From Arthrobacter sp. Marseille-P9274 (GTDB lineage: Bacteria; Actinomycetota; Actinomycetes; Actinomycetales; Micrococcaceae): a stretch of DNA of 64,000 bases. This document shows positions 1 to 64,000 of this stretch, piece by piece (the stretch's first letter is position 1; each line of letters begins with the position of its first letter). The position numbers and the translations under genes were made by a program. Below the pieces are notes generated by a model. That model searched no databases, had not been told where the DNA came from, and worked only from the letters and a program-made list of their open reading frames with translations. The stretch spans positions 1,462,033 to 1,526,032 of the forward strand of contig NZ_CAMPOV010000001.1 in the NCBI RefSeq assembly GCF_946892675.1, written 5' to 3'.

Positions 1-1
1 C

Positions 2-31
2 AACGCCTGGCTCGGCCCGCTCGAAGACTGA
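2..31 (+). CDS. C-terminal end of an upstream gene (partial)
   Basis: The first bases read in frame as NAWLGPLED followed by TGA, so they are probably the tail of a plus-strand gene that starts before the window. A GC-rich 29-bp gap then separates it from the convergent minus-strand gene. Nine residues are too few to name a family, so the call rests only on the open frame, the stop and the spacing. Confidence 0.35.
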   Translation, partial: NAWLGPLED

Positions 32-60
32 CCCGGCCCGGGGCACCCTCCGGCGAGGGA

Positions 61-294
61 CTAGACGGTGGCTTCCACGCGCAGGACCTTGCGGCGCAGC
101 CAGTACTTGCGGCCGCCGCCCATGTACAGCCGGGTACGGACCAGGTCCCACTTGCCGTACTCGGCGTGCTCGGCCAGCGCGCGGCGCGCTTCCTTCACGG
201 ATTCGCCCTTGGCCAGGGTCAGCACGAGGTACTCGTAGTCGCGGGCATGGTCACGCTCGCGCTGGCTCGTTCCGGTTCCGAATTGTTCCCTCAT
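61..294 (-). CDS. DUF5703 family protein
   Basis: This 77-residue basic protein resembles the small actinobacterial DUF5703 family, for which I know no assigned function. It starts at ATG (294), with an AGGG-type ribosome site just upstream. The body has a central helix-forming stretch (VKEARRALAEHAEYGKWDL) and a C-terminal cluster of Arg and Lys around 'GGGRKYWLRRKV'. It has no signal peptide or membrane segment, so it is probably cytoplasmic. It is divergent from the acidic protein at 346, and the two share a 51-bp promoter region. The family assignment is from memory of the sequence pattern; the function is unknown. Confidence 0.75.
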   Translation of the reverse strand: MREQFGTGTSQRERDHARDYEYLVLTLAKGESVKEARRALAEHAEYGKWDLVRTRLYMGGGRKYWLRRKVLRVEATV

Positions 295-308
295 TGCCCT
301 CCGATCTC

Positions 309-338
309 TTCACTTATTCTTCCCCCAACGGCTAACGT
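309..338 (+). promoter_or_regulatory. Probable promoter of the acidic small protein
   Basis: TTCACT (309-314) and TAACGT (333-338) are separated by 18 bp. The -10 hexamer ends 7 nt before the ATG at 346. The sequence between them is pyrimidine-rich with no Shine-Dalgarno motif, which suggests a leaderless mRNA. The prediction is from sequence alone. Confidence 0.45.
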
Positions 339-345
339 CTACTAC

Positions 346-636
346 ATGGCCATTGATCCGCGTGTCGCGCTCCAGTCATTCACCGCTGCCCTCGAAGAAC
401 ACCTTGCCGCCGCGTCCAGCCGGCGGGGAGAAAACGACCCGGCCGTGGAAGCGGCCTTTTCCTCCATCATGGAAACCTTCGAAGCCTATGAGGATGCACT
501 TTACGACGCCTTCGGCGAAGTTACACCCCTGGTGATTTACGACGAGACCGAGGACGAGGACCGCGACGAGCAGGAAGACGATTACGACGACGTCGCGGAC
601 CCGTTCGACGACGACCTGGAGATCGAGGAGAAGTAG
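346..636 (+). CDS. Conserved hypothetical acidic protein
   Basis: This is a 96-residue protein that I do not recognise beyond being typical of small conserved Micrococcaceae genes. The first half (MAIDPRVALQSF..., then an alanine-rich helix) is likely alpha-helical. The second half is a strongly acidic tail with runs of Asp and Glu (EDEDRDEQEDDYDD and DPFDDDLEIEEK), probably disordered. A longer frame opens upstream, but it would run through the divergent gene, so ATG at 346 is chosen. There is no ribosome site and the -10 hexamer lies 7 nt upstream, so translation is probably leaderless. No membrane segment or cysteine is present. The tail could bind basic partners, but that is only inference. 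Confidence 0.7.
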   Translation: MAIDPRVALQSFTAALEEHLAAASSRRGENDPAVEAAFSSIMETFEAYEDALYDAFGEVTPLVIYDETEDEDRDEQEDDYDDVADPFDDDLEIEEK

Positions 637-654
637 CCGGCGGCCGGCGCGGAC

Positions 655-1593
655 TCAGGCCGGCGTCGCCGAAATGTCGTCCAGGGCGGAGGCGATTTCG
701 GCGGGAATCCTCTTGGGCGCGGCCGCCAGGATCTGGTGCAGCTGTGCGGGCGTCCGCGGCCCGACCACCGCGGTGGCGATGCCCGGCTGGTCCAGTGCCC
801 AGCCCAGGGCGAGTTCCAGGGCCGGAATATCCAGCCCGCGCGCGGCCGTTGCCAGCGCCTCAGTGATCCGCGCCGAGCGCCCGGACAGATAGGGCTCGAC
901 GTAGGCGGCCCCCGTCTCGGAGCTGCCTCGCGAATCCGCCGGGATCCCGCCCCGGTATTTCCCGGTGAGCACGCCGCGGCCCAGCGGCGACCAGGCCATC
1001 ACGCCCGCCCCGAGGGCACGGGCCGCCGGAATGACCTCGCGCTCGGCGGTGCGCTTGAGCAGCGAGTACTCGGACTGGACGGCGACCAGCGGCACTGCGC
1101 TGATCGAGATGGCCCGCGCCAGCTGCCACCCGGAGTAATTCGACACGCCCACGTAGCGGGCCCGGCCGGATCCCACCGCGAACTCCAATGCGGACAGCGT
1201 TTCCTCCAGCGGGACATTGTCGTCCCAGCAGTCCACCAGCCACAGATCCAGGTACTCGGTGCCCAACCGCGCGAGGCTCGCGTCGAGGCTGCGCAGCATC
1301 GACCCGCGCGAGGCGTCGAGCTCGCGGGCGCCATCCCGGCGGACGATGCCCGCCTTCGAGACAATTGTCACTTCCTGCCGCGGCACCAGTTCGCCCAGGA
1401 AAGCGCCGATAATCGCTTCGCTCGCGCCATCGGCGTAGGCGGCCGCGGTATCCAGCAGCGAGCCTCCGGCCTCCAGGTAAGCCCGCAGCATGATGGCGGC
1501 GTGCTCTTCATCCGTGGTGTCGCCCCAGGTCATGGTGCCCAGCGAAAGATGCGGCACCTTCAGCCCGCTGTTGCCCAAGCGATTCTGCTCCAT
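655..1593 (-). CDS. Aldo/keto reductase family protein
   Basis: This 312-residue protein has the aldo/keto reductase TIM-barrel pattern and would be expected to use NADPH to reduce carbonyl groups in the cytoplasm. It shows the N-terminal 'LGTMTWG' turn, the Asp and Tyr of 'DTAAAYADGASE' (about residues 49-60), the Lys of 'VSKAG' and the cofactor-loop signatures 'GVSNYSG' and 'WSPLGRGVLTGKY'. The barrel strand that normally ends in the catalytic His reads 'DLWLVDCWDD', with Asp where His is usual, so activity or substrate range may be altered. ATG at 1593 is preferred over a TTG two codons upstream. The substrate is unknown. Confidence 0.88.
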   Translation of the reverse strand: MEQNRLGNSGLKVPHLSLGTMTWGDTTDEEHAAIMLRAYLEAGGSLLDTAAAYADGASEAIIGAFLGELVPRQEVTIVSKAGIVRRDGARELDASRGSMLRSLDASLARLGTEYLDLWLVDCWDDNVPLEETLSALEFAVGSGRARYVGVSNYSGWQLARAISISAVPLVAVQSEYSLLKRTAEREVIPAARALGAGVMAWSPLGRGVLTGKYRGGIPADSRGSSETGAAYVEPYLSGRSARITEALATAARGLDIPALELALGWALDQPGIATAVVGPRTPAQLHQILAAAPKRIPAEIASALDDISATPA

Positions 1594-1782
1594 GGGCAAA
1601 AGCCTACGGCCTCGCGTGCCGCAGGGCGGAACGGAACGCCTGATGACCGCGGGTCCACGGGCGAAAAGGCGAGGTCACCGCACGGACGGGCGCCGCCGTC
1701 GTACGCTGCCGGAATGGCCCGCAAACGCTGTCTGCGGCATCTCATCCCGCGGGCCGATCTTTCCCGGCGCCGGGGTGCCCGG

Positions 1783-1813
1783 TTCTGCCGGCACCCTGCC
1801 CGTGCTTTAAGGT
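1783..1813 (+). promoter_or_regulatory. Possible uppP promoter
   Basis: TAAGGT (1808-1813) lies 7 nt before the GTG start, with TTCTGC (1783-1788) 19 bp upstream as a weak -35. The AAGG inside the -10 could instead be a ribosome site, so leaderless initiation is possible but not certain. Confidence 0.3.
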
Positions 1814-1820
1814 CTAACTT

Positions 1821-2645
1821 GTGACTTGGCTTGAAGCGGCCTTCTTGGGACTGATCCAGGGCCTGACCGAATTCCTTCCGATTTCCTCCAGCGCCCATCT
1901 GCGCGTGGTGGGTGAGTTCCTGCCCGGTGCGGCCGACCCTGGTGCGGCCTTCACCGCGATCACGCAGCTGGGCACCGAGACCGCCGTGCTCATCTATTTC
2001 TGGAAGGACATCCTCAACATCGTCAAGGCGTGGTTCGGCTCGCTGACCGGCAAGGTCCCGCGGAACGACCCCGATGCACGGATGGGCTGGCTGGTCATCA
2101 TCGGCTCCCTCCCCATCGGGGTGCTCGGCCTGCTCTTCCAGGACCAGATCGAGGGCACCTTCCGGAGCCTCTGGATTGTCGCCACCATGCTGATCGTGTT
2201 CGGCCTGATCCTGGCCGTGGCGGACTCCATCGGCAAGCAGGTGCGGGCCCTGGACAAGCTCACCTACAAGCACGGCATCCTGTTCGGCCTGGCCCAAGCA
2301 CTGGCGCTGATTCCCGGTGTCTCCCGTTCCGGCGGTACGATCACTGCGGGGCTGCTGATGGGCTACACCCGCGAGGCAGCCGCACGCTACGCCTTCCTGC
2401 TGGCCATTCCGGCGGTGTTCGCGAGTGGTCTCTACCAGCTCTTCACCGGGCTGGACGAGCCGGGCCCGTACGGACCCGGCCCGACGGCGCTGGCCACCGT
2501 GGTGGCGTTCGTGGTCGGTTTCGTCATCATCGGGTGGTTCCTGAAGTTCGTGTCGACCCACAGCTACAAGCCCTTCGTCTGGTACCGGATCGGGCTGGGC
2601 TTGCTGCTCTACATTCTCTTGGGCATCGGCGCCATCAGCGCCTAA
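1821..2645 (+). CDS. uppP: Undecaprenyl-diphosphatase (UppP/BacA)
   Basis: This 274-residue integral membrane protein converts undecaprenyl diphosphate to the monophosphate carrier used for peptidoglycan and wall-polymer synthesis, and its overproduction is known to give bacitracin tolerance. Two family signatures are visible: the Glu/Ser-rich '[14 protein letters not shown]' near residues 14-27 and '[11 protein letters not shown]' near 165-175, which contains the active-site Arg. About eight hydrophobic segments cover the chain, as in the family, and the length is typical. It starts at GTG. It is followed at 53 bp by mshC on the same strand. The synthase for the same lipid (uppS) is at 54 kb in this window. 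Confidence 0.96.
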
Positions 2646-2697
2646 AGTACGACGGCGGTCCCACCGGGTCCGCAACACACACCGGAAGGAACATCAA

Positions 2698-3975
2698 TTG
2701 TTCGGTTGGAATGCGCGCCCCGTGCCGGAGATCCCCGGCGGCAACGATGGGCTGACGCTCTTCGACACGGCCGCCGGAAACCTGGTCGAGCTGGAGCGCT
2801 CCGATGTCGGATCGCTCTACGTCTGCGGCATCACCCCCTATGATGCGACCCACATGGGGCACGCGGCGACGTACGTCGCCTTCGACCTGCTGAACCGCTA
2901 CTGGCGCGACGCCGGACGCAATGTGCGGTACGTGCAGAACGTGACGGACGTCGACGACCCGCTGCTGGAGCGGGCCAAGGCGACCGGCGTGGACTGGGAG
3001 GCACTGGCCAAGGACCAGACCGACCTGTTCCGCGAGGACATGGAGGCCCTCAACGTCCTGCCGCCGGACCATTACATCGGTGCCGTTGAGTCCATCTCGT
3101 GGATCATTCCCGCGGTTGAACAGCTGCTGGAGGCCGGGCTGGCGTACCGCGTTGCCGGGACGGCCGGCGAGCCCGCCGGGGACGTGTACTTCGATTCCGT
3201 GGCCGCCGCGGGGGAGGGCTGGCACCTCGGCCTGACCTCGCGGCTGAGCGAGCAGGAGATGCTGCCGCTCTTCGCCGAACGCGGCGGGGATCCCGACCGG
3301 CCCGGCAAGCGGCATCCGCTGGACGCCCTGCTGTGGCGGGTGGCCCGCGAAGGCGAACCCAAATGGCCGGGCAATTCCCTGGGCGAGGGACGCCCGGGCT
3401 GGCACATCGAGTGCTCCATTATCGCGCGCCGCTTCCTCCCGGAGACGTTCGACGTCCAGGGCGGCGGCTCCGACCTGAGCTTCCCGCACCACGAGATGAG
3501 CGCCGGGCATGCCTACGCCCTGACCCACACGCCGCTGGCGAAGCACTTCGTGCACGCCGGCATGGTGGGCCTCGACGGCGAGAAGATGAGCAAGTCCAAA
3601 GGCAATCTCGTGCTCGTCTCGAAGCTGCGCGCGGCCGGCGAAGACCCGGCAGCGATCCGCACCGTTCTCCTCGGCCAGCATTACCGCAGCGACTGGTTCT
3701 GGACCGACGAGCTCCTTGAACAGGCACAGGCCCGGCTGGAGCTGTGGCGCGAGGCCGCCGGCGTCGGCGGCGCCGACGCTTCCGGGTTGGCGGAGGAAAT
3801 CCGCGCCGCCTTGTCGAATGACCTGGACGCGCCCTCCGCCCTGGACGCGGTGGACCGCTGGGCGCACTCCGTTACCGCCGCCGGCGTAGGCGGACGGGGT
3901 GCTGAAGTGCCCGGCGAAGCTGTGGCTGCTCCGGTGGCCGCGGTACTCGACGCCCTGCTCGGCATCCGCCTCTGA
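2698..3975 (+). CDS. mshC: Cysteine--GlcN-Ins ligase, mycothiol synthesis (MshC)
   Basis: MshC joins L-cysteine to 1-D-myo-inosityl 2-amino-2-deoxy-alpha-D-glucopyranoside using ATP, the penultimate step of mycothiol synthesis. The 425-residue chain is a cysteinyl-tRNA synthetase paralogue. It has Cys43 of 'YVCGITPYD' as a zinc ligand, the HxGH nucleotide motif 'HMGHA' at 52-56, and the 'KMSKS' loop near 295. It lacks the anticodon-binding extension of CysRS. The N-terminus '[13 protein letters not shown]' matches the family opening, which fixes the unusual TTG start at 2698, with the ribosome site GGAAGGA 8 nt upstream. It is the only mycothiol gene in the window. The assignment is secure by length and motifs. 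Confidence 0.96.
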
Positions 3976-3989
3976 TCTACTGGCTTGTG

Positions 3990-4020
3990 CGGCGCCGGAA
4001 TCTTCGCGATCCCGGCGCCG
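3990..4020. terminator. Hairpin between convergent mshC and PAC2 genes
   Basis: CGGCGCCGG (3990-3998) pairs perfectly with CCGGCGCCG (4012-4020) around a 13-nt loop. It sits in the 66-bp space between two converging genes, so it could stop transcription from both sides. It has no T-run. Confidence 0.5.
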
Positions 4021-4041
4021 TGCCGAGCTCTTGCGGGTCCC

Positions 4042-4938
4042 TCAGTCCTTGCGGCGCTTCTTGAGATAACGCTCGAATTCCCGGGCGATCGACTCGCCCG
4101 TGGCCTCGGGCAGCTCGGCAGTGTCCTTGGCCTCCTCCAACTGGTGCACGTAGGCGGCAACTTCCGGATCCTCGACGGCCAGCTCGTTGACGCCGCGCTC
4201 CCAGGCCTCGGCTTCCTCCGTCAGCATGCTGGTGTCCAGCGGGAGCTGGAGGATGTCCTCCAAACGGTGCAGCAGCGCGAGCTCCGCCTTGGGGGAGGGC
4301 GCCTGTCCGACGTAATGCGGTACGGCCGCCCACAGCGAAACCGTGGGAATGCCGGCCAGGGAAGCCAGCTCCGAGAGCACACCGACGATTCCCGTCGGCC
4401 CCTCGTACTGGCTGGGCTCGGTGTTCAGCGCCTCGCGGATGCCGTCGTCCTCGCTGGTGGCGGTCACCGGGATAGGCCGGCTGTGCGGCACGTCCGCCAG
4501 CAGGGCGCCCACCAGGATCAGGCAGTCCACGTCCTGTTCCGTGGCATGGGCGAGCAGCTCGGCCGTGTAGGCCCGCCACCGGTAGGAGGGCTCGACGCCA
4601 TGGACGAAAACGACGTCCACGTCCGTCCCGGGAACGCTGCAGCGGGTGAGCTTGGTCGTGGGCCACTTGATCCGGCGTTCACCCGAGGCCGTGCGGCGAA
4701 CCATCGGGCGGGTGAACTGGAAGTCGTAGTAGAGGTCCGGGTCGATGCTGGCGACCTTCCGCCCGTCCCAGATCCGGCTCAGGTACTTCACCGCGTCCGT
4801 GGCGGCCTCCCCGGCATCATTCCAGCCTTCGAAGGCGGCCACCATCACGGTCAGCTTCCGCTGCGGCTGGCCTTCTTCCTGCTGGCGCGGGAAGAGGGAA
4901 CGCAGTCCCCGAGCCTCGTTGTTGTCCTGTGTGCTCAC
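4042..4938 (-). CDS. PAC2 family protein
   Basis: This 298-residue cytoplasmic protein belongs to the PAC2 family, named for its relationship to the eukaryotic proteasome assembly chaperone 2 fold. Its actinobacterial role is not established. The typical opening 'MVAAFEGWNDAGEAA' (about residues 31-45) is visible, followed by 'DPDLYYDFQFTRP', a 'VFVHGVEPSYRW' block and 'LVGALLADVPHSRP'. The C-terminus is a Glu/Lys-rich helix ending in 'YLKKRRKD'. It starts at GTG (4938) with a GAAGAG ribosome site. It lies 3 kb upstream of the proteasome genes, but on the opposite strand and outside their operon, so a chaperone role is conjecture. Confidence 0.9.
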   Translation of the reverse strand: MSTQDNNEARGLRSLFPRQQEEGQPQRKLTVMVAAFEGWNDAGEAATDAVKYLSRIWDGRKVASIDPDLYYDFQFTRPMVRRTASGERRIKWPTTKLTRCSVPGTDVDVVFVHGVEPSYRWRAYTAELLAHATEQDVDCLILVGALLADVPHSRPIPVTATSEDDGIREALNTEPSQYEGPTGIVGVLSELASLAGIPTVSLWAAVPHYVGQAPSPKAELALLHRLEDILQLPLDTSMLTEEAEAWERGVNELAVEDPEVAAYVHQLEEAKDTAELPEATGESIAREFERYLKKRRKD

Positions 4939-5112
4939 CTCTTCACCCTAAACCGAAGGCTCTTCGGTTGTCAGGGAAGTCGGGTTTCAATTCGCGTGCC
5001 GGCGTAACGGCGTCCCCGCAGCTCCACCACAGGGTCGCCGGTGCGTTCCCGCTGCCTCCCCAGTGCGTTCCCGGTGCGTCCCCGCCGCGGGGAGCCACCG
5101 TAGACTGGGACC

Positions 5113-5847
5113 ATGCCTGATGCTTCCCGCCCCGCCGAGGTGCCCGCCGATGAGCCCCGCCTGCACGCCGTCCTGTGGGACATGGATGGCACCTTGGTGG
5201 ACACCGAGCCGTACTGGATCGAAGCCGAAACGGAGCTCGTCAAGAGCTTCGGCGGCACCTGGTCCTACGAGCTCGGCCGCACTCTGGTCGGCAACGCGCT
5301 GCCGTCCTCCGCAGCGGTCCTCCAACAGGCCGGGGTGGAACTGCCGGTCCGCGACATCATCGACCGCCTGATCACGGCCGTGGTCGAGCGGGTGCGGCAC
5401 CGGATCCCGTGGCGGCCGGGAGCGCGCGAACTGCTGGCCGAACTGCGCGAGGCCGGTATTCCCACGGCCCTGGTCACGATGTCCGAGAAGGTGCTGGCCG
5501 AGGAAGTCGTTGCCGCCCTCCCGCCGGACAGCTTCAGGCTGCTGGTCACCGGGGACATGGTGGTGCATGGCAAGCCGCATCCCGAGCCTTATCAGCGCGC
5601 CTTCGACGCGCTTTCGGCCGATCACCCGGAGCTCCGCAAGGACCGCGCCGTCGCACTGGAGGACTCCGTGCCCGGCGCCACCTCGGCACAGGCGGCGGGG
5701 CTCGTGACCGTGGCCATACCGCACGTCGTACCCGTACCGGCAGCGGCCGGGCGGATCCTGTGGTCCACCCTTGCGCACAAGGGAATCACCGACCTGGAAC
5801 GGCTGCTCGACGCCACCGAAGCCGTTCCGGCGGAAGCGACCGCATGA
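5113..5847 (+). CDS. HAD family phosphatase/phosphoglucomutase-like hydrolase
   Basis: This 244-residue HAD-superfamily enzyme belongs to the beta-phosphoglucomutase/phosphatase subgroup. Motif I is 'DMDGTLVDTEP' (about residues 24-34), with the nucleophilic Asp and the acid/base Asp. Motif II is the 'TALVTMS' segment, motif III is around 'HGKPHPEPY', and motif IV is 'ALEDSVPGATSAQAAG'. The helical cap between motifs I and II is of the C1 type. The substrate cannot be read from the sequence. Its stop overlaps the start of the next gene (ATGA), so the phosphatase and the membrane protease are translationally coupled. Confidence 0.9.
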   Translation: MPDASRPAEVPADEPRLHAVLWDMDGTLVDTEPYWIEAETELVKSFGGTWSYELGRTLVGNALPSSAAVLQQAGVELPVRDIIDRLITAVVERVRHRIPWRPGARELLAELREAGIPTALVTMSEKVLAEEVVAALPPDSFRLLVTGDMVVHGKPHPEPYQRAFDALSADHPELRKDRAVALEDSVPGATSAQAAGLVTVAIPHVVPVPAAAGRILWSTLAHKGITDLERLLDATEAVPAEATA

Positions 5848-7025
5848 GCGCGGCTCCGCATACCGGCGGCTCGCCGGACACCGGGAATTCGAGCCCGACG
5901 CCGAAGCCCAAGCGCAGCGAAGGCATCCCGCTGGGCCGGATCGCGGGCGTGCCCATCGTACTGGCCTACTCCTGGTTCATCATTGCGGCCTTCATCGTGA
6001 TCGCCTTCGGGCCGCAGGTCCAGCAGGGCATCCCCGGGCTCGGGGCCGGCGCCTACTTCGTTGCGCTGGGCTATGCGTTGCTGCTGCTCTTCTCGGTGTT
6101 GGTGCATGAACTGGCGCACGCGGTCAGTGCCCGGATCTTCGGCTGGCCGACGGCGCGGATCGTGTTGAACCTCTGGGGCGGCCACACGCAGTTCGAGAGT
6201 TTCAAGGCCACGCCGGGCAAGTCCCTGATCGTCGCCCTGTCCGGTCCGGCAGCGAACTTTGCGCTGGCCGGAGCCGGGGTGCTGGTGCTGCCGCTTATGC
6301 GCGGCAGCGCGGTGGGCTATCTGCTCACGGACATCTTCATCTGGGCCAACTTCTTGGTGGCGCTGTTCAACATCCTGCCCGGGCTGCCGCTCGACGGCGG
6401 CCGGCTGGTGGAATCCGCCGTGTGGCGCGTAACCGGAAGCCAGGAGAAGGGCACGCTCGCGGCAGGTTGGGCCGGCCGCATCATCGTGGTGCTGACCGTG
6501 CTGGCGGTCATCGGCTGGCCGCTGCTCATGGGCCGCGAGCCAAGCCTCCAGATCGTCGTGATCATGGTGCTCGTCGGAAGCTTCCTGTGGATGGGCGCCA
6601 GTGCCTCGATAGCGAACGCCAGGCTGCGGCTTCGGCTGCCGCAGGTCTTCGCCGGAGCACTGAAGAGGCCGGCGGTCGGCGTTCCGGCGACAGCGACTGT
6701 CGCCCAGGTCAGGGACGCCCTGCAGCGGAACCCGGGCACCGCCGTCGTCCTGACGGCCGCGACCGGGCAGCCGGAGGCGATCGTGGATTCCGTCGCGCTG
6801 CAGCACGTTCCCGAGGCCAGCGCCGCGGCCACGTCGGCGACCGCCGCCGCCCGGTCGCTCGCTCCGGGGGCGTATGTCCCGGAGTGGGCGTCCGGCCAGG
6901 AACTGGTCCAGTACCTGGCCGGGCTGGGTGGCACGGAGTACGCCGTGGTGGACCAGCACGGGTACGTCACCGGGCTGCTCGACCAGGCCACCGTGGTCCG
7001 CGCCATCACCGGCAAGGACTCCTGA
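5844..7025 (+). CDS. Site-2 protease family (M50) metalloprotease
   Basis: This is a 393-residue intramembrane zinc protease. The HExxH motif appears as 'VHELAHA' within a hydrophobic segment (about residues 88-94), and the third ligand is the Asp of 'NILPGLPLDGGRLV' (about 176-189). Six or so membrane segments span residues 30-260. The remaining C-terminal part is soluble and looks like a pair of degenerate CBS-type repeats ('VPATATVAQVRDAL' and 'GTEYAVVDQHGYVTGLL'), as in SpoIVFB-like proteases. It starts at ATG 5844, overlapping the phosphatase stop by 4 bp, and trmI follows 106 bp later. The target is unknown; the family cleaves membrane-bound anti-sigma factors and similar proteins. Confidence 0.9.
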   Translation: MSAAPHTGGSPDTGNSSPTPKPKRSEGIPLGRIAGVPIVLAYSWFIIAAFIVIAFGPQVQQGIPGLGAGAYFVALGYALLLLFSVLVHELAHAVSARIFGWPTARIVLNLWGGHTQFESFKATPGKSLIVALSGPAANFALAGAGVLVLPLMRGSAVGYLLTDIFIWANFLVALFNILPGLPLDGGRLVESAVWRVTGSQEKGTLAAGWAGRIIVVLTVLAVIGWPLLMGREPSLQIVVIMVLVGSFLWMGASASIANARLRLRLPQVFAGALKRPAVGVPATATVAQVRDALQRNPGTAVVLTAATGQPEAIVDSVALQHVPEASAAATSATAAARSLAPGAYVPEWASGQELVQYLAGLGGTEYAVVDQHGYVTGLLDQATVVRAITGKDS

Positions 7026-7131
7026 AACCGGCCCACGGCCGAAGAAGCGGCTGAAGAACAGGCCGCCGCCAGCATAGAATCATCACGCCCGTTCGTACGG
7101 GATTCTGCCACCAACCGGAAGTAGCCGAACC

Positions 7132-8184
7132 ATGAGCCCTGCCACCACCCCGACCGGAGCCGAACAGCGCCGCGGCCCCTTCCGCCCCGGCGAACGCGCC
7201 CAGTTGACGGACGAAAAGGGCCGGATGAACACCGTCACGCTGACCCCGGGCGGAGCCTTCCACACTCACAAGGGGCTGCTGGCCCACGACGCCGTGATCG
7301 GCCAGCCCGAGGGCAGCATCGTCGTGAACGACACCGGCCACCGGTACCAGGTGCTGCGGCCCCTGCTCTCGGACTTCGTGCTCTCGATGCCGCGCGGCGC
7401 CGCCGTGGTTTATCCGAAGGACGCCGGCCAGATCATCACCATGGCCGACATCTTCCCCGGTGCGCGTGTGGTCGAGGCGGGCGTCGGGTCCGGCGCGCTG
7501 AGCATCTCGCTGCTGCGGGCCGTGGGGGACCACGGCTACCTGCACTCGTTCGAACGGCGCGAGGAGTTCGCCGACGTGGCCCGGGGAAACGTGGAAACCA
7601 TCTTCGGCGGGGCGCACCCTGCGTGGAAGGTCAGCATCGGCGACTTCCAGGAAGAGGTCGTGAAGCAGGAGGCGGCCGGCAGCGTCGACCGTGTCGTGCT
7701 GGACATGCTTGCCCCGTGGGAGTGCCTGGACGCGGTGGCCACGGTGCTGGCGCCCGGGGGTGTCTGGATCAGCTATGTGGCGACGGTGACCCAGCTCTCC
7801 CGCACGGCGGAGGCCATCAGGGCCGACGGCCGTTTCACCGAGCCCGACGCCTGGGAGTCGATGGTCCGCGGCTGGCACCTGGAAGGACTGGCCGTGCGCC
7901 CGGACCACCGGATGGTGGCCCACACGGGCTTCCTGCTCACCGCGCGCCGGCTGGCCGAAGGGGTCACGGGCATCACGCCCAAGCGCCGGCCGTCCAAGAC
8001 GGAGTTCACCGATGAGGATCTGCAGACGTGGACCCCGCGCGACGGCGACTGGAGCCCGGAGACGCTCGGCGAACGCGTCGTCTCCGACCGCAAGCTCCGC
8101 CGCGCCGCCAAGGACGCCGCCTCGACGGTCCAGCGGGGCGCCTTCAAGGGCACCGAATCGCCGGGCGACCAAAAGGACGTTTAA
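7132..8184 (+). CDS. trmI: tRNA (adenine-58-N1)-methyltransferase TrmI
   Basis: TrmI methylates N1 of A58 in the T-loop of tRNAs using S-adenosylmethionine. The 350-residue protein has an N-terminal beta domain (to about residue 75), then a Rossmann methyltransferase domain with the SAM motif 'VVEAGVGSGALSISLL' near residues 109-124, 'HSFERREEFADVA' for the ribose ligand, and 'DRVVLDMLAPWE' as the catalytic-strand region. The C-terminal 60 residues are a charged extension seen in actinobacterial homologues. In many actinobacteria this gene directly precedes the proteasome ATPase, as here (arc starts 151 bp downstream). Confidence 0.95.
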   Translation: MSPATTPTGAEQRRGPFRPGERAQLTDEKGRMNTVTLTPGGAFHTHKGLLAHDAVIGQPEGSIVVNDTGHRYQVLRPLLSDFVLSMPRGAAVVYPKDAGQIITMADIFPGARVVEAGVGSGALSISLLRAVGDHGYLHSFERREEFADVARGNVETIFGGAHPAWKVSIGDFQEEVVKQEAAGSVDRVVLDMLAPWECLDAVATVLAPGGVWISYVATVTQLSRTAEAIRADGRFTEPDAWESMVRGWHLEGLAVRPDHRMVAHTGFLLTARRLAEGVTGITPKRRPSKTEFTDEDLQTWTPRDGDWSPETLGERVVSDRKLRRAAKDAASTVQRGAFKGTESPGDQKDV

Positions 8185-8266
8185 ACCCCGGCTGGGCTGG
8201 GCATTTTAGCCTGTTTTGTGCCGGATGGAATTACCCAAAGTACTTCAGCGTTTCCTTCTCAAATAG

Positions 8267-8296
8267 GTGTCACGCCGGGACATCGGCGGTTAGGGT
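8267..8296 (+). promoter_or_regulatory. Possible promoter of the arc-dop-pup-prcBA-pafA operon
   Basis: TAGGGT (8291-8296) lies 40 bp before the arc start, with the poor -35 candidate GTGTCA (8267-8272) 18 bp upstream. A good ribosome site, GAGAGAAGG, follows before the start codon. The -35 is weak, so only the -10 is persuasive. Confidence 0.3.
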
Positions 8297-8335
8297 TCTA
8301 GGAAGGGTCCCGACTCGAGAGAGAAGGTTGCGGTG

Positions 8336-10087
8336 ATGAACGAACAGCAGAACCAGGGCAACGATCCGGTACCGGCTGCGGCTCATGCCAACGAGCTGAC
8401 CATCGCCCAGCGGCAGATCAACGTCCTGCGCGACAAGATCCGCAACCTGGACAAGCAGTTGGCCGCGGCGACCGCCAACAACTCACGCATGGTCTCGATG
8501 CTGGAGTCGGCCAAGGCGGAGATCATCCGGCTCAAGGCCGCCTTGGAGCGCGATGGCGAGACGCCGTTCAGCTTCGCGACCATCCTGCAGGTGAACCAGC
8601 GGCAGCAGCCGCGTGCGGGCGTAACGACGACGGCGACCACGCAGGAGAGCGTGGACATCATCCAGTCCGGGCGCAAGCTGCGCGTCGCCGCCAGCCCGTT
8701 GATCAACCTGGCCCAGCTTTCCCCGGGCCAGGAAGTGCTGCTGAACGAGTCGCTGACGATCATCGCCGCCCTCGGCTTCGAACGTGCCGGCGAACTGGTC
8801 ACGATCAAGGAGCTCCTGGGTGCCGACCGGATCCTGGTGATCGGGCGGGCGGACGAGGAGCGCGTCGTCAAGCTCTCCGGCGAGCTGCTGGAGGAACGGA
8901 TCCGCGTCGGCGACGCCGTGTCGATCGATTCCCGGACCGGCTACGCGCTGGAGAAGATCCCGCGCAGCGAGGTGGAGAACCTCATCCTGGAGGAAGTGCC
9001 GGACATTTCCTACCAGGACATCGGCGGCCTCGGCCCCCAGATCGACGAGATCCGGGACGCCGTCGAGCTGCCATTCCTCTACCCGGACCTCTACCGCGAG
9101 CACGGGCTGAAGGCCCCGAAAGGCATCCTGCTCTACGGGCCTCCCGGCTGCGGCAAGACGCTGATCGCGAAGGCCGTGGCGAATTCGCTGGCAGCCCGGG
9201 CGCTGGAACGCGGCGGGCCGGAGGGGACGCGCAGCTACTTCCTGAACATCAAGGGCCCCGAGCTGCTGGACAAGTATGTCGGCGAGACGGAGCGGCACAT
9301 CCGCCTGATCTTCGCCCGCGCACGCGAGAAGGCCTCGGACGGCAGCCCGGTCGTCGTCTTCTTCGACGAGATGGACTCGCTCTTCCGCACCCGCGGGACC
9401 GGCGTCTCCTCCGACGTCGAGACCACCATCGTCCCGCAGCTGCTGAGCGAGATCGACGGCGTGGAGAAGCTGGAGAACGTGATTGTCATCGGCGCATCCA
9501 ACCGTGAGGACATGATCGATCCGGCCATCCTGCGTCCGGGCCGGCTGGACGTCAAGATCAAGATCCACCGGCCGGACGCCGAAGCGGCCGCGGAAATCTT
9601 CGCGAAGTACGTTACGACGGACCTGCCGATCCACGTGGACGACCTGGCCGAGCACGGCAATGACCGCCAGGCGACGGTGGACGCCATGATCCAGCGGACC
9701 GTCGAGGCGATGTACGCCAAGGAGAAGTCCACGGAGTACCTGGAGGTCACGTATGCCAGCGGCGACACGGAGATGCTCTACTTCAAGGACTTCAACTCCG
9801 GCGCCGTCATCCAGAACGTGGTGGACCGGGCCAAGAAGAACGCCATCAAGGACCTGCTGACCAACCAGCAGAAGGGACTGCGGATCGAACACCTGCTGCA
9901 TGGCGTCGTGGACGAGTTCCGCGAGCACGAGGACATGCCCAACACGACCAACCCGGACGACTGGGCACGCATCTCGGGCAAGAAGGGCGAGCGGATCACC
10001 TACATCCGCACGATTATCCAGGGCAAGGAAGGACAGGAGGCCGGCAAGGCCATCGAAACGACGGCAAATACGGGGCAGTACCTGTGA
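8336..10087 (+). CDS. arc: Proteasome-associated AAA ATPase (ARC/Mpa)
   Basis: This hexameric unfoldase recognises pupylated proteins and threads them into the 20S proteasome. The 583-residue chain has an N-terminal coiled coil (about 20-70) that binds Pup, an interdomain with two OB folds (about 85-235), then the AAA module. Walker A 'GPPGCGKT' is near 267, and Walker B '[10 protein letters not shown]' is near 339. 'ASNRED' (sensor 1) and an Arg finger in 'ILRPGRLD' are also present. The C-terminus is GQYL, whose penultimate Tyr opens the proteasome gate in known homologues. ATG 8336 gives better ribosome-site spacing than the adjacent GTG 8333. Its stop overlaps the dop start. Confidence 0.98.
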
Positions 10088-11706
10088 GCGTCATCCGGGT
10101 GATGGGAACCGAGACGGAGTATGGCATCCATGCTCCGAGCGATCCGCTGGCCAACTCCACGGTGCTCTCGTCCCAGATCATCAATGCTTACGCGTCGACA
10201 GTGCGCGGCGGCATGGGAAACCTCGCCGGAACCAAGTGGGACTACACGGACGAGGAGCCGCTGCATGACGCCCGCGGCTGGTCCGTGTCCCGCGAGAACG
10301 CCGATCCCTCCCAGCTGACGGACCTGCCGCCGGTGCTTGACGCCGAGCAGATCGCCCTGGCCGGCGGCAGGCCCCCGTCCAGCGAGTTCTACTCCGAGGA
10401 CCCCGGCTCCGGCGGCGTCCTGATGAACATGGTGCTGAGCAACGGGGCGCGCCTCTACGTCGACCACGCCCATCCCGAATACTCCAGCCCGGAAGTGACC
10501 AGCCCCCGCGACGGCGTGCTGTGGGACAAGGCCGGCGACGTCGTCGTACTCCACGCACTCCGCCGCATAGCGCGCATGCCGGGCTTCGCCCCGGTCAATG
10601 TGTACAAGAACAACACGGACAACAAGTCCGTCTCCTATGGCGCGCACGAGAACTACCTGATGCCGCGCAGCGTGCCGTTCGGGAACATCGTCACGGGGCT
10701 CATCCCCTTCTTCGTCTCCCGCCAGGTCATCTGCGGTTCCGGGCGCGTGGGGCTCGGAGCCATGGGCAAGCACGGTGGCTACCAGATCAGCCAGCGCGCC
10801 GACTTCTTCGAGGCGGAGGTGGGCCTGGAGACGACCATCCGGCGCCCCATCGTCAACACCCGGGACGAGCCGCATGCCGTGGCGGAGAAATACCGCCGGC
10901 TGCACGTCATCATCGGCGACGCCAACCTGAGCGAGATATCGACCTACCTGCGGCTGGGAACGACGGCTCTCGTCCTGTCGATGATCGAGCACGGCGAGGC
11001 CCCGCGGATCGAGCTGCAGGAGCCGGTGCAGTCGCTGCAGGCCATCAGCCACGACCCGTCGCTGCAGCAGAAGGTCGCGCTGAAGGACGGCTCCATGATG
11101 ACCGGCCTCGACCTGCAGGAAATGTACCTGGAGGCGGCCCGGGAGCACTGCCGCAAGCATGGCCAGGACCACGGCCAGACGGCGGACGTCCTGCGCCGCT
11201 GGCAGGCCCTGCTGGACACCCTCCGGCGGGAACCAATGGATGCGGCGGCGCAGGTGGACTGGGTGGCCAAGCTCAAGCTGCTGCAGGCCTACCGGGACCG
11301 GGACTCGCTCGAGTGGTCCGATGCCCGGCTGGGGCTGATCGACCTGCAGTACGCGGACGTCCGGCCGGAGAAGGGGCTGTACCATCGCCTCGCCGCACGC
11401 GGCAAGATGGAACGGCTCTTCACCGATGAGCAGATCGCCACCGCCGTGACGGAACCGCCGCACGATACGAGGGCGTATTTCCGCGGCAAGTGCATTGAGC
11501 GCTTCCCTGTCGAGGTGGTCGGAGCCAGTTGGGATTCGGTGATTTTCGACCTGCCGAGCCGCCGCAAGCTGCAGCGCATACCCACGCGGGAGCCGCTGCG
11601 GGGGACCCGCGAACTGACCGGTCCGCTGTTCGATCAGGCGGCCTCGGCCGAGGAATTTATTTCAGCGTTGCTGGGCCCGGAAAGCGGGCCGGACGTGGCA
11701 CGATAA
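10084..11706 (+). CDS. dop: Depupylase/Pup deamidase Dop
   Basis: Dop deamidates the C-terminal Gln of Pup to Glu and also removes Pup from substrates. The 540-residue protein is a carboxylate-amine ligase fold related to PafA. It opens with '[12 protein letters not shown]' (ATP/Mg binding). It contains the long Dop-specific loop between about residues 37 and 75, and the active-site segment '[13 protein letters not shown]' (about 126-138) with the catalytic Asp. '[18 protein letters not shown]' and '[12 protein letters not shown]' are further conserved blocks. Start GTG 10084 overlaps the arc stop by 4 bp. Deamidase activity is needed because the local Pup ends in Gln. Confidence 0.97.
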
Positions 11707-11748
11707 GCAGTAAGCAAGAGTGTCGAACCCCACGAAGAGGAGGCCGTC

Positions 11749-11955
11749 ATGGCAACCCAGGACCGCAAGAACGTGGAAGGCCGCGTCCCGGAGGAGGAGT
11801 ACGACGACGTACCCGCGTCGCCGGAACCCGCACCTGAGGCCGGGGCAACCGCCGAGACGGAGGGCACGGACGATCTGCTCGACGAGATCGACGGGGTGCT
11901 GGAGCAGAACGCAGAGGAGTTCGTCCGGGGCTTTGTCCAGAAGGGCGGTCAGTAG
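11749..11955 (+). CDS. pup: Prokaryotic ubiquitin-like protein Pup
   Basis: Pup is the 68-residue protein tag that PafA attaches to substrate lysines. The chain is acidic and mostly disordered. The segment 'DLLDEIDGVLEQNAEEFVRGFVQKGGQ' forms the helix that binds the Arc coiled coil and the ligase groove; it is given here in part as residues around 42-65. The C-terminus is Gly-Gly-Gln, so the tag must first be deamidated by Dop to GGE. A strong GAGGAGG ribosome site precedes the ATG. It sits between dop and prcB with 3 bp to prcB, so it is co-transcribed with both. Confidence 0.98.
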   Translation: MATQDRKNVEGRVPEEEYDDVPASPEPAPEAGATAETEGTDDLLDEIDGVLEQNAEEFVRGFVQKGGQ

Positions 11956-11958
11956 CCC

Positions 11959-12798
11959 ATGAACCTGCCGGCGGGCGGACACAGCTCCATCTTTTCCCAG
12001 ATTTCGCACGCGGCCACGTCTTCGTTCAGCGAGTACCTGGCCCGGAGCGCACCGGACATGCTGCCCGGTGCCCGGACGGCCGGAATGCCGGCCGGCATGG
12101 TCGCTGAGACCGTGGCACCGCACGCGACGACGATCGTCGCCATGACGTACGCCGGAGGCGTGCTCATGGCAGGGGACCGGCGGGCAACGATGGGGAACAT
12201 GATCGCCAGCCGGCATATCGAGAAGGTCTTCCCCGCGGACATGTACTCCGTGCTGGGCGTCGCCGGCACGGCCGGCATCGCGCTGGACGTCACCCGACTG
12301 TTCCAGGTTGAGCTGGAGCACTACGAGAAGATTGAGGGCACTCTGCTGAGCCTCGAGGGCAAGGCCAACCGGCTCGGGGCCATGATCCGCGGCAACCTGC
12401 CGATGGCGCTCCAGGGGCTGGCCGTGATCCCGCTGTTCGCCGGCTTCGACCTGGACCGGAGGGTCGGACGGCTGTTCTCCTACGACGTCACGGGCGGCCG
12501 CTACGAGGAGCAGGAGCACCACTCCGTCGGCTCGGGCTCGGTTTTTGCCCGCGGCGCCCTGAAGAAGCTGTGGAAGCCGAACCTGGACGAGGAGCAGGCG
12601 GTGCTGGTCTCCGTCGAAGCGCTCTATGATGCCGCCGACGACGACTCCGCCACCGGCGGCCCCGACGTGGTCCGCCAGCTGTGGCCCGTCGTCTATACCG
12701 TCAATTCCGCCGGCGCCCGCCGCATCCCCGAACGGGACCTCGCAGCCGCCGCCGAAGCCGTGATCGCCTCGCGCGCTGTCGCCGGAAGGGAGGCCTAG
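11959..12798 (+). CDS. prcB: Proteasome subunit beta (PrcB)
   Basis: This is the catalytic beta subunit of the actinobacterial 20S proteasome. The first 56 residues of 279 are a propeptide; autocleavage between Ala56 and Thr57 in '[10 protein letters not shown]' exposes the N-terminal Thr nucleophile. The conserved '[12 protein letters not shown]' (Asp and Arg) and a Lys near '[11 protein letters not shown]' complete the active site. The Ntn-hydrolase core extends to about residue 265. It overlaps nothing but follows pup by 3 bp and is followed by prcA after 2 bp, so the two ring subunits are made from one message. Confidence 0.97.
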
Positions 12799-12800
12799 CC

Positions 12801-13526
12801 ATGACGCAGCAGTTCTATGTGTCTCCCGAGCAGCTGATGAAGGACCGGGCGGATTTCGCCCGGAAGGGGATCGCCCGGGGCCGGTCCGTGATGGTGCTCA
12901 GCTGCCGCGACGGCATCGCGCTCGTAGCTGAGAATCCCTCGCCCTCGCTGCACAAGATCGGCGAGATCTACGACCGGATCGCCTTCGCCGCCGTCGGCAA
13001 GTACAACGAGTTCGAGAGTCTGCGCCAGGCCGGCGTGCGCTACGCCGATGTACGCGGCTATTCGTATGACCGCGACGATGTCACCGCCCGCGGCCTGGCA
13101 AGCGTCTATGCACAGAGCCTGGGCACGGTCTTCACGGCGGACAGCAAACCCTTCGAGGTCGAGCTGGCCGTGGCCGAGGTCGGCCTCCGGCAGTCCGATG
13201 ACCATCTCTACCGCCTGACCTTCGACGGCTCCATCGCGGACGAACCGGATTTTGTCGTCATGGGCGGCCAGACCGAGGCCCTGACGGAATCGCTGCGCTC
13301 GGACTGGGACGCCGGCCATGATTTCGCCGAAGTCATCCGCTCGGCCGTGTCGGCCCTCGAGGGGAGCGCGGCCAACGGAGGCGAGAACGGCTCCGCGTCC
13401 CGCCGCCTGGGGCCCGACCAGCTCGAAGTGGCGGTGCTGGAGCGTGATCCGGAGTCCAGCCGGGGCAGCCGGAGGGCCTTCCGCAGGCTTTCTGCGGCAG
13501 AAGTGACGGAGATATTGGGGAAATGA
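12801..13526 (+). CDS. prcA: Proteasome subunit alpha (PrcA)
   Basis: This is the structural alpha subunit that forms the gated outer rings of the 20S particle and receives the C-terminus of Arc. The 241-residue protein begins '[23 protein letters not shown]', the alpha-type N-terminal helix and gate, and lacks a catalytic Thr. The segment '[23 protein letters not shown]' is the typical alpha-subunit beta strand with the H0-like preceding helix. A long Gly/Ala/Asn linker near 195-205 precedes the last strand. A longer frame opens upstream inside prcB, but ATG 12801 fits the family length and the 2-bp spacing. Confidence 0.97.
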
Positions 13527-13527
13527 C

Positions 13528-14889
13528 ATGGACAGGCGCATCTTCGGCATAGAGACCGAATTCGGAATTTCCTACTCGGCTCCTGATTCGCGGCCGCTTT
13601 CTCCCGAGGAAGTGGCACGGTACCTCTTCCGCAAGGTGGTGACCTGGGGCCGATCCTCCAATGTGTTCCTCACCAATGGCTCCCGCCTCTACCTGGATGT
13701 CGGGTCCCATCCGGAATATGCGACAGCCGAGTGCGACGACGTCGCGCAGCTCATCGCCCAGGACCGCGCCGGGGAGCTGATCCTCGAAGACCTGATGAAC
13801 GAGGCGCAGGACCGGCTGCGCCACGAGGGGTTCGACGGCAACGTCTACCTCTTCAAGAACAACACGGATTCGGCCGGCAACTCCTACGGCAGCCACGAGA
13901 ACTACCTGATTCCGCGAAAGCTCGAGTTCTCCCGGCTCGCCGACATCCTGATCCCCTTCCTCGTGACCCGCCAAGTGCTGGTGGGCGCCGGCAAGGTCCT
14001 GCGGACACAGAACGGCTCCCTCTTCGCCTTCTCGCAGCGGGCGGACCACATCTGGGAGGGCGTATCTTCGGCGACCACGCGGTCCCGGCCCATCATCAAC
14101 ACCAGGGACGAGCCGCACGCCGACGCGGAGTTCTACCGCCGGCTGCACGTCATCAACGGGGACTCGAATATGTCGGAAACGACCACCCTGCTGAAGATCG
14201 GCACGGTCGACCTCCTGCTGCGGATGATCGAGGCCGGCGTCATCATGCGGGACCTGCGGCTGGAGAACCCGATCCGCAGCATCCGGGACATCTCCCACGA
14301 CCTCAGCGGGGCCCGGCCGCTGCGGCTCGCCAACGGCAAGGATATGAACGCCCTGCAGATGCAGCGCGAGTACCTGGCCAAGGCGGAGGACTTCGTCCGC
14401 GCGAACGGGGCCCATAATCCGCATGTCGGAAGGATCCTCGACCTGTGGAACCGGACCCTGACGGCGGTCGAGACCCGGAACTACTCGGGAATCGACACGG
14501 AGATCGACTGGGCCATCAAGAAGAAGCTGATCGACAGGTTCAGCCAGCGGCACGGGCTGGACCTGGACTCGGCCCGGGTCGCGCAGCTGGACTTGGCCTA
14601 CCACGACATTTCACGGCGCCGCGGGCTGTTCTTCCTGCTGCAGGCGCGCGGTGAAGCCGCCCGCGTAGTGCAGGAACCGGAGGTGAAGTCCGCCGTCGAC
14701 AATCCGCCGCAGACGACGCGCGCCAAGCTCCGGGGCGACTTCGTCCGGGCCGCCCGCGAGCACGGGCGTGATTTCACAGTGGACTGGGTCCACCTGAAGC
14801 TCAACGACCGCTCCCAGCAGACCATCCTGTGCAAGGATCCGTTCAAGAACGTGGATGAACGGGTGGAGGCCCTGCTGGCGACACTATGA
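13528..14889 (+). CDS. pafA: Pup--protein ligase PafA
   Basis: PafA uses ATP to phosphorylate the C-terminal Glu of Pup and joins it to substrate lysine side chains. The 453-residue protein starts '[17 protein letters not shown]', the ligase counterpart of the Dop opening, and lacks the Dop loop. The active-site Asp lies in '[17 protein letters not shown]' (about residues 55-71). '[18 protein letters not shown]' and '[13 protein letters not shown]' align with Dop. The C-terminal 70 residues form the small domain that binds the Pup helix. ATG 13528 is 1 bp after the prcA stop, so it is the last tightly packed gene of the operon. Confidence 0.98.
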
Positions 14890-14976
14890 CCGCTGTTCAG
14901 ATTTCTCTGCGACAATGACCCACAGCGGAGCCGGCCGTTCCGCTGTCCTGCCGATGCACCTGACGAAAGTAGTACC

Positions 14977-15885
14977 GTGCGCAAAATTCTCACCATGCTT
15001 CTGCCGGCTGCCCTGCTGCTGACCGCCTGCGGCTCCGCGGGACAAGGGTCCGACAGCCTGGACGACGTCACCGTTACTCCGGAAAAAGCCGGCGCCGCGC
15101 CTGCCGTGGAGTTCGAAGCTCCGCTGGAGCTGCCGGAGACCACCGCGCAGGTGCTCGAGTCCGGCTCGGGTGAGGGCGCCGGTGCCGTCGACGGCCAGTG
15201 GCTGCGTTTCCATTACGTGGCCTACGACGCCGTCACCGGTGAAGCCCAGGGCGACACCTTTTCCACGGCCGAGCAGACGCTGCAGCTCAACGCGGAGATG
15301 AAGAAGGCCGACGCGGGTCTGTACGACGCGCTGGAGGGGGCCAAGGCGGGAGACCAGGTGGGCTACTACCTGAAGCCGCAGGCCGCCGCGGGCGCGAGCA
15401 GCCCGGCGCAGCATCCGCAGCTGCTGGTCCTGAGCATCGGGCGGGTCAAGGACGGGGCGGCCAAGGCGGATGCCAAGGAGGTCGCAGAGCTGGAGAAGGC
15501 CGGCAAGCTGCCCAAGGTCACCCTGGACGGCAAGGGCGTTCCCTCGGTCAAGATCCCGGAAGGAACCGACGCTCCGGACAACCTGATCGTCCAGGTGCTG
15601 GACGAGGGCGACGGCAAGGAAGCCACGGCCGAGAGCACCGTCAAGGCGAACTACGCCGGGTGGAACTGGTCGGAAGGCAAAGAATTCGATTCGAGCTTCA
15701 GCCGCGGCGAGCCGACCGAGTTCCCGCTCAGCGGCGTGATCCCCGGCTGGACCCAGGGCCTGACCGGGCTCAAGGAAGGCGCAAAGGTTGTGCTGACCAT
15801 CCCGACGGAGCTCGCGTACGTCCAGGGGCAGGGCGATGCCTCCGGCGACCTGGTCTTCTACGTCGAGCTGACCGAAGTAAAGTAG
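14977..15885 (+). CDS. FKBP-type peptidyl-prolyl isomerase lipoprotein
   Basis: This is a 302-residue secreted lipoprotein. The signal peptide ends in a lipobox 'LLTACGS', with Cys18 as the lipid-anchored residue. Two FKBP-like domains follow: residues about 55-160 are degenerate, and residues about 195-302 carry recognisable features ('VKANYAGWNWSEGKEFDSSF', 'PGWTQGLTGLKEGAKV', 'IPTELAY'). The second domain should catalyse proline isomerisation of extracytoplasmic proteins; the first may only bind. It starts at GTG (14977), and a 35-bp gap leads to the cytoplasmic FKBP gene. It lies 87 bp behind pafA and is probably transcribed with or just after that operon. Confidence 0.9.
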   Translation: MRKILTMLLPAALLLTACGSAGQGSDSLDDVTVTPEKAGAAPAVEFEAPLELPETTAQVLESGSGEGAGAVDGQWLRFHYVAYDAVTGEAQGDTFSTAEQTLQLNAEMKKADAGLYDALEGAKAGDQVGYYLKPQAAAGASSPAQHPQLLVLSIGRVKDGAAKADAKEVAELEKAGKLPKVTLDGKGVPSVKIPEGTDAPDNLIVQVLDEGDGKEATAESTVKANYAGWNWSEGKEFDSSFSRGEPTEFPLSGVIPGWTQGLTGLKEGAKVVLTIPTELAYVQGQGDASGDLVFYVELTEVK

Positions 15886-15920
15886 CTAGTTCCCACACCC
15901 CTTCAGGAAGGTAACCATCC

Positions 15921-16316
15921 ATGTCTTTCGGCAAGCGCGAATACGACCGGCAGAAGCCCGAGATCGATTTCCCGGGCACCGAGGCTCCCACCGAGCTGAA
16001 CATCGAGGACATCATCGTCGGTGACGGCGCGGAGGCCAAGCCGGGCGACACCGTGTCGACGCACTATGTAGGCGTCGCCTGGTCCACGGGCGAAGAATTC
16101 GACGCTTCCTGGAACCGCGGTGCGCCGCTCGACTTCCGCGTGGGCGTCGGACAGGTCATCCAGGGCTGGGACCAGGGCCTGCTGGGCATGAAGGTCGGCG
16201 GCCGCCGCCGCCTGGAGATTCCTTCGGAGCTCGCCTACGGCCAGCGCGGCGCCGGTTCCGCCATCGCACCGGGCGAATCCCTCATCTTCGTCGTCGACCT
16301 GCTCGGCGTCCGCTGA
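15921..16316 (+). CDS. FKBP-type peptidyl-prolyl cis-trans isomerase
   Basis: This 131-residue single-domain isomerase has no signal peptide and is therefore cytoplasmic. The drug-binding pocket residues of the FKBP fold are visible in 'VSTHYVGVAWSTGEEFDASW', 'VIQGWDQGLLGMKVGGRR' and 'IPSELAYGQRGAG', and the length matches the minimal domain. A good AGGAAGG ribosome site precedes the ATG. It appears to be a paralogue of the second domain of the preceding lipoprotein (shared 'EEFD' and 'GW.QGL.G.K.G' pattern), so local duplication is likely. A long hairpin directly after the stop ends the transcript. Confidence 0.95.
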   Translation: MSFGKREYDRQKPEIDFPGTEAPTELNIEDIIVGDGAEAKPGDTVSTHYVGVAWSTGEEFDASWNRGAPLDFRVGVGQVIQGWDQGLLGMKVGGRRRLEIPSELAYGQRGAGSAIAPGESLIFVVDLLGVR

Positions 16317-16335
16317 CCGCCGCTTCGCACGAAGA

Positions 16336-16376
16336 CCGGGGCGCAGTAACGTTAGTTCATCGTTACTGCGCCCCGG
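16336..16376. terminator. Strong hairpin terminator between FKBP and pafBC
   Basis: A perfect 16-bp stem (16336-16351 with 16361-16376, CCGGGGCGCAGTAACG and its complement) encloses a 9-nt loop. There is no T-run, as is common for GC-rich actinobacterial terminators. It insulates pafBC from the proteasome operon. Confidence 0.75.
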
Positions 16377-16419
16377 GCCGGTTAACCATGCCGACCGCGC
16401 CGCACAGTAAGTTGGAAGC

Positions 16420-18459
16420 ATGTCCGCGTCCAAGACTGAACGTCTGCTCAACCTGCTGATCGCCCTGCTGGAACGCCAGCGGGGGTACAGCAAAGAGGAA
16501 CTGCGATCCCTGATCCAGCCGTACCGGGAGGCGACCAGCGAGGAAGCCTTCAACCGGCTCTTCGAACGGGACAAGGACGACCTGCGTGAAATGGGCGTCC
16601 CCGTCGAGACCTTCAGCGAGGACACGTTCTTCGACTCCGACCACGCCGTCGCCCGGTACCGGATCGACCGGAAGGCCTACCGCCTCCCGGAACTCTCGTT
16701 CACGGCCGAGGAAACCGCCGTCCTGTCCCTGGCCTCGAGAATCTGGCAGCAGGCTTCCCTCGGGTCCGCGGCAGCCCGCGCCGTGCGTCGGCTGGATGTC
16801 CACGGAGCACTGGCCGAGGGTGATTCGCTCATCGGGATCGAGCCGCGGTTACGGACCGCCGAGCCCGCCTTCGACGAGCTGCTGAAAGCAGTCCTTGGGC
16901 ACTACCCCGTCTCTTTTGAGTACCGGGCGGCCACGAGCACCGAGACCAGCGTCCGGCGGGTGGAACCCTGGGGCCTCGGGAACCGGTTCGGCCACTGGTA
17001 CCTCTCCGGCTTCGACGTCGACCGGCAAGGACAGCGGACCTTCAGGCTGTCCCGGATCAGCTCCGGCATCAAGAAGCTCGGCGGCGAGGTGGAGGTGCCC
17101 GCGGACTTCACGATGCGGGCGGCCTTGGACGCCTTGGACCCTGCGCGGGAGCACGGGACGGCCAGGCTCCTGCTGAAGCCGGGCCGGGCACAGTCCCTGC
17201 GGGCCGCGGCGTCGCATCCCCCGTCCCCAGCGGCTGCCGATGCAGGCGACGGCCGAGGGGACGCCCCACGTGACGGCTGGGACGAGCTGGAGTGCCCCTA
17301 CACCGACGTCGAAATCCTCGCCGAAGAGATCGCCTCGCACGGCGCAAACGCCATCGCGCTGGCACCGCAGGAGCTCGTCGACGCCGTGGTGCGCCGCTTC
17401 CAAGGTGCCCTCGACGCGGCGGCCGCGCCCCCGCCGTCGTACGCGTTCACCGCCGCCGCAGGAACGGCGGGCCACAAGAAATCCTCCTCGCTGGACCGCC
17501 TGCCGCGCCTGCTGGACCTGGTCTCCTACGTCACCGGCAACCCGGGCGTGGAGCTGGAGGCCACGGCCAGGAAGTTCGGCATCAGCCGATCGCAGCTGAT
17601 CAACGACCTGAACCTGCTCTTCGTGTGCGGCACGCCGGGCTACGGCCCGGACCAGCTGATCGAAGTGCATTGGGACAACGACACCATCTTCATCGAGAAC
17701 GCGGACGAGATTTCCCCGACCGTGCGGCTGAGCATCGACGAGGCGCTCTCACTGGTGGTCGGGCTGCAGGCGCTGGAAACCGTCCCCGGCGTGGGGGAGC
17801 GGCCTGCTGTGCGGAGCGCCCTGAGCAAGCTGCTGGAGGCCACCGGGGGCGAGCACGGGCTGCACCGGTCGCTGGCGGCTGACTTCGACGCGGAGGCGAC
17901 GACGGCCGAGGTCCAGGCGCTCCAGGACGCGGTGGCCGCCCGCGAAACGCTGCGGATCGAGTACCTGGTCTCGTCGCGGGACGAGATGACCGAACGCGAG
18001 ATCGATCCACTGCAGGTCTTTGCCGTCAACGGCCACTGGTATACGGAGGCGTGGTGCCACGACAGGCAGGCCGTGCGGCAGTTCCGCGCGGACAAGATCC
18101 GCACCCTGCAGCGGACCGGGCGCAGCTTCCGGCCGCATGCACAGCCCGGCTCCGAGTTCCCGCAGTCTCTCTTTACCCCGCGCGATTCCGACCAGCGGGC
18201 CGTGCTGCAGCTCTCGCCGCGCCTGGCCGACCTGGGGGACCAGTACAACGCCGAGCGGCAAAGCGCCCTGCCCGGCGGCGGGGTGGCGGCCGAGCTGCGG
18301 CTGGGCACAACGGCCATAATTGCCCCGCTGGTAGCCCGGTACGGCGGCGAGGTGAGGGTGCTGGAACCACAGGAACTGGTGGCCGCCACCGTTGAGTGGC
18401 TGAGGGCCGCCGCGGCGGTGTATTCGGAAAACCCCAAGGCCCGGGGACTAGACTCCTAA
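16420..18459 (+). CDS. pafBC: PafBC fused transcriptional regulator (WYL domains)
   Basis: PafBC activates DNA-damage genes in actinobacteria independently of LexA; in mycobacteria it is two proteins, PafB and PafC, whereas Arthrobacter has them fused. This 679-residue chain carries both halves. Module 1 has a winged helix at 1-80, a WYL domain with 'GHWYLSGFDVDRQGQRTFRL' near 190, and a C-terminal WCX region. Module 2 has a second winged helix near 345-430 ('ATARKFGISRSQLINDLNLL'), a WYL domain with 'NGHWYTEAWCHDRQAVRQFR' near 530, and a second WCX. The low-complexity stretch around 265-285 and the Ala-rich linker near 330-345 join domains. It has its own transcription unit after a strong terminator. 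Confidence 0.96.
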   Translation: MSASKTERLLNLLIALLERQRGYSKEELRSLIQPYREATSEEAFNRLFERDKDDLREMGVPVETFSEDTFFDSDHAVARYRIDRKAYRLPELSFTAEETAVLSLASRIWQQASLGSAAARAVRRLDVHGALAEGDSLIGIEPRLRTAEPAFDELLKAVLGHYPVSFEYRAATSTETSVRRVEPWGLGNRFGHWYLSGFDVDRQGQRTFRLSRISSGIKKLGGEVEVPADFTMRAALDALDPAREHGTARLLLKPGRAQSLRAAASHPPSPAAADAGDGRGDAPRDGWDELECPYTDVEILAEEIASHGANAIALAPQELVDAVVRRFQGALDAAAAPPPSYAFTAAAGTAGHKKSSSLDRLPRLLDLVSYVTGNPGVELEATARKFGISRSQLINDLNLLFVCGTPGYGPDQLIEVHWDNDTIFIENADEISPTVRLSIDEALSLVVGLQALETVPGVGERPAVRSALSKLLEATGGEHGLHRSLAADFDAEATTAEVQALQDAVAARETLRIEYLVSSRDEMTEREIDPLQVFAVNGHWYTEAWCHDRQAVRQFRADKIRTLQRTGRSFRPHAQPGSEFPQSLFTPRDSDQRAVLQLSPRLADLGDQYNAERQSALPGGGVAAELRLGTTAIIAPLVARYGGEVRVLEPQELVAATVEWLRAAAAVYSENPKARGLDS

Positions 18460-18461
18460 CC

Positions 18462-18803
18462 ATGGAATGGTGGTTCTGGATAGTTCTCTGGGTCGCGCTG
18501 GCCGCACTCGCCGTGGTTTTTGTGGGCTTTCTCGCATACCGGATTTTCCGGGCGTTCATGAAGACTTTGGAAGAATTTGAGACGGCTGCGGCAAAGTTGA
18601 GTCCTGCGTTTGGTCCCGCCCCATCGGCTGAAGGCGAAAACAGCACCGTCTTCCAGCCGGCCGTTTTCCTCGATCCCGCCGTGGCCAGGGAGCACTACGC
18701 CGATGGAAAGGCAGCGCGCCGCGAAGCTCGCAGGGCACGACGGGTGGCCCGCAGGTCCGCCCGCGGGCAGCGGCAGTCGCTGCGCGACGTCAAGCTGTCT
18801 TGA
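18462..18803 (+). CDS. Small single-pass membrane protein, conserved hypothetical
   Basis: This is a 113-residue protein with one N-terminal membrane segment ('WWFWIVLWVALAALAVVFVGF', about residues 3-23), a helical stretch 'IFRAFMKTLEEFETAAAKL', and a very basic C-terminal tail rich in Arg and Ala ('ARREARRARRVARRSARG'). I do not recognise a named family. ATG 18462 is only 2 bp after the pafBC stop, so the two are co-transcribed; a longer reading would overlap pafBC. The position just before tatA is common in related genomes. The basic tail could bind nucleic acid or membrane lipid, but nothing in the sequence proves that. Confidence 0.75.
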   Translation: MEWWFWIVLWVALAALAVVFVGFLAYRIFRAFMKTLEEFETAAAKLSPAFGPAPSAEGENSTVFQPAVFLDPAVAREHYADGKAARREARRARRVARRSARGQRQSLRDVKLS

Positions 18804-18837
18804 CGTAGGATTGGTTTGTTATGAAAGGAACCGCGTA

Positions 18838-19122
18838 ATGGGACGACTCTTCGACAACCCGTGGACAATCATCATCCTCATCATCATTGTCCTTCTGCTC
18901 TTCGGGGCGCCGAAACTGCCTGGTCTCGCCCGCAGCGTGGGTCAGTCAATGCGTATCTTCAAGTCCGAGGTGAAGCAGATGAGGGATGAAAATCCCTCCG
19001 ACTCCGAAGCCCGGGACGAACCGGTAGAAGGCCGTGTGGTCAATCCGCCTCGGAACACCGGCAACCGGGACCAGACGCCGAATGCAAATGGCGGAACCAC
19101 GCCGCCCAGCCAGCAGCAGTAG
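18838..19122 (+). CDS. tatA: Sec-independent translocase protein TatA
   Basis: TatA oligomerises to form the pore of the twin-arginine pathway that exports folded proteins. The 94-residue chain has a short N-terminal membrane helix ('WTIIILIIIVLLLFG', about 9-23), the hinge 'FGAPKLPGLARSVG' with the conserved Phe-Gly and Leu-Pro, then the amphipathic helix 'SMRIFKSEVKQM'. The remainder is polar and likely disordered, ending in a Gln run. It starts at ATG 18838. The 6-bp spacing to tatC shows a tatAC operon; no tatB is present here. QcrA, whose family is Tat-dependent, is coded elsewhere in this window. Confidence 0.97.
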   Translation: MGRLFDNPWTIIILIIIVLLLFGAPKLPGLARSVGQSMRIFKSEVKQMRDENPSDSEARDEPVEGRVVNPPRNTGNRDQTPNANGGTTPPSQQQ

Positions 19123-19128
19123 AGGCAA

Positions 19129-19974
19129 ATGGCGCGGACCAAGGGCCGCAAGGCCAATCCCGAAGGCCGGATGGCCCTCAAAGACCACGTTAGGGAGCTT
19201 CGCAACCGCCTGATCATCTCAGGCATAGCAGTCCTGCTGGGCGCCGTCGGCGGATGGTTCCTGTACGACCCGGTCATGGTGGCCGTCCAACAGCCGCTGA
19301 TGGAGATTTCGGCCCAGCAGGGCCGGCGTGCGGAAATCAATTACGGCAGCGTGGGCTCCCCGTTCGACCTGAAGATCCAGGTGTCGATCTTCCTCGGCCT
19401 GCTGGTCAGTTCACCGGTCTGGATCTACCAGATCTGGGCGTTCATCACGCCCGGGCTGAAGCGGAAGGAACGGCGCTACACGCTCGGCTTCATGTTCGCC
19501 GCAGTGCCGCTGTTCCTGCTGGGGATCTACTTCGGCTGGATTGTGTTGCCCGAGATCGTCAAGGTCCTGACGATGTTCACCCCGCAGGGCGGCGTCAACC
19601 AGATCCTGGCAACCGACTACCTGACATTCGTGATGCGGATGTTCCTGTCGCTTGGCGTTGCCTTCCTGCTGCCGGTGGTGCTGGTCGGGATCAATTTTGC
19701 CGGGCTGGTCTCCGGCCGGCAGGTCATCAAGAGCTGGCGCATCGTCGTCTTCGTGGTCTGCGTCGTCGCCGCGATGGCCGCACCCGGACCCGACGCGACG
19801 TCGATGTTCCTGCTCGCCGGGCCCCTCCTGGTTCTCTTCTTCATCGCCGTCGGCGTGTGCCTGCTCAATGACAAGCGCCGCGCCCGCAAGCGCAAGGAGC
19901 AGGAAGAGGAAATCGAGGCCTCGGCGGACAAGGCAACTCCGTTGACCGACCTCGAAGGTCCGGCCGAGGCATGA
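19129..19974 (+). CDS. tatC: Sec-independent translocase protein TatC
   Basis: TatC is the receptor for twin-arginine signal peptides. The 281-residue protein has six predicted membrane segments and the conserved N-terminal 'LKDHVRELRNRLIIS' and cytoplasmic-loop 'QIWAFITPGLKRKERRY' (with the Phe/Pro and Glu of the signal-binding site) near residues 102-119. The C-terminal tail is charged ('RRARKRKEQEEEIEA') and probably cytoplasmic. ATG 19129 lies 6 bp after tatA. The next gene, the helicase, follows after 49 bp, so it might be read from the same transcript. Confidence 0.97.
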   Translation: MARTKGRKANPEGRMALKDHVRELRNRLIISGIAVLLGAVGGWFLYDPVMVAVQQPLMEISAQQGRRAEINYGSVGSPFDLKIQVSIFLGLLVSSPVWIYQIWAFITPGLKRKERRYTLGFMFAAVPLFLLGIYFGWIVLPEIVKVLTMFTPQGGVNQILATDYLTFVMRMFLSLGVAFLLPVVLVGINFAGLVSGRQVIKSWRIVVFVVCVVAAMAAPGPDATSMFLLAGPLLVLFFIAVGVCLLNDKRRARKRKEQEEEIEASADKATPLTDLEGPAEA

Positions 19975-20023
19975 TGGCGCGGGACCGGCAGCCACCGGTC
20001 CCGCCAGCCACTAGGCTTTCAGT

Positions 20024-22852
20024 ATGAGTTCCCCATCCGAGCGGTACCGCGAAGCCAAGGCCAGGGCGGAACACCGAAAGACCCGGCTCCACGCGTTCTC
20101 GCAGACGCTCAGCTTCGAGATGGACCCCTTCCAGCGGGAAGCCTGCGAGGCCCTCGAGCGAGGCCGCGGCGTCCTGGTGGCGGCGCCCACGGGGGCAGGA
20201 AAAACCGTGGTGGGGGAGTTCGCCATCTACATGGCGCTTCAACGGGGTTTGAAGGCCTTCTACACGACGCCGATCAAAGCATTGAGCAACCAGAAGTACG
20301 CCGAACTGGTCCAGGTGTACGGCCCGGACCGCGTCGGGCTGCTCACCGGCGACGTGTCGGTCAATCCGGCCGCCGAGGTTGTGGTGATGACCACCGAGGT
20401 GCTCCGGAACATGCTGTACGCCAACTCCGACACCCTCCTGGACCTGGGCTACGTCGTCATGGACGAGGTCCACTACCTGGCGGACCGGTTCCGCGGTGCG
20501 GTGTGGGAGGAAGTCATCATCCATCTGCCGGACGAGGTCCAGCTGGTCTCCCTCTCGGCCACGGTTTCCAACGCCGAGGAGTTCGGCGCCTGGCTCGATA
20601 CGGTCCGCGGTGACACGGACGTCGTCGTCTCCGAGCACCGCCCCGTCCCGCTCTGGCAGCATGTCATGGTGGGCCCGGAGATTCTGGACCTGTTCGCCTC
20701 CGACGTAGCCTTCGACGAGGCGGTGCCGAGTTCGTCCTCCGGCCAGGGAGCGGCCGGACGGTTCGAGGTCAATCCCGAACTGCTGGAACTTGCCTATTCG
20801 GAGCAGAAGCTCAACAGGTCTGCCAGCTGGGGCCGACCCGGAGGCAGGCGCGGCAAACGCCAGCCGCCGCGGCCGCAGCAGCCCGTCACCCGGATCCGCC
20901 GGGCTTCGCGCCCGGAAGTGATTGCGCGGCTGGACAAAGAAGGCCTGCTCCCGGCGATTACCTTCATTTTTTCCCGCAACGGCTGCGACGCCGCCGTCCG
21001 GCAGTGCCTGGATGCGGGTCTCTGGCTGACCACGGAAAGGGAACGGGATATCATCGCCCGGCGCGTCGACGAGGCCGCGGAGGAGATTCCCGAGGAAGAC
21101 CTGGCCGTCCTGGGTTTCTGGCTCTGGCGCGAGGGGCTCATCCGGGGGATCGCCGCCCACCATGCGGGCATGCTTCCCACCTTCAAGGAAGTGGTCGAGA
21201 AGCTCTTCGCCGACAACCTGGTGCGGGCGGTCTTTGCCACCGAAACGCTCGCCCTCGGCGTGAACATGCCTGCGCGCACCGTCGTGCTGGAGAAGCTGGA
21301 CAAGTTTAACGGCGAAAGCCACGTGAACATCACCGCGGGGGAGTACACCCAGCTGACCGGCCGCGCCGGCCGGCGCGGGATCGACGTCGAAGGCCATGCC
21401 GTGGTCCTTTGGCAGCCGGGCACGGATCCGGCCGCTGTCGCCGGCCTGGCGTCCCGCCGGACCTACCCGCTGAACTCAAGCTTCCGGCCGACCTACAACA
21501 TGTCGGTCAATCTGATCGCCCAGTTCGGCCGTGCCCGGGCACGCGAAATCCTGGAAACCTCTTTCGCCCAGTTCCAGGCGGATCGTTCCGTCGTGGGCCT
21601 GGCAAAGCAGGTCCGCAGCCGCGAAGAATCCCTCGCGGGCTATGCGAAGTCCATGACCTGCCATCTGGGGGACTTCACCGAGTACGCGCGTCTGAGGCGC
21701 GAGCTAAAGGACGCGGAGAACCAGTCGGCCAAGTCGCGCAGCCGGCAGCTGCGCTCGGCCGCCGCGGCATCACTGGAGCGCCTGCGGCGGGGAGACATCA
21801 TCGATGTGCCGGGCGGGCGGAACGAAGGCTACGCGGTGATTCTCGCCGTGGATGCCTCAAGCTATGAGCCCCGGCCGACGGTGCTGACGGTCGACAAGCA
21901 GATCAGGCGGATCTCCGTCCAGGATCTCGACGGGCCGGTACAGGTTCTGTCCACCATCCGGATCCCGAAGAGCTTCAACGGCCGCAGCCCTAAGGAACGG
22001 CGCGATCTCGCGTCCTCGCTGCGCAACGCCCTCCACGAAAACCGGCCGCCGCGCCGGGGGACGGAGCGCCAGGAGTTCGAGGCGCCCGGGGCCGAGCAGC
22101 AGGAACGGCGGATCCTAGAGCTGCGGCGCAAGCTCAAGTCCCATCCGTGCCACGGCTGCAGTGATCGCGAAGACCATGCGCGCTGGTCCGAGCGCTGGTG
22201 GAAGCTGCGCAAGGAAACCGACCAGCTGATGGGCCAGATCCAAGGACGCACCAATACGATCGCCAAGACATTCGACCGGGTCTGCGACCTGCTGGACACC
22301 TACGGCTACCTCCAGACGCATGAGGACGGCCGCGTCACCATCAGCGAATCAGGCAACCGGCTCAGGCGGATTTACGGCGACCGGGATCTCCTGGTGGCCC
22401 TATGCCTCCAGGCCGGCGCCTTCGACGACCTCAGCGCGCCCGAAGTCGCGGCGTTTGTGTCCTGCCTCGTGTTCCAGGCCAAGCGGGAGGAAACGGGCAT
22501 CCGCCCCAAGATGCCCAGCGTGTCGCTCGAATCGGCCGTGGACATCGCCGTGCGGGAATGGTCCGTTCTCACCGACCGGGAAGAGCAGCACAAGCTGCCG
22601 CTCAGCGGCGAACCCGAACTCGGACTGGTCTGGCCCATGTACAAGTGGGCGCAGGGACGCTCCCTGCTGGCGGCGCTCCAAGGCACCGAACTGGCGGCGG
22701 GCGACTTCGTCCGGTGGGCCAAGCAGGTGATCGATCTGCTGGACCAGCTCGTCAAGGTGCCGGACATGGATCCAAAACTGGTCACCTTGTGCCGGCAGGC
22801 AATTCCGCTGGTCCGCCGCGGCGTCGTCGCCTACTCCGTCGTCAGCGAATAG
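20024..22852 (+). CDS. helY: Ski2-like DEAD/DEAH-box RNA helicase (HelY)
   Basis: This 942-residue superfamily 2 helicase resembles eukaryotic Ski2/Mtr4 and mycobacterial HelY. Helicase motifs are in order: Q-like 'DPFQREACEAL', Walker A 'APTGAGKT' (54-61), Ia 'TTPIKALSNQK', 'DEVH' box at about 147-150, SAT-type 'SLSATVSN' near 180, and motif VI 'QLTGRAGRRGID' near 445. The C-terminal half holds the winged-helix and ratchet domains and a DSHCT-type end, including a Cys pair in 'HPCHGCSDRE'. The function in actinobacteria is presumed RNA processing or turnover. It is cytoplasmic and lies downstream of tatC with no clear terminator between them. Confidence 0.94.
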   Translation: MSSPSERYREAKARAEHRKTRLHAFSQTLSFEMDPFQREACEALERGRGVLVAAPTGAGKTVVGEFAIYMALQRGLKAFYTTPIKALSNQKYAELVQVYGPDRVGLLTGDVSVNPAAEVVVMTTEVLRNMLYANSDTLLDLGYVVMDEVHYLADRFRGAVWEEVIIHLPDEVQLVSLSATVSNAEEFGAWLDTVRGDTDVVVSEHRPVPLWQHVMVGPEILDLFASDVAFDEAVPSSSSGQGAAGRFEVNPELLELAYSEQKLNRSASWGRPGGRRGKRQPPRPQQPVTRIRRASRPEVIARLDKEGLLPAITFIFSRNGCDAAVRQCLDAGLWLTTERERDIIARRVDEAAEEIPEEDLAVLGFWLWREGLIRGIAAHHAGMLPTFKEVVEKLFADNLVRAVFATETLALGVNMPARTVVLEKLDKFNGESHVNITAGEYTQLTGRAGRRGIDVEGHAVVLWQPGTDPAAVAGLASRRTYPLNSSFRPTYNMSVNLIAQFGRARAREILETSFAQFQADRSVVGLAKQVRSREESLAGYAKSMTCHLGDFTEYARLRRELKDAENQSAKSRSRQLRSAAAASLERLRRGDIIDVPGGRNEGYAVILAVDASSYEPRPTVLTVDKQIRRISVQDLDGPVQVLSTIRIPKSFNGRSPKERRDLASSLRNALHENRPPRRGTERQEFEAPGAEQQERRILELRRKLKSHPCHGCSDREDHARWSERWWKLRKETDQLMGQIQGRTNTIAKTFDRVCDLLDTYGYLQTHEDGRVTISESGNRLRRIYGDRDLLVALCLQAGAFDDLSAPEVAAFVSCLVFQAKREETGIRPKMPSVSLESAVDIAVREWSVLTDREEQHKLPLSGEPELGLVWPMYKWAQGRSLLAALQGTELAAGDFVRWAKQVIDLLDQLVKVPDMDPKLVTLCRQAIPLVRRGVVAYSVVSE

Positions 22853-22936
22853 CAGACCGATTAGCAGGCGCGGACCCCGGCCGGATCCGGTCGGCCGACG
22901 AAAACCTTTGATGGACATGAATGCGATGGGAGATCT

Positions 22937-24583
22937 ATGAGTGCGATGAGCGCAGCCGGACATCAGCGGGGCCAGGTCACGCTGTACCGCAACGGTTCGG
23001 TGTACAGCCCGGCCGATCCGTACGCGACGGCGATGCTCGTCGAGGGCGGCACCGTCGCCTGGATCGGATCGGAACAGGCGGCGACGTCGATTGCGGACAG
23101 CTCGATGGAGATCGTCGACCTGGACGGACGCCTGGTTGCGCCCGGGTTCGTTGATTCGCACATGCACACTACGGACAGCGGCCTGGCGCTGGGGAGCCTG
23201 GATCTGTCCCGTACCGCCTCGCTGGCCGAGCTCCTCGACCAGGTGGCCAGTTCGGCCGCGACCGGCGACGTGGTCCTGGGCCATGGCTGGGACGAAACCC
23301 GGTGGCCGGAAAAACGCCCGCCGACGGCGGAGGAACTCGAGCGCGCCAGCGGCGGGAAGAGCGTGTACCTGAGCCGCGTCGACGTCCATTCCGCCGCGGT
23401 GTCATCCTCCCTCGCGGCCCGGGCCGAACTGGCCGGGCTTCCAGGGTGGGACGACGCGGGCGTCATCCGGACCGAGGCCCATGCCGCCGCCCGAAGCTTC
23501 GCCCACCGGATGACGGACGGGCAGCGGCAGGCAGTCCAGCGCCGCGCGCTGGACCACGCTGCATCGCGCGGCTATGTCGCATTGGCCGAGATGGCCGCCC
23601 CGCAGATCGTGCCGGCCGAGGACCTGCTCGCGCTGTTGGAACTGGCGGATTCCGACCCGGGAGCGTTCCCGAAAATCCTTCCGTACTGGGGAGAGCTGGT
23701 GTCCTCGGCCGATGAACTCACTGCGGTCCTCGACCGGTTCGGGGGCAGGCTGCGCGGGTTGGCAGGGGACCTGAACATCGACGGCTCGATCGGTTCGCAT
23801 ACCGCTTGCGTCCACGGCGGTTACGCCGACCTCGCGACGCAGGCCAACGAGCCCTTCCTCAGCGTCGAGCAGGCCGCGGGGCATCTGGCGGCGTGCTCGG
23901 AAGCCGGCGTCCAAGGAGGTTTCCATGTCATCGGCGACGCCGGGCTCGACCGCGCGCTTGAATCCCTTTCCGCCGCCGCCGAGAGGGTGGGCCTGGAGAC
24001 GGTACGGCGGGCGCGGCACCGGTTGGAGCATGTTGAAATGCTCTCGCCGGGCGCGGTGGACCAGCTGCTGCACTTCGGAGTGACCGCGAGCATGCAGCCG
24101 CTCTTCGACGCCTACTGGGGCGGGCCGCGGGGCATGTACGCCACGCGGGTGGGTGAGGAGAGGGCCTTGGCGATGAACGCCGTCGGCACGCTGCAAACCG
24201 CCGGCGTCCCCGTCTGCCTTGGCTCCGACGCGCCCGTCACGGAGCAGAGCCCCTGGGCCGCGGTGAAAGCCTGCCTCGAGCACAACAATCCCGACCAGAG
24301 AATCTCGGCCCGGGCAGCCTTCCTGGCCCACACCCGGGCCGGATGGAGGGCAGCCAACGAGCCTAATCCCATGCAGGGTCAGCTGGCTCCGGGGACCCCG
24401 GCGACATTCGCCGTCTGGGATGTGGACGAACTGTCCGTCCAGACCGCCGATTCCCGGGTCTCGGCATGGAGTACGGACGCACGCGCGGGTACGCCGCTGC
24501 TGCCCTCGCTGGATACCGGCCGGCTGCCCGAGTGTGTCCGGACCGTCGTGGAAGGCGCGACCATATTCGACGCCGGTTCTTAG
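22937..24583 (+). CDS. Amidohydrolase, YtcJ-like
   Basis: This is a 548-residue metal-dependent hydrolase of the amidohydrolase superfamily (YtcJ/Amidohydro_3 subgroup). The first metal motif is 'VDSHMHTTDSG' near residue 72, with the two His. Later ligands are in 'HVIGDAGLDRAL' (His, about 330), 'RHRLEHVEML' (about 358), and the Asp of 'CLGSDAPVTEQSPW' near 430. Flanking N- and C-terminal strands form the small beta sandwich. The substrate is unknown. ATG 22937 is preceded by GGGAGATCT. It lies 84 bp after helY on the same strand, and the next 479 bp are noncoding. Confidence 0.88.
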   Translation: MSAMSAAGHQRGQVTLYRNGSVYSPADPYATAMLVEGGTVAWIGSEQAATSIADSSMEIVDLDGRLVAPGFVDSHMHTTDSGLALGSLDLSRTASLAELLDQVASSAATGDVVLGHGWDETRWPEKRPPTAEELERASGGKSVYLSRVDVHSAAVSSSLAARAELAGLPGWDDAGVIRTEAHAAARSFAHRMTDGQRQAVQRRALDHAASRGYVALAEMAAPQIVPAEDLLALLELADSDPGAFPKILPYWGELVSSADELTAVLDRFGGRLRGLAGDLNIDGSIGSHTACVHGGYADLATQANEPFLSVEQAAGHLAACSEAGVQGGFHVIGDAGLDRALESLSAAAERVGLETVRRARHRLEHVEMLSPGAVDQLLHFGVTASMQPLFDAYWGGPRGMYATRVGEERALAMNAVGTLQTAGVPVCLGSDAPVTEQSPWAAVKACLEHNNPDQRISARAAFLAHTRAGWRAANEPNPMQGQLAPGTPATFAVWDVDELSVQTADSRVSAWSTDARAGTPLLPSLDTGRLPECVRTVVEGATIFDAGS

Positions 24584-25062
24584 TTCAAGGGGCACCGCTG
24601 CATTGGCTCCGGGAACGTCCGCCAAAGGTGAACGGATGGTTAAATGTCTCCATCGACATTTGAGCTTAAACGTCTTTGACCTGCGGTTTTGCTTGTAGCT
24701 CCAGATCAGCTCGACATTGACAGAAGATTCTCAGTCCGTAAACTTTTGGCTCAATGGATCCCTTCGAAATGACGAAGCGGTCCAGGTGCCGGACATCCTG
24801 CAGGTGCGTCTCCACGGACCCGCGGAAGTGCCAACCACAGTCCGGAGCTTCCAATGGGTAGGTCCGTCCGTCAGTAGAAAACAAGTCCCCTGCCGGATTC
24901 CGGTCCGGATTCTTGGCCCGAAGGCGGGCGGACCTACCGCAAGCACCCCCGTCGGCGACAGGCTCCGTCGCATATACTGGACAGCCGGCGTCGTTCCCAG
25001 GTCATCGACCGGCTTCGCTGTGGAATCTGCGCGAGCAGTAGACAGAACTGAAAGGCAGCTGA
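24584..25062. other. 479-bp intergenic region, lower GC
   Basis: No gene is supported here. The stretch is clearly less GC-rich than its flanks. It contains a good sigma70-type promoter pair at 24717-24744, a lone TATACT at 24973-24978 close to the ppm start, and a 10-bp inverted repeat (GGTAGGTCCG at 24857-24866 and CGGACCTACC at 24929-24938). A 72-codon minus-strand frame (24666-24884) has no recognisable motif and was not called. Confidence 0.5.
24717..24744 (+). promoter_or_regulatory. Sigma70-type promoter upstream of ppm
   Basis: A consensus TTGACA (24717-24722) is followed after 16 bp by TAAACT (24739-24744). It is the best housekeeping-type match I saw in the window. It would give a leader of about 310 nt before the TTG start at 25063, so it may drive the next gene or an unannotated small RNA. 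Confidence 0.5.
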
Positions 25063-25806
25063 TTGCGGGTCGTCACCATCATTCCGACGTTTAATGAGAT
25101 CGATTCGCTGCCCAGGACCGTCGCACGGCTCCGCGCCGCCGTCCCAGCCTCCGACGTGCTGGTCGTCGACGACAACTCGCCGGACGGGACCGGGAAGCTG
25201 GCGGATTCGCTAGCCGCGGGGGACAGCGCCATCCACGTCCTCCACCGCCGCGGGAAGGAAGGCCTGGGCGCCGCCTATATCGCAGGCTTCAAATGGGGAC
25301 TGGACGCGGGCTACGATGTGCTCGTCGAGATGGACGCGGACGGATCGCACCAGCCCGAGGAGCTGCAGCGCCTCCTCGACGCCCTCGACGCCGGCGCCGA
25401 CATGGCCAAGGGCTCCCGCTGGATCAGGGGCGGCAAGGTCGTCAACTGGCCGCTGCACCGCAAGCTGCTCTCGCTGGGTGGCAGCCTGTACTCCCGCATC
25501 CTGCTGGGCGTGGGCATCAAAGACATCACCGGAGGCTACAACGCCTTCAAATCCACGACCCTGCGACGGATCGACCTCGAATCCGTCGAGTCCGTGGGCT
25601 ATTGCTTCCAGATCGACTTGACCTGGAAGACCCTCAAGGCAGGGCTCTCCGTACGCGAAGTGCCCATCACCTTCGTGGAGCGCGAGTTCGGCGACTCCAA
25701 GATGAGCGGCAACATCGTGCTCGAATCCATCATGCTGGTCACGAAGTGGGGGCTGCGTTCACGGTGGCAGGCGCTTCGGGGCAGCAAGGCCTCCAGCCGG
25801 GTCTGA
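25063..25806 (+). CDS. ppm1: Polyprenol monophosphomannose synthase (Ppm)
   Basis: This family 2 glycosyltransferase moves mannose from GDP-mannose to polyprenyl phosphate, giving the donor for mannosylated lipoglycans and glycoproteins. The 247-residue chain has '[12 protein letters not shown]' at the N-terminus, '[15 protein letters not shown]' for the nucleotide (about 34-48), '[12 protein letters not shown]' (about 88-99) as the DxD-type metal site, and '[12 protein letters not shown]' further on. It has no membrane segment, so it corresponds to the catalytic domain alone; in Mycobacterium tuberculosis the same domain is fused to an apolipoprotein N-acyltransferase. It starts at TTG 25063, with AAGG upstream. 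A bidirectional terminator follows. Confidence 0.93.
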
Positions 25807-25864
25807 CGAGCCGCCCGGAATGGCCCGAGCCGCCCCGTCGGCAGGATGGCCGGACGTAGCAGGC

Positions 25865-25903
25865 ACGAAAAAGGAGGGCACCAACGGTGCCCTCCTTTTT
25901 CGT
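25865..25903. terminator. Bidirectional rho-independent terminator
   Basis: A perfect 18-bp stem (25865-25882 with 25886-25903, ACGAAAAAGGAGGGCACC and complement) has an AAC loop and carries T-runs on both strands. It separates converging ppm1 and rbpA. Confidence 0.92.
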
Positions 25904-25909
25904 AGGCTA

Positions 25910-26257
25910 CTAGGCGGAGCGGCGTTCCCCGCGGCGCTCGCGCAGCTTGTTGAGGCGGTCCTCGAGGATCTGCTCCAGCTCCTCAACGGAGCGGCGTTCA
26001 AGCAGCATGTCCCAGTGCGTGCGGACCGGCTTCTCGTTGCTGTCGTCGGGCTTGGCGCCGTTGACCAGCACGGCTTCCTTGCCCGTCTTCGATACCCACG
26101 TCGAGGGGATCTCGGCCTCGGCGGCGAAAGTCACGAAAACCTGCTCGCCGTCCTCGCAGCGGTATTCGACACGCTGGCGCGGCGCCGGTTCGACACCGGC
26201 TTCCGTCTCCATGCTCTGCGCTCCAAGGCGCATGCCCCGAAGGCTACGATCGCTCAT
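25910..26257 (-). CDS. rbpA: RNA polymerase-binding protein RbpA
   Basis: RbpA binds RNA polymerase and the principal sigma factor and stimulates open-complex formation in actinobacteria. The 115-residue protein begins 'MSDRSLRGMRLGAQSMETE', the conserved N-terminal tail, then the core domain 'RYRCEDGEQVFVTFAAEAEIPSTW', and ends with the sigma-interacting helix 'PVRTHWDMLLERRSVEELEQIL'. A longer upstream frame is open, but ATG 26257 with an AGGGAG ribosome site matches family length. Positions of the basic linker and the C-terminal helix agree with known homologues. It is converging with ppm1 across the terminator. Confidence 0.96.
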   Translation of the reverse strand: MSDRSLRGMRLGAQSMETEAGVEPAPRQRVEYRCEDGEQVFVTFAAEAEIPSTWVSKTGKEAVLVNGAKPDDSNEKPVRTHWDMLLERRSVEELEQILEDRLNKLRERRGERRSA

Positions 26258-26446
26258 GGTTTCTCCCTCTTGTCTTGTCTGGGACGGCGCAACGCACCAT
26301 CCCGGTGTGGCCCGCACAATATTCAACGCGTGCGCCACCGGAACTGTTCCCGGTTCCGGGCAGGCGGGCACCAGCATCCCGGCAAATAACCAATAGTAGT
26401 CCATCGCGGCCCTGCCGGGCAAAGGCAACGGCCGGACGGGGCGGCG

Positions 26447-27400
26447 CTACTCGCGCAGACCGCCCTCTCCCTGTCCCTGGGCGAGGGGAGCGGGCGGCTC
26501 CGATGCCGCGGGCTGCCGGGAATCGGTCCGGCCCAGGACGTCGCCGATGCCCTTGAGCGCCTCGCCGACCTCGCTGGGTATGATCCAAAGCTTGTTGGAG
26601 CTGCCTTCGGCGAGCTTGGGCAGCGTCTGGAGGTACTGGTAGGCCAGCAGCCGCTGGGTCGGATTGCCCTTGTGGATTGCATCGAAGACCTTCTGGATGG
26701 CCTGGGACTCGCCGTCGGCGCGGAGGATGGCCGCTTTGGCGTCGCCCTCCGCGGCGAGGATGGCGGCCTGCCGCTGGCCCTCGGCCGTGAGGATCTGGGA
26801 CTGCTTGGTGCCCTCGGCGGTGAGGATCGCGGCCCGCCTGTCCCGCTCGGCGCGCATCTGCTTCTCCATCGAGTCCTGGATGGACAGTGGGGGATCGATG
26901 GCCTTCAACTCCACCCTGGAGACCCGGATGCCCCACCGCCCGGTGGCCTCGTCCAGCACTCCGCGCAGCTGGCCGTTGATCTGGTCGCGCGAGGTCAGCG
27001 CCTCTTCAAGATTCAGGCCGCCCACGACGTTGCGCAGCGTCGTCGTCGTTAATTGCTCGACCGCCTGGATGTAGTTGGCTATTTCGTACGTGGCCGCGCG
27101 CGGATCCGTCACCTGGAAATAGACCACCGTGTCGATGGACACCACGAGGTTGTCTTCAGTGATGACCGGCTGGGGAGGGAAGGACACGACCTGTTCCCGG
27201 AGGTCAAGCAGGGGCAGGAGCCTGTCGACGAACGGGATCAGCAGCGTCAGCCCGGGATTCAGCGTCCGCTGGTACTTCCCGAGGCGTTCGACGACGCCGG
27301 CGCGGGCCTGCGGGATGATCCTTATCGCGCGGGCCAGGACGATCACCACAAAGACGATCAGTGCCGCCAGGACGATCAAGAGGCCGAGGCTGTTGTCCAT
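26447..27400 (-). CDS. SPFH/Band 7 family protein (stomatin-like)
   Basis: This 317-residue protein has an N-terminal membrane anchor (about residues 6-27), the SPFH domain ('ARAGVVERLGKYQRTLNPGLT' onward, about 32-190) and a coiled, Ala/Glu-rich C-terminal region with repeats of the type 'ILTAEG.....ILAAEG' (about 190-235), as in stomatin/QmcA proteins. It ends in a Gly/Gln-rich tail. The family organises membrane microdomains and protease complexes. The next gene upstream on the same strand is an NfeD-type partner, 27 bp away, a pairing known in many bacteria. No RBS oddity is seen. Confidence 0.92.
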   Translation of the reverse strand: MDNSLGLLIVLAALIVFVVIVLARAIRIIPQARAGVVERLGKYQRTLNPGLTLLIPFVDRLLPLLDLREQVVSFPPQPVITEDNLVVSIDTVVYFQVTDPRAATYEIANYIQAVEQLTTTTLRNVVGGLNLEEALTSRDQINGQLRGVLDEATGRWGIRVSRVELKAIDPPLSIQDSMEKQMRAERDRRAAILTAEGTKQSQILTAEGQRQAAILAAEGDAKAAILRADGESQAIQKVFDAIHKGNPTQRLLAYQYLQTLPKLAEGSSNKLWIIPSEVGEALKGIGDVLGRTDSRQPAASEPPAPLAQGQGEGGLRE

Positions 27401-27427
27401 GCTTCCCCTTCGCTAGAGCAGTTCCGC

Positions 27428-27901
27428 CTATTGGGCCGGGTACGGGCCCGGGCCGGCGGTGGGATAAACGACGGCGGTGGCACCGTCGATGCGTTCGACC
27501 GCCACGCGCGCGCCTGCGGGTATGGCCGAGCCGTCACTCGAGCGGGCCGTCCACGTATCGCCGCCGATCTTGACCATTCCCGAGTGGTCCGTGACCGTCT
27601 CCAGCGCCAACGCTTGTTCGCCGATCAGGCGTTCGACGTTGGTCGCCTGTTCCCGGGAACCGCGCCGCAGGTGGCGGAGCGCGACCGGGCGGACAAAGAG
27701 CACCATCAGGAGGGCCACGACGCAGAAGACGACGACCTGCAGCCAGAAAGGCCAGCCCAGCAGCGCAGCGAACAGGGCAACCAGCGCTCCGGAGGACATC
27801 ATGATGAACAGCAGGTCGAGCGTCACAATCTCGATGATGGCCAGGAGCAGGAAGAGCGCCAGCCACAGGACCCAACTGCTGGTGATGAGCCAATCCAGCA
27901 C
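27428..27901 (-). CDS. NfeD family protein
   Basis: This 157-residue protein has three or four hydrophobic segments in the first 75 residues ('WVLWLALFLLLAIIEIVTLDLLFIMM' region onward), then a soluble C-terminal OB-fold domain beginning near residue 90 ('LIGEQALALETV') and ending in a Pro-rich tail. NfeD proteins are partners of SPFH proteins, and the gene is directly upstream of the stomatin-like gene on the same strand, which supports a two-gene operon. There is no protease domain, so it is the short NfeD form. The exact role is unknown. Confidence 0.88.
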   Translation of the reverse strand: MLDWLITSSWVLWLALFLLLAIIEIVTLDLLFIMMSSGALVALFAALLGWPFWLQVVVFCVVALLMVLFVRPVALRHLRRGSREQATNVERLIGEQALALETVTDHSGMVKIGGDTWTARSSDGSAIPAGARVAVERIDGATAVVYPTAGPGPYPAQ

Positions 27902-28067
27902 AGCTGCCTCCCTGGTCAGTGGCCGGCCGCCGGCAGCCAGCCCCGAATGTTACCGACATCACCATGATGCAGGATAATCGGGGCCCGTGCGGGACTGCGG
28001 CCGCTGGAACGTCCCCGCAGGCGGAACTGTTGTGGATTCGTGACCCGCCGCCGGCGGCAGCGAAGGG

Positions 28068-28934
28068 TCAGTGCCGCTTGCCGAAGATGCTGATCGTGAA
28101 GCGGGCCTCCACGCCCGCCAGGGGCGCCCCCGCGGCCTTATCCAGGGAGACCGGATCGACGTGGTGCGCATTCGGGCCCATCATGACGAGGTTGCGCAGA
28201 TCCTCCGGGCCCAGCTCCAGGGGCACCGCCAGCTCTTCGGTGCCCGCGGGCTCAAAATGGCTGCCGAGGGAGGCAGCCAGCCGTTCGGCCTTATCGGTGT
28301 CGATGGCCAGCAGCGGGACGATGCTCCGCAGCGTCTCCAGGTGGCCGGGGGCGGGCGTAACCACCAGCAGCCGGCCGCCGGGCCGCAGGATCCGCGCGTA
28401 CTCCTCGGGGTTCCGCGGTGCGAAGATGTTCAGCACGAGGTCTGCCGCGCCGTCCGCCAAGGGCAGCGCGCGCCACAGGTCCCAGACCACGCAGAGCGCC
28501 TGCGGACACGTGCGGGCGGCACGGCGCAGGGCATACTTCGACAGGTCGAGTGCCACCGCGCGGGACTGCGGAACGGCCTCCAGAACCGGGGCAAGATAGT
28601 GTCCCGTGCCGGCACCGGCGTCCACCACGACCGGCTCGGCGGCGCCGGCCAGCAGCCGTGCGGCGGCAGCGCGAACGGCGTCCATCAGCGGCCGGTAGTG
28701 GCCGGCGTCGAGGAACGCCGAGCGGGCGGCCACCATGTCCGCGGTGTCCGGGATGAAGGAAGTGCCCTTCCCGGTCAGCAGATTGACGTACCCCTGCCTG
28801 GCGCCGTCGAAAGCGTGCCCGCCGGCACAGCGGATGCCGCCGGCCACGGTGTCCGATGCCGGGGCCACTGGGGCGGAGCAGACGGGGCAGCGGAGCAAAG
28901 CGACGGCGTCGAGCGGGTTGCGGAGCGGCGGCAT
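28068..28934 (-). CDS. RlmA-type 23S rRNA (guanine-N1)-methyltransferase
   Basis: This 288-residue protein resembles RlmA, which methylates N1 of G745 or G748 in 23S rRNA; in producers the related TlrB confers macrolide resistance. A zinc-binding motif opens the protein: 'CPVC' (about 16-19) and 'CAGGH' (about 35-39), the CxxC...CxxxH pattern of RlmA. 'QGYVNLL' follows, then the SAM-binding 'VVVDAGAGTGHYLAPVL' near residues 100-116 and 'NIFAPRNPEEYARIL'. The target position cannot be told from sequence. It is minus-strand, between the NfeD gene and the deformylase. Confidence 0.85.
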   Translation of the reverse strand: MPPLRNPLDAVALLRCPVCSAPVAPASDTVAGGIRCAGGHAFDGARQGYVNLLTGKGTSFIPDTADMVAARSAFLDAGHYRPLMDAVRAAAARLLAGAAEPVVVDAGAGTGHYLAPVLEAVPQSRAVALDLSKYALRRAARTCPQALCVVWDLWRALPLADGAADLVLNIFAPRNPEEYARILRPGGRLLVVTPAPGHLETLRSIVPLLAIDTDKAERLAASLGSHFEPAGTEELAVPLELGPEDLRNLVMMGPNAHHVDPVSLDKAAGAPLAGVEARFTISIFGKRH

Positions 28935-28966
28935 AGACCGATCCTAGCTGCCGGCGGCGGGCGAGT

Positions 28967-29596
28967 TCAGAAGCCCAGTTCGGCGCGGGCGCGGGTGATG
29001 TCCGGCTGGGTCCAGCGGTGGGCGTATTCAGCGTTGCTGCAGAGTGATCGGCTCAGTGCCTTGTCGATGTAGATCGTCCCGTCCAAGTGGTCGGTCTCGT
29101 GCTGGGCGATCCGCGCCTGCCAGCCGCTGAGCTCGACGTCGGCACCGACCCCGTCCGCCCGCTGGTAGCTCAGTTCGACCCGGCGGTGCCGCTCCACCAC
29201 GGCCTGGTACCCGGCGAAAGAGAGACAGCCCTCGTAAAAGGCCGCGGTTCCACCGTCCAGCGACCGGTAGGCAGGGTTGATCACCGCCAGGAAATCCAGT
29301 TGCTCCCGCTGGCGCGTGCTCGCGACCTCCGGCGACACATCGTACCGATCCTCGAGCACGGCGAGCCGGAGCGGGATGCCCAGTTGCGGAGCGGCGAGTC
29401 CCACGCCCGGCGCGGCATGCATGACCCGGCGCATCAGCTTGAGCAACGCGTCTAGGACCGTGTCGTCCAGTTGGCCGTCGTAGGGCACAGCCGGCCGCCG
29501 CAGCACCGGATGGCCGACCTGGACGATGGCCGGCAGCGGCTCGGCGAGGACGCTTTCCACCGCGGAGCGGATTGACGACGGCGAGGCTTCACTCAT
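28967..29596 (-). CDS. def: Peptide deformylase
   Basis: This enzyme removes the N-formyl group from nascent proteins. The 209-residue chain has all three metal motifs: 'GVGLAAPQLG' at 64-73, 'EGCLSF' at 122-127 (Cys ligand) and 'QHETDHLDG' at 165-173 (two His and catalytic Glu). The insertion between motifs 1 and 2 is longer than in E. coli, as in many actinobacterial type III enzymes. A longer upstream frame exists, but ATG 29596 gives the normal start ('MSEASPSSIRSAVESV'). It is divergent from the AraC-type gene; the 198-bp region between should hold both promoters. Confidence 0.95.
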   Translation of the reverse strand: MSEASPSSIRSAVESVLAEPLPAIVQVGHPVLRRPAVPYDGQLDDTVLDALLKLMRRVMHAAPGVGLAAPQLGIPLRLAVLEDRYDVSPEVASTRQREQLDFLAVINPAYRSLDGGTAAFYEGCLSFAGYQAVVERHRRVELSYQRADGVGADVELSGWQARIAQHETDHLDGTIYIDKALSRSLCSNAEYAHRWTQPDITRARAELGF

Positions 29597-29794
29597 GCGC
29601 GCAGGTCCGGCCTTTCGGGGGTTGGAGGTGCGGGTCTCTTCCCATCTTGCCCGAGGAACGACACCCGGCGGAACGACCGGCGCCCAGGCACGCGCCGTCG
29701 TCGTACGCCTTCGACAACCTCCCGCGATGGGGCACTCCGGTGGCGGGCAGCCGGACGCTGGACAACCGCCCCGCGACGTGGCACGATCGCGCAC

Positions 29795-30241
29795 GTGCCC
29801 GCCAAACCCGAAACGGATCACCTGCGTGACCTCGCACGGCTACGTCGCGTTCGTGACCGGATGGACAGGGAGTACGCGCAGCCGCTGGACGTCGAAGCAC
29901 TCGCTCGCGGAGCAAACATGTCCGCCGGGCACCTCAGCCGCCAATTCCGGCGCGCCTACGGCGAGTCCCCGTACGCCTACCTGATGACGCGGCGCATCGA
30001 ACGCGCGATGGCCCTGCTGCGCACCGGCGACCTCAGCGTCACGGACGTCTGCTTCGCCGTGGGTTGCTCGTCGCTGGGAACTTTCAGCACGCGGTTCACC
30101 GAACTGGTCGGGGTGCCGCCCAGCGTGTACCGCCGCAGGGCCGCGCGCGGGGAAGCCGGGTTGCCATCCTGCGTGGCAAAGCAGGTGGTCAGACCGGTCA
30201 GGAATCGAGAAGCGCCGGCCGTCGAAGCGCAACTAGCATGA
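29795..30241 (+). CDS. AraC family transcriptional regulator (short)
   Basis: This 148-residue regulator consists almost entirely of the AraC DNA-binding domain (about residues 20-125) with two helix-turn-helix units: 'LDVEALARGANMSAGHLSRQFRRAYG' in the first and 'VTDVCFAVGCSSLGTFSTRFTELVG' in the second. It has no sensor domain, so the signal is unknown. It starts at GTG 29795, and its stop overlaps the VOC gene start by 4 bp (ATGA), so it heads an operon with the VOC protein and the UvrA-like ATPase. This order (AraC, VOC, UvrA-like) recurs in actinobacteria, as I recall. Confidence 0.9.
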   Translation: MPAKPETDHLRDLARLRRVRDRMDREYAQPLDVEALARGANMSAGHLSRQFRRAYGESPYAYLMTRRIERAMALLRTGDLSVTDVCFAVGCSSLGTFSTRFTELVGVPPSVYRRRAARGEAGLPSCVAKQVVRPVRNREAPAVEAQLA

Positions 30242-30657
30242 CAGCCATGGACATCACCATTCACTCAAGCTTCCTGCCCCACAACGACCCGGAGGCCTCC
30301 CTGTCGTTCTACCGCGACACGCTCGGCTTCGAGGTCCGCAACGACGTCGGCTATGGCGGCATGCGCTGGATCACCGTTGGTCCCGCCGGTCAGCCCGCTA
30401 CGTCCATCGTGCTGGAGCCGCCGATGGCCGATCCGGGTGTTACCGACGACGAGCGCCGCACCGTTGCCGAGATGATGGCCAAGGGGACGTTCGCCCGCGT
30501 CCTCCTGGCGACCACCGATCTCGACGGTGCCTTTGCGCGTCTGCAGGCCGCCGGCGCCGAGGTGGTCCAGGAGCCCATCGACCAGCCGTACGGCGTCCGC
30601 GACTGCGCCTTCCGGGACCCTGCGGGCAACCTGATCCGCCTCCAGGAATTGCGCTGA
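30238..30657 (+). CDS. VOC (glyoxalase/bleomycin resistance) family protein
   Basis: This 139-residue protein has the vicinal oxygen chelate fold: paired beta-alpha-beta-beta-beta units with 'HNDPEASLSFYRDTLGFEVRNDV' in the first and 'LLATTDLDGAFARLQAAGAEVVQEP' in the second, closing with 'CAFRDPAGNLIRLQEL'. The family includes drug-binding and metal-dependent enzymes; the specific ligand is not known. ATG 30238 overlaps the AraC stop and may be used; ATG 30247 is the alternative. It sits between the regulator and the UvrA-like gene, suggesting a role in handling the same compound. Confidence 0.9.
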   Translation: MTAMDITIHSSFLPHNDPEASLSFYRDTLGFEVRNDVGYGGMRWITVGPAGQPATSIVLEPPMADPGVTDDERRTVAEMMAKGTFARVLLATTDLDGAFARLQAAGAEVVQEPIDQPYGVRDCAFRDPAGNLIRLQELR

Positions 30658-30804
30658 GCGCTGCGGTGCCCCGCCCGGAGTCAGCGCGCCAAGGGCAGCG
30701 CCGTTTCGGCGGAGCGCGTACCGGGCCACTCGATTAAGGTGGACAACGGACCGTTGCCGCGCGCCGCGCCGAGGCAGGACAGCTGATAGAGAGATGGAGA
30801 CACG

Positions 30805-33192
30805 ATGAGCATGGACACGAGGACGACGTCAGAGTCGCCAGGACTGCCCGTTGCCGACACCCACGACCTGATCCGGGTAGAGGGCGCGCGCGTGAACAAC
30901 CTCAAAGACGTCAGCGTCGAGATTCCCAAGCGACGCCTGACGGTGTTCACCGGTGTTTCGGGCTCGGGCAAGAGCTCGCTGGTCTTCGGCACGATCGCCG
31001 CGGAGTCGCAGCGGATGATCAATGAGACCTACAGCGCGTTCGTCCAAGGCTTTATGCCGACGCTCGCGCGGCCCGAGGTCGACCTGCTCGAAGGATTGAC
31101 GACGGCGATCATCGTGGACCAGGAGCGGATGGGCGCCAACCCCCGTTCTACCGTCGGCACGGCCACCGACGCCAACGCGCTGCTGCGCATCCTCTTCAGC
31201 CGGCTCGGCGACCCGCACATCGGTTCGCCGAACGCCTACTCCTTCAACGTCCCCTCGGTGTCGGCCAGCGGCGCCATCACCGTCGAACGCGGCGGGAAGA
31301 CCAAGGCCGAGAAGGCCACGTTCCACCGGCTCGGCGGCATGTGCCCGCGCTGCGAGGGAATGGGTTCGGTGAGCGACTTCGACCTGTCGGCGCTGTACGA
31401 CGACACCAAGACCCTCGCCGAGGGCGCGCTGACGGTGCCCGGGTACAGCATGGACGGCTGGTATGGCAGGATCTTCAGCGGCGCCGGGCTGCCGATGGAC
31501 AAGCCCATCGCGAACTTCAGCAAGAGGGAGTTGCACAAGCTGCTCTACAGCGAGCCGGAGAAGATCAAGGTCGAGGGCGTAAACCTGACGTACGAGGGCC
31601 TGATCCCCAAGATCCAGAAGTCCATGCTCTCCAAGGACCGCGAGGCAATGCAGCCGCACATCCGGGCCTTCGTCGACCGGGCGATCACCTTCACCACCTG
31701 CCCTGACTGCGCCGGCACCCGTCTTGCCCAGGAGGCGCTGTCCTCCAAGATCCGCGGGAAGAACATCGCCGACGTCTGCGCGATGCAGATCAGCGACCTG
31801 GCCGGATGGGTACGGGACCTCGATGAGCCCTCGGTGGCGCCGCTGCTGAAGGGGCTGCGGCACCTGCTCGATTCCTTCACGGAGATCGGCCTGGGCTACC
31901 TGTCCCTGGACCGGCCGGCAGGCACACTGTCCGGGGGAGAGGCGCAGCGGACCAAGATGATCCGCCACCTCGGTTCATCACTCACGGACGTGACCTATGT
32001 GTTCGACGAGCCGACGATCGGCCTGCATCCCCACGACATCCAGCGGATGAACAACCTGCTCCTGCAGCTGCGGGACAAGGGCAATACGGTGCTCGTGGTC
32101 GAACACAAGCCGGAAACCATCGCCATCGCCGACCACGTCGTCGACCTCGGTCCGGCCGCTGGCACCGGCGGCGGCAGCGTGTGTTTCGAGGGCAGCGTCG
32201 AGGGGCTGCGCGGAAGCGACACCATCACCGGTCGCCACCTCGGCGACACGACGAGCCCCAAGAAAACGGTCCGCCAGTCCTCCGGGGCGCTCGAGATCCG
32301 CGGCGCGGCAACGCACAACCTCAAGGGTGTCGACGTCGACGTCCCCCTCGGGGTGTTGTGCGTCGTCACCGGTGTGGCGGGCTCCGGCAAGAGCTCCCTC
32401 ATCCACGGCTCGGTAGCCCGCCGGCCGGGCGTCGTCGTGATCGACCAGAGCGCGATCAAGGGCTCTCGGCGCAGCAATCCCGCCACGTACAGCGGCCTTC
32501 TCGAGCCAATCCGCAAAGCATTCGCCAAGGCCAACGGTGTTAAGCCGGCTCTCTTCAGCTCGAATTCCGAGGGCGCTTGCCCCACATGCAACGGTGCGGG
32601 CGTAATCTACACCGAGCTGGGTGTCATGGCGACGGTCGAATCTACCTGCGAAGAGTGCGAGGGCAAGCGGTTCCAGGCTGCGGTGCTGGACTACACGCTC
32701 GGGGGCCGGAACATTGCCGAGGTGCTGGCGATGCCGGTGGCCGAAGCCGAGGAATTCTTCGGTACCGGGGAGGCACGCACACCCGCAGCCCACAAGATCC
32801 TCGACCGCCTCCACGACGTGGGACTCGGTTACCTCACCCTCGGCCAGCCCCTGACCACGCTGTCCGGTGGTGAGCGCCAGCGGCTCAAGCTGGCCACCCA
32901 GATGGCCGAGAAGGGTGATGTCTATGTCCTGGACGAGCCGACGACAGGCCTGCATCTCGCCGACGTCGAGCAGCTGCTCGGCCTGCTCGACCGGCTCGTC
33001 GATTCCGGCAAGTCGGTCATAGTGATCGAGCATCACCAGGCGGTCATGGCGCATGCCGACTGGATCATCGATCTCGGACCGGGGGCCGGCCACGACGGCG
33101 GCAGGGTCGTCTTCGAGGGCACGCCCAGTGAGCTCGTCCACGACCGGTCCACACTCACGGGTGAGCACCTCGCCGCGTACGTCGGCCGCTGA
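30805..33192 (+). CDS. UvrA-like ABC ATPase (excinuclease subunit A paralogue)
   Basis: This 795-residue protein has two ABC cassettes of the UvrA class. Cassette 1 has Walker A 'GVSGSGKSS' at 50-58, zinc motifs 'CPRCEGMG' and 'CPDCAGTR', signature 'LSGGEAQR' and Walker B 'VFDEPTIGLHP'. Cassette 2 has Walker A 'GVAGSGKSS', 'CPTCNGAG' with 'CEECEGKR', signature 'LSGGERQR' and 'VLDEPTTGLH'. It is shorter than housekeeping UvrA (about 950), lacking the UvrB-binding insertion, and so fits the UvrA2/DrrC type linked to drug or DNA-adduct resistance. It follows the VOC gene by 147 bp in the same orientation. Confidence 0.93.
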   Translation: MSMDTRTTSESPGLPVADTHDLIRVEGARVNNLKDVSVEIPKRRLTVFTGVSGSGKSSLVFGTIAAESQRMINETYSAFVQGFMPTLARPEVDLLEGLTTAIIVDQERMGANPRSTVGTATDANALLRILFSRLGDPHIGSPNAYSFNVPSVSASGAITVERGGKTKAEKATFHRLGGMCPRCEGMGSVSDFDLSALYDDTKTLAEGALTVPGYSMDGWYGRIFSGAGLPMDKPIANFSKRELHKLLYSEPEKIKVEGVNLTYEGLIPKIQKSMLSKDREAMQPHIRAFVDRAITFTTCPDCAGTRLAQEALSSKIRGKNIADVCAMQISDLAGWVRDLDEPSVAPLLKGLRHLLDSFTEIGLGYLSLDRPAGTLSGGEAQRTKMIRHLGSSLTDVTYVFDEPTIGLHPHDIQRMNNLLLQLRDKGNTVLVVEHKPETIAIADHVVDLGPAAGTGGGSVCFEGSVEGLRGSDTITGRHLGDTTSPKKTVRQSSGALEIRGAATHNLKGVDVDVPLGVLCVVTGVAGSGKSSLIHGSVARRPGVVVIDQSAIKGSRRSNPATYSGLLEPIRKAFAKANGVKPALFSSNSEGACPTCNGAGVIYTELGVMATVESTCEECEGKRFQAAVLDYTLGGRNIAEVLAMPVAEAEEFFGTGEARTPAAHKILDRLHDVGLGYLTLGQPLTTLSGGERQRLKLATQMAEKGDVYVLDEPTTGLHLADVEQLLGLLDRLVDSGKSVIVIEHHQAVMAHADWIIDLGPGAGHDGGRVVFEGTPSELVHDRSTLTGEHLAAYVGR

Positions 33193-33311
33193 GGCACGGC
33201 CGGGAGAGGGCGGACGAAACCCCTCCCGGCCTCGCCCTTCACTTCGGCGACAGCAGCAGCCGGAGTCTTCGAGGGGGAGCGGAGTGCCGATTACCGCGGC
33301 CCTCGCGGGCC

Positions 33312-33533
33312 TTAAGGCGTGTTGCCAAACACTCCGGCATGGTCGTGAAGATCTTGGATGGTGTTACGAATACGGTCATCGAATGACTTCCCACGCCCGT
33401 ACAGCGCGAACATTCGTGGCTGGGCGGCAACGGGCGGGAACTGGAACTGGCGGACGAGCATGCAGAGTGCCTCCAGTCCGTGTTGCCGGAGCCGCTGATC
33501 AAGCGGAGGGAATTCTCGGCCCTTGGGTAAGAA
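33312..33533 (-). pseudogene. Possible gene remnant beside the dif region
   Basis: A stretch of 73 codons ending in TAA (33312-33314) reads as protein-like sequence with 'LDQRLRQHGLEALCMLVRQF' and, nearer the stop, 'RGKSFDDRIRNTIQDLHDHA'. The frame is closed upstream by a TAA that lies inside the left XerD-arm repeat. The only ATG is internal (33461). No family is recognised. It may be the 3' end of a gene cut by a recombination event, or chance. Confidence 0.25.
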
Positions 33534-33545
33534 TTATGTCAAGTA
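33533..33545 (+). repeat. Direct repeat of the XerD arm, left copy
   Basis: ATTATGTCAAGTA occurs here and again at 34003-34015, exactly 470 bp apart. The right copy is the XerD half of the dif-like site. The left copy lacks a matching XerC arm (CGGCCCTTGGG at 33517-33527 instead). Confidence 0.8.
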
Positions 33546-33986
33546 AACCGTTTCTGTCGGCCGCACCGGCGGTGCCATGAGGCGAGGGCCCGTCCACTCG
33601 GCATCGATCATGCCCGGTTGCTACCAGAGGCTCCGCACCACATTGCCGCCAGCATGGGTGGCTGACCGCAGGCAATCGAAGCCGATAATTTCCCGGCGGG
33701 GCCACGGCCAGCGGGTTACCTCGAACCGACATATTCGAACAGCAAGCCGCACAGCGGCGTGAGTGCATGCATCCGCACAGGAACGATGGCTGGTCTTCAC
33801 CAAACCGCTCCAGCGCAAGACGCTGGCCCTAGCGGTGGTCGAGCTAGCTGCGGTTCAGCTCATCCAAACACAGCTTCCTGTGACTACATCAGATGCAGGT
33901 CAGTTGATCCGAATATGGCGACCCGCGACGAGCCAACACGGTGACGTGTCAGCGCACAGAACCCTGCCTCCCAGGCCCTTCTCCAG

Positions 33987-34014
33987 TTCGCCGATAATCT
34001 ACATTATGTCAAGT
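33987..34014 (+). other. dif: dif-like XerC/XerD recombination site
   Basis: The site has the 28-bp dif architecture: an 11-bp XerC arm TTCGCCGATAA, a 6-bp centre TCTACA and an 11-bp XerD arm TTATGTCAAGT. The arm ends ATAA and TTATGT match E. coli dif at the same positions, and the XerD arm is the better conserved half, as usual. It lies in a gene-free stretch, and gene orientation changes from mostly plus to mostly minus around it. In cells, XerCD and FtsK resolve chromosome dimers at dif in the terminus. An integrated mobile element using a dif-like site is the alternative. Confidence 0.82.
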
Positions 34015-34218
34015 AGCGTTTTGATTGCCTCCTGATCGACAGGATCAACCCCTCCTCCGCCCACGCCTCAGGGACAGCACCAATGGCACCTGCTTGTCGG
34101 TCAACGCCTCGGTCCATTCGCACTCAATGCCGCACAGAACGATCCAGCACCCGGTTCTAGAGGGCTCGGGCGCTCGTGTCCACGGGCCGCATTGCGGCTG
34201 CCGAGCTATCCTCGGCAG

Positions 34219-35436
34219 ATGACCGCTCCTTCCGCCCTCATTTCAGGGGCGAGCATCGCCGGACCGGCTCTCGCTTTCTGGCTTGCACGCTGCGGCTGGC
34301 GCACGACGGTCGTCGAGCGGGCATCGGCGCTGCGCACGGGCGGGCAGAACGTCGACCTCAAGGGTGCCGGACTGGAGGTCATCGGCCGCATGGGATTGGA
34401 GGAGCAGGTCCGCGCTGCGCACACTGGAGAGCTGGGCTTGGAGTTTGTCGGGGCACGCGGCCAGGTTTTGGCTCGTTTTCCGGTCGGAGACACCAGCGGC
34501 ATGAGCCTGACCGCCGAGGTGGAGATTCTGCGCGGTGATCTCGCTGAACTGCTGGTATCGGCGACGGGCAACAGCACCGAGTACCGTTTCGGGGACCGGA
34601 TCACCGGCGTGAAGCAGGAAGACGGGGCCGCTCTGGTCTCGTTCGACCGCGCCCCCGCAGAAAGATTCGACCTCGTCGTCGCCGCCGACGGCATCGGATC
34701 CGACACCCGCCGACTGGTCTTCGGCGACGAGCCGTCCGTCCGGTCCCTGGGAGTGGAAGCGACTTGGGCGACGATCCCGCGGACCGTTTCGGACACCAAC
34801 TGGTGGCGCTGGTTCAATGCCCCCGGAGGCACGATATCCCTGCGCCCGGACCGCTACGGCACCATGCGGGTGCTCGTTACCCGCACGCTGTCCCGGGCAG
34901 AGCGTCACGACCCCGCCGACCAGCGGACCCCGGATCAACAGCGCTCCCTGCTGCGATGGACCTTTGCCGGCGCAGGTTGGGAAGCCGACCGCGTGCTCGA
35001 GGCGCTGGAGGACGTCGATGACCTGTACTTCGAGGCGATTGGGCAAGTGCGCGCTGCCCGATGGTCGTCCGGACCTGTCGTGCTGCTCGGTGACGCCGCC
35101 TCTTGCCCCTCGCCGGTGAGTGGCATGGGAACGACCCTCGCCGTCGTCGGCGCCTATGTGCTGGCCGGAGAGATCGCCTCGCACGCGGCCCTGGGCGAAG
35201 CCCTGAGCGGATACGAGCGGATCATGCGACCGTGGGCCGAGCAGGTGCAGAAACTTCCGCCGGGAACGCCCAGGATCGCCAACCCCATTTCCCGGCCAGG
35301 TGTCACCATTCTGCAGGCCGCAATTCGTGCCGCCGGCACCCCGTTGGTACGCGGCATCGCGGCGCGTCTGGGCCGGGGCCGCAACCCGACGGATGCCTTC
35401 GCACTCCCCGATTACGCCCACTTCGGAGCGCCGTGA
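34219..35436 (+). CDS. FAD-dependent monooxygenase (TetX/PHBH-like)
   Basis: This 405-residue flavoprotein of the class A hydroxylase group has the Rossmann dinucleotide motif 'ISGASIAGPALAFWLARCGW' (about 7-26) followed by the ribose-binding acid in 'VVER', the 'DG' motif 'DLVVAADGIGSDTRR' near 153-167 and the second FAD motif 'VVLLGDAASCPSPVSGMG' near 287-304. It would hydroxylate a small molecule using NAD(P)H and oxygen; the substrate is unknown. ATG 34219 is preferred over an upstream GTG/ATG because the Rossmann strand starts soon after it. It is the first gene right of the dif-like site. Confidence 0.9.
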   Translation: MTAPSALISGASIAGPALAFWLARCGWRTTVVERASALRTGGQNVDLKGAGLEVIGRMGLEEQVRAAHTGELGLEFVGARGQVLARFPVGDTSGMSLTAEVEILRGDLAELLVSATGNSTEYRFGDRITGVKQEDGAALVSFDRAPAERFDLVVAADGIGSDTRRLVFGDEPSVRSLGVEATWATIPRTVSDTNWWRWFNAPGGTISLRPDRYGTMRVLVTRTLSRAERHDPADQRTPDQQRSLLRWTFAGAGWEADRVLEALEDVDDLYFEAIGQVRAARWSSGPVVLLGDAASCPSPVSGMGTTLAVVGAYVLAGEIASHAALGEALSGYERIMRPWAEQVQKLPPGTPRIANPISRPGVTILQAAIRAAGTPLVRGIAARLGRGRNPTDAFALPDYAHFGAP

Positions 35437-35492
35437 GCCCATCGACACGGAAGCGAATGCGTTCGCGCCGGGCGCCTCCTACACTGAGGTGC

Positions 35493-35870
35493 ATGACATC
35501 CCGCATCAGCGAACTGGTCCTCGACTGCGCCGACCCCGAACGCCTTGCGAGGTTCTGGTGCGGGGTCCTCGGCTACGTGGAACTGGACCGGGAGGACGGT
35601 GCGATCGAGATCGGGCCGGCCGAAGCCGGATTCGGCGGACTGCAGCCCACCATCATCCTGAGCCCCGGCAGCGACCCCCGGACCGGTAAGCTCCCCCTGC
35701 ACATCGACGTCAACCCCGTGGACCGGGACCAGGACGCCGAACTGGAACGGCTGCTCGCGCTCGGCGCCCGTCCGGCCGACGTCGGGCAGACCGGCGACGA
35801 GCAGTGGCACGTCCTGGCCGACCCTGAGGGCAACGAGTTCTGCCTCCTGCGCAAGCGGCTAGAGCCCTAG
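35493..35870 (+). CDS. VOC family protein
   Basis: This 125-residue protein is a second vicinal oxygen chelate protein, of the single-repeat-pair type common in actinobacteria: 'ISELVLDCADPERLARFWCGVLGY' at the N-terminus, 'LHIDVNPVDRDQDAELERLLALGARP' in the middle and 'HVLADPEGNEFCLL' at the end. The metal-binding residues are incomplete, so it may bind rather than convert a ligand. A TACACT hexamer (35480-35485) ends 7 nt before the ATG, without a ribosome site, suggesting a leaderless message separate from the upstream monooxygenase. Confidence 0.88.
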   Translation: MTSRISELVLDCADPERLARFWCGVLGYVELDREDGAIEIGPAEAGFGGLQPTIILSPGSDPRTGKLPLHIDVNPVDRDQDAELERLLALGARPADVGQTGDEQWHVLADPEGNEFCLLRKRLEP

Positions 35871-36030
35871 CCTCAAGAGCGGTTTACGTCGGCTGAACCT
35901 CGATAGCACTGAATCCCACAGTGCGGTCGTGCCAGGGACGGTGATGCTGGAGCGCCCCTGCCGCCCGCGGATTCCATTCCGGGCACTCGCGGCAGCGGCT
36001 GTGCAGCAGTACCGGGATTGCATTCCCCTT

Positions 36031-36492
36031 TCAGACTTGAAGATCGAGGGCCATAAAAAGGCTATGCGGATCGGGCCGGTAGTCCCCGAACGGCGGGCAG
36101 TCGCGAAAGCCGTGCTTTTTGTACAGCCGATGGGCCGGCGCGAAGAAATCCTCGGTTCCCGTTTCCAGACACAGCCGGACGTATCCCCGCCTCGTGGCGG
36201 TCTCCATGAGATGGACAAGCATGCGTGCACCGACGCCGCGGCCTCGGACGGCGGTGGCGGTGCGCATGGACTTGATCTCACCCGCATCCGGACTCAGTTC
36301 CTTGAGGGCGCCGCAGCCGAGCAGGATGCCGGCGTCACGCACGGACCACAGGGTGATGCCCGGCGCGGACAGCGACTCGGTGTCGAGGGCATGGACACTC
36401 TCCGCCGGAGACTGGGCATGCATGTCCTTCAGATGCTCCCCCAGAAGTTCGTACACGTCTTCTCTGGCTGGCGCCTCGAGTTCAATCTGCAC
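36031..36492 (-). CDS. GNAT family N-acetyltransferase
   Basis: This 153-residue acetyltransferase has the GNAT acetyl-CoA core: 'LLGCGALKELSPDAGEIKSMRT' for strands 3 and 4, then the pyrophosphate loop 'VRGRGVGARMLVHLMETA' (motif A, R/Q-x-x-G-x-G/A) near residues 88-105, and 'LETGTEDFFAPAHRLYKKHGF' for motif B. 'MHAQSPAESVHALD' near the start marks a subgroup of putative amino-acid or polyamine acetyltransferases. It starts at GTG 36492, with AAAGG upstream; no better in-frame start has a ribosome site. The substrate is unknown. Confidence 0.88.
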   Translation of the reverse strand: MQIELEAPAREDVYELLGEHLKDMHAQSPAESVHALDTESLSAPGITLWSVRDAGILLGCGALKELSPDAGEIKSMRTATAVRGRGVGARMLVHLMETATRRGYVRLCLETGTEDFFAPAHRLYKKHGFRDCPPFGDYRPDPHSLFMALDLQV

Positions 36493-36657
36493 AATTGCCT
36501 TTCTGTCACAATCAGCGCCAGCACTGCGATGCCTGCGCCTCGGCCTCAACATGGGACTACCGGACCAACTGACCGCGTCCTTCCCCCGGACTCCCCCGTC
36601 CGCTTCCCCTCGGCACGGAGGTTTCGACTCAGGTAGCGGCCGTCCCGAGGCGGCCGG

Positions 36658-37182
36658 TCAGCGCACCAGGACGGCGATCCCGGCCGCGGCGGAAGCCCAG
36701 AGGACGCTGGAGAACGTCCCGAGAATGAATCGTTCGGCTGCGCCGGACTGGCCGAGTTCGGAGTAGCGCCCGAGCCCCTTGACCGCCAGGACAACTGCCA
36801 GACCCTCGGGCCAGCCGGCCAACAGCGTAGATGCAATGCCGGTCCGCTCCAGGACGCCGATCCAGGCGCCGCCGCGGAGCACAGGCTCTTCCTCGGATTC
36901 CGTGACGTTCTCCGGATGCGTGGCGTTGTAGGACAGCCGCAGGATCGCGACGGTTACCGGGCCGCCGCCTATGGCCGCGGCCGCGACGGCAAAGGCGTAG
37001 ACACCGGCCCCTAATCCGGCATCCCCCAGCGAAGCCAGCAACCCGGCAAGCCCGAGCAGCAGGACGGTCAGCGCGCTGAGCGTGTACAGGACTGCGTTGC
37101 CGCTCCCCCGCATGCGCTGGAAATACATTGGTGCGGACACCAAGGCAGCGATGCACAGAATAATCAGCCCTGCCGAACTCAA
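36658..37182 (-). CDS. Putative integral membrane protein, partner of SatD-like regulator
   Basis: This 174-residue protein has about four to five hydrophobic segments ('GLIILCIAALVSAPMYF', 'VLYTLSALTVLLLGLAGLLASL', 'GVYAFAVAAAAIGGGPVTV', 'GWPEGLAVVLAVKGLG', 'SSVLWASAAAGIAVLV') with an acidic loop in the middle. I recognise no enzymatic motif. Start TTG 37182 overlaps the stop of the upstream regulator (TTGA), so the two are translationally coupled. The pairing resembles SatD/SatE-like gene pairs; that is an inference from layout. Confidence 0.75.
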   Translation of the reverse strand: MSSAGLIILCIAALVSAPMYFQRMRGSGNAVLYTLSALTVLLLGLAGLLASLGDAGLGAGVYAFAVAAAAIGGGPVTVAILRLSYNATHPENVTESEEEPVLRGGAWIGVLERTGIASTLLAGWPEGLAVVLAVKGLGRYSELGQSGAAERFILGTFSSVLWASAAAGIAVLVR

Positions 37183-37766
37183 CGATCAGCTCCTTCCAAA
37201 AGTGACTCGGCTACCGACAATACCCGGCGCGACTCCTGCCAGAGACCGCTCTGCAACCGGCTGGAGACCGCCTGCTGGCTGATCCCCAGCTGCCGGGCGA
37301 TCTGCTGCTGCGTCAGCCCCTGATCGCTGAGTATGCCCGCCTCCTCCGACATTTTGCTGCGCTTCCGCGCTAGCAGCACCAGCAGCTGCAGCAGGGCCTC
37401 GGCTTGGGCCGCCAAAGGGCTCTCCCCTGAGACCGCAATATTGCCCGAGGCGGCCTTGGCCGCCGTGACGGCAGTCCGAGCCCTTTCGAACGCCTCCCCC
37501 GCGCCGGCCCTGGTGTTGTCCGGCAACGGCTCCCTGACCGGCCCGATCCCGATCCCGACGCTCCACGACGAGCTTGCGGCAAGCTCCATGGCGATGCTGA
37601 GCACTACGGCCGGCTCCGCGACGACAGCCTGCATCTCGTCCCCGGCGGTCCGGTCGAACGGCAGGACCAGCGGACGCAGCGCATCGCCGTTGAGCGCGTC
37701 CATGGCTGCCTCGACAAGATCCTGACGTTGCCGGGACTTCCTCTGGTCAACCGTCAGGACAAACAT
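37179..37766 (-). CDS. SatD-like protein with C-terminal helix-turn-helix
   Basis: This 195-residue protein begins 'MFVLTVDQRKSRQRQDLVE', which resembles the SatD family opening (a strand followed by D-x-x-x-S). It contains 'RTAGDEMQAVV', as in SatD ('GDE.QA'). The C-terminal 60 residues form a helix-turn-helix: 'GLTQQQIARQLGISQQAVSSRLQ'. The family is poorly characterised. A 20-bp imperfect palindrome with TATATT lies just upstream (37781-37800), so autoregulation is plausible. ATG 37766 is selected over an upstream ATG because the latter would place the palindrome inside the gene. The stop overlaps the membrane-protein start. Confidence 0.7.
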   Translation of the reverse strand: MFVLTVDQRKSRQRQDLVEAAMDALNGDALRPLVLPFDRTAGDEMQAVVAEPAVVLSIAMELAASSSWSVGIGIGPVREPLPDNTRAGAGEAFERARTAVTAAKAASGNIAVSGESPLAAQAEALLQLLVLLARKRSKMSEEAGILSDQGLTQQQIARQLGISQQAVSSRLQSGLWQESRRVLSVAESLLEGADR

Positions 37767-37780
37767 CACAAATCGCCACC

Positions 37781-37800
37781 CTTGTTCGAATATATACAAG
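37781..37800 (-). promoter_or_regulatory. Promoter/operator of the SatD-like operon
   Basis: On the minus strand the 20-bp sequence has CTTGT and ACAAG arms around an AT-rich centre that contains a TATATT -10 hexamer (37789-37794). A start site near 37782 would give a short leader before ATG 37766. Overlap of the arms with the -10 suggests repressor control. Confidence 0.5.
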
Positions 37801-37821
37801 TATGGAACCTTGTCTGCGCGT

Positions 37822-38193
37822 TTACAAGCCGCGGTACTGGCTCACCAGACCCACGGTGTTCCCCTCACTGTCGCTGACGAAGGCCATCCACTCGTCCGCG
37901 CCAGCCGGCCCCAGCCTGGCGTCCGCGTGCTGGAAGATCGACGTCGGCTCGCCGACTACCTCTACACCGGCCGCGCGCAGCTCCTCGATGCGGGACCGCA
38001 CGTCCTGCACGGACAAGTAAATGAGCGACGACGGCGCTTCCCGCTCCAGCAGCAGCCGCACGCCGTCGAGAACGAAGAACACCAGCCCCGGCGGGTCGAA
38101 CCTGGCGGCCGGCTCCTGCTGCAGCAGGTCGGCATAGAACTTGGCGGCACGCCCAAGATCCTCCGCGTGCTGCGCCACCTGGATGATCCCCAT
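37822..38193 (-). CDS. VOC family protein
   Basis: This 123-residue protein has the pattern 'MGIIQVAQHAEDLGRAAKFYADLL' then 'GVRLLLEREAPSSLIYLSVQDV' and ends 'MAFVSDSEGNTVGLVSQYRG', consistent with a vicinal oxygen chelate fold. The usual metal His is missing in the first repeat, so a binding role or altered chemistry is possible. It is the third VOC gene in 8 kb. ATG 38193 is chosen because the longer upstream reading is Gly/Arg-rich and would cover the divergent DUF3054 start region. It lies upstream of the SatD-like operon. Confidence 0.88.
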   Translation of the reverse strand: MGIIQVAQHAEDLGRAAKFYADLLQQEPAARFDPPGLVFFVLDGVRLLLEREAPSSLIYLSVQDVRSRIEELRAAGVEVVGEPTSIFQHADARLGPAGADEWMAFVSDSEGNTVGLVSQYRGL

Positions 38194-38259
38194 TCGTCCT
38201 CCCCTCCAGGAGCCGGCCCCCGGAGCCGGCCGCCGTGACGCCCGCGCTAGGCTGGAAAG

Positions 38260-38661
38260 GTGAACCGATCCCCCGCCCCCTCCAGCACCTCCAGCATAGT
38301 CTTGGCCCTCGCGGCGGACGCCGCCGCCGTCGTTCTCTTTGCCGCCATTGGCCGGGACACCCACGAACACGGCTTGGACCCGGCAGGCATCCTGCTGACC
38401 GCCGCACCGTTCCTCGCGGGCGCACTGATCGGCTGGGCGCTGTCACGGGCCTGGCGGCGCCCCCTCGCCGTGTGGCCGGCCGGGATCGCGATCTGGCTCT
38501 GTGCCGTGATCCTGGGGCTGGCCCTGCGCGGGCTCTCCGGGGGCGGGCTCGCCGTTGCCTTCCAGATCGTCACCACGGTGACGCTGGCCGTCTTCCTGCT
38601 CGGCTGGCGGCTTGTGGCGGCCGCAGTCACACGGATACGGAATCGCCGCGCGGTGGCATAA
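38260..38661 (+). CDS. DUF3054 domain-containing membrane protein
   Basis: This 133-residue protein has four predicted membrane segments: about 12-30, 43-63, 72-90 and 97-120. The first segment is followed by 'FAAIGRDTHEHG', a polar motif characteristic of DUF3054, for which no function is established. It starts at GTG 38260 after AGG-type spacing. It is divergent from the VOC gene and co-directional with the Lrp-type gene 42 bp downstream; whether these are one transcript is unclear. The basic tail 'RIRNRRAVA' is probably cytoplasmic. Confidence 0.85.
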   Translation: MNRSPAPSSTSSIVLALAADAAAVVLFAAIGRDTHEHGLDPAGILLTAAPFLAGALIGWALSRAWRRPLAVWPAGIAIWLCAVILGLALRGLSGGGLAVAFQIVTTVTLAVFLLGWRLVAAAVTRIRNRRAVA

Positions 38662-38703
38662 CCTCGAAAGTAGGAATTCATTAGCGAACGAAAGGCTGCC
38701 AGC

Positions 38704-38985
38704 GTGGTTACAGCATTTGTCTTCATCCAGACCGACTCGTCCCGGATCCCGGAGTGCGCTCAGGAAATTTCGGAGATCGAGGGCATCAGCGAGGTCTACT
38801 CGGTGACGGGTGAATGGGACCTGATCGCAGTGGCCCGCGTGTCCAAGCATGAGGATCTGGCCGACGTCATCGCGGACAAGCTGTCGAAGGTTTCCGGCGT
38901 GGAGGCCACGACGACGCACATCGCCTTCCGCACGTACTCCAAGCACGACCTGGACGCGGCCTTCTCGCTGGGCTTCGACCACTAA
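38704..38985 (+). CDS. Lrp/AsnC ligand-binding (RAM) domain protein
   Basis: This 93-residue protein is a stand-alone RAM domain without the DNA-binding half of Lrp. 'VTAFVFIQTDSSRIPECAQEI' gives the first strand and helix, 'VYSVTGEWDLIAVARV' the second strand pair (with Gly-x-Trp-Asp seen in the family), and 'IAFRTYSKHDLDAAFSLGFD' the end. Such proteins bind amino acids or partner regulators. It starts at GTG 38704. It is followed by a strong terminator against converging trpD. The short length is natural for the stand-alone class. Confidence 0.9.
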   Translation: MVTAFVFIQTDSSRIPECAQEISEIEGISEVYSVTGEWDLIAVARVSKHEDLADVIADKLSKVSGVEATTTHIAFRTYSKHDLDAAFSLGFDH

Positions 38986-38994
38986 TTCCGCAGG

Positions 38995-39034
38995 CGCGAA
39001 GGGGCCGGAAGATCAATCTTCCGGCCCCTTCGCG
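38995..39034. terminator. Bidirectional hairpin between Lrp-type gene and trpD
   Basis: A perfect inverted repeat (CGCGAAGGGGCCGGAAGAT and its complement) spans 38995-39034 with a tight loop around CA. It separates two convergent genes. Confidence 0.88.
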
Positions 39035-39040
39035 CGTCCG

Positions 39041-40093
39041 CTAACGGGTAGCTTCTACCCAGCGGTCCAGGGCAGCGGCGGCCGCGCCGCTGTCGATGGA
39101 TTCGCCTGCGCGCACGAGCGCCTTGGCCAGCCGGTCCTGCAGCGGGCCTTCAGCGGAATCATCCAGGGCAACCAGAGCGGCGGCGGCGTTAAGGACGACG
39201 GCGTCGCGCACGGGACCGCGGTCACCGGCCAGCACGCGCCGGACTACTTCCGCATTGGCCTTGGCATCGCCACCGCGCAAATCATCCAGGGTGGCACGGG
39301 GAATGCCGAGGTCCAGGGGATCGATCACCGACTCGGTCACGCTGCCGTCCCGCACCTCCCATACGGCCGACGTTCCGGTGGTGGTGAGCTCGTCGAGTCC
39401 GTCCTCGCCCCGGAAGACCAGGGCACGGCGACCGCGGGTCGCGAGGACTCCGGCGATCAGCGGGGCCAGGCGCGGGTCGGCGACGCCGATGGCCGACGCG
39501 GTGGGATTGGCCGGGTTGGTCATGGGACCCATGAAGTTGAATGCCGTCGCCACGCCGAGTTCGGCGCGGACGGCGCCGGCGTAGCGCATCGAGGGGTGGA
39601 AAACCTGGGCAAAGCAGAAGGTGATGCCGGCTTCGACGGCGGTCCGGGCGACGCGCTCCACCGGCAGGTCGAGACGCACGCCGAGTGCCTCGATAACATC
39701 TGCCGACCCCGAGGACGAGGACGCGGCGCGGTTGCCGTGCTTGACGATCCGGGCTCCCGCTCCGGCGCACACCAGCGCAGCCATCGAAGAGATGTTGACG
39801 GTGTTCTGCCGGTCGCCACCGGTGCCGACGATGTCCAGCTTCTCCCCCGGGATATCGATCGGGCGGGCGTGCGCCACCATCGCGTCAACGAGGCCGGTCA
39901 GCTCCTCGACGGTCTCGCCCTTGGCCCGAAGCGCCACCAGGAACCCGGCGATCTGCGAGTCCGTTGCTTCCCCGCCCATGATGGCGCCCATCGCCCATTG
40001 CGTCTGCTCCCGACCGAGGTTCTCGCCGGCTATCAGGGCTGAGAGCAGAACGGGCCAAGTGGGTGCGGACTGGGGGCTGCTAATGGAAGTCAC
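39041..40093 (-). CDS. trpD: Anthranilate phosphoribosyltransferase TrpD
   Basis: TrpD transfers the phosphoribosyl group of PRPP to anthranilate, the second step of tryptophan synthesis. The 350-residue chain has the glycosyltransferase family 3 N-terminal helical domain, then the PRPP-binding loop '[22 protein letters not shown]' (given in part; near residues 85-105), '[16 protein letters not shown]' for the second conserved loop, and 'NFMGPMTNP' for anthranilate binding. It starts at GTG 40093. No other trp genes adjoin, as is often the case for a trpD unlinked from trpE in this group. The upstream leader has no Trp-rich peptide. Confidence 0.96.
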
Positions 40094-40203
40094 TCCCCTA
40101 GGTTATCTACGTTTTGTAGAAACCCGTCGTTTGTTAACCACTCGGCTTTCCGCGGAAACACGCGGAACCCAAACGATCACGGCTCGCCGATGGTTCCGTC
40201 GCA

Positions 40204-40234
40204 TTGGTGAACTCGGCAGTTTTATAGACATAAT
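40204..40234 (+). promoter_or_regulatory. Probable promoter of ctaE-qcrCAB
   Basis: TTGGTG (40204-40209) and CATAAT (40229-40234) are 19 bp apart. The -10 ends 6 nt before the GTG of ctaE with no ribosome site in between, so the message is probably leaderless. Confidence 0.5.
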
Positions 40235-40240
40235 GGCTAG

Positions 40241-40879
40241 GTGACAACTGCAACCCACGCCCCCAGTACACCGGCGCATCCTACGCTCAATCGCCCGAAT
40301 ATGGTTTCCGTTGGAACCGTTGTCTGGCTTGCCAGCGAGCTGATGTTCTTCGCCGGTCTTTTCGCCATGTACTTCACCCTGCGCGCGACGTCCCCCGAAA
40401 TGTGGGCGGACGAGACGGCGAAGTTGAACGTGCCGTTTGCGCTGGCTAACACCATCGTCCTGGTGTCCAGCTCATTCACCTGCCAGTTCGGCGTCTTCGC
40501 CGCAGAGCGCCTCCAGGCCCGCCGCACCGGCGGCGTCTTCAATATCGCCAAGTGGGGCATGGTGGAGTGGTTCCTCCTGACCTTCCTGCTCGGTGCCATC
40601 TTCGTCTCCGTGCAGGCGTACGAGTACGCGATGCTCGTCTCCGAAGGCGTATCGCTTTCCTCCAACGCCTACGGCTCCGCCTTCTACATCACCACCGGCT
40701 TCCACGGCCTGCACGTGACCGGCGGGCTCGTGGCCTTCCTGCTGATCATCGGACGCGCCTACGTCGCCAAGAAGTTCGGCCATTTCGAAGCCACCTCGGC
40801 GATCGTGACTTCCTACTACTGGCACTTCGTGGATGTGGTGTGGATCGCGCTGTTCGTCGTCATTTACTTCCTGAAGTAA
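40241..40879 (+). CDS. ctaE: Cytochrome c oxidase subunit III
   Basis: This is subunit III of the aa3 oxidase. The 212-residue protein has five membrane segments, the short form without the first two helices of the mitochondrial protein. Recognisable elements are '[22 protein letters not shown]' with the conserved Glu and Phe, '[12 protein letters not shown]', '[12 protein letters not shown]' (His pair, lipid site) and '[15 protein letters not shown]'. It starts at GTG 40241. It opens the operon with qcrC, qcrA and qcrB, so oxidase and bc1 genes are transcribed together, fitting a supercomplex. The other oxidase genes lie at 46-49 kb. Confidence 0.96.
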
Positions 40880-40962
40880 GCCTTACTTGACTGTTCTTCT
40901 ACAGAGGACAGAATTCAAGAAGCTGCATCCGCCACACGCACCATAAAGTTAGGAACGACCAA

Positions 40963-41775
40963 GTGAAGGCACTCTCGCAAAAGCGGAGACATCCGCTGGC
41001 GGCCATTGCCCTACTGCTCATGGGATTGCTGGTCACCGGCGGCCTGTACGCCGTAGCCGGGACCGTCAACGAAGCCCAAGCCGCGACCACCACCTATTCC
41101 GCACAGGACATCCAAGAGGGCGAAAAGCTCTTCGTCGCCAACTGTGCAACTTGTCACGGAATCGGTGCTGTCGGAGCTCCTGAAGGCGCCCATGGCAACC
41201 AGGCAGGTCCTTCCCTGATCGGCGTCGGCGCTGCAGCCGTTGACTTCCAGGTCGGAACCGGCCGCATGCCCATGCAGATGACGGGGCCGCAGGCCCAGAA
41301 GAAGCCGGCTCAGTTCACCGAAGAACAGACCACTCAGCTGGCCGCCTACGTCGCATCGCTGGGCGCCGGTCCGGAAATTCCCTCCGAAGAGATCCTTGAC
41401 ACGAGCCAGGGCAACCCGGCCGAGGGCGGCGAGCTGTTCCGCGTCAACTGCGCCATGTGCCACAACGCTGCGGCCGCCGGCGGCGCGCTGACCCGAGGCA
41501 AGTTCGCGCCCTCCCTGGCGGGTGTCAGCGAAGAGCACATCTACGAGGCCATGGTTACCGGTCCGCAGAACATGCCGGTCTTCAACGACGCCAACATCAC
41601 TCCTGAGGGCAAGCGGGACATCGTCGCGTTCCTCAAGACCATCGAGGCCCAGGGAGCCCCTGGCGGCTTCGCCCTCGGTTCATTGGGTCCGGTATCCGAA
41701 GGCCTGCTGATCTGGACCGCCGGCCTGGGCGTGGTTATCGCGTTCACGATCTGGCTGACCCAGCGGTCGTCCTAA
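40963..41775 (+). CDS. qcrC: Cytochrome bc1 complex diheme cytochrome c subunit
   Basis: This is the diheme c subunit that passes electrons directly to the aa3 oxidase in actinobacteria. The 270-residue chain has an N-terminal signal or membrane anchor (about 13-38), heme motif 1 'CATCHG' near residue 63 and heme motif 2 'CAMCHN' near 164, each a CxxCH, and a C-terminal membrane helix near 244-262 followed by 'TQRSS'. Axial Met ligands are likely in 'RMPMQM' and 'NMPVF'. Heme attachment is extracytoplasmic. It follows ctaE by 83 bp. It is essential for bc1-aa3 supercomplex function in known relatives. Confidence 0.96.
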   Translation: MKALSQKRRHPLAAIALLLMGLLVTGGLYAVAGTVNEAQAATTTYSAQDIQEGEKLFVANCATCHGIGAVGAPEGAHGNQAGPSLIGVGAAAVDFQVGTGRMPMQMTGPQAQKKPAQFTEEQTTQLAAYVASLGAGPEIPSEEILDTSQGNPAEGGELFRVNCAMCHNAAAAGGALTRGKFAPSLAGVSEEHIYEAMVTGPQNMPVFNDANITPEGKRDIVAFLKTIEAQGAPGGFALGSLGPVSEGLLIWTAGLGVVIAFTIWLTQRSS

Positions 41776-41784
41776 CTGCTGAAA

Positions 41785-41810
41785 ACCCGGCGGCTGACCA
41801 GCCGCCGGGT
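41785..41810 (+). terminator. Hairpin between qcrC and qcrA
   Basis: An 11-bp perfect stem (ACCCGGCGGCT at 41785-41795 with AGCCGCCGGGT at 41800-41810, loop GACC) follows the qcrC stop by 9 nt. It could partly terminate or protect the 3' end, letting qcrC be expressed above qcrAB. A TAAACT hexamer further down could start a second transcript. Confidence 0.6.
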
Positions 41811-41871
41811 AACTACTAAAAACACACGCACTGAGTAAACTTGAGAGCTACAGAGAAGGATGAGAGGGATC

Positions 41872-42900
41872 ATGGGCGACCATAGTCACGGCGGTCCGAA
41901 ATCCTCGGGCACCGTTGCTACGGCTGGCCAAGGCGAAGTGGAGAAGTTTCAGGATCCTGGACTTCCTCCGCATCGTCCGCGCCTTGCCGACAAGGATCCC
42001 CGGGCCGAAAAGCGTGCCGAACGCCAGGTTGCGATACTCTTCGTAATCTCCGTCATCGGTACACTGCTTTTCTTCGTGGGGTATTTTGCCATCCGTTTGG
42101 ATGAGACCATATCAACGCTGCGTCTGCAGAACTTCACGCTCGGTATGGGTACCGCATTTGCCATGCTCGGGATCGGCGTCGGCATTGTGCATTGGGCCAA
42201 GACCCTGATGCCCGACCACGAGATCGCCGAAGAGCGGCATGCAGTCCGTACCGAAGAGGATCGCCAGATCGCGGAAACGATGGTCAGCGAGATCATCTCG
42301 GAGTCGGGCATCAAGCGCCGTCCGCTGATCCGCAACACGCTCCTTGGGGCAATGGTCCTGGCGCCGCTGCCGGCCATTGGCATCCTGCGCGACCTGTCCA
42401 AGGACCTCAACCCGGACGTACTGCGTCACTCCATGTGGGACGCAGGAGTCCGCCTGACCCGCGACCCGGACGGAACCCCCATCCGCGCCTCGGAGGTCAC
42501 CATTGGCTCGGCCTTCCACGTCATCCCGGAAGGGCTGAACGAAGCCGAGCACAAGCTGGAAGAAAAGGCCAAGGCCGTCGTCCTGCTGATGCGCCTCAAC
42601 CCCGAGGATCTGCAGGTCTCCCCCGGCCGCGAAGACTGGAACTACAACGGCATTGTTGCCTATTCCAAGATTTGCACGCACGTGGGATGCCCCGTCGCCC
42701 TTTACGAGCAGCAGACACACCATCTGCTCTGCCCCTGCCACCAGTCGACGTTCGACCTGACCCAGGAGTGCAAAGTCATCTTCGGTCCGGCCTCACACGC
42801 ACTGCCGCAGTTGCCCATCAGCGTGGACAGCGAAGGTTACCTCGTGGCTACCAGCGACTTCCACGAACCTGTCGGACCTAGCTACTGGGAGCGTGGCTAA
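41872..42900 (+). CDS. qcrA: Ubiquinol/menaquinol-cytochrome c reductase iron-sulfur subunit (Rieske)
   Basis: This is the Rieske subunit of the bc1 complex. The 342-residue protein has three membrane segments (about 56-76, 88-108 and 158-178), as in the actinobacterial family, and then the Rieske domain. The [2Fe-2S] ligands are in 'CTHVGC' near residue 268 and 'CPCHQSTFD' near 287. ATG 41872 has a GAGAGG ribosome site; ATG 41860 would have none at proper spacing. It lies 2 bp before qcrB. The family is often Tat-exported, and tatA-tatC are in this window. Confidence 0.95.
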   Translation: MGDHSHGGPKSSGTVATAGQGEVEKFQDPGLPPHRPRLADKDPRAEKRAERQVAILFVISVIGTLLFFVGYFAIRLDETISTLRLQNFTLGMGTAFAMLGIGVGIVHWAKTLMPDHEIAEERHAVRTEEDRQIAETMVSEIISESGIKRRPLIRNTLLGAMVLAPLPAIGILRDLSKDLNPDVLRHSMWDAGVRLTRDPDGTPIRASEVTIGSAFHVIPEGLNEAEHKLEEKAKAVVLLMRLNPEDLQVSPGREDWNYNGIVAYSKICTHVGCPVALYEQQTHHLLCPCHQSTFDLTQECKVIFGPASHALPQLPISVDSEGYLVATSDFHEPVGPSYWERG

Positions 42901-42902
42901 CC

Positions 42903-44576
42903 ATGAGTGCTTCGACATCACCCGATACGTACCAGCCCAAGACCAGCGTTGGCCGTATCAGCAACTTCATTGACACACGCGTCGGCGCTTCGTCCATCGT
43001 CAAGGAGTTCGGCCGCAAGGTCTTCCCTGACCACTGGTCCTTCATGTTCGGTGAAGTGGCGCTGTACACCTTCGTCATTCTGCTGCTGTCCGGAACCTTC
43101 CTGACGCTGTTCTTCGACCCTTCAATGGCCGAAACGCACTACACGGGCTCGTACGTCCCGCTCAAGGGCGTGGAAATGTCCGTCGCCTACGCGTCGACGC
43201 TGGATATCTCCTTCGATATCCGCGGCGGCCTGTTCATGCGCCAGCTGCACCACTGGTCCGCGCTGCTCTTTGTCGCGTCGGTCTCCGTGCACATGCTTCG
43301 CGTCTTCTTCACCGGTGCTTTCCGCCGTCCGCGCGAACTCAACTGGGTTGTCGGCTGCACCCTGCTGATCCTTGCACTGGCTGCCGGCTTCACCGGCTAC
43401 TCGCTGCCGGACGATCTGCTGTCCGGTAACGGCCTGCGCATTATCGACGGCGTTATCAAGGCGATTCCGCTGATCGGCACCTACTTGTCGATGCTGATCT
43501 TCGGAGGGGAGTTCCCGGGCACTGCCATCGTGGGCCGCCTCTACGTCATGCACATCCTGGTGGTACCGGCCCTCATCCTCCTGATGATCGCCATCCACCT
43601 GTTCATGGTCGTCGTCCACAAGCACACGCAGTACCCCGGCCCGGGCCGCACCGAAAACAATGTTGTCGGCTTCCCGGTTGGTCCGGTCTACGCGGCCAAG
43701 GCCGGCGGCTTCTTCTTCATCGTGTTCGGTATCGTCGCGGTCATCGCTGCCAACTTCCAGATCCTCCCGATCTGGGACTACGGCCCCTACGACCCCTCCC
43801 CCGTCTCCGCGGGTACCCAGCCTGACTGGTACATCGGCTTCGTGGACGGCGCGCTTCGTCTCATGCCGGGCGTTCTCGGCGGCTTCCCCTTCGAGTACGT
43901 GATCTTCGGCGGGTACACGCTGTCGCTGAACGTCCTGATTCCGGCCCTGGTGCCGGCCGGCATCCTGTTCGGCCTCATGTTCACCTGGCCGTGGATCGAA
44001 CGCTGGGTGACCAAGGACAACCGCGAACACCACATCCTGGATCGTCCGCGCAACGCTCCGTTCCGGACGGCCACCGGTGTCGCAGGCGTGGTCTGGTACT
44101 GCGTCATGTGGGCTGCTGCCAGCTCCGACCTGATCGCGACGCACTTCCATGTCTCGCTCAACGACGTGACCTACTGGCTCCGCGCGCTGTTCTTCATCGG
44201 CCCGATCGTCGGCTTCATGGTCACGCGGCGGATCTGCCTTGCGTTGCAGCGCAAGGATCGGGAGATTGTCCTGCACGGCCGCGAAACCGGTCGCATCGTC
44301 CGTCTGCCGCACGGTGAGTTCATCGAGGTTCACGAGCCGCTCAACGAGTACAAGCTGCATCGCCTGGTGGACTTCGAGTCGCCGGCCGTCCAGCCCGCTG
44401 TACCGGACGCCAACGGCCGCATCACGCGGACGGAGAAGCTGCGCGGACGCCTGTCCCGCTTCTTCTTCGAAGACCGTGTCGCGCCGGTGACGCCCGCCGA
44501 GCTCGAAGCAGCCCACGGCCACGGCCATGCCGAGGTTGAGGAAACCAAGCCCAAGGCTGAAGTCACCAGCCGCTAA
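42903..44576 (+). CDS. qcrB: Cytochrome bc1 complex cytochrome b subunit
   Basis: This 557-residue membrane protein holds the two b hemes and the quinol sites. The four His ligands sit in helices B and D ('HHWSALLFVASVSVHMLRVFF' near 115 and 'HILVVPALILLMIAIHLFMVV' near 218). 'GYSLPDDLLSG' follows, and the Qo-site motif is 'PSPVSAGTQPDWYIGF' here ('PxW' variant). It ends with an extended cytoplasmic tail after about residue 440, ending 'AEVEETKPKAEVTSR', typical of actinobacteria. It is the last gene of the operon and is followed by a hairpin. It is the target of the antitubercular imidazopyridines in relatives. Confidence 0.97.
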   Translation: MSASTSPDTYQPKTSVGRISNFIDTRVGASSIVKEFGRKVFPDHWSFMFGEVALYTFVILLLSGTFLTLFFDPSMAETHYTGSYVPLKGVEMSVAYASTLDISFDIRGGLFMRQLHHWSALLFVASVSVHMLRVFFTGAFRRPRELNWVVGCTLLILALAAGFTGYSLPDDLLSGNGLRIIDGVIKAIPLIGTYLSMLIFGGEFPGTAIVGRLYVMHILVVPALILLMIAIHLFMVVVHKHTQYPGPGRTENNVVGFPVGPVYAAKAGGFFFIVFGIVAVIAANFQILPIWDYGPYDPSPVSAGTQPDWYIGFVDGALRLMPGVLGGFPFEYVIFGGYTLSLNVLIPALVPAGILFGLMFTWPWIERWVTKDNREHHILDRPRNAPFRTATGVAGVVWYCVMWAAASSDLIATHFHVSLNDVTYWLRALFFIGPIVGFMVTRRICLALQRKDREIVLHGRETGRIVRLPHGEFIEVHEPLNEYKLHRLVDFESPAVQPAVPDANGRITRTEKLRGRLSRFFFEDRVAPVTPAELEAAHGHGHAEVEETKPKAEVTSR

Positions 44577-44588
44577 CTACGGCAGTAA

Positions 44589-44626
44589 GAGGCCGGTCGC
44601 GGGACGCAAGTCCCCCGGCCGGCCTC
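44589..44626 (+). terminator. Terminator of the ctaE-qcrCAB operon
   Basis: GAGGCCGG (44589-44596) pairs with CCGGCCTC (44619-44626), with a second inner stem GGGAC/GTCCC and a GCAA loop; the two stems are separated by 4-nt internal loops. It lies 12 nt after the qcrB stop. Confidence 0.7.
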
Positions 44627-45029
44627 GTCGTTTAATTGCATTCCTCCGGATCGGGCATTCGTCCGTCGCTCGACTGAGCGGATGGATAGCGACAGCCGGA
44701 TATGGATCCGCTGAGGCAGGCAGTGAGCGGGAGACGCCGGCAGGCTTCCCGGGCAATCTCGGGGCCAGCGGTACGGTGAAGGCGAAGGGCTCAGCGGCAC
44801 AGGCCGCGCCCCGCGGCTCTTGCCCTCGCCGAAATCGGTATCGGCCTCAGTGCAGTACCGGTCGACGTCGAGCGGCTTGGTCCCAGGATCGGATCGACGG
44901 GGGCAGCAATGGGTGCATGTCCACCACCTCGGGTGTGCGTCCAGAGCGGTGGCTGCGACGAAAGGGCTGGCCCGCCCGCCCTAGCCTGGCAAAGAGGCAC
45001 TGCAGGCCCCCAGCTCGCCCCTGGGATGC
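44627..45029. other. 403-bp gap without a gene
   Basis: Nothing convincing is seen between the qcrB terminator and the GntR gene. One plus frame crosses it, but it starts inside qcrB and has no family features. A short stretch translates as 'LALAEIGIGLSAVPVDVERLG', which looks protein-like, but its frame is closed by a TGA shortly upstream and continues as low-complexity sequence, so it may be a worn remnant or chance. Confidence 0.5.
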
Positions 45030-45818
45030 TCAGAAGCGCTTGACGTTATAGGAACGCGGTGAACGGACTCCCGGCCGCTGGAGGGGCACCCAGAGCTTGT
45101 ACCGGTCGGCACGGTAGTAGGAGACCGAGAAATCCACCATCGTCTTGGATGCATAAGCGTGACGCTGGATCTTCAGCAGCGGCGCGCCAATGTCGACATT
45201 GAGCAGCCGCGCGATCGATGGCTGGGCGGCCGTCGCTTCGATGGTGTCCTCGCCCCACTCAATGACGAGTCCATAGCGCTCGCTCAGGACGTTGTACAGG
45301 GACGACGGCGGCGGGTCGTCGAGGATGCCGGGCACCCGCTGGGCGGGGATGAAGTTTTCGTCCACGCTCATGGGGTCGCCGTCGGCCAGGAGCAGCCGCC
45401 GAAAGCGAATGACGGGCTGGCCTTCTTCCAGCTGGAGTTCGCGGGCCACGAAGGGTGCAGCGCCGATCTGCTCGAACGTGAGTACCCGCGCGTCCGGCAC
45501 CATGCCGCGGCGTTGCATCTCTTCGCTGTAGGAAGTGAGCTTCACCTGGAGGTCCAGCTTCTGCTGGCTGACAAACGTTCCCAGCCCTACGATGCGCTCG
45601 AGGACCTCCTCGGACACCAGGGAATCGATGGCCTGGCGGACAGTCATCCTTGCCAGGCCAAACCGCTGGGTCAGTTCGCGTTCCGAGGGAAAAGGTCCGC
45701 CCGGTTCGCACTTCTCCTTCGCATGCCGCCGCAGGATCTCCCGCAGCTGGACGTGTTTAGCCACCTGCGAGGCTTCGTCGATGGCGCCCTCAATGGCAGC
45801 TGCTCCCCTCGATGCCAA
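45030..45818 (-). CDS. GntR family (HutC-type) transcriptional regulator
   Basis: This 262-residue regulator has an N-terminal winged helix (about 15-85) with 'FPSERELTQRFGLARMTVRQAIDSL' as the recognition region. It also has a C-terminal UTRA ligand-binding domain ('GEDTIEATAAQPSIARLLNV' and 'PLLKIQRHAYASKTMVDFSVSYYRADRYKLWV'). Such HutC-type regulators respond to sugars, amino acids or similar ligands; the ligand is unknown here. The start is TTG 45818 because only it has the strong AGGAGGAG ribosome site and gives the family's N-terminus 'ASRGAAAIEGAIDEASQVAKH'. It lies between the two respiratory operons and could control a distant locus. Confidence 0.9.
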   Translation of the reverse strand: MASRGAAAIEGAIDEASQVAKHVQLREILRRHAKEKCEPGGPFPSERELTQRFGLARMTVRQAIDSLVSEEVLERIVGLGTFVSQQKLDLQVKLTSYSEEMQRRGMVPDARVLTFEQIGAAPFVARELQLEEGQPVIRFRRLLLADGDPMSVDENFIPAQRVPGILDDPPPSSLYNVLSERYGLVIEWGEDTIEATAAQPSIARLLNVDIGAPLLKIQRHAYASKTMVDFSVSYYRADRYKLWVPLQRPGVRSPRSYNVKRF

Positions 45819-45907
45819 CTGACACCCCTCCTCCTGGACAACCGTGGCTCCACTCAGCCTAGCCCAATCCGGTCTAGACCACCCATGTCCCGATACACAA
45901 GCCGATA

Positions 45908-45958
45908 CACAAAAGGGAGAAGCCCGGAGCAGTGAGCTCCAGGCTTCTCCCTTTTGTG
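45908..45958. terminator. Long bidirectional-type terminator hairpin
   Basis: A 23-bp stem with one G-T type mismatch (CACAAAAGGGAGAAGCC... and complement, 45908-45930 with 45936-45958) encloses an AGTGA loop; the T-rich arm serves the minus-strand ctaCDF transcript, which ends at 45968. Confidence 0.85.
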
Positions 45959-45967
45959 TGTGTCGAA

Positions 45968-46369
45968 CTAGTGGGCGTGGTCGCCGCGGCTGTACTCGTA
46001 GACCCACCCGATGAGAGCTACGACGGCGAGGCCGGCTGCCAGGTAGGTAATCCAGAATCCGACAGCGATACCCAGGAAGCCGGTTGCGGCGGCCGCGCCG
46101 AGCACCAGAGGCCACCAGCTCCACGGGCTGAAGTGCCCCTGCTCGCCGGCGCCCTCATGGATCTCTGCGTCCAAGCGGTCCTCGGGGCGGGCCCCGACGC
46201 GCTTTGCCGTGGTCCTGAGGTACCAGCCGATCATCAAGGACAGGCCGATCAGCAGGAACAAGCCGACGATGCCGACCCACTCGCTCCAGTTCGTCATGAA
46301 GCCGTAGACGATGGCCACCGGGGTGAAGAAGATGACACCCCCGGTGAACAGCCAGGATTCGATTTTCAT
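45968..46369 (-). CDS. ctaF: Cytochrome c oxidase subunit IV (CtaF)
   Basis: This is the actinobacterial subunit IV of the aa3 oxidase. The 133-residue protein has four membrane segments: 'WLFTGGVIFFTPVAIVYGFM' (about 6-25), 'VGIVGLFLLIGLSLMIGWYL' (about 32-51), 'WPLVLGAAAATGFLGIAVGF' (about 86-105) and 'YLAAGLAVVALIGWVYEY' (about 109-126). It also has the conserved 'RPEDR' loop motif and 'GHFSPWSWWP'. It ends in a His-containing tail. It is 3 bp downstream of ctaD, so the operon order is ctaC-ctaD-ctaF. Confidence 0.93.
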   Translation of the reverse strand: MKIESWLFTGGVIFFTPVAIVYGFMTNWSEWVGIVGLFLLIGLSLMIGWYLRTTAKRVGARPEDRLDAEIHEGAGEQGHFSPWSWWPLVLGAAAATGFLGIAVGFWITYLAAGLAVVALIGWVYEYSRGDHAH

Positions 46370-46372
46370 GGG

Positions 46373-48100
46373 TTACGCGTCCTCTCGGTCGGCCGGGCCG
46401 AAGATCTGTGCTGCCGGTACGGGTTCCTTGGGCGTGTGCTTCGGAGCCAGTTCCGGGTGGTGCAGGTCCAGGGCAGGGCGTTCCGACCGGATGCGGGGCA
46501 GCGAGGTGAAGTTGTGACGCGGCGGCGGGCAGGAGGTGGCCCATTCGAGCGAGGCACCGAAGCCCCAGGGGTCATCCACCTGTACCTTCTTGCCATGACG
46601 CCACGTGATGTACACGTTCCAGAAGAACGGGATCAGCGAGGCGCCCAGGACGAACGAAGCGATCGTCGAGAACTGGTTCATGGCAGTGAAGTTGTCTTCC
46701 GGCATGTAGTCCGCGTAGCGGCGGGGCATGCCGATGACACCCAGCCAGTGCTGGATCAGGAAGGTGCCGTGGAAGCCGAGGAACAGGAGCCAGAAGTGGA
46801 TCTTGCCCAGGCGCTCGTTCAGCATCTTGCCGGTCCACTTCGGCCACCAGAAGTAGAAGCCGGCGAACATGGCGAACACGACCGTGCCGAACACGACGTA
46901 GTGGAAGTGTGCCACCACGAAGTAGGTGTCCGAGACGTGGAAGTCCAGCGGCGGGGAGGCCAGGATGATGCCGGTCAGGCCGCCGAAGAGGAAGGTGACC
47001 AGGAAGCCCAGGCTCCAGAGCATCGGAGTTTCGAAGGTGATCGACCCCCGCCACATGGTGCCGATCCAGTTGAAGAACTTCACGCCCGTCGGGACCGCGA
47101 TCAGCATCGTCATGAAGGCGAAGAACGGCAGCAGGACCGAACCCGTGACGTACATGTGGTGCGCCCAGACGGTCACGGACAGGGCCGCGATCGCGATGGT
47201 GGCGTAGACCAGGCCCTTGTAGCCGAAGATCGGCTTGCGGCTGAAGACCGGGAAGATCTCGGAAACGATGCCGAAGAACGGCAGGGCGATGATGTAGACC
47301 TCGGGATGGCCGAAGAACCAGAACAGGTGCTGCCAGAGGATCGCGCCGCCGTTTTCCGGGTTGAAGATGTGAGCACCGAAGCGGCGGTCGGCTCCCAGGC
47401 CAAACAGTGCGGAGGCCAGCGGCGGGAACGCCATGAGGACCAGGATGGAGGTGATCAGCGCGTTCCAGGTGAAGATCGGCATCCGCCACATGGTCAGGCC
47501 CGGGGCGCGCATGCAGATGATGGTCGTGATGAAGTTGACCGCGCCCAGGATGGTGCCGAAGCCGGAGAGTGCCAGGCCGAAGACCCACAGGTCACCGCCC
47601 GCTCCCGGTGAGAACGTCGTGCTCGAGAGCGGCGCATAGGCGAACCAGCCGAAGGACGCGGCACCCTGCGGGGTGATGAAGCCTGCGACGGCGATGGTGC
47701 TGCCGAAGAGGAAGAACCAGAAGGCCAGCGCGTTCAGGCGCGGGAAGGCGACGTCCGGAGCACCGATCTGCAGCGGCATCATCACATTGGTGAAGCCGGC
47801 GAATAGCGGCGTCGCGAACATCAGCAGCATGACCGTGCCGTGCATGGTGAACAGCTGGTTGTACTGCTCCTTGGTCTGCAGGATCTGCATACCCGGTTCG
47901 AACAGCTCGGCGCGGATGACCAGGGCCATCACGCCGCCGAGGCAGAAGAAAATGAACGACGAGATCAGGTACATGTACCCGATGGTCTTGTGGTCGGTGG
48001 TCGTGATCCAATTGACCACGATCCGGCCCTTGGAACGCGGGACGACACGCGGCGCGACTGTCGTGCCGGTCTCCTCCGCGGTGTACTCGTAGGTAGACAC
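46373..48100 (-). CDS. ctaD: Cytochrome c oxidase subunit I
   Basis: This is the catalytic subunit with heme a, heme a3 and CuB. The 575-residue protein has 12 membrane segments. The His ligands lie in '[16 protein letters not shown]' (heme a), '[18 protein letters not shown]' (CuB His with cross-linked Tyr), '[10 protein letters not shown]' (CuB His pair) and '[15 protein letters not shown]' (heme a3 and a). It begins GTG 48100, overlapping the last base of the ctaC stop (TAGTG). The C-terminal cytoplasmic extension after about 520 is typical of actinobacteria. K- and D-channel residues appear preserved. Confidence 0.97.
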
Positions 48101-48963
48101 TAGTTCTCCCCTGCTCCTTGCTCAGCCGCTTCCGCGTACGGGTTACGGTCGTATTCTTCGCCGATCTGGCCGTCCCTCAGGGCAGACATCCGCTGGGCGA
48201 ACTCGGCCTCGGAAACAACGGCAACGTTGAACAGCATTTCGGAGTGGTACTCGCCGCATAGTTCGGCGCACTTGCCGGCGAAGACGCCCTCGCGGGTCGG
48301 GGTGACGGTGATGTAGTTCGTCTTGCCCGGAATCATGTCGATCTTCTGCAGGAATGCAGGAACCCAGAATGAGTGGATCACGTCGCGGGAGTTGATCTGC
48401 AGTTCGATGCTCTGGTTGACCGGCAGGTACAGCGTGGGCAGGCGGTCGGGCGTACCGGTCTCGCCGTCCAGGTGGGCCTGGACTCCGACGTCGTGCTTGT
48501 CCTCGGTGACGTAGTTGAAGTCCCACGACCACTGCTTGCCGCGCACGTCGATGATCTGGTCCGGGTTGTCGTCCCGGGCGTTGATCGCAGTCATGTCCCG
48601 GTCCGTGAAGTAGAACAGGGTCAGGACCATGATCAGCGGAACTGCGGTGTAGAAGATCTCCAGCGGCAGGTTGTAGCTGAGCTGGCGCGGGTAACCCGTC
48701 TCGTTCTTGCGGCGCCGGTAGGCAACGATGCACCAGATAATCAGGGCCCACGTGAGAACACCGACGGCCAACGCGGCAATCCAGGAGTTCACCCACAAAT
48801 CGATGATCCGGTCCGTGTGGTTGGTCGTGCCCCGCTCAGTGGGCAGCCATCCCAATTGGACTTCTTCTGAACAACCCGTCAACAACAGCGCACCGGCTGC
48901 CCCAAGACCAGTGGCCTTGAGGATCCTGGCGCGCCGACTGCCGGTTCGGTCCTGCGAACTCAC
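48100..48963 (-). CDS. ctaC: Cytochrome c oxidase subunit II (lipoprotein)
   Basis: This is subunit II, carrying the CuA centre. The 287-residue chain starts with a signal peptide ending in a lipobox 'LLTGCSEE' (Cys 31 or so), two membrane segments follow ('[23 protein letters not shown]' and '[19 protein letters not shown]'), and the cupredoxin domain holds CuA ligands in 'HSFWVPAF' and '[16 protein letters not shown]' (two Cys, His, Met, Glu). It starts at GTG 48963 with GGAAGG upstream. A TAATAT hexamer (49038-49043, minus strand) is the likely -10 of the ctaCDF operon. QcrC donates electrons directly to this subunit. Confidence 0.96.
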
Positions 48964-49150
48964 AGACGGCCCTTCCTTTTTGTTTCGTGCAAGTGATGCC
49001 CGCGTGGCACGGCTATTCCCCCGTTGCGCACGCTTGCATATTAGTTTTACTACTCACTGTAGAGCTTACCCGCCCCGATGACCTGGATGTGACAGATCGA
49101 GGCAGTGCGTCGCCGTTTGCAACCCCAGTCCGGCTGGCTCCTGCAGCGGT

Positions 49151-49531
49151 TTAGTGGAACGAATCACCACAAGCGCAGGAACCACCAGCGTTGGGGTTGT
49201 CGATGGTGAAGCCCTGCTTGGAGATGGTGTCCTCGAAGTCGATGGTCGCGCCGCTGAGGTAAGGCACGCTCATCTTGTCGACGATGACTTCGACGCCGTC
49301 AAAGTCACGCACGGCGTCCCCGTCCAGCATGCGTTCGTCGAAGTACAGCTGGTAGATCAGCCCGGAGCAACCACCGGGCTGGACGGCAACGCGGAGCCGG
49401 AGGTCCGTGCGTCCTTCCTGCTCCAGCAGGCTGCGGACTTTGCCCGCTGCCACGTCGGTCAGCTTGACTTCATGGGTGGGCAGTTCCGTTGCAGCTGCGT
49501 TTTCGGTGGCGGCGCTGGTGGTTTCGGTCAT
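49151..49531 (-). CDS. erpA: Iron-sulfur cluster insertion protein (HesB/IscA/ErpA)
   Basis: This is an A-type carrier that delivers Fe-S clusters to apo-proteins. The 126-residue chain has a 25-residue disordered Thr/Ala leader, then the fold from 'VKLTDVAAGKVRSLLEQEG' on. The three Cys ligands are in 'QPGGCSGLIYQL' and the C-terminal 'GSCACGDSFH' (C-x-C). ATG 49531 is chosen because the upstream sequence is low in coding character. The gene is separate from any isc/suf operon but lies behind ctaC, which heads the respiratory genes. The symbol erpA is a best guess within the family. Confidence 0.9.
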   Translation of the reverse strand: MTETTSAATENAAATELPTHEVKLTDVAAGKVRSLLEQEGRTDLRLRVAVQPGGCSGLIYQLYFDERMLDGDAVRDFDGVEVIVDKMSVPYLSGATIDFEDTISKQGFTIDNPNAGGSCACGDSFH

Positions 49532-49690
49532 TGCTTTGTCCTTATCTCTGAGGCGGCCATCAGTTGACCTTCTGCTATCACTCAGTGGTGCTGTGGCTCC
49601 GCTTCCATGGTACGTCGCTTGGAACTTGGTTCCAGCACTGCCGCCGGCGGGCGTGACATGCTGGCTGCCGACGGCCACCGGTCCGTCCTC

Positions 49691-51115
49691 CTACAGGCCT
49701 TCGCTGTCGAGCCGGGCCAGCAGCAGGGCCTCGGCGAGTATGGCATTGCGGAAATCTCCCAAGTGCAGGGACTCGTTCGCAGAATGCGCCCGGGAGTCCG
49801 GGTCCTCCACGCCGGTGATCAGGATCTGGGCAGCCGGGTAGAGCTCGGCCAGGTCCGCGATGAACGGGATGGAGCCGCCAACGCCCGTCTCCACCGGCCC
49901 GGTCCCCCACGCCTTGCCGAGCGCCCACAGCGCGGCCTGGGCGGCCGGGGCGGTGGTGTCCGTGGCGAACGCGCTGCCCTGCTCGCCCGGAACGAACCGC
50001 ACTATTGCGCCGAAAGGAGCATGGGCATCAATGTGGGCGGCCAGGGCTTCCACGGCCGCCGCCGGATCCTGGCCCGGTGCCAGCCGGAGGCTGAGCTTTG
50101 CGCGCGCCGAGGGCAACAAGGTGTTGGAGCTGAGGGCGACGCTGGGGACGTCCATCCCGATGATGGACAGAGCCGGCTTGTTCCACAGCCGGTCCGCGAT
50201 CGGCCCCGTCCCGGCCAGCTGGACGGATTCGAGGACCGAACTGTCCCGGCGGAAGTCGGACTCTGGATAGTCGACCGCGGCCGACTCCGTGCTGACCAGC
50301 CCCTCGATGGCCACAGCGCCCGTCTCATCATGGAAGGTCGCGATCAACCGGGCCAGCAGCGTCGGCGCATCGAGGATCGGCCCGCCGAACATACCGGAAT
50401 GGACGGCGTGGTCAAGGACCTGCAGTTCGACCACGCCATCGACCAGTCCCCGCAGGCTCGTGGTCAGCGCCGGCACCCCCACCCGCCAGTTGCCGGAGTC
50501 CGCCACGATGATGACGTCGGCCTGCAACAGCTCACGGTGGGTTTCCAGGAAGGATCGGAAGGTTGGGGAGCCTGCTTCTTCCTCGCCCTCGATAAAGAAC
50601 GTCAGGCCGAGGCCGAAATCATCGCCCTGGTGCGCCAGAAGTGCTTCGACGGCGCCGACATGCGCCATGATGCCTGCCTTGTCGTCCGCGGCCCCCCTGC
50701 CGTAGAGCCTGCCGTCGATCTCGGTGGCGGCGAACGGCTCCGTCTTCCAGAGCGAGAGGTCCCCGGGCGGCTGGACGTCATGGTGCGCATACAGCAGGAC
50801 GGTCGGCTTGCCCGGTGCGGCCGGGCGCCGGGCCACGACGGCCGGGCCGCCGGGCTTTTCGCCGTTGGGAACACTCAGCACTTGCACGTCCTCGATTCCC
50901 AGGCCGCGGATCAGGTCCGCCACGGTCTCGGCGCTATGCAGCAGGTCCGCCGGGTCGAAGGCCTCCCAGGCGATGCCGGGGATGGCAACGAGCTGCTCCA
51001 GCGTCGAAATCGTCTGGCCCATTCGGCCGTCGACGGCGGCAGCCAAGGCAGCAGCGTCGACGTTCCATTCGTCGGATTGCGGTGCAGGTCGGCCGGTTTC
51101 TTCACGAGTGGTCAT
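49691..51115 (-). CDS. M20/M25/M40 family dipeptidase
   Basis: This is a 474-residue zinc-dependent peptidase. The metal ligands are in 'LLYAHHDVQPPG' (His, Asp), 'YGRGAADDKAGIMAHV' (bridging Asp), 'FFIEGEEEAGSP' (catalytic Glu pair), 'DSGNWRVGVP' (Asp) and a His near the end ('ILITGVEDPDSRAHSANESL'). The middle lid domain lies around residues 210-325. It matches carnosinase-like dipeptidases. ATG 51115 is chosen because an upstream extension is low in coding character. It is divergent from the DUF3043 gene (62 bp). Confidence 0.92.
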   Translation of the reverse strand: MTTREETGRPAPQSDEWNVDAAALAAAVDGRMGQTISTLEQLVAIPGIAWEAFDPADLLHSAETVADLIRGLGIEDVQVLSVPNGEKPGGPAVVARRPAAPGKPTVLLYAHHDVQPPGDLSLWKTEPFAATEIDGRLYGRGAADDKAGIMAHVGAVEALLAHQGDDFGLGLTFFIEGEEEAGSPTFRSFLETHRELLQADVIIVADSGNWRVGVPALTTSLRGLVDGVVELQVLDHAVHSGMFGGPILDAPTLLARLIATFHDETGAVAIEGLVSTESAAVDYPESDFRRDSSVLESVQLAGTGPIADRLWNKPALSIIGMDVPSVALSSNTLLPSARAKLSLRLAPGQDPAAAVEALAAHIDAHAPFGAIVRFVPGEQGSAFATDTTAPAAQAALWALGKAWGTGPVETGVGGSIPFIADLAELYPAAQILITGVEDPDSRAHSANESLHLGDFRNAILAEALLLARLDSEGL

Positions 51116-51177
51116 ACCGGCCACCCTACTCCCGGCGGGCGCGCGGCAGGCAAGCGCCTGCAGGGTATTCTTGATGG

Positions 51178-51762
51178 GTGTTTGGACGTAAAAAAGAGGC
51201 TGCGAACGCGCCGGAAACCACAGACCAGCTTGCACCGGAGGCCAACCGCGGCCCGGGCAAGGGCACGCCGACTCCTCGCCGGAAGGACCAGGAAGCCGCG
51301 CGCAAGCGGCCGCTGGTGCCGAACGACCGCAAGGCCGCCAAGGAATCCAGCCGCCATGCCGCCCAGGAAGAGCGGATCCGGATGCGCCAGGCGATGGATA
51401 CCGGGGATGAACGCTACCTCCCGCTGCGGGACAAGGGCCCGCAGAAACGCTTCGTGCGCGACTTTGTCGACGCCCGCTGGGTCCTGGGCGAATTCCTCAT
51501 CATCTTCGCCCTCATCTTCGTCCTGCTCAGCTTTGTCCGCGACCTGAACGTCCAGGCCTTCATCCTCGTCGGCTTCTGGGTGCTGCTGGGCCTGGTGGCG
51601 GTCGACGCCTTCATTCTTGGCCGGCAGCTCAAGTCGCGACTGGTGGCAAAGTTCGGCGAGGTCGAGCGCGGCGCCATCTGGTACGGCGTCATGCGCGGCC
51701 TGCAGCTCCGCCGGATGCGGCTGCCCAAGCCCCAGGTCAAGCGCGGCCAGTACCCCTCCTGA
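51178..51762 (+). CDS. DUF3043 family membrane protein
   Basis: This 194-residue protein starts with a positively charged segment rich in Lys and Arg (first 90 residues, with 'MFGRKKEAANAPE' and 'DERYLPLRDKGPQKRFVRDFVDAR'). Two membrane segments follow ('LGEFLIIFALIFVLLSFV' and 'FILVGFWVLLGLVAVDAFIL'), then a basic tail 'RRMRLPKPQVKRGQYPS'. This layout is the actinobacterial DUF3043 family; function unknown. It starts at GTG 51178. A hairpin terminator downstream separates it from converging pyrD. Confidence 0.9.
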   Translation: MFGRKKEAANAPETTDQLAPEANRGPGKGTPTPRRKDQEAARKRPLVPNDRKAAKESSRHAAQEERIRMRQAMDTGDERYLPLRDKGPQKRFVRDFVDARWVLGEFLIIFALIFVLLSFVRDLNVQAFILVGFWVLLGLVAVDAFILGRQLKSRLVAKFGEVERGAIWYGVMRGLQLRRMRLPKPQVKRGQYPS

Positions 51763-51791
51763 CCGGCTCTGCAGCAGCGGACCAACATCGC

Positions 51792-51828
51792 GAACGGGCC
51801 GGCTCCCACTGTGGGAACCGGCCCGTTC
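51792..51828. terminator. Hairpin between DUF3043 and pyrD
   Basis: GAACGGGCCGG pairs with CCGGCCCGTTC, extended by TCCCA/TGGGA after one mismatch, across a 3-nt loop. It lies in the 79 bp between converging genes. Confidence 0.75.
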
Positions 51829-51841
51829 TGGTCTTAAGCCC

Positions 51842-52906
51842 CTACCGCCGGCGGGCCAAGGAGCGGTTGATGCGCGCCGCCCAGAACGGTCCCTCATAGA
51901 GGAACGCCGTGTAGCCCTGGACCAGCGTCGCGCCGGCGTCCAGGCGCTCCCTTACGTCGTCCGCGGTTTCCACGCCCCCGACCGCGACCAGCACCAGCCT
52001 GTCCCCCGCGGCCACCCGCAGCCGCCGGAGCACCTCGAGTGAACGCTGCTTCAGCGGTGCCCCCGACAGGCCGCCGTCCCCGCAGGCAGCGACCTTGGCC
52101 GCGTCCGACTTCAGGCCTGCCCTGCCGATCGTGGTGTTCGTGGCGATGATGCCATCCAGCTTCAGCTCCAACGCCAGGTTGGCCACGTCGTCGATGTCCT
52201 CGTCGCTCAGGTCCGGCGCGATCTTGACCAGCAGCGGGACGTGCCTCCGCGCCACCGAATCGGCCGTCTCCCCCACCGCGGCCAGCAGCGGCCGCAGGGT
52301 CTCCACGCTCTGCAGGAGCCGGAGCCCGGGGGTGTTTGGTGAGCTCACGTTGACCACCAGGTAGTCCGCGTGCGGGGCCAGCAGGCGGGTGCTCTTGAGG
52401 TAATCGTCGACGGCGTCCGCCAGTTCCACGGTCTTGGTCTTGCCGATATTGACGCCGATCACCGGCCGGCTCGCGCCAAAGCGCCGCTCGATGGACCGCC
52501 GCGCAGCGGAAAGCCTCGGCGCGACGGCGGCTGCGCCGTCGTTATTGAATCCCATCCGGTTGATGACCGCACGGTCCTCGACCAGCCGGAACAACCGCGG
52601 CTTCGGATTGCCGGGCTGGGCCGATCCCGTGATGGTCCCGACCTCGACGGCGCCGAAGCCCAGGTCGAACAGCGCCTCGATGCCGTGGCCTTCCTTGTCG
52701 AAGCCCGCCGCGAGTCCGAACGGCGACGGGAACGTCAGCCCCAGCGCCTCGGTCCGCAGGGAGGGCGCGGGCGCCGTGACCCGCCGAAGCAGCGCGCCGG
52801 CACCGGCCGAGTGGGCCAGGCGGATCATCCGGAAACCGATAGTGTGGGCACGTTCCGGGTCCATCCAGGAGAAGGCGGCGCGGAAGAAGAGTGGGTACAG
52901 ACGCAT
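51842..52906 (-). CDS. pyrD: Quinone-dependent dihydroorotate dehydrogenase
   Basis: PyrD class 2 oxidises dihydroorotate to orotate in pyrimidine synthesis, passing electrons to menaquinone at the membrane. The 354-residue protein has the N-terminal membrane-associating helices ('[21 protein letters not shown]'), then FMN-binding TIM barrel motifs: '[18 protein letters not shown]', '[11 protein letters not shown]', '[16 protein letters not shown]' (with the catalytic Ser in this class), and '[26 protein letters not shown]' near the end. ATG 52906 is chosen as it begins the characteristic N-terminus; a longer frame opens upstream. No other pyr genes adjoin. Confidence 0.96.
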
Positions 52907-52982
52907 GAGCCTAGTTTTCCGCCAAAGGCATCCTTCGGCCAAACCGGGCAGGCTTAGCATGAAGGCAAGGAAGGGAAGTAGG

Positions 52983-54050
52983 ATGCCAACGGTCTGGATC
53001 GAGGACATTCTCGGCGCCGGATTCGAATCGACGGCGCTGGAGGTTCCGGCGGCCGGGAGCAGGACGCGGCGGGCCACGCTGGTGCGGCATCTCCCCGCGA
53101 ACCGCGGCCCGGCCCAGGGCGGAAACGTGGTGCTGTACCTGCACGGCTGGAGCGACTACTTCTTCAATACCGAGCTTGCCTCTTTCTGGCACCAGCTGGG
53201 GGTGGCGTTCTACGCACTCGACGTCCACAACCACGGCCGGAACCTGCGGATCGGAGAGCCGGACCCGGCCGACGCGGCCGCGGACGACTCCTCCGGAGCG
53301 GATCCCGGGGCCAGGACCGTCGGTGGCGGCGACCTGGCCGGCTACGCCTCGGACCTGAGGGATTACGACGACGAGATTGCCACTGCGATGGCAGCCGTCC
53401 GCCAGGACAGCGCGGCCCGGCTTGGGCTGGCGGAGGCAGACATCGCGCTCACCCTGATGGGCCACTCGACCGGGGGCCTCGTGGCAGCGCTGTGGGCCAA
53501 CCGCAACCCGGGCGCGGTCAAGGCGCTGGTGCTGAACAGCCCGTGGCTCGAGATGCACCGCAGCTCGCTCGTGCGGCGTGCGGCGGCCAGGGTCCTCGAC
53601 CCGCTCTCCCGGCTCAAGCCGGAGGCGGAGATCAAACTGCCGGCCCGCGGGTTCTACTGGCGGACCATCAGCAGCACAGCGGAAGGCGAGTGGGACCTGG
53701 ACCCGGACCTCCGCCCGCCGTTCGCGTTCCCCGTCCGCGCCGGTTGGCTCAGCGCCATCTGGCACGGGCAGGCCGAAGTGGACAAGGGGCTCGCCATTGC
53801 GGTGCCGATCCTGGTCCTGACGTCGGCGCGGAGCGTCTACGGGCCACTGTGGCACGAGGACATGAAGGCGGCCGACGCCGTCCTCGACGTGGGCACGATG
53901 GCCGCCAGCGCGGTCAAACTCGGCTCCAGCGTCACCGTCGAGCGGATCGAGGCGGCGCTCCACGACATCTTCCTGTCGCCGCCCGAGGTCCGCGCCGACG
54001 CCTACGCCCGGCTGGAGCGCTGGGCCAAGGCGTACATCCTGGCCAGCTAG
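52983..54050 (+). CDS. Alpha/beta hydrolase
   Basis: This 355-residue hydrolase has the oxyanion motif '[16 protein letters not shown]' near 41-56, the nucleophile elbow '[15 protein letters not shown]' (G-x-S-x-G, Ser near 162), and a His in '[13 protein letters not shown]' near 323 as the candidate catalytic base. The cap region between strands 6 and 7 is large. It resembles monoglyceride-lipase-like serine hydrolases of actinobacteria. An acidic low-complexity insertion (about 100-125, Asp/Ala/Gly) is notable. ATG 52983 is preceded by GGAAGTAGG. It is on the plus strand between minus-strand genes; the substrate is unknown. Confidence 0.88.
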
Positions 54051-54060
54051 TGCAGCCGGT

Positions 54061-54855
54061 TCAGCCGGCGGATACGGAGGCGGCGTCCACCGCGCCGCCG
54101 TATCGCCGGTCCCGCCGAGCGTAGGTATCCACGGCTTCCCAGAGCGTCCGGCGGTCCACATCCGGCCACAGAATGTCCATGAAGACCATCTCCGCGTAGG
54201 CGGACTGCCAGAGCATGAAGTTGGAGAAGCGCTGTTCCCCGGAGGTGCGGAGGAAGAGGTCGACGTCGGGCAGGTCCGGCTCATCGAGGTAGCGCTGGAT
54301 CGTCTTCTCGGTCACGGCGGAAGGCTTGAGCCGGCCGGCGGCGACCTCGGCCGCGATGGCCGCCGCGGCGTCGGCAATTTCCGCCCGGCCGCCGTAGTTG
54401 ACGCACATGTTGAGCGTGCAGACGTCATTGCCGGCGGTCTGCCGCTCGGCCACCTCAAGCTCCTTGATGACCGACTGCCACAGGCGGGGGCGACGGCCCG
54501 ACCACCGGATGCGCACACCCCACTGGTCAAGCTGGTCCCGCTGGCGGCGCAGCACATCCTTGCTGAAGCCCATCAGGAAGCGGACCTCTTCCGGCGACCG
54601 CTTCCAGTTCTCGGTGGAGAACGCGTAGACGCTGACGTGGCGCACCCCGATCTCGATCGCGCCCGCCATGACGTCGAGCAGCGCAGCTTCGCCGGCGCGG
54701 TGCCCTTCCGTCCTGGGCAAGCCGCGCTGGTTGGCCCAGCGGCCGTTGCCGTCCATCACGATGGCGACGTGCTGCGGGACCAAACCGTTCGGTAGCCGGG
54801 GGGCCCGGGCGCCGGACGGATGGGGAGCAGGTTTGCTCGGGTTCAGGGTAGTCAC
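54061..54855 (-). CDS. uppS: Isoprenyl transferase (undecaprenyl diphosphate synthase)
   Basis: This cis-prenyltransferase makes the long-chain polyprenyl diphosphate used as cell-wall carrier. The 264-residue protein has '[19 protein letters not shown]' with the catalytic Asp near 33, the 'FSTENWKRS' motif, 'RIRWSGR' and '[23 protein letters not shown]', all diagnostic of the family. The start GTG 54855 overlaps the recO stop in a GTGA tetranucleotide, so it is translationally coupled to recO. The N-terminal 25 residues form a Pro-rich leader. It acts in the same lipid cycle as UppP at 1.8 kb. Confidence 0.96.
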
Positions 54856-55604
54856 ACTCGCTCCACGTGTTTGAGGGATCTGACGGATCGTTCCAGGTGC
54901 CACTGCAGGTAGCTGGCCACCAGGCCGGCGGCTTCCCGCCGGGAGGTCTGCGCCGATCCGTCGGCCGCCGGCCAGTCACCGCTGAGCAGCGCGGCCAGCA
55001 GCAACATGGTCTCCGGTGCCGGGGATGCGGAGCCGGGCGGGCGGCAGTCGTGGCAGACGGCGCCGCCCAGCGGTGCAGAAAAAGCCGAATGCGGTCCCGG
55101 CGCCGAGCAGCGCGCGCAGTCCGTGAAGCTCGGGGCCCAGCCTGCGGTTGCCAGGGCCCGCAGCAGGTAGGAGTCGAGCACGAGCTCCGGTGCGTGCCGG
55201 CTCCGGCTGAGGGCGGACAGTGCACCGATGACAAGGCCATAATGCACCGCCGCGGATTCGCCGTCGATGTCGGTCAGCTTCTCAGCAGTCTCGCAGATGA
55301 CTGCTGCGGCGGTGTACTTGGCGTAGTCGGCGACGATTTCGCGCCCGTAGGGGCCCAGCGTCTGCGCCTGCGTGACGATGTCGAGGTTGCGTCCGGCAAT
55401 GAGCTGCAGGTCCGCCACCATAAACGGTTCAAGCATCGCGCCGAACTTGCTGCTGGTGCGCCGGACTCCCTTCGCGACGGCACGGACCTGGCCGTGGCGT
55501 TTGGTCAGCAGGACGATGATGCGGTCTGCCTCGCCGAGTTTGTGGGTCCGCAGGATGACGCCTTCATCCCGGTAGGTTCGGGAGGCGAAGGATCGGTTGG
55601 ACAC
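54852..55604 (-). CDS. recO: DNA repair protein RecO
   Basis: RecO works with RecF and RecR in recombinational repair, binding SSB and loading RecA. The 250-residue protein has an N-terminal OB fold ('[24 protein letters not shown]' at the start) and a central helical domain. A zinc finger with Cys in 'CARCSAPG' and 'CHDCRPPG' (CxxC...CxxC) sits near residues 160-190. GTG 55604 gives a normal length; an upstream ATG would add a poorly conserved leader. Its stop overlaps the uppS start. The recO-uppS pair and the nearby era gene are a conserved actinobacterial string. Confidence 0.94.
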
Positions 55605-55625
55605 AGGCCCATTGTCCCACTGACT

Positions 55626-55657
55626 GCGCCCGGCCCGCACATCGGCGGGCCGGGCGC
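55626..55657. terminator. Hairpin downstream of leuA
   Basis: A perfect 13-bp stem (GCGCCCGGCCCGC at 55626-55638 with its complement at 55645-55657) encloses loop ACATCG, between the leuA stop and the recO start. It lacks a T-run. It may end the leuA transcript. Confidence 0.6.
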
Positions 55658-55668
55658 GGCCGGACGGG

Positions 55669-57582
<1,914 letters not shown>

Positions 57583-57642
57583 GCACGGTGCGTAGGATGA
57601 GGAAGAACATGTCAACCGCTGCTACTTCAGAAAGGTGCTGCC

Positions 57643-59583
57643 ATGACCCGTTCCGGCATCGTCCTTGACCACGTTGATCCCTCCGTCCGCGCGCAGGACG
57701 ACCTGTTCCGCCACGTCAACGGCAGGTGGCTGGCCGAAACCACTATCCGCCCCGACCGCCCGCTGGAGGGTTCGTTCACCGCGCTACGGGACGAGGCCGA
57801 GGCCGCGGTCCGGCAGATCATCGAGGCATCCGCAGCGGATCCGGACGCGCGCACCCCGGCCGGCAAGATCGGCGTCGTATATTCCAGCTTCATGGACGAA
57901 GCCGGGGCCGAGGCCCGCAAGTTCTCCCCCCTTGCGGACCATCTGGCGGAGATCGACGCGGTGGCGGACCGGGACGCGCTGCTGGACCTGCTGGCGAAGT
58001 TCACCCGCCAGGGTGCTGCCTACCCGCTGGCGTTCTACGTCAACAACGACGCCGGTGACCCCACCCGGTATCTCGTCTACCTTTACCAGGCGGGGCTGGG
58101 TCTGCCGGACGAGTCGTACTACCGCGAAGACGAGTTCAAGGACATCCGGGCGCGCTACGCCGAGTACGCTGCGGCCATCATGGAGCAGGCAGGATTCGAT
58201 CCCGCCGAGGCTACGGCAGCGATCGGGCTGGAGCACAAGCTCGCGGCCGGGCATCTGGACAAGGTTTCCTGCCGGGACCCGCAGAAGACCTACAACCTTC
58301 GCGGCGTCGACGAGCTGGCCGGCAGCTTTCCCCGCATCCGGCAGTGGCTCGAAGGTCTGGGCAGCCAAGGGGCGGGCATTACGGAGGTGGTCGTGTCCCA
58401 GCCGGACTTTGTTGCCCTCCTGGCACGGCTGATCGAAGACGAGCCGCTCGCGGTTTGGAAGGCCTGGCTCCGGCTCCAGTTGCTGACCTCGGCAGCGCCG
58501 TACCTGCATGGCGAGGCGGTCCAGACGCACTTCGATTTCCACGGAAAGATCCTCAGCGGAACGCCCGAGATCAAGGAACGCTGGCGCCGCGGCGTCGCCC
58601 TCGTTGAAGGCGCCCTGGGTGAAGCCATCGGCCAGGAGTACGTCGCCCGGCACTTCCCGCCGTCCCACAAGGAGCGGATGGAGGAACTGGTAGCCAACCT
58701 GATCGGCGCCTACCGCGAAAGCATCGGTTCGCTCGAGTGGCTAAGCGCCGAGACCATCGGCCGTGCCCTGGAGAAGCTGCAGGCGTTCCGGACAAAGATC
58801 GGCTACCCGACCAAGTGGATCGACTACTCCTCGTATCTGCCGGGTGGTGATGTCTGGCAGAACGTCCTGGGCGCCAACGAATTCGAGGTCCGCCGGAACC
58901 TGGAGAAGCTGGGCGGGCCGATCGACACCGAAGAGTGGCACATGACCCCCCAGACGGTGAACGCCTACTACATGCCGACCATGAACGAAATCGTCTTTCC
59001 GGCCGCGATCCTGCAGCCGCCGTTCTTCGACGCCGAGGCAGACCCTGCCGCCAACTACGGCGCCATCGGGGCAGTCATTGGCCACGAAATCGGGCATGGC
59101 TTCGACGACATGGGCTCGCAGTACGACGGGACCGGCGCACTGCGCAACTGGTGGACCGACGAAGACCGCAAAGCCTTCGAGTCCCTGACGGCGCGGCTGG
59201 TCGACCAGTACGCGAAGCTCAGCCCCGAAGAGGCGGCCGGCAAGACGGTCAACGGCGAGCTCACGCTGGGCGAGAACATCGGCGACCTCGGGGGCCTGAT
59301 CATCGCCTACAAGGCCTACCAGCTCAGCCTCGACGGACAGGAGCCGCCCGTGATAGACGGGCTCACGGGGATCCAGCGCTTCTTTTACTCCTGGGCCGAA
59401 TGCTGGCGCCAGAAGATCAGGAGCGAAGAGTCCCAGCGGCGGCTGTCCATTGATCCGCATTCGCCCAACGAGTTCCGCTGCAACCAGGTGGTCAGGAACA
59501 TGGACGAGTTCCATGCCGCCTTCGAGGTGCAGTCCGGCGACGGTCTGTGGCTCGATCCGGCCGAGCGCGTCCGGATCTGGTAG
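57643..59583 (+). CDS. M13 family metallopeptidase
   Basis: This 646-residue zinc peptidase belongs to the neprilysin/PepO family. The N-terminal large helical domain begins 'DDLFRHVNGRWLAETTIRPD'. The zinc motif is 'VIGHEIGHGFDDMGSQYDG' near 481 (HExxH with Gly), and 'GENIGDLGGL' near 544 supplies the third ligand Glu. 'NAYYMPTMNEIVFPAAILQPPFF' is the substrate-binding edge. It has no signal peptide, so it is probably cytoplasmic. It is divergent from leuA with about 70 bp to the leader-peptide start. A strong terminator follows. Confidence 0.95.
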   Translation: MTRSGIVLDHVDPSVRAQDDLFRHVNGRWLAETTIRPDRPLEGSFTALRDEAEAAVRQIIEASAADPDARTPAGKIGVVYSSFMDEAGAEARKFSPLADHLAEIDAVADRDALLDLLAKFTRQGAAYPLAFYVNNDAGDPTRYLVYLYQAGLGLPDESYYREDEFKDIRARYAEYAAAIMEQAGFDPAEATAAIGLEHKLAAGHLDKVSCRDPQKTYNLRGVDELAGSFPRIRQWLEGLGSQGAGITEVVVSQPDFVALLARLIEDEPLAVWKAWLRLQLLTSAAPYLHGEAVQTHFDFHGKILSGTPEIKERWRRGVALVEGALGEAIGQEYVARHFPPSHKERMEELVANLIGAYRESIGSLEWLSAETIGRALEKLQAFRTKIGYPTKWIDYSSYLPGGDVWQNVLGANEFEVRRNLEKLGGPIDTEEWHMTPQTVNAYYMPTMNEIVFPAAILQPPFFDAEADPAANYGAIGAVIGHEIGHGFDDMGSQYDGTGALRNWWTDEDRKAFESLTARLVDQYAKLSPEEAAGKTVNGELTLGENIGDLGGLIIAYKAYQLSLDGQEPPVIDGLTGIQRFFYSWAECWRQKIRSEESQRRLSIDPHSPNEFRCNQVVRNMDEFHAAFEVQSGDGLWLDPAERVRIW

Positions 59584-59593
59584 CTGCCGGCAG

Positions 59594-59650
59594 GAAGGCC
59601 GTGCCTCCCGATCGCCTTCGGGCTCGGGAGGCACGGCCTTCGTTTTTTTG
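59594..59650. terminator. Rho-independent terminator with T-run
   Basis: A perfect 18-bp stem (GAAGGCCGTGCCTCCCGA at 59594-59611 with its complement at 59624-59641), a 12-nt loop and a GTTTTTTTG tail. It separates the M13 gene from the converging LCP gene. Confidence 0.92.
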
Positions 59651-59669
59651 CCGGGGAACCTGCTCCAGG

Positions 59670-61241
59670 TCAGAAACCGCCGGAACCCTGGCAGGTGACC
59701 TGGTCGGCCGTCTGGCCGCGGAGGTTGCCGCCGACTCCCCCGGTGGCCTTGAGCTTCTTGCCGGTGGTGAAGTCCGATCCGACCGCGATGCGGACGCCGT
59801 AGCTGCTTTCGGAGGAGAGGACGCTGGCCTTGGGAACGTTGAGTTCCTTGGCCAGTTGGTTGGCCACGGCTTCGAACCCGGAGGAGTAGAAGATCTGGGT
59901 CGCCGGATTGGTTTTCTCCGTCTCGGTACCCGACGCCAGCACGTACCCGAGCGCCTGGAGCTGCTCGGCGAGTTCAGCGCCGCGGTCCTTTGCGCCCGAG
60001 GAATTGACGACCTCCACCGGCTGCGTCGCGGGATCGAAGGGCAGCGCCTCCGGCTCGGGAGTGGCCGGGGTGGAGGCGTCATCGCCGGGCCCAGGTGACG
60101 GCGAAGCGGAGGGCTTCTCTTCGGCCGTGGCGGTGACATCGCCGTCGGCCCTGAGGATGCTGAACAGCTTCTCCCCCTCGACCTCATCCATCACCAGGCG
60201 GTTGGGGTTCGGTTCGTAAAGCGTCGTCGGCAGGGAGACGAAGGCGACCTTGCCCAGGTCCACGTTCTTCAGCCGGTCGGCCAGCGCCAGGAGCTTCGAC
60301 ACGTCGGTGAGCCCCTCGTCAACGGTCAGGTTGCGGGCAATGGCGTCGGCGATGTTGTAAAGGCGCGGCACGTTGGTCAGCGTCCCCTCGGAAGTGAGCT
60401 TGCGCGCCATGGACGCCAGGAAGCTTTGCTGGGCGCGGATCCGGCCGCGGTCGCCGCCGTCGCCGAAGGCGTGGCGGGTACGGAGGAACGCCAGCGCCTG
60501 CTCGCCCTGCACTTCGCTGATGCCGGCGGGCAGCGTCAGCTTGGAGTAGGTGTCGTTGATCGGCTCATTGACGCAGACCTGCACGCCGCCGATGACGGTC
60601 GACAGTTCCTTGACCGCGTTGAAGTCGGCCATCATGAAATGGTCGATCTCCATGCCGGTGAGCTGGTTGATCGCCGCGACGGTGCAGCCGGCACCGCCGT
60701 AGCTCAGCGCCATGTTGAGCTGGGCGGACTGCTGCTCGGGGTAGATCTCGCCGGTCTGCGGATCCTCGCAGGCGGGGATGTCGGTGAGGAGGTCCCGGGG
60801 CAGGCTCACGACGGTGACCCGCTGGCGGTCCGCGGAGAGGTTCATCAGCATCATGACGTCGGAATTGCCCTTGCCGTCCGACGACGGGTCACGGCCGTAC
60901 GAACCGCCGGTCTTGGCCCGGGAATCCGTGCCCAGGATCAGGATCTGCACCGGATCTGTGCTCAGGTCGACCGGCAGGCCCTGGGCCTCCGTGCCGAGGT
61001 TCAGCGGCTCCGTCGTCAGGCTGGCGCGCAGGCCAACCACCTTGACGACGATCACCCCGAGCCCGGCAACCAGGGCGCAGGCGAGAACGGCAGAAACGAT
61101 CTTCAGCCACGTGAACCGCTTCCCCGAGCGCATGTGCCGGGCACTTCCGTGCACAGCCGGATGCCTTTGAGCTGCCGGCCGCGGAGGAACACCGCCTTCG
61201 TGATGCAGCGGATCATCACTCGAACTGCCGCGACGACCCAC
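59670..61241 (-). CDS. LytR-CpsA-Psr (LCP) family protein with LytR C-terminal domain
   Basis: LCP proteins transfer glycopolymers from the undecaprenyl carrier to peptidoglycan outside the cell. The 523-residue chain has an N-terminal membrane helix ('IVSAVLACALVAGLGVIVVKVV' about 48-69), then the LCP domain with 'ILILGTDSRAKTGGSYGRD' (Asp/Arg binding site), 'SDVMMLMNLSADRQRVTVVSLPRDLL' and 'RTRHAFGDGGDRGRIRAQQ'. A Pro/Ser/Glu-rich linker follows near 385-415 and a LytR_C domain near 420-510. GTG 61241 is adopted with an AGGCAGG ribosome site; ATG 61133 is possible. It depends on the UppP/UppS lipid cycle. Confidence 0.92.
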   Translation of the reverse strand: MGRRGSSSDDPLHHEGGVPPRPAAQRHPAVHGSARHMRSGKRFTWLKIVSAVLACALVAGLGVIVVKVVGLRASLTTEPLNLGTEAQGLPVDLSTDPVQILILGTDSRAKTGGSYGRDPSSDGKGNSDVMMLMNLSADRQRVTVVSLPRDLLTDIPACEDPQTGEIYPEQQSAQLNMALSYGGAGCTVAAINQLTGMEIDHFMMADFNAVKELSTVIGGVQVCVNEPINDTYSKLTLPAGISEVQGEQALAFLRTRHAFGDGGDRGRIRAQQSFLASMARKLTSEGTLTNVPRLYNIADAIARNLTVDEGLTDVSKLLALADRLKNVDLGKVAFVSLPTTLYEPNPNRLVMDEVEGEKLFSILRADGDVTATAEEKPSASPSPGPGDDASTPATPEPEALPFDPATQPVEVVNSSGAKDRGAELAEQLQALGYVLASGTETEKTNPATQIFYSSGFEAVANQLAKELNVPKASVLSSESSYGVRIAVGSDFTTGKKLKATGGVGGNLRGQTADQVTCQGSGGF

Positions 61242-61357
61242 GGATGCCTGCCTTTCGGGGGTAATACCAGCACGGACCAGATAAAAGGATAAACGTGAAG
61301 AGTGCTATTCATGCACACGGACACGTAACGACAAAAGTTCCCGGCGCCCTGGCCCGC

Positions 61358-62329
61358 TCAGAAACCGAGCCTGACCAGCTGTTTCGGATCCCGCTGCCAG
61401 TCCTTGGCAATTTTCACATGCAGATCGAGATACACACGGGTACCCAGCAGTGCTTCGATGCCGCGCCGGGCCTTGGTGCCAACGTCGCGCAGCCGCGCTC
61501 CGCCCTTGCCGATGATGATGGCCTTCTGGCTGGACCGCTCGACAAAGAGGTTGACCCGCACGTCGAGCAGCGGATTGTCTTCGCTGCGGCCCTCGCGGGG
61601 CACGATCTCTTCCACCACGACGGCCAGCGAATGCGGCAATTCATCGCGGACACCCTCCAATGCGGCCTCACGGATCAGCTCCGCGACCATGACAGCCTCC
61701 GGCTCGTCCGTCAGCTCACCGTCCGGATAGAGAGGAGGCGACAGCGGCATCTTGGAGACGAGCACGTCGGCGACCGTGTCCACCTGGAAGCCATCCTCCG
61801 CGGACACGGGAACGACGTCGGCAAATCCGTCAGCGCCGAAAACTTCCGTGCCCAGGGCGGCAACGGCCAGCAGCTGTTCCGCCAGCGCGCTGCGGTCCAC
61901 CAGATCCGTCTTCGTGACCAGCGCTACGACCGGCTTGCGCGACAGCGCAGCCAACTGGTTCGCGATAAAGCGGTCCCCGGGGCCGATCTTCTCATTGGCC
62001 GGGAGGCAGAAGCCGATGGCGTCGACTTCCGACAGGGTGTCCGCCACCAGATCGTTCAGCCGCTGGCCCAGCAGGGTCCGGGGCCGGTGCAGCCCCGGTG
62101 TATCCACGAGCACCAGCTGGGCATCGGCGCGGTGCACAATGCCGCGGATCGTGTGCCGGGTGGTCTGCGGCTTCGCCGAGGTGATGGCCACCTTCTGGCC
62201 GACCAGGGCATTGGTCAGGGTCGATTTCCCGGCGTTGGGCCGCCCCACCAGGGAGACGAAACCGGCACGGTAGTCCTCGGGCCATCCGCTGGTGGCCATG
62301 GCCATGGCTTTGTCATCGTGTGCTGTCAT
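61358..62329 (-). CDS. era: GTPase Era
   Basis: Era is a ribosome-assembly GTPase that binds 16S rRNA. The 323-residue protein has G1 'GRPNAGKST' near 29-37, G2 in 'QTTRHTIRG', G3 'DTPGLHRPRT', G4 'TKTD' near 139, and a C-terminal KH domain with 'IIIGKGGARLRDVGTKARRGIE'. The family length and order fit. It overlaps corC by 4 bp at the start and lies in the conserved ybeY-corC-era string. The C-terminal 'KDWQRDPKQLVRLGF' is the typical Era end. Confidence 0.97.
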   Translation of the reverse strand: MTAHDDKAMAMATSGWPEDYRAGFVSLVGRPNAGKSTLTNALVGQKVAITSAKPQTTRHTIRGIVHRADAQLVLVDTPGLHRPRTLLGQRLNDLVADTLSEVDAIGFCLPANEKIGPGDRFIANQLAALSRKPVVALVTKTDLVDRSALAEQLLAVAALGTEVFGADGFADVVPVSAEDGFQVDTVADVLVSKMPLSPPLYPDGELTDEPEAVMVAELIREAALEGVRDELPHSLAVVVEEIVPREGRSEDNPLLDVRVNLFVERSSQKAIIIGKGGARLRDVGTKARRGIEALLGTRVYLDLHVKIAKDWQRDPKQLVRLGF

Positions 62330-63654
62330 TTTTCCGGCTCCGGTTCTGCTCTGGCAGGGGTGTGTCTTGGTTCATGGCCGCCGGCGGCGGCCTCGGTCGC
62401 GGCGGGTTCCCGCCATGCCAGCACGTGCGACACCCGGTTCCGCCGGCCTTCCAGCCGCTCGGCGTGGATGTGCAGCCCGTCGATCGTCACCTCGCTGCCG
62501 ACGATCGGCACCCGGCCGAGGGACTTGGCCAGCAGGCCGCCGACGGTGTCCACTTCCTCGTCGTCGAGGTCCATCCCGAAGAGCTCGCCGACGTCGTCGA
62601 TCGAGGTCCTCGCGCTGATCCGGTAGCGGCCCTGCCCGAGGGCCTCGATTTCCGGCCGTTCGGAGTCATACTCGTCCACGATCTCGCCGACGATCTCCTC
62701 GATGAGGTCCTCGAGCGTCACCAGGCCGGCGGTGCCGCCGTATTCGTCGATGACGATCGCCACATGGGTCGACTCGCGCTGCAGTTCCTTGAGCAGTTCG
62801 CCGACGGCCTTCGACTCGGGGACGTAGCGGACGTCGCGGCACGCTTCGTCCACGGAGGTCCGGGCCGCCGACTCCGGCCTGGTGTGGAGGCGGGCGGCCA
62901 CGTCCTTCAGGTAGAGGATGCCCTTGATCTGGTCGGTGTTCTCGCCGATGACCGGGATCCGGGAGTAGCCCGAGCGCAGGAAGAGCGACATCGCCTGCTT
63001 CAGCGAAGCGCCGGAATCGATGGTGACGATGTCCGTGCGCGGGACCATCACGGCCCGCACCTTCGTGTCGCCAAGGTCGAACACGGACTGGATCAGTTCC
63101 GCCTCGGCGTCTTCGATCATGTCCGCCTCGCTGGCCCGGTCCACGAAGTCGCGGAATTCCTCCTCGGAGAAGAAGGCGGCGTCCGCCCGCGGCGCGTTAG
63201 GGGTGACGGCACTGCCCAGCCGGACCAGCCATCCCGGGATCGGGCCAAGGATCCCGCACAGCAGCCTGATCGCAGGGGCGGTCGCCAGGACTACGCCCGT
63301 GGCGTGCATCCGGCCGAACTGCCGGGGCGAAACGCCGACCAGGACAAAGCCGACCGCCGCCATGGCGGCGGTCGCCAGCAGCCCGGCCAGCCAAACATTG
63401 CGCATCAGGTCGTAGAAAAGGAGTGCTACGGCGACCGCGCCGGCGGTCTCGAACCAGATCCTCCAGAAGCGCAGTGCATGCATGTGCGCCACCGGCTCCT
63501 GCAGGATCGTGGCCAGCCGGCGGCCCCGCCCGCTGGAGAGCAGCTGCTCCGCTTCCTGCCGGGGCAGGTAGGTGAAGGCCGCTTCCGCGGCGGTGAGGAC
63601 GGCGGCCAGCAGAATAAAGACCAGCGCGAGGCCGGTCAGCATCCAAATGATCAA
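62326..63654 (-). CDS. Hemolysin/CorC family transporter-associated protein (CNNM-CBS)
   Basis: This 442-residue protein has three or four N-terminal membrane segments (about 1-140, DUF21/CNNM), then two CBS domains ('[25 protein letters not shown]' near 205-230 and '[29 protein letters not shown]' near 270-298) and a C-terminal CorC_HlyC domain near 340-415, ending with a Pro/Ala/Glu tail. Family members affect Mg2+ or cobalt efflux. Start TTG 63654 overlaps the ybeY stop (TTGA) with GGAG 8 nt upstream; ATG 63642 is the alternative. It overlaps the era start by 4 bp at the other end. Confidence 0.9.
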
Positions 63655-64000
63655 AGGGTGGTCTCCGTGGGCGCTTCCTTGCCGAGGAAGTCGGCCAGCA
63701 GCCGCCGCTGCAGCCCGAACATTTCCTGTTCCTCTTCGGGCTCGGCGTGGTCGTAGCCGAGCAGATGCAGCATCCCGTGCGTCGTCAGCAAGAGCAGCTC
63801 CTCGCCGATGCTGTGCCCGGCCTTCCGGGCCTGCTCCTCGGCGACCTGCGGACAGAGCACGACGTCTCCGAGCACACCCGCCGGGGTCTTCTGGGAAGGC
63901 GTACCCGAGCGAAGCTCGTCCATCGGGAAGGAGAGGACGTCGGTGGGCCCGGGTTCGTCCATCCATTCAATGTGGAGGCGCTCCATGGCCTCCTTATCCA
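63651..64000 (-). CDS. ybeY: Endoribonuclease YbeY (5'-partial)
   Basis: YbeY is a zinc endoribonuclease acting in 16S rRNA 3'-end maturation and quality control. About 116 codons are in the window; the N-terminal start is beyond position 64000, because the last codons read on through '[17 protein letters not shown]', the middle of the family. The metal motif '[11 protein letters not shown]' (H3 set) is present near the C-terminus, and '[16 protein letters not shown]' is the conserved strand. It overlaps corC through a TTGA tetranucleotide. The upstream gene is usually phoH-like, outside this window. Confidence 0.95.

Follow-up and report, generated by a model that had tools for sequence, protein, structure and literature searches.

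A dif site, candidate XerD half-sites and a polar GGGGGAG motif at the terminus of an Arthrobacter chromosome

Introduction

A 28-bp sequence in a gap between two genes of an Arthrobacter chromosome raises two questions: is it the site at which chromosome dimers are resolved and the replichores meet, and does the DNA around it carry further signals for the proteins that would act there? The window, by which we mean the whole stretch of 64,000 nucleotides analyzed, corresponds to C1:1462033-1526032 of its own assembly (G000). An earlier note had described the 28-mer as a dif-like site in a gene-poor stretch and had proposed that the window spans the replication terminus.

Results

The 28-mer has the layout of dif and occurs once

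The site was recognized from sequence match, conservation and published dif seeds, and its parts from their layout compared with the published dif seeds:

33987..34014, plus strand: chromosomal dif, TTCGCCGATAATCTACATTATGTCAAGT, 28 bp
33987..33997, plus strand: XerC arm, TTCGCCGATAA
33998..34003, plus strand: 6-bp centre, TCTACA
34004..34014, plus strand: XerD arm, TTATGTCAAGT

The arrangement of an 11-bp arm, a 6-bp centre and an 11-bp arm is present exactly as the earlier note described it, and the 28 bp with 11-bp XerC arm, 6-bp centre and 11-bp XerD arm agree with the dif of the phylum. The assignment of one arm to XerC and the other to XerD is our assumption, taken over from E. coli dif. 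The 28-mer is matched once in the window, whereas 100 shuffles give no match (≤3 mismatches). Furthermore, it is a single match in the 4.78 Mb, 16-contig assembly at the same tolerance, so that the several copies which the earlier note had held to speak against dif are not found there.

Conservation in relatives, which the same note had anticipated, is indeed observed: 9 of the 10 genomes of the genus, our own included, carry the 28-mer once each (≤3 mismatches). Across the family it is found in 171 of 295 genomes, again one each, and in none of the other 124 (≤3 mismatches), and the dif core GCCGATAATNNACATTATGTNAA (≤2 mismatches) is found in 283 of the 295 and in 32 of 32 genera; this looser core pattern gives two to three sites in some family genomes. 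Since the dnaA of our genome lies on contig C2 and dif on C1, the distance between origin and dif was measured only in relatives, namely the four with dnaA and dif on one contig, where it amounts to 53.9% (G003), 53.0% (G001), 52.2% (G139) and 53.4% (G069) of the contig. The recombination genes are present on C1: a XerD gene scoring over the curated cut-off, a XerC homologue whose best match of 325.4 bits is just under the cut-off of 335.15, and a gene encoding FtsK-gamma.

That the 28-mer is a chance match, or a plasmid or phage Xer site rather than chromosomal dif, is extremely improbable. Relatives do carry secondary dif-like sites with other centres, but the 28-mer is unique in its own assembly and conserved as a single copy in relatives, the site is far from dnaA in those relatives, motif polarity flips at it (see below), and TTNNCCGATAATNNACATTATGTCAAGT has no match in the viral_contigs collection. 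A dif-integrating phage was rejected on the basis of that search, in which no viral contig with TTNNCCGATAATNNACATTATGTCAAGT was found.

The secondary sites (for example with GCCGATAATGGAGATTATGTCAA) lie at G001:C3:152003, G004:C43:37017, G008:C43:5613 and elsewhere; G001:C3, a contig of 245 kb, is plasmid-like, and GGGGGAG shows a suggestive switch near its dif-like site, in small numbers. At the end of dif in G003 (L161 from 9250 on), there is a short tandem duplication, TCAAGTTGGGCATTGGCTAA standing there twice.

Gene orientation changes at dif, and GC skew is too weak to decide

The genes on either side of dif are as follows.

30805..33192, plus strand: left neighbour, UvrA-like ABC ATPase (688.8 bits, short of the 729.8 required for UvrA)
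34192..35436, plus strand: right neighbour, FAD-binding monooxygenase

The gene-poor character claimed for this stretch holds, with dif lying within about 1 kb that has no convincing gene. A 175-aa open reading frame at 33053-33580 overlaps the left part of the gap and a half-site introduced below, and it matches no Pfam family; no RNA family scores above the gathering score in the gap. The switch of gene strand at dif that had been claimed is real when long open reading frames are considered in 20 kb windows. Just left of dif these amount to 12.5 kb on the plus and 3.8 kb on the minus strand, and just right of it to 4.3 kb and 11.0 kb, respectively. Over 57 windows the plus-strand share of long-ORF bases falls from 58% left of dif to 42% right of it, and the change at dif is sharp. 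GC skew, which the earlier note had put forward as a check, was measured in the same sample, 57 windows of 20 kb on C1 covering 1.14 of 2.84 Mb; it is weak and noisy, with means of -0.005 (28 windows on the left) and -0.012 (29 on the right), and was set aside as a terminus marker in this genome, being too weak and giving no clean switch in these windows.

GGGGGAG points toward dif on both arms and flips at it

All 7- to 9-mers were counted in 700 bp on each side of dif at 97 family loci, and two strand-specific words emerged, TTATGTCAA and GGGGGAG, the latter with its reverse complement across dif. Within 200 kb of dif in our own genome, 107 copies of GGGGGAG read toward dif and 2 away, and it is the most polar of the 3630 7-mers that lean toward dif and occur at least 30 times; among the 15284 octamers of a sample within 600 kb, CGGGGGAG ranks first for polarity. 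Permutations of GGGGGAG are far less polar in the same 200 kb (toward/away 30/23 for GGGAGGG and 21/14 for GAGGGGG), while GGGGAGG, which overlaps GGGGGAG, gives 64/18. In the window, seven copies lie on the plus and none on the minus strand left of dif, against none on the plus and 12 on the minus strand right of it. The flip is bracketed by -727 and +1691 bp of dif, and the nearest copies, both reading toward dif, are KOPS-like candidates:

33273..33279, plus strand: nearest GGGGGAG left of dif
35691..35697, minus strand: nearest GGGGGAG right of dif

The same polarity extends beyond this genome. Within 3 kb of dif at the 97 family loci, the toward/away counts are 117/0 on the left and 137/0 on the right, and among the 119 loci listed from the genome_contigs collection they are 136/5 and 187/0. 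These loci include Nocardia, Rhodococcus, Amycolatopsis, Frankia, Geodermatophilus, Microbacterium, Nocardiopsis and Kribbella; the set comprises at least 119 loci, nearly all Actinomycetota by title, with one titled as an unverified Bacillus sp., and overlaps the family set in organisms (L203/G278, L219/G006, L266/G157, L267/G047, L274/G168 and L276/G040). In five relatives CGGGGGAG occurs 371-516 times per genome, as against 80-155 for the backwards pattern. Its plus-strand share is 195/371 (52.6%) in G139 and 219/411 (53.3%) in G069, resembling the dnaA-dif distances of these genomes (52.2 and 53.4%), and 234/406 (57.6%) in G003, compared with a distance of 53.9%.

A polarity switch at dif is the hallmark of KOPS, and KOPS is GGGNAGGG in Vibrio cholerae and Enterobacteria (PMC13342612). 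Orientation toward dif on both arms, a switch at dif and over-representation, the features by which a KOPS is judged, are all found for GGGGGAG. Within 200 kb of dif, GGGNAGGG, the KOPS of E. coli, has no useful polarity in our genome, and it was set aside on this ground as an FtsK guide here. Since the polarity around dif is the same across Actinomycetota, GGGGGAG is a strong candidate for the FtsK-orienting sequence, as judged from its distribution. No paper linking GGGGGAG with FtsK was found in the literature searched, from which most subscription papers were absent.

The proposal that the window spans the replication terminus is thus supported by the polarity flip of GGGGGAG together with the gene-strand switch at dif; the polar motif settles the terminus reading, and its flip at dif is the sharpest proof. 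Positions 33987-34014 are almost certainly dif, at which dimers of a circular actinobacterial chromosome are resolved and where its replichores meet.

One stretch of the contig departs from this pattern. On C1 up to about 0.9 Mb (L040-L053 and L315-L321), GGGGGAG has the opposite polarity from that in the remainder of the left replichore, with a switch between about 0.90 and 0.94 Mb, which needs a large inversion or an assembly misjoin.

Orphan copies of the XerD arm stand on one side of dif

A further and unexpected element of the locus, to which the other strand-specific word (TTATGTCAA) points and which the earlier note missed, is a second copy of the XerD arm, which we call an orphan half-site:

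33533..33544, plus strand: orphan XerD half-site, ATTATGTCAAGT, which repeats the XerD arm exactly with one base more (11-bp arm at 33534-33544)

It lies 453 bp from the start of dif, on the XerC side and in the same orientation, with no recognizable XerC arm beside it. In the own assembly TTATGTCAAST occurs exactly twice, as the XerD arm of dif and as the orphan, which share the plus strand and are separated by 470 bp. In seven genomes searched whole the exact sequence is rare, with one to five copies per genome.

Orphans were then defined by the pattern TTATGT[CA]A[AG] upstream of dif (XerC side), within 700 bp and on the same strand. Among the 97 family loci, a non-random set of which 39 were listed first by searches and 58 chosen across genera (L161 and L162 being excluded because they duplicate G003 and G001), 59 such occurrences are found at 38 loci, and the remaining 59 loci have none within 700 bp. 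The control positions of the 97 loci give three on the other strand upstream and three and one downstream, and 20 dinucleotide shuffles give a mean of 0.15 matches. One orphan is present at 25 of the 38 loci, two at eight, three at two and four at three, mostly at about 220-620 bp from dif on the XerC side (288 to 453 bp in the own genus), and the consensus around them shows no XerC arm. By genus, orphans are found in 9/10 loci of g1 (own), 9/20 of g9, 5/5 of g22, 13/13 of g32, 1/2 of g13 and 1/3 of g24, and in none of the other 19 genera sampled, so that 6 of 25 are positive. The tenth g1 genome, G001, is counted as a miss because its orphan lies at -3596, behind an insertion.

In the genome_contigs collection, 14 of 107 loci (those of the 119 listed that have at least 600 bp upstream) carry an orphan, with 21 same-strand matches against one on the other strand and none downstream. 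By title, ten of the 14 are Micrococcaceae (Arthrobacter, Pseudarthrobacter, Paeniglutamicibacter and Citricoccus), and four are MAGs, two of Micrococcales (L214 and L279), one of Acidimicrobiales (L260) and one of Actinomycetota (L297). The 12 loci dropped include L266 and L276 with upstream orphans and L228 with a downstream one. In Arthrobacter sp. 11W110_air (L203), four XerD half-sites stand at -378, -326, -274 and -222 from dif, an exact spacing of 52 bp, or about five helical turns, with unrelated DNA between them. In g32, the nearest orphan directly follows GGGGGA in 11 of 13 genomes (all but L036 and L037), a fusion that is not seen in the genus of the window.

Two other half-sites were observed. 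On the XerD side of dif, a same-strand TTATGTCAACT half-site stands at the nearly constant distance of +192 to +203 in L154 and L155 (genus g7) and in L228 (Sinomonas cellulolyticus). Between the orphan and dif in the window, a XerC-like half-site, GAAGCCGATAA, lies on the same strand at 33678-33688; it was left as chance and not taken as part of an array, being absent from the matching place in the other loci compared.

In one genus the nearest orphan is conserved as strongly as dif

With all 13 genomes of g32 aligned, the flank has a mean conservation of 0.605, and the window containing the nearest orphan reaches 0.986, level with dif, and that of the second 0.937. In g9 the orphan stands at 1.000 against a mean of 0.794, but this value arises partly by selection, because the alignment comprises eight of 20 genomes picked for having TTATGTCAAG within 560 bp upstream, and the alignment says little on selective constraint because other flank windows reach 0.989 and 0.977. 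The flank aligns poorly in the own genus, where the orphan window is only slightly higher than the flank (0.626 versus 0.550).

In G001:C1, an element (L162:6166-9408) lies flush against the XerC arm of chromosomal dif and encodes a tyrosine recombinase, an HTH protein and a third gene of 492 aa without a Pfam match. Sixteen matches to its right end, a stretch of 176 bp, are spread over 13 of 290 family genomes (ends also in L323-L337); by their coordinates three of these matches are at chromosomal dif (G001, G069 and G109), and a GCCGATAA-like arm is found at the expected place after the element end in 16 of 16, L331, L332 and L329 being the weakest. We read it as an element of Micrococcaceae that integrates next to dif without disrupting it.

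The orphans might in principle be left over from mobile elements or from former copies of dif (att half-sites), and the insertion of integrase elements flush against dif and dif-like sites in Micrococcaceae, together with the one element found between orphan and dif in G001, would fit such an origin. Remnants should decay, however, and the g32 orphans match dif in conservation and belong to the most conserved windows of the flank; furthermore, orphans nearly always point the same way, and the DNA between the members of the L203 array is unrelated. We regard this origin as very unlikely.

A copy of the 11-mer upstream of ftsZ

In six of seven genomes searched whole (loci L163-L168), ACTTGACATAACTNTAAC upstream of a gene read as ftsZ contains the XerD-arm 11-mer in exact reverse complement, with FtsZ confirmed by Pfam at the four of these six that were scanned (L163, L165, L167 and L168). 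Here ACTTGACATAACTNTAAC is probably a promoter, and its coincidence with the XerD arm is curious. Far-away exact half-sites on the minus strand were rejected as further XerD sites, one of them sitting upstream of ftsZ in these six of seven genomes.

The promoter-like setting of the 11-mer upstream of ftsZ gives some ground for reading the orphans at dif likewise, as the site of another protein or as a promoter -35 element (TTGACA on the reverse strand) whose resemblance to the XerD arm is incidental. None of 49 orphans with TTGACA, however, has TANNNT at a spacer of 16-18 bp, and the orphans gather beside dif, share one orientation and form arrays with as many as four members, which makes this reading quite unlikely.

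Discussion

The dif of this window is itself ordinary and expected, and the established Xer mechanism predicts how it would work. XerC would bind the left arm and XerD the right arm, and the two dif copies of a dimeric chromosome would synapse. FtsK would be guided to dif by polar sequences, for which GGGGGAG is the most likely candidate here, and would activate XerD, whereupon strand exchange would begin.

What the orphans do is a separate matter. Somewhat more probably than not, they would bind XerD alone and serve a second, non-recombining function of XerD at the terminus, such as removal of SMC or assembly of XerD with FtsK; this is an inference.

The leading specific role is SMC unloading, because XerD has been reported to unload SMC near the terminus of Bacillus subtilis. 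The orphans would accordingly be XerD-only sites at which XerD unloads SMC, as in that species, a reading that we consider possible rather than likely. In B. subtilis, XerD is described as a sequence-specific SMC unloader near the terminus (PMC12322038, PMC8357415, PMC11898615), and Hi-C data on large replicons point to SMC unloading at dif as a more widespread phenomenon (PMC13342612). In line with such a role, orphans resemble the XerD arm and not the XerC arm, adjoin dif, share a sequence that is rare in its exact form, and in g32 are conserved well above their surroundings. On the other hand, only a minority of the sampled genera have them, and a one-sided layout in a single orientation is not obviously needed for unloading.

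Alternatively, the orphans might aid recombination at dif, as an accessory stretch that shapes synapsis or marks the meeting of FtsK and XerD, in the manner of cer and psi. Nearly all orphans are on the XerC side in one orientation, the nearest one directly follows GGGGGA in most g32 genomes, and the accessory DNA of cer is about 180 bp long (PMC5357621). But the known accessory sites described there bind PepA with ArgR or ArcA and no extra recombinase (PMC5357621), the distance to dif here is about 220 to 620 bp, and 3.6 kb in the one genome with an insertion, and the fusion to GGGGGA is absent from the genus of the window. We regard an accessory role as unlikely.

Tentatively, and preferring a second function of XerD for the orphans, we picture a compound terminus of the Arthrobacter type. 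It may consist of dif plus one-sided, same-orientation half-sites for XerD only, one to four in number and, for the most part in one genus, joined directly to the motif that would orient FtsK, at which XerD might do a second, non-recombining job (SMC unloading or FtsK-XerD loading), with GGGGGAG acting as an FtsK-orienting sequence throughout Actinomycetota. No paper on orphan XerD half-sites at dif was recognized in the literature searched, which left most subscription papers outside. 

As an FtsK guide, GGGGGAG is a specific candidate for a phylum in which GGGNAGGG has no useful polarity, at any rate in this genome. Where GC skew gives too little signal, the motif also allows termini to be located simply and inverted or misjoined assemblies to be recognized. 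The orphans offer a small, testable handle on the work of XerD at the terminus besides recombination, and they bear on whether the link between XerD and SMC known from Bacillus extends to Actinomycetota.

Comparison with known systems

In B. subtilis, Karaboja et al. reportedly found in 2021 that the terminus holds XerD-specific SMC-unloading sites besides dif. The likeness is that here, too, XerD-arm sequence stands in the terminus apart from dif. The difference is that the orphans here, known from sequence, lie within 0.7 kb of dif, mainly on one side of it and in one orientation.

The accessory sequences of the plasmid sites cer and psi share with this locus the presence of conserved DNA beside a Xer core site, but they bind PepA, ArgR or ArcA, whereas the repeated unit here is the XerD arm (PMC5357621). 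For the polar motif the closest counterpart is KOPS: GGGGGAG is likewise rich in G and oriented toward dif on either arm, with a flip at the site, and differs in its letters, GGGGGAG here and GGGNAGGG there (PMC13342612).

The dif itself is close to those predicted in Actinobacteria. The predicted dif of Frankia alni is CACGCCGATAATGCACATTATGTCAAGT (Kono et al. 2011, PMC3025954); it has the same 28-bp layout, with CGCCGATAAT..ACATTATGTCAAGT common to both, and differs from the dif of the window in its first two bases and in two bases of the centre (PMC3025954). Relative to the dif/XerCD system of Actinobacteria (PMC3025954), the difference at this locus is the orphan XerD half-sites that stand nearby in the same orientation.
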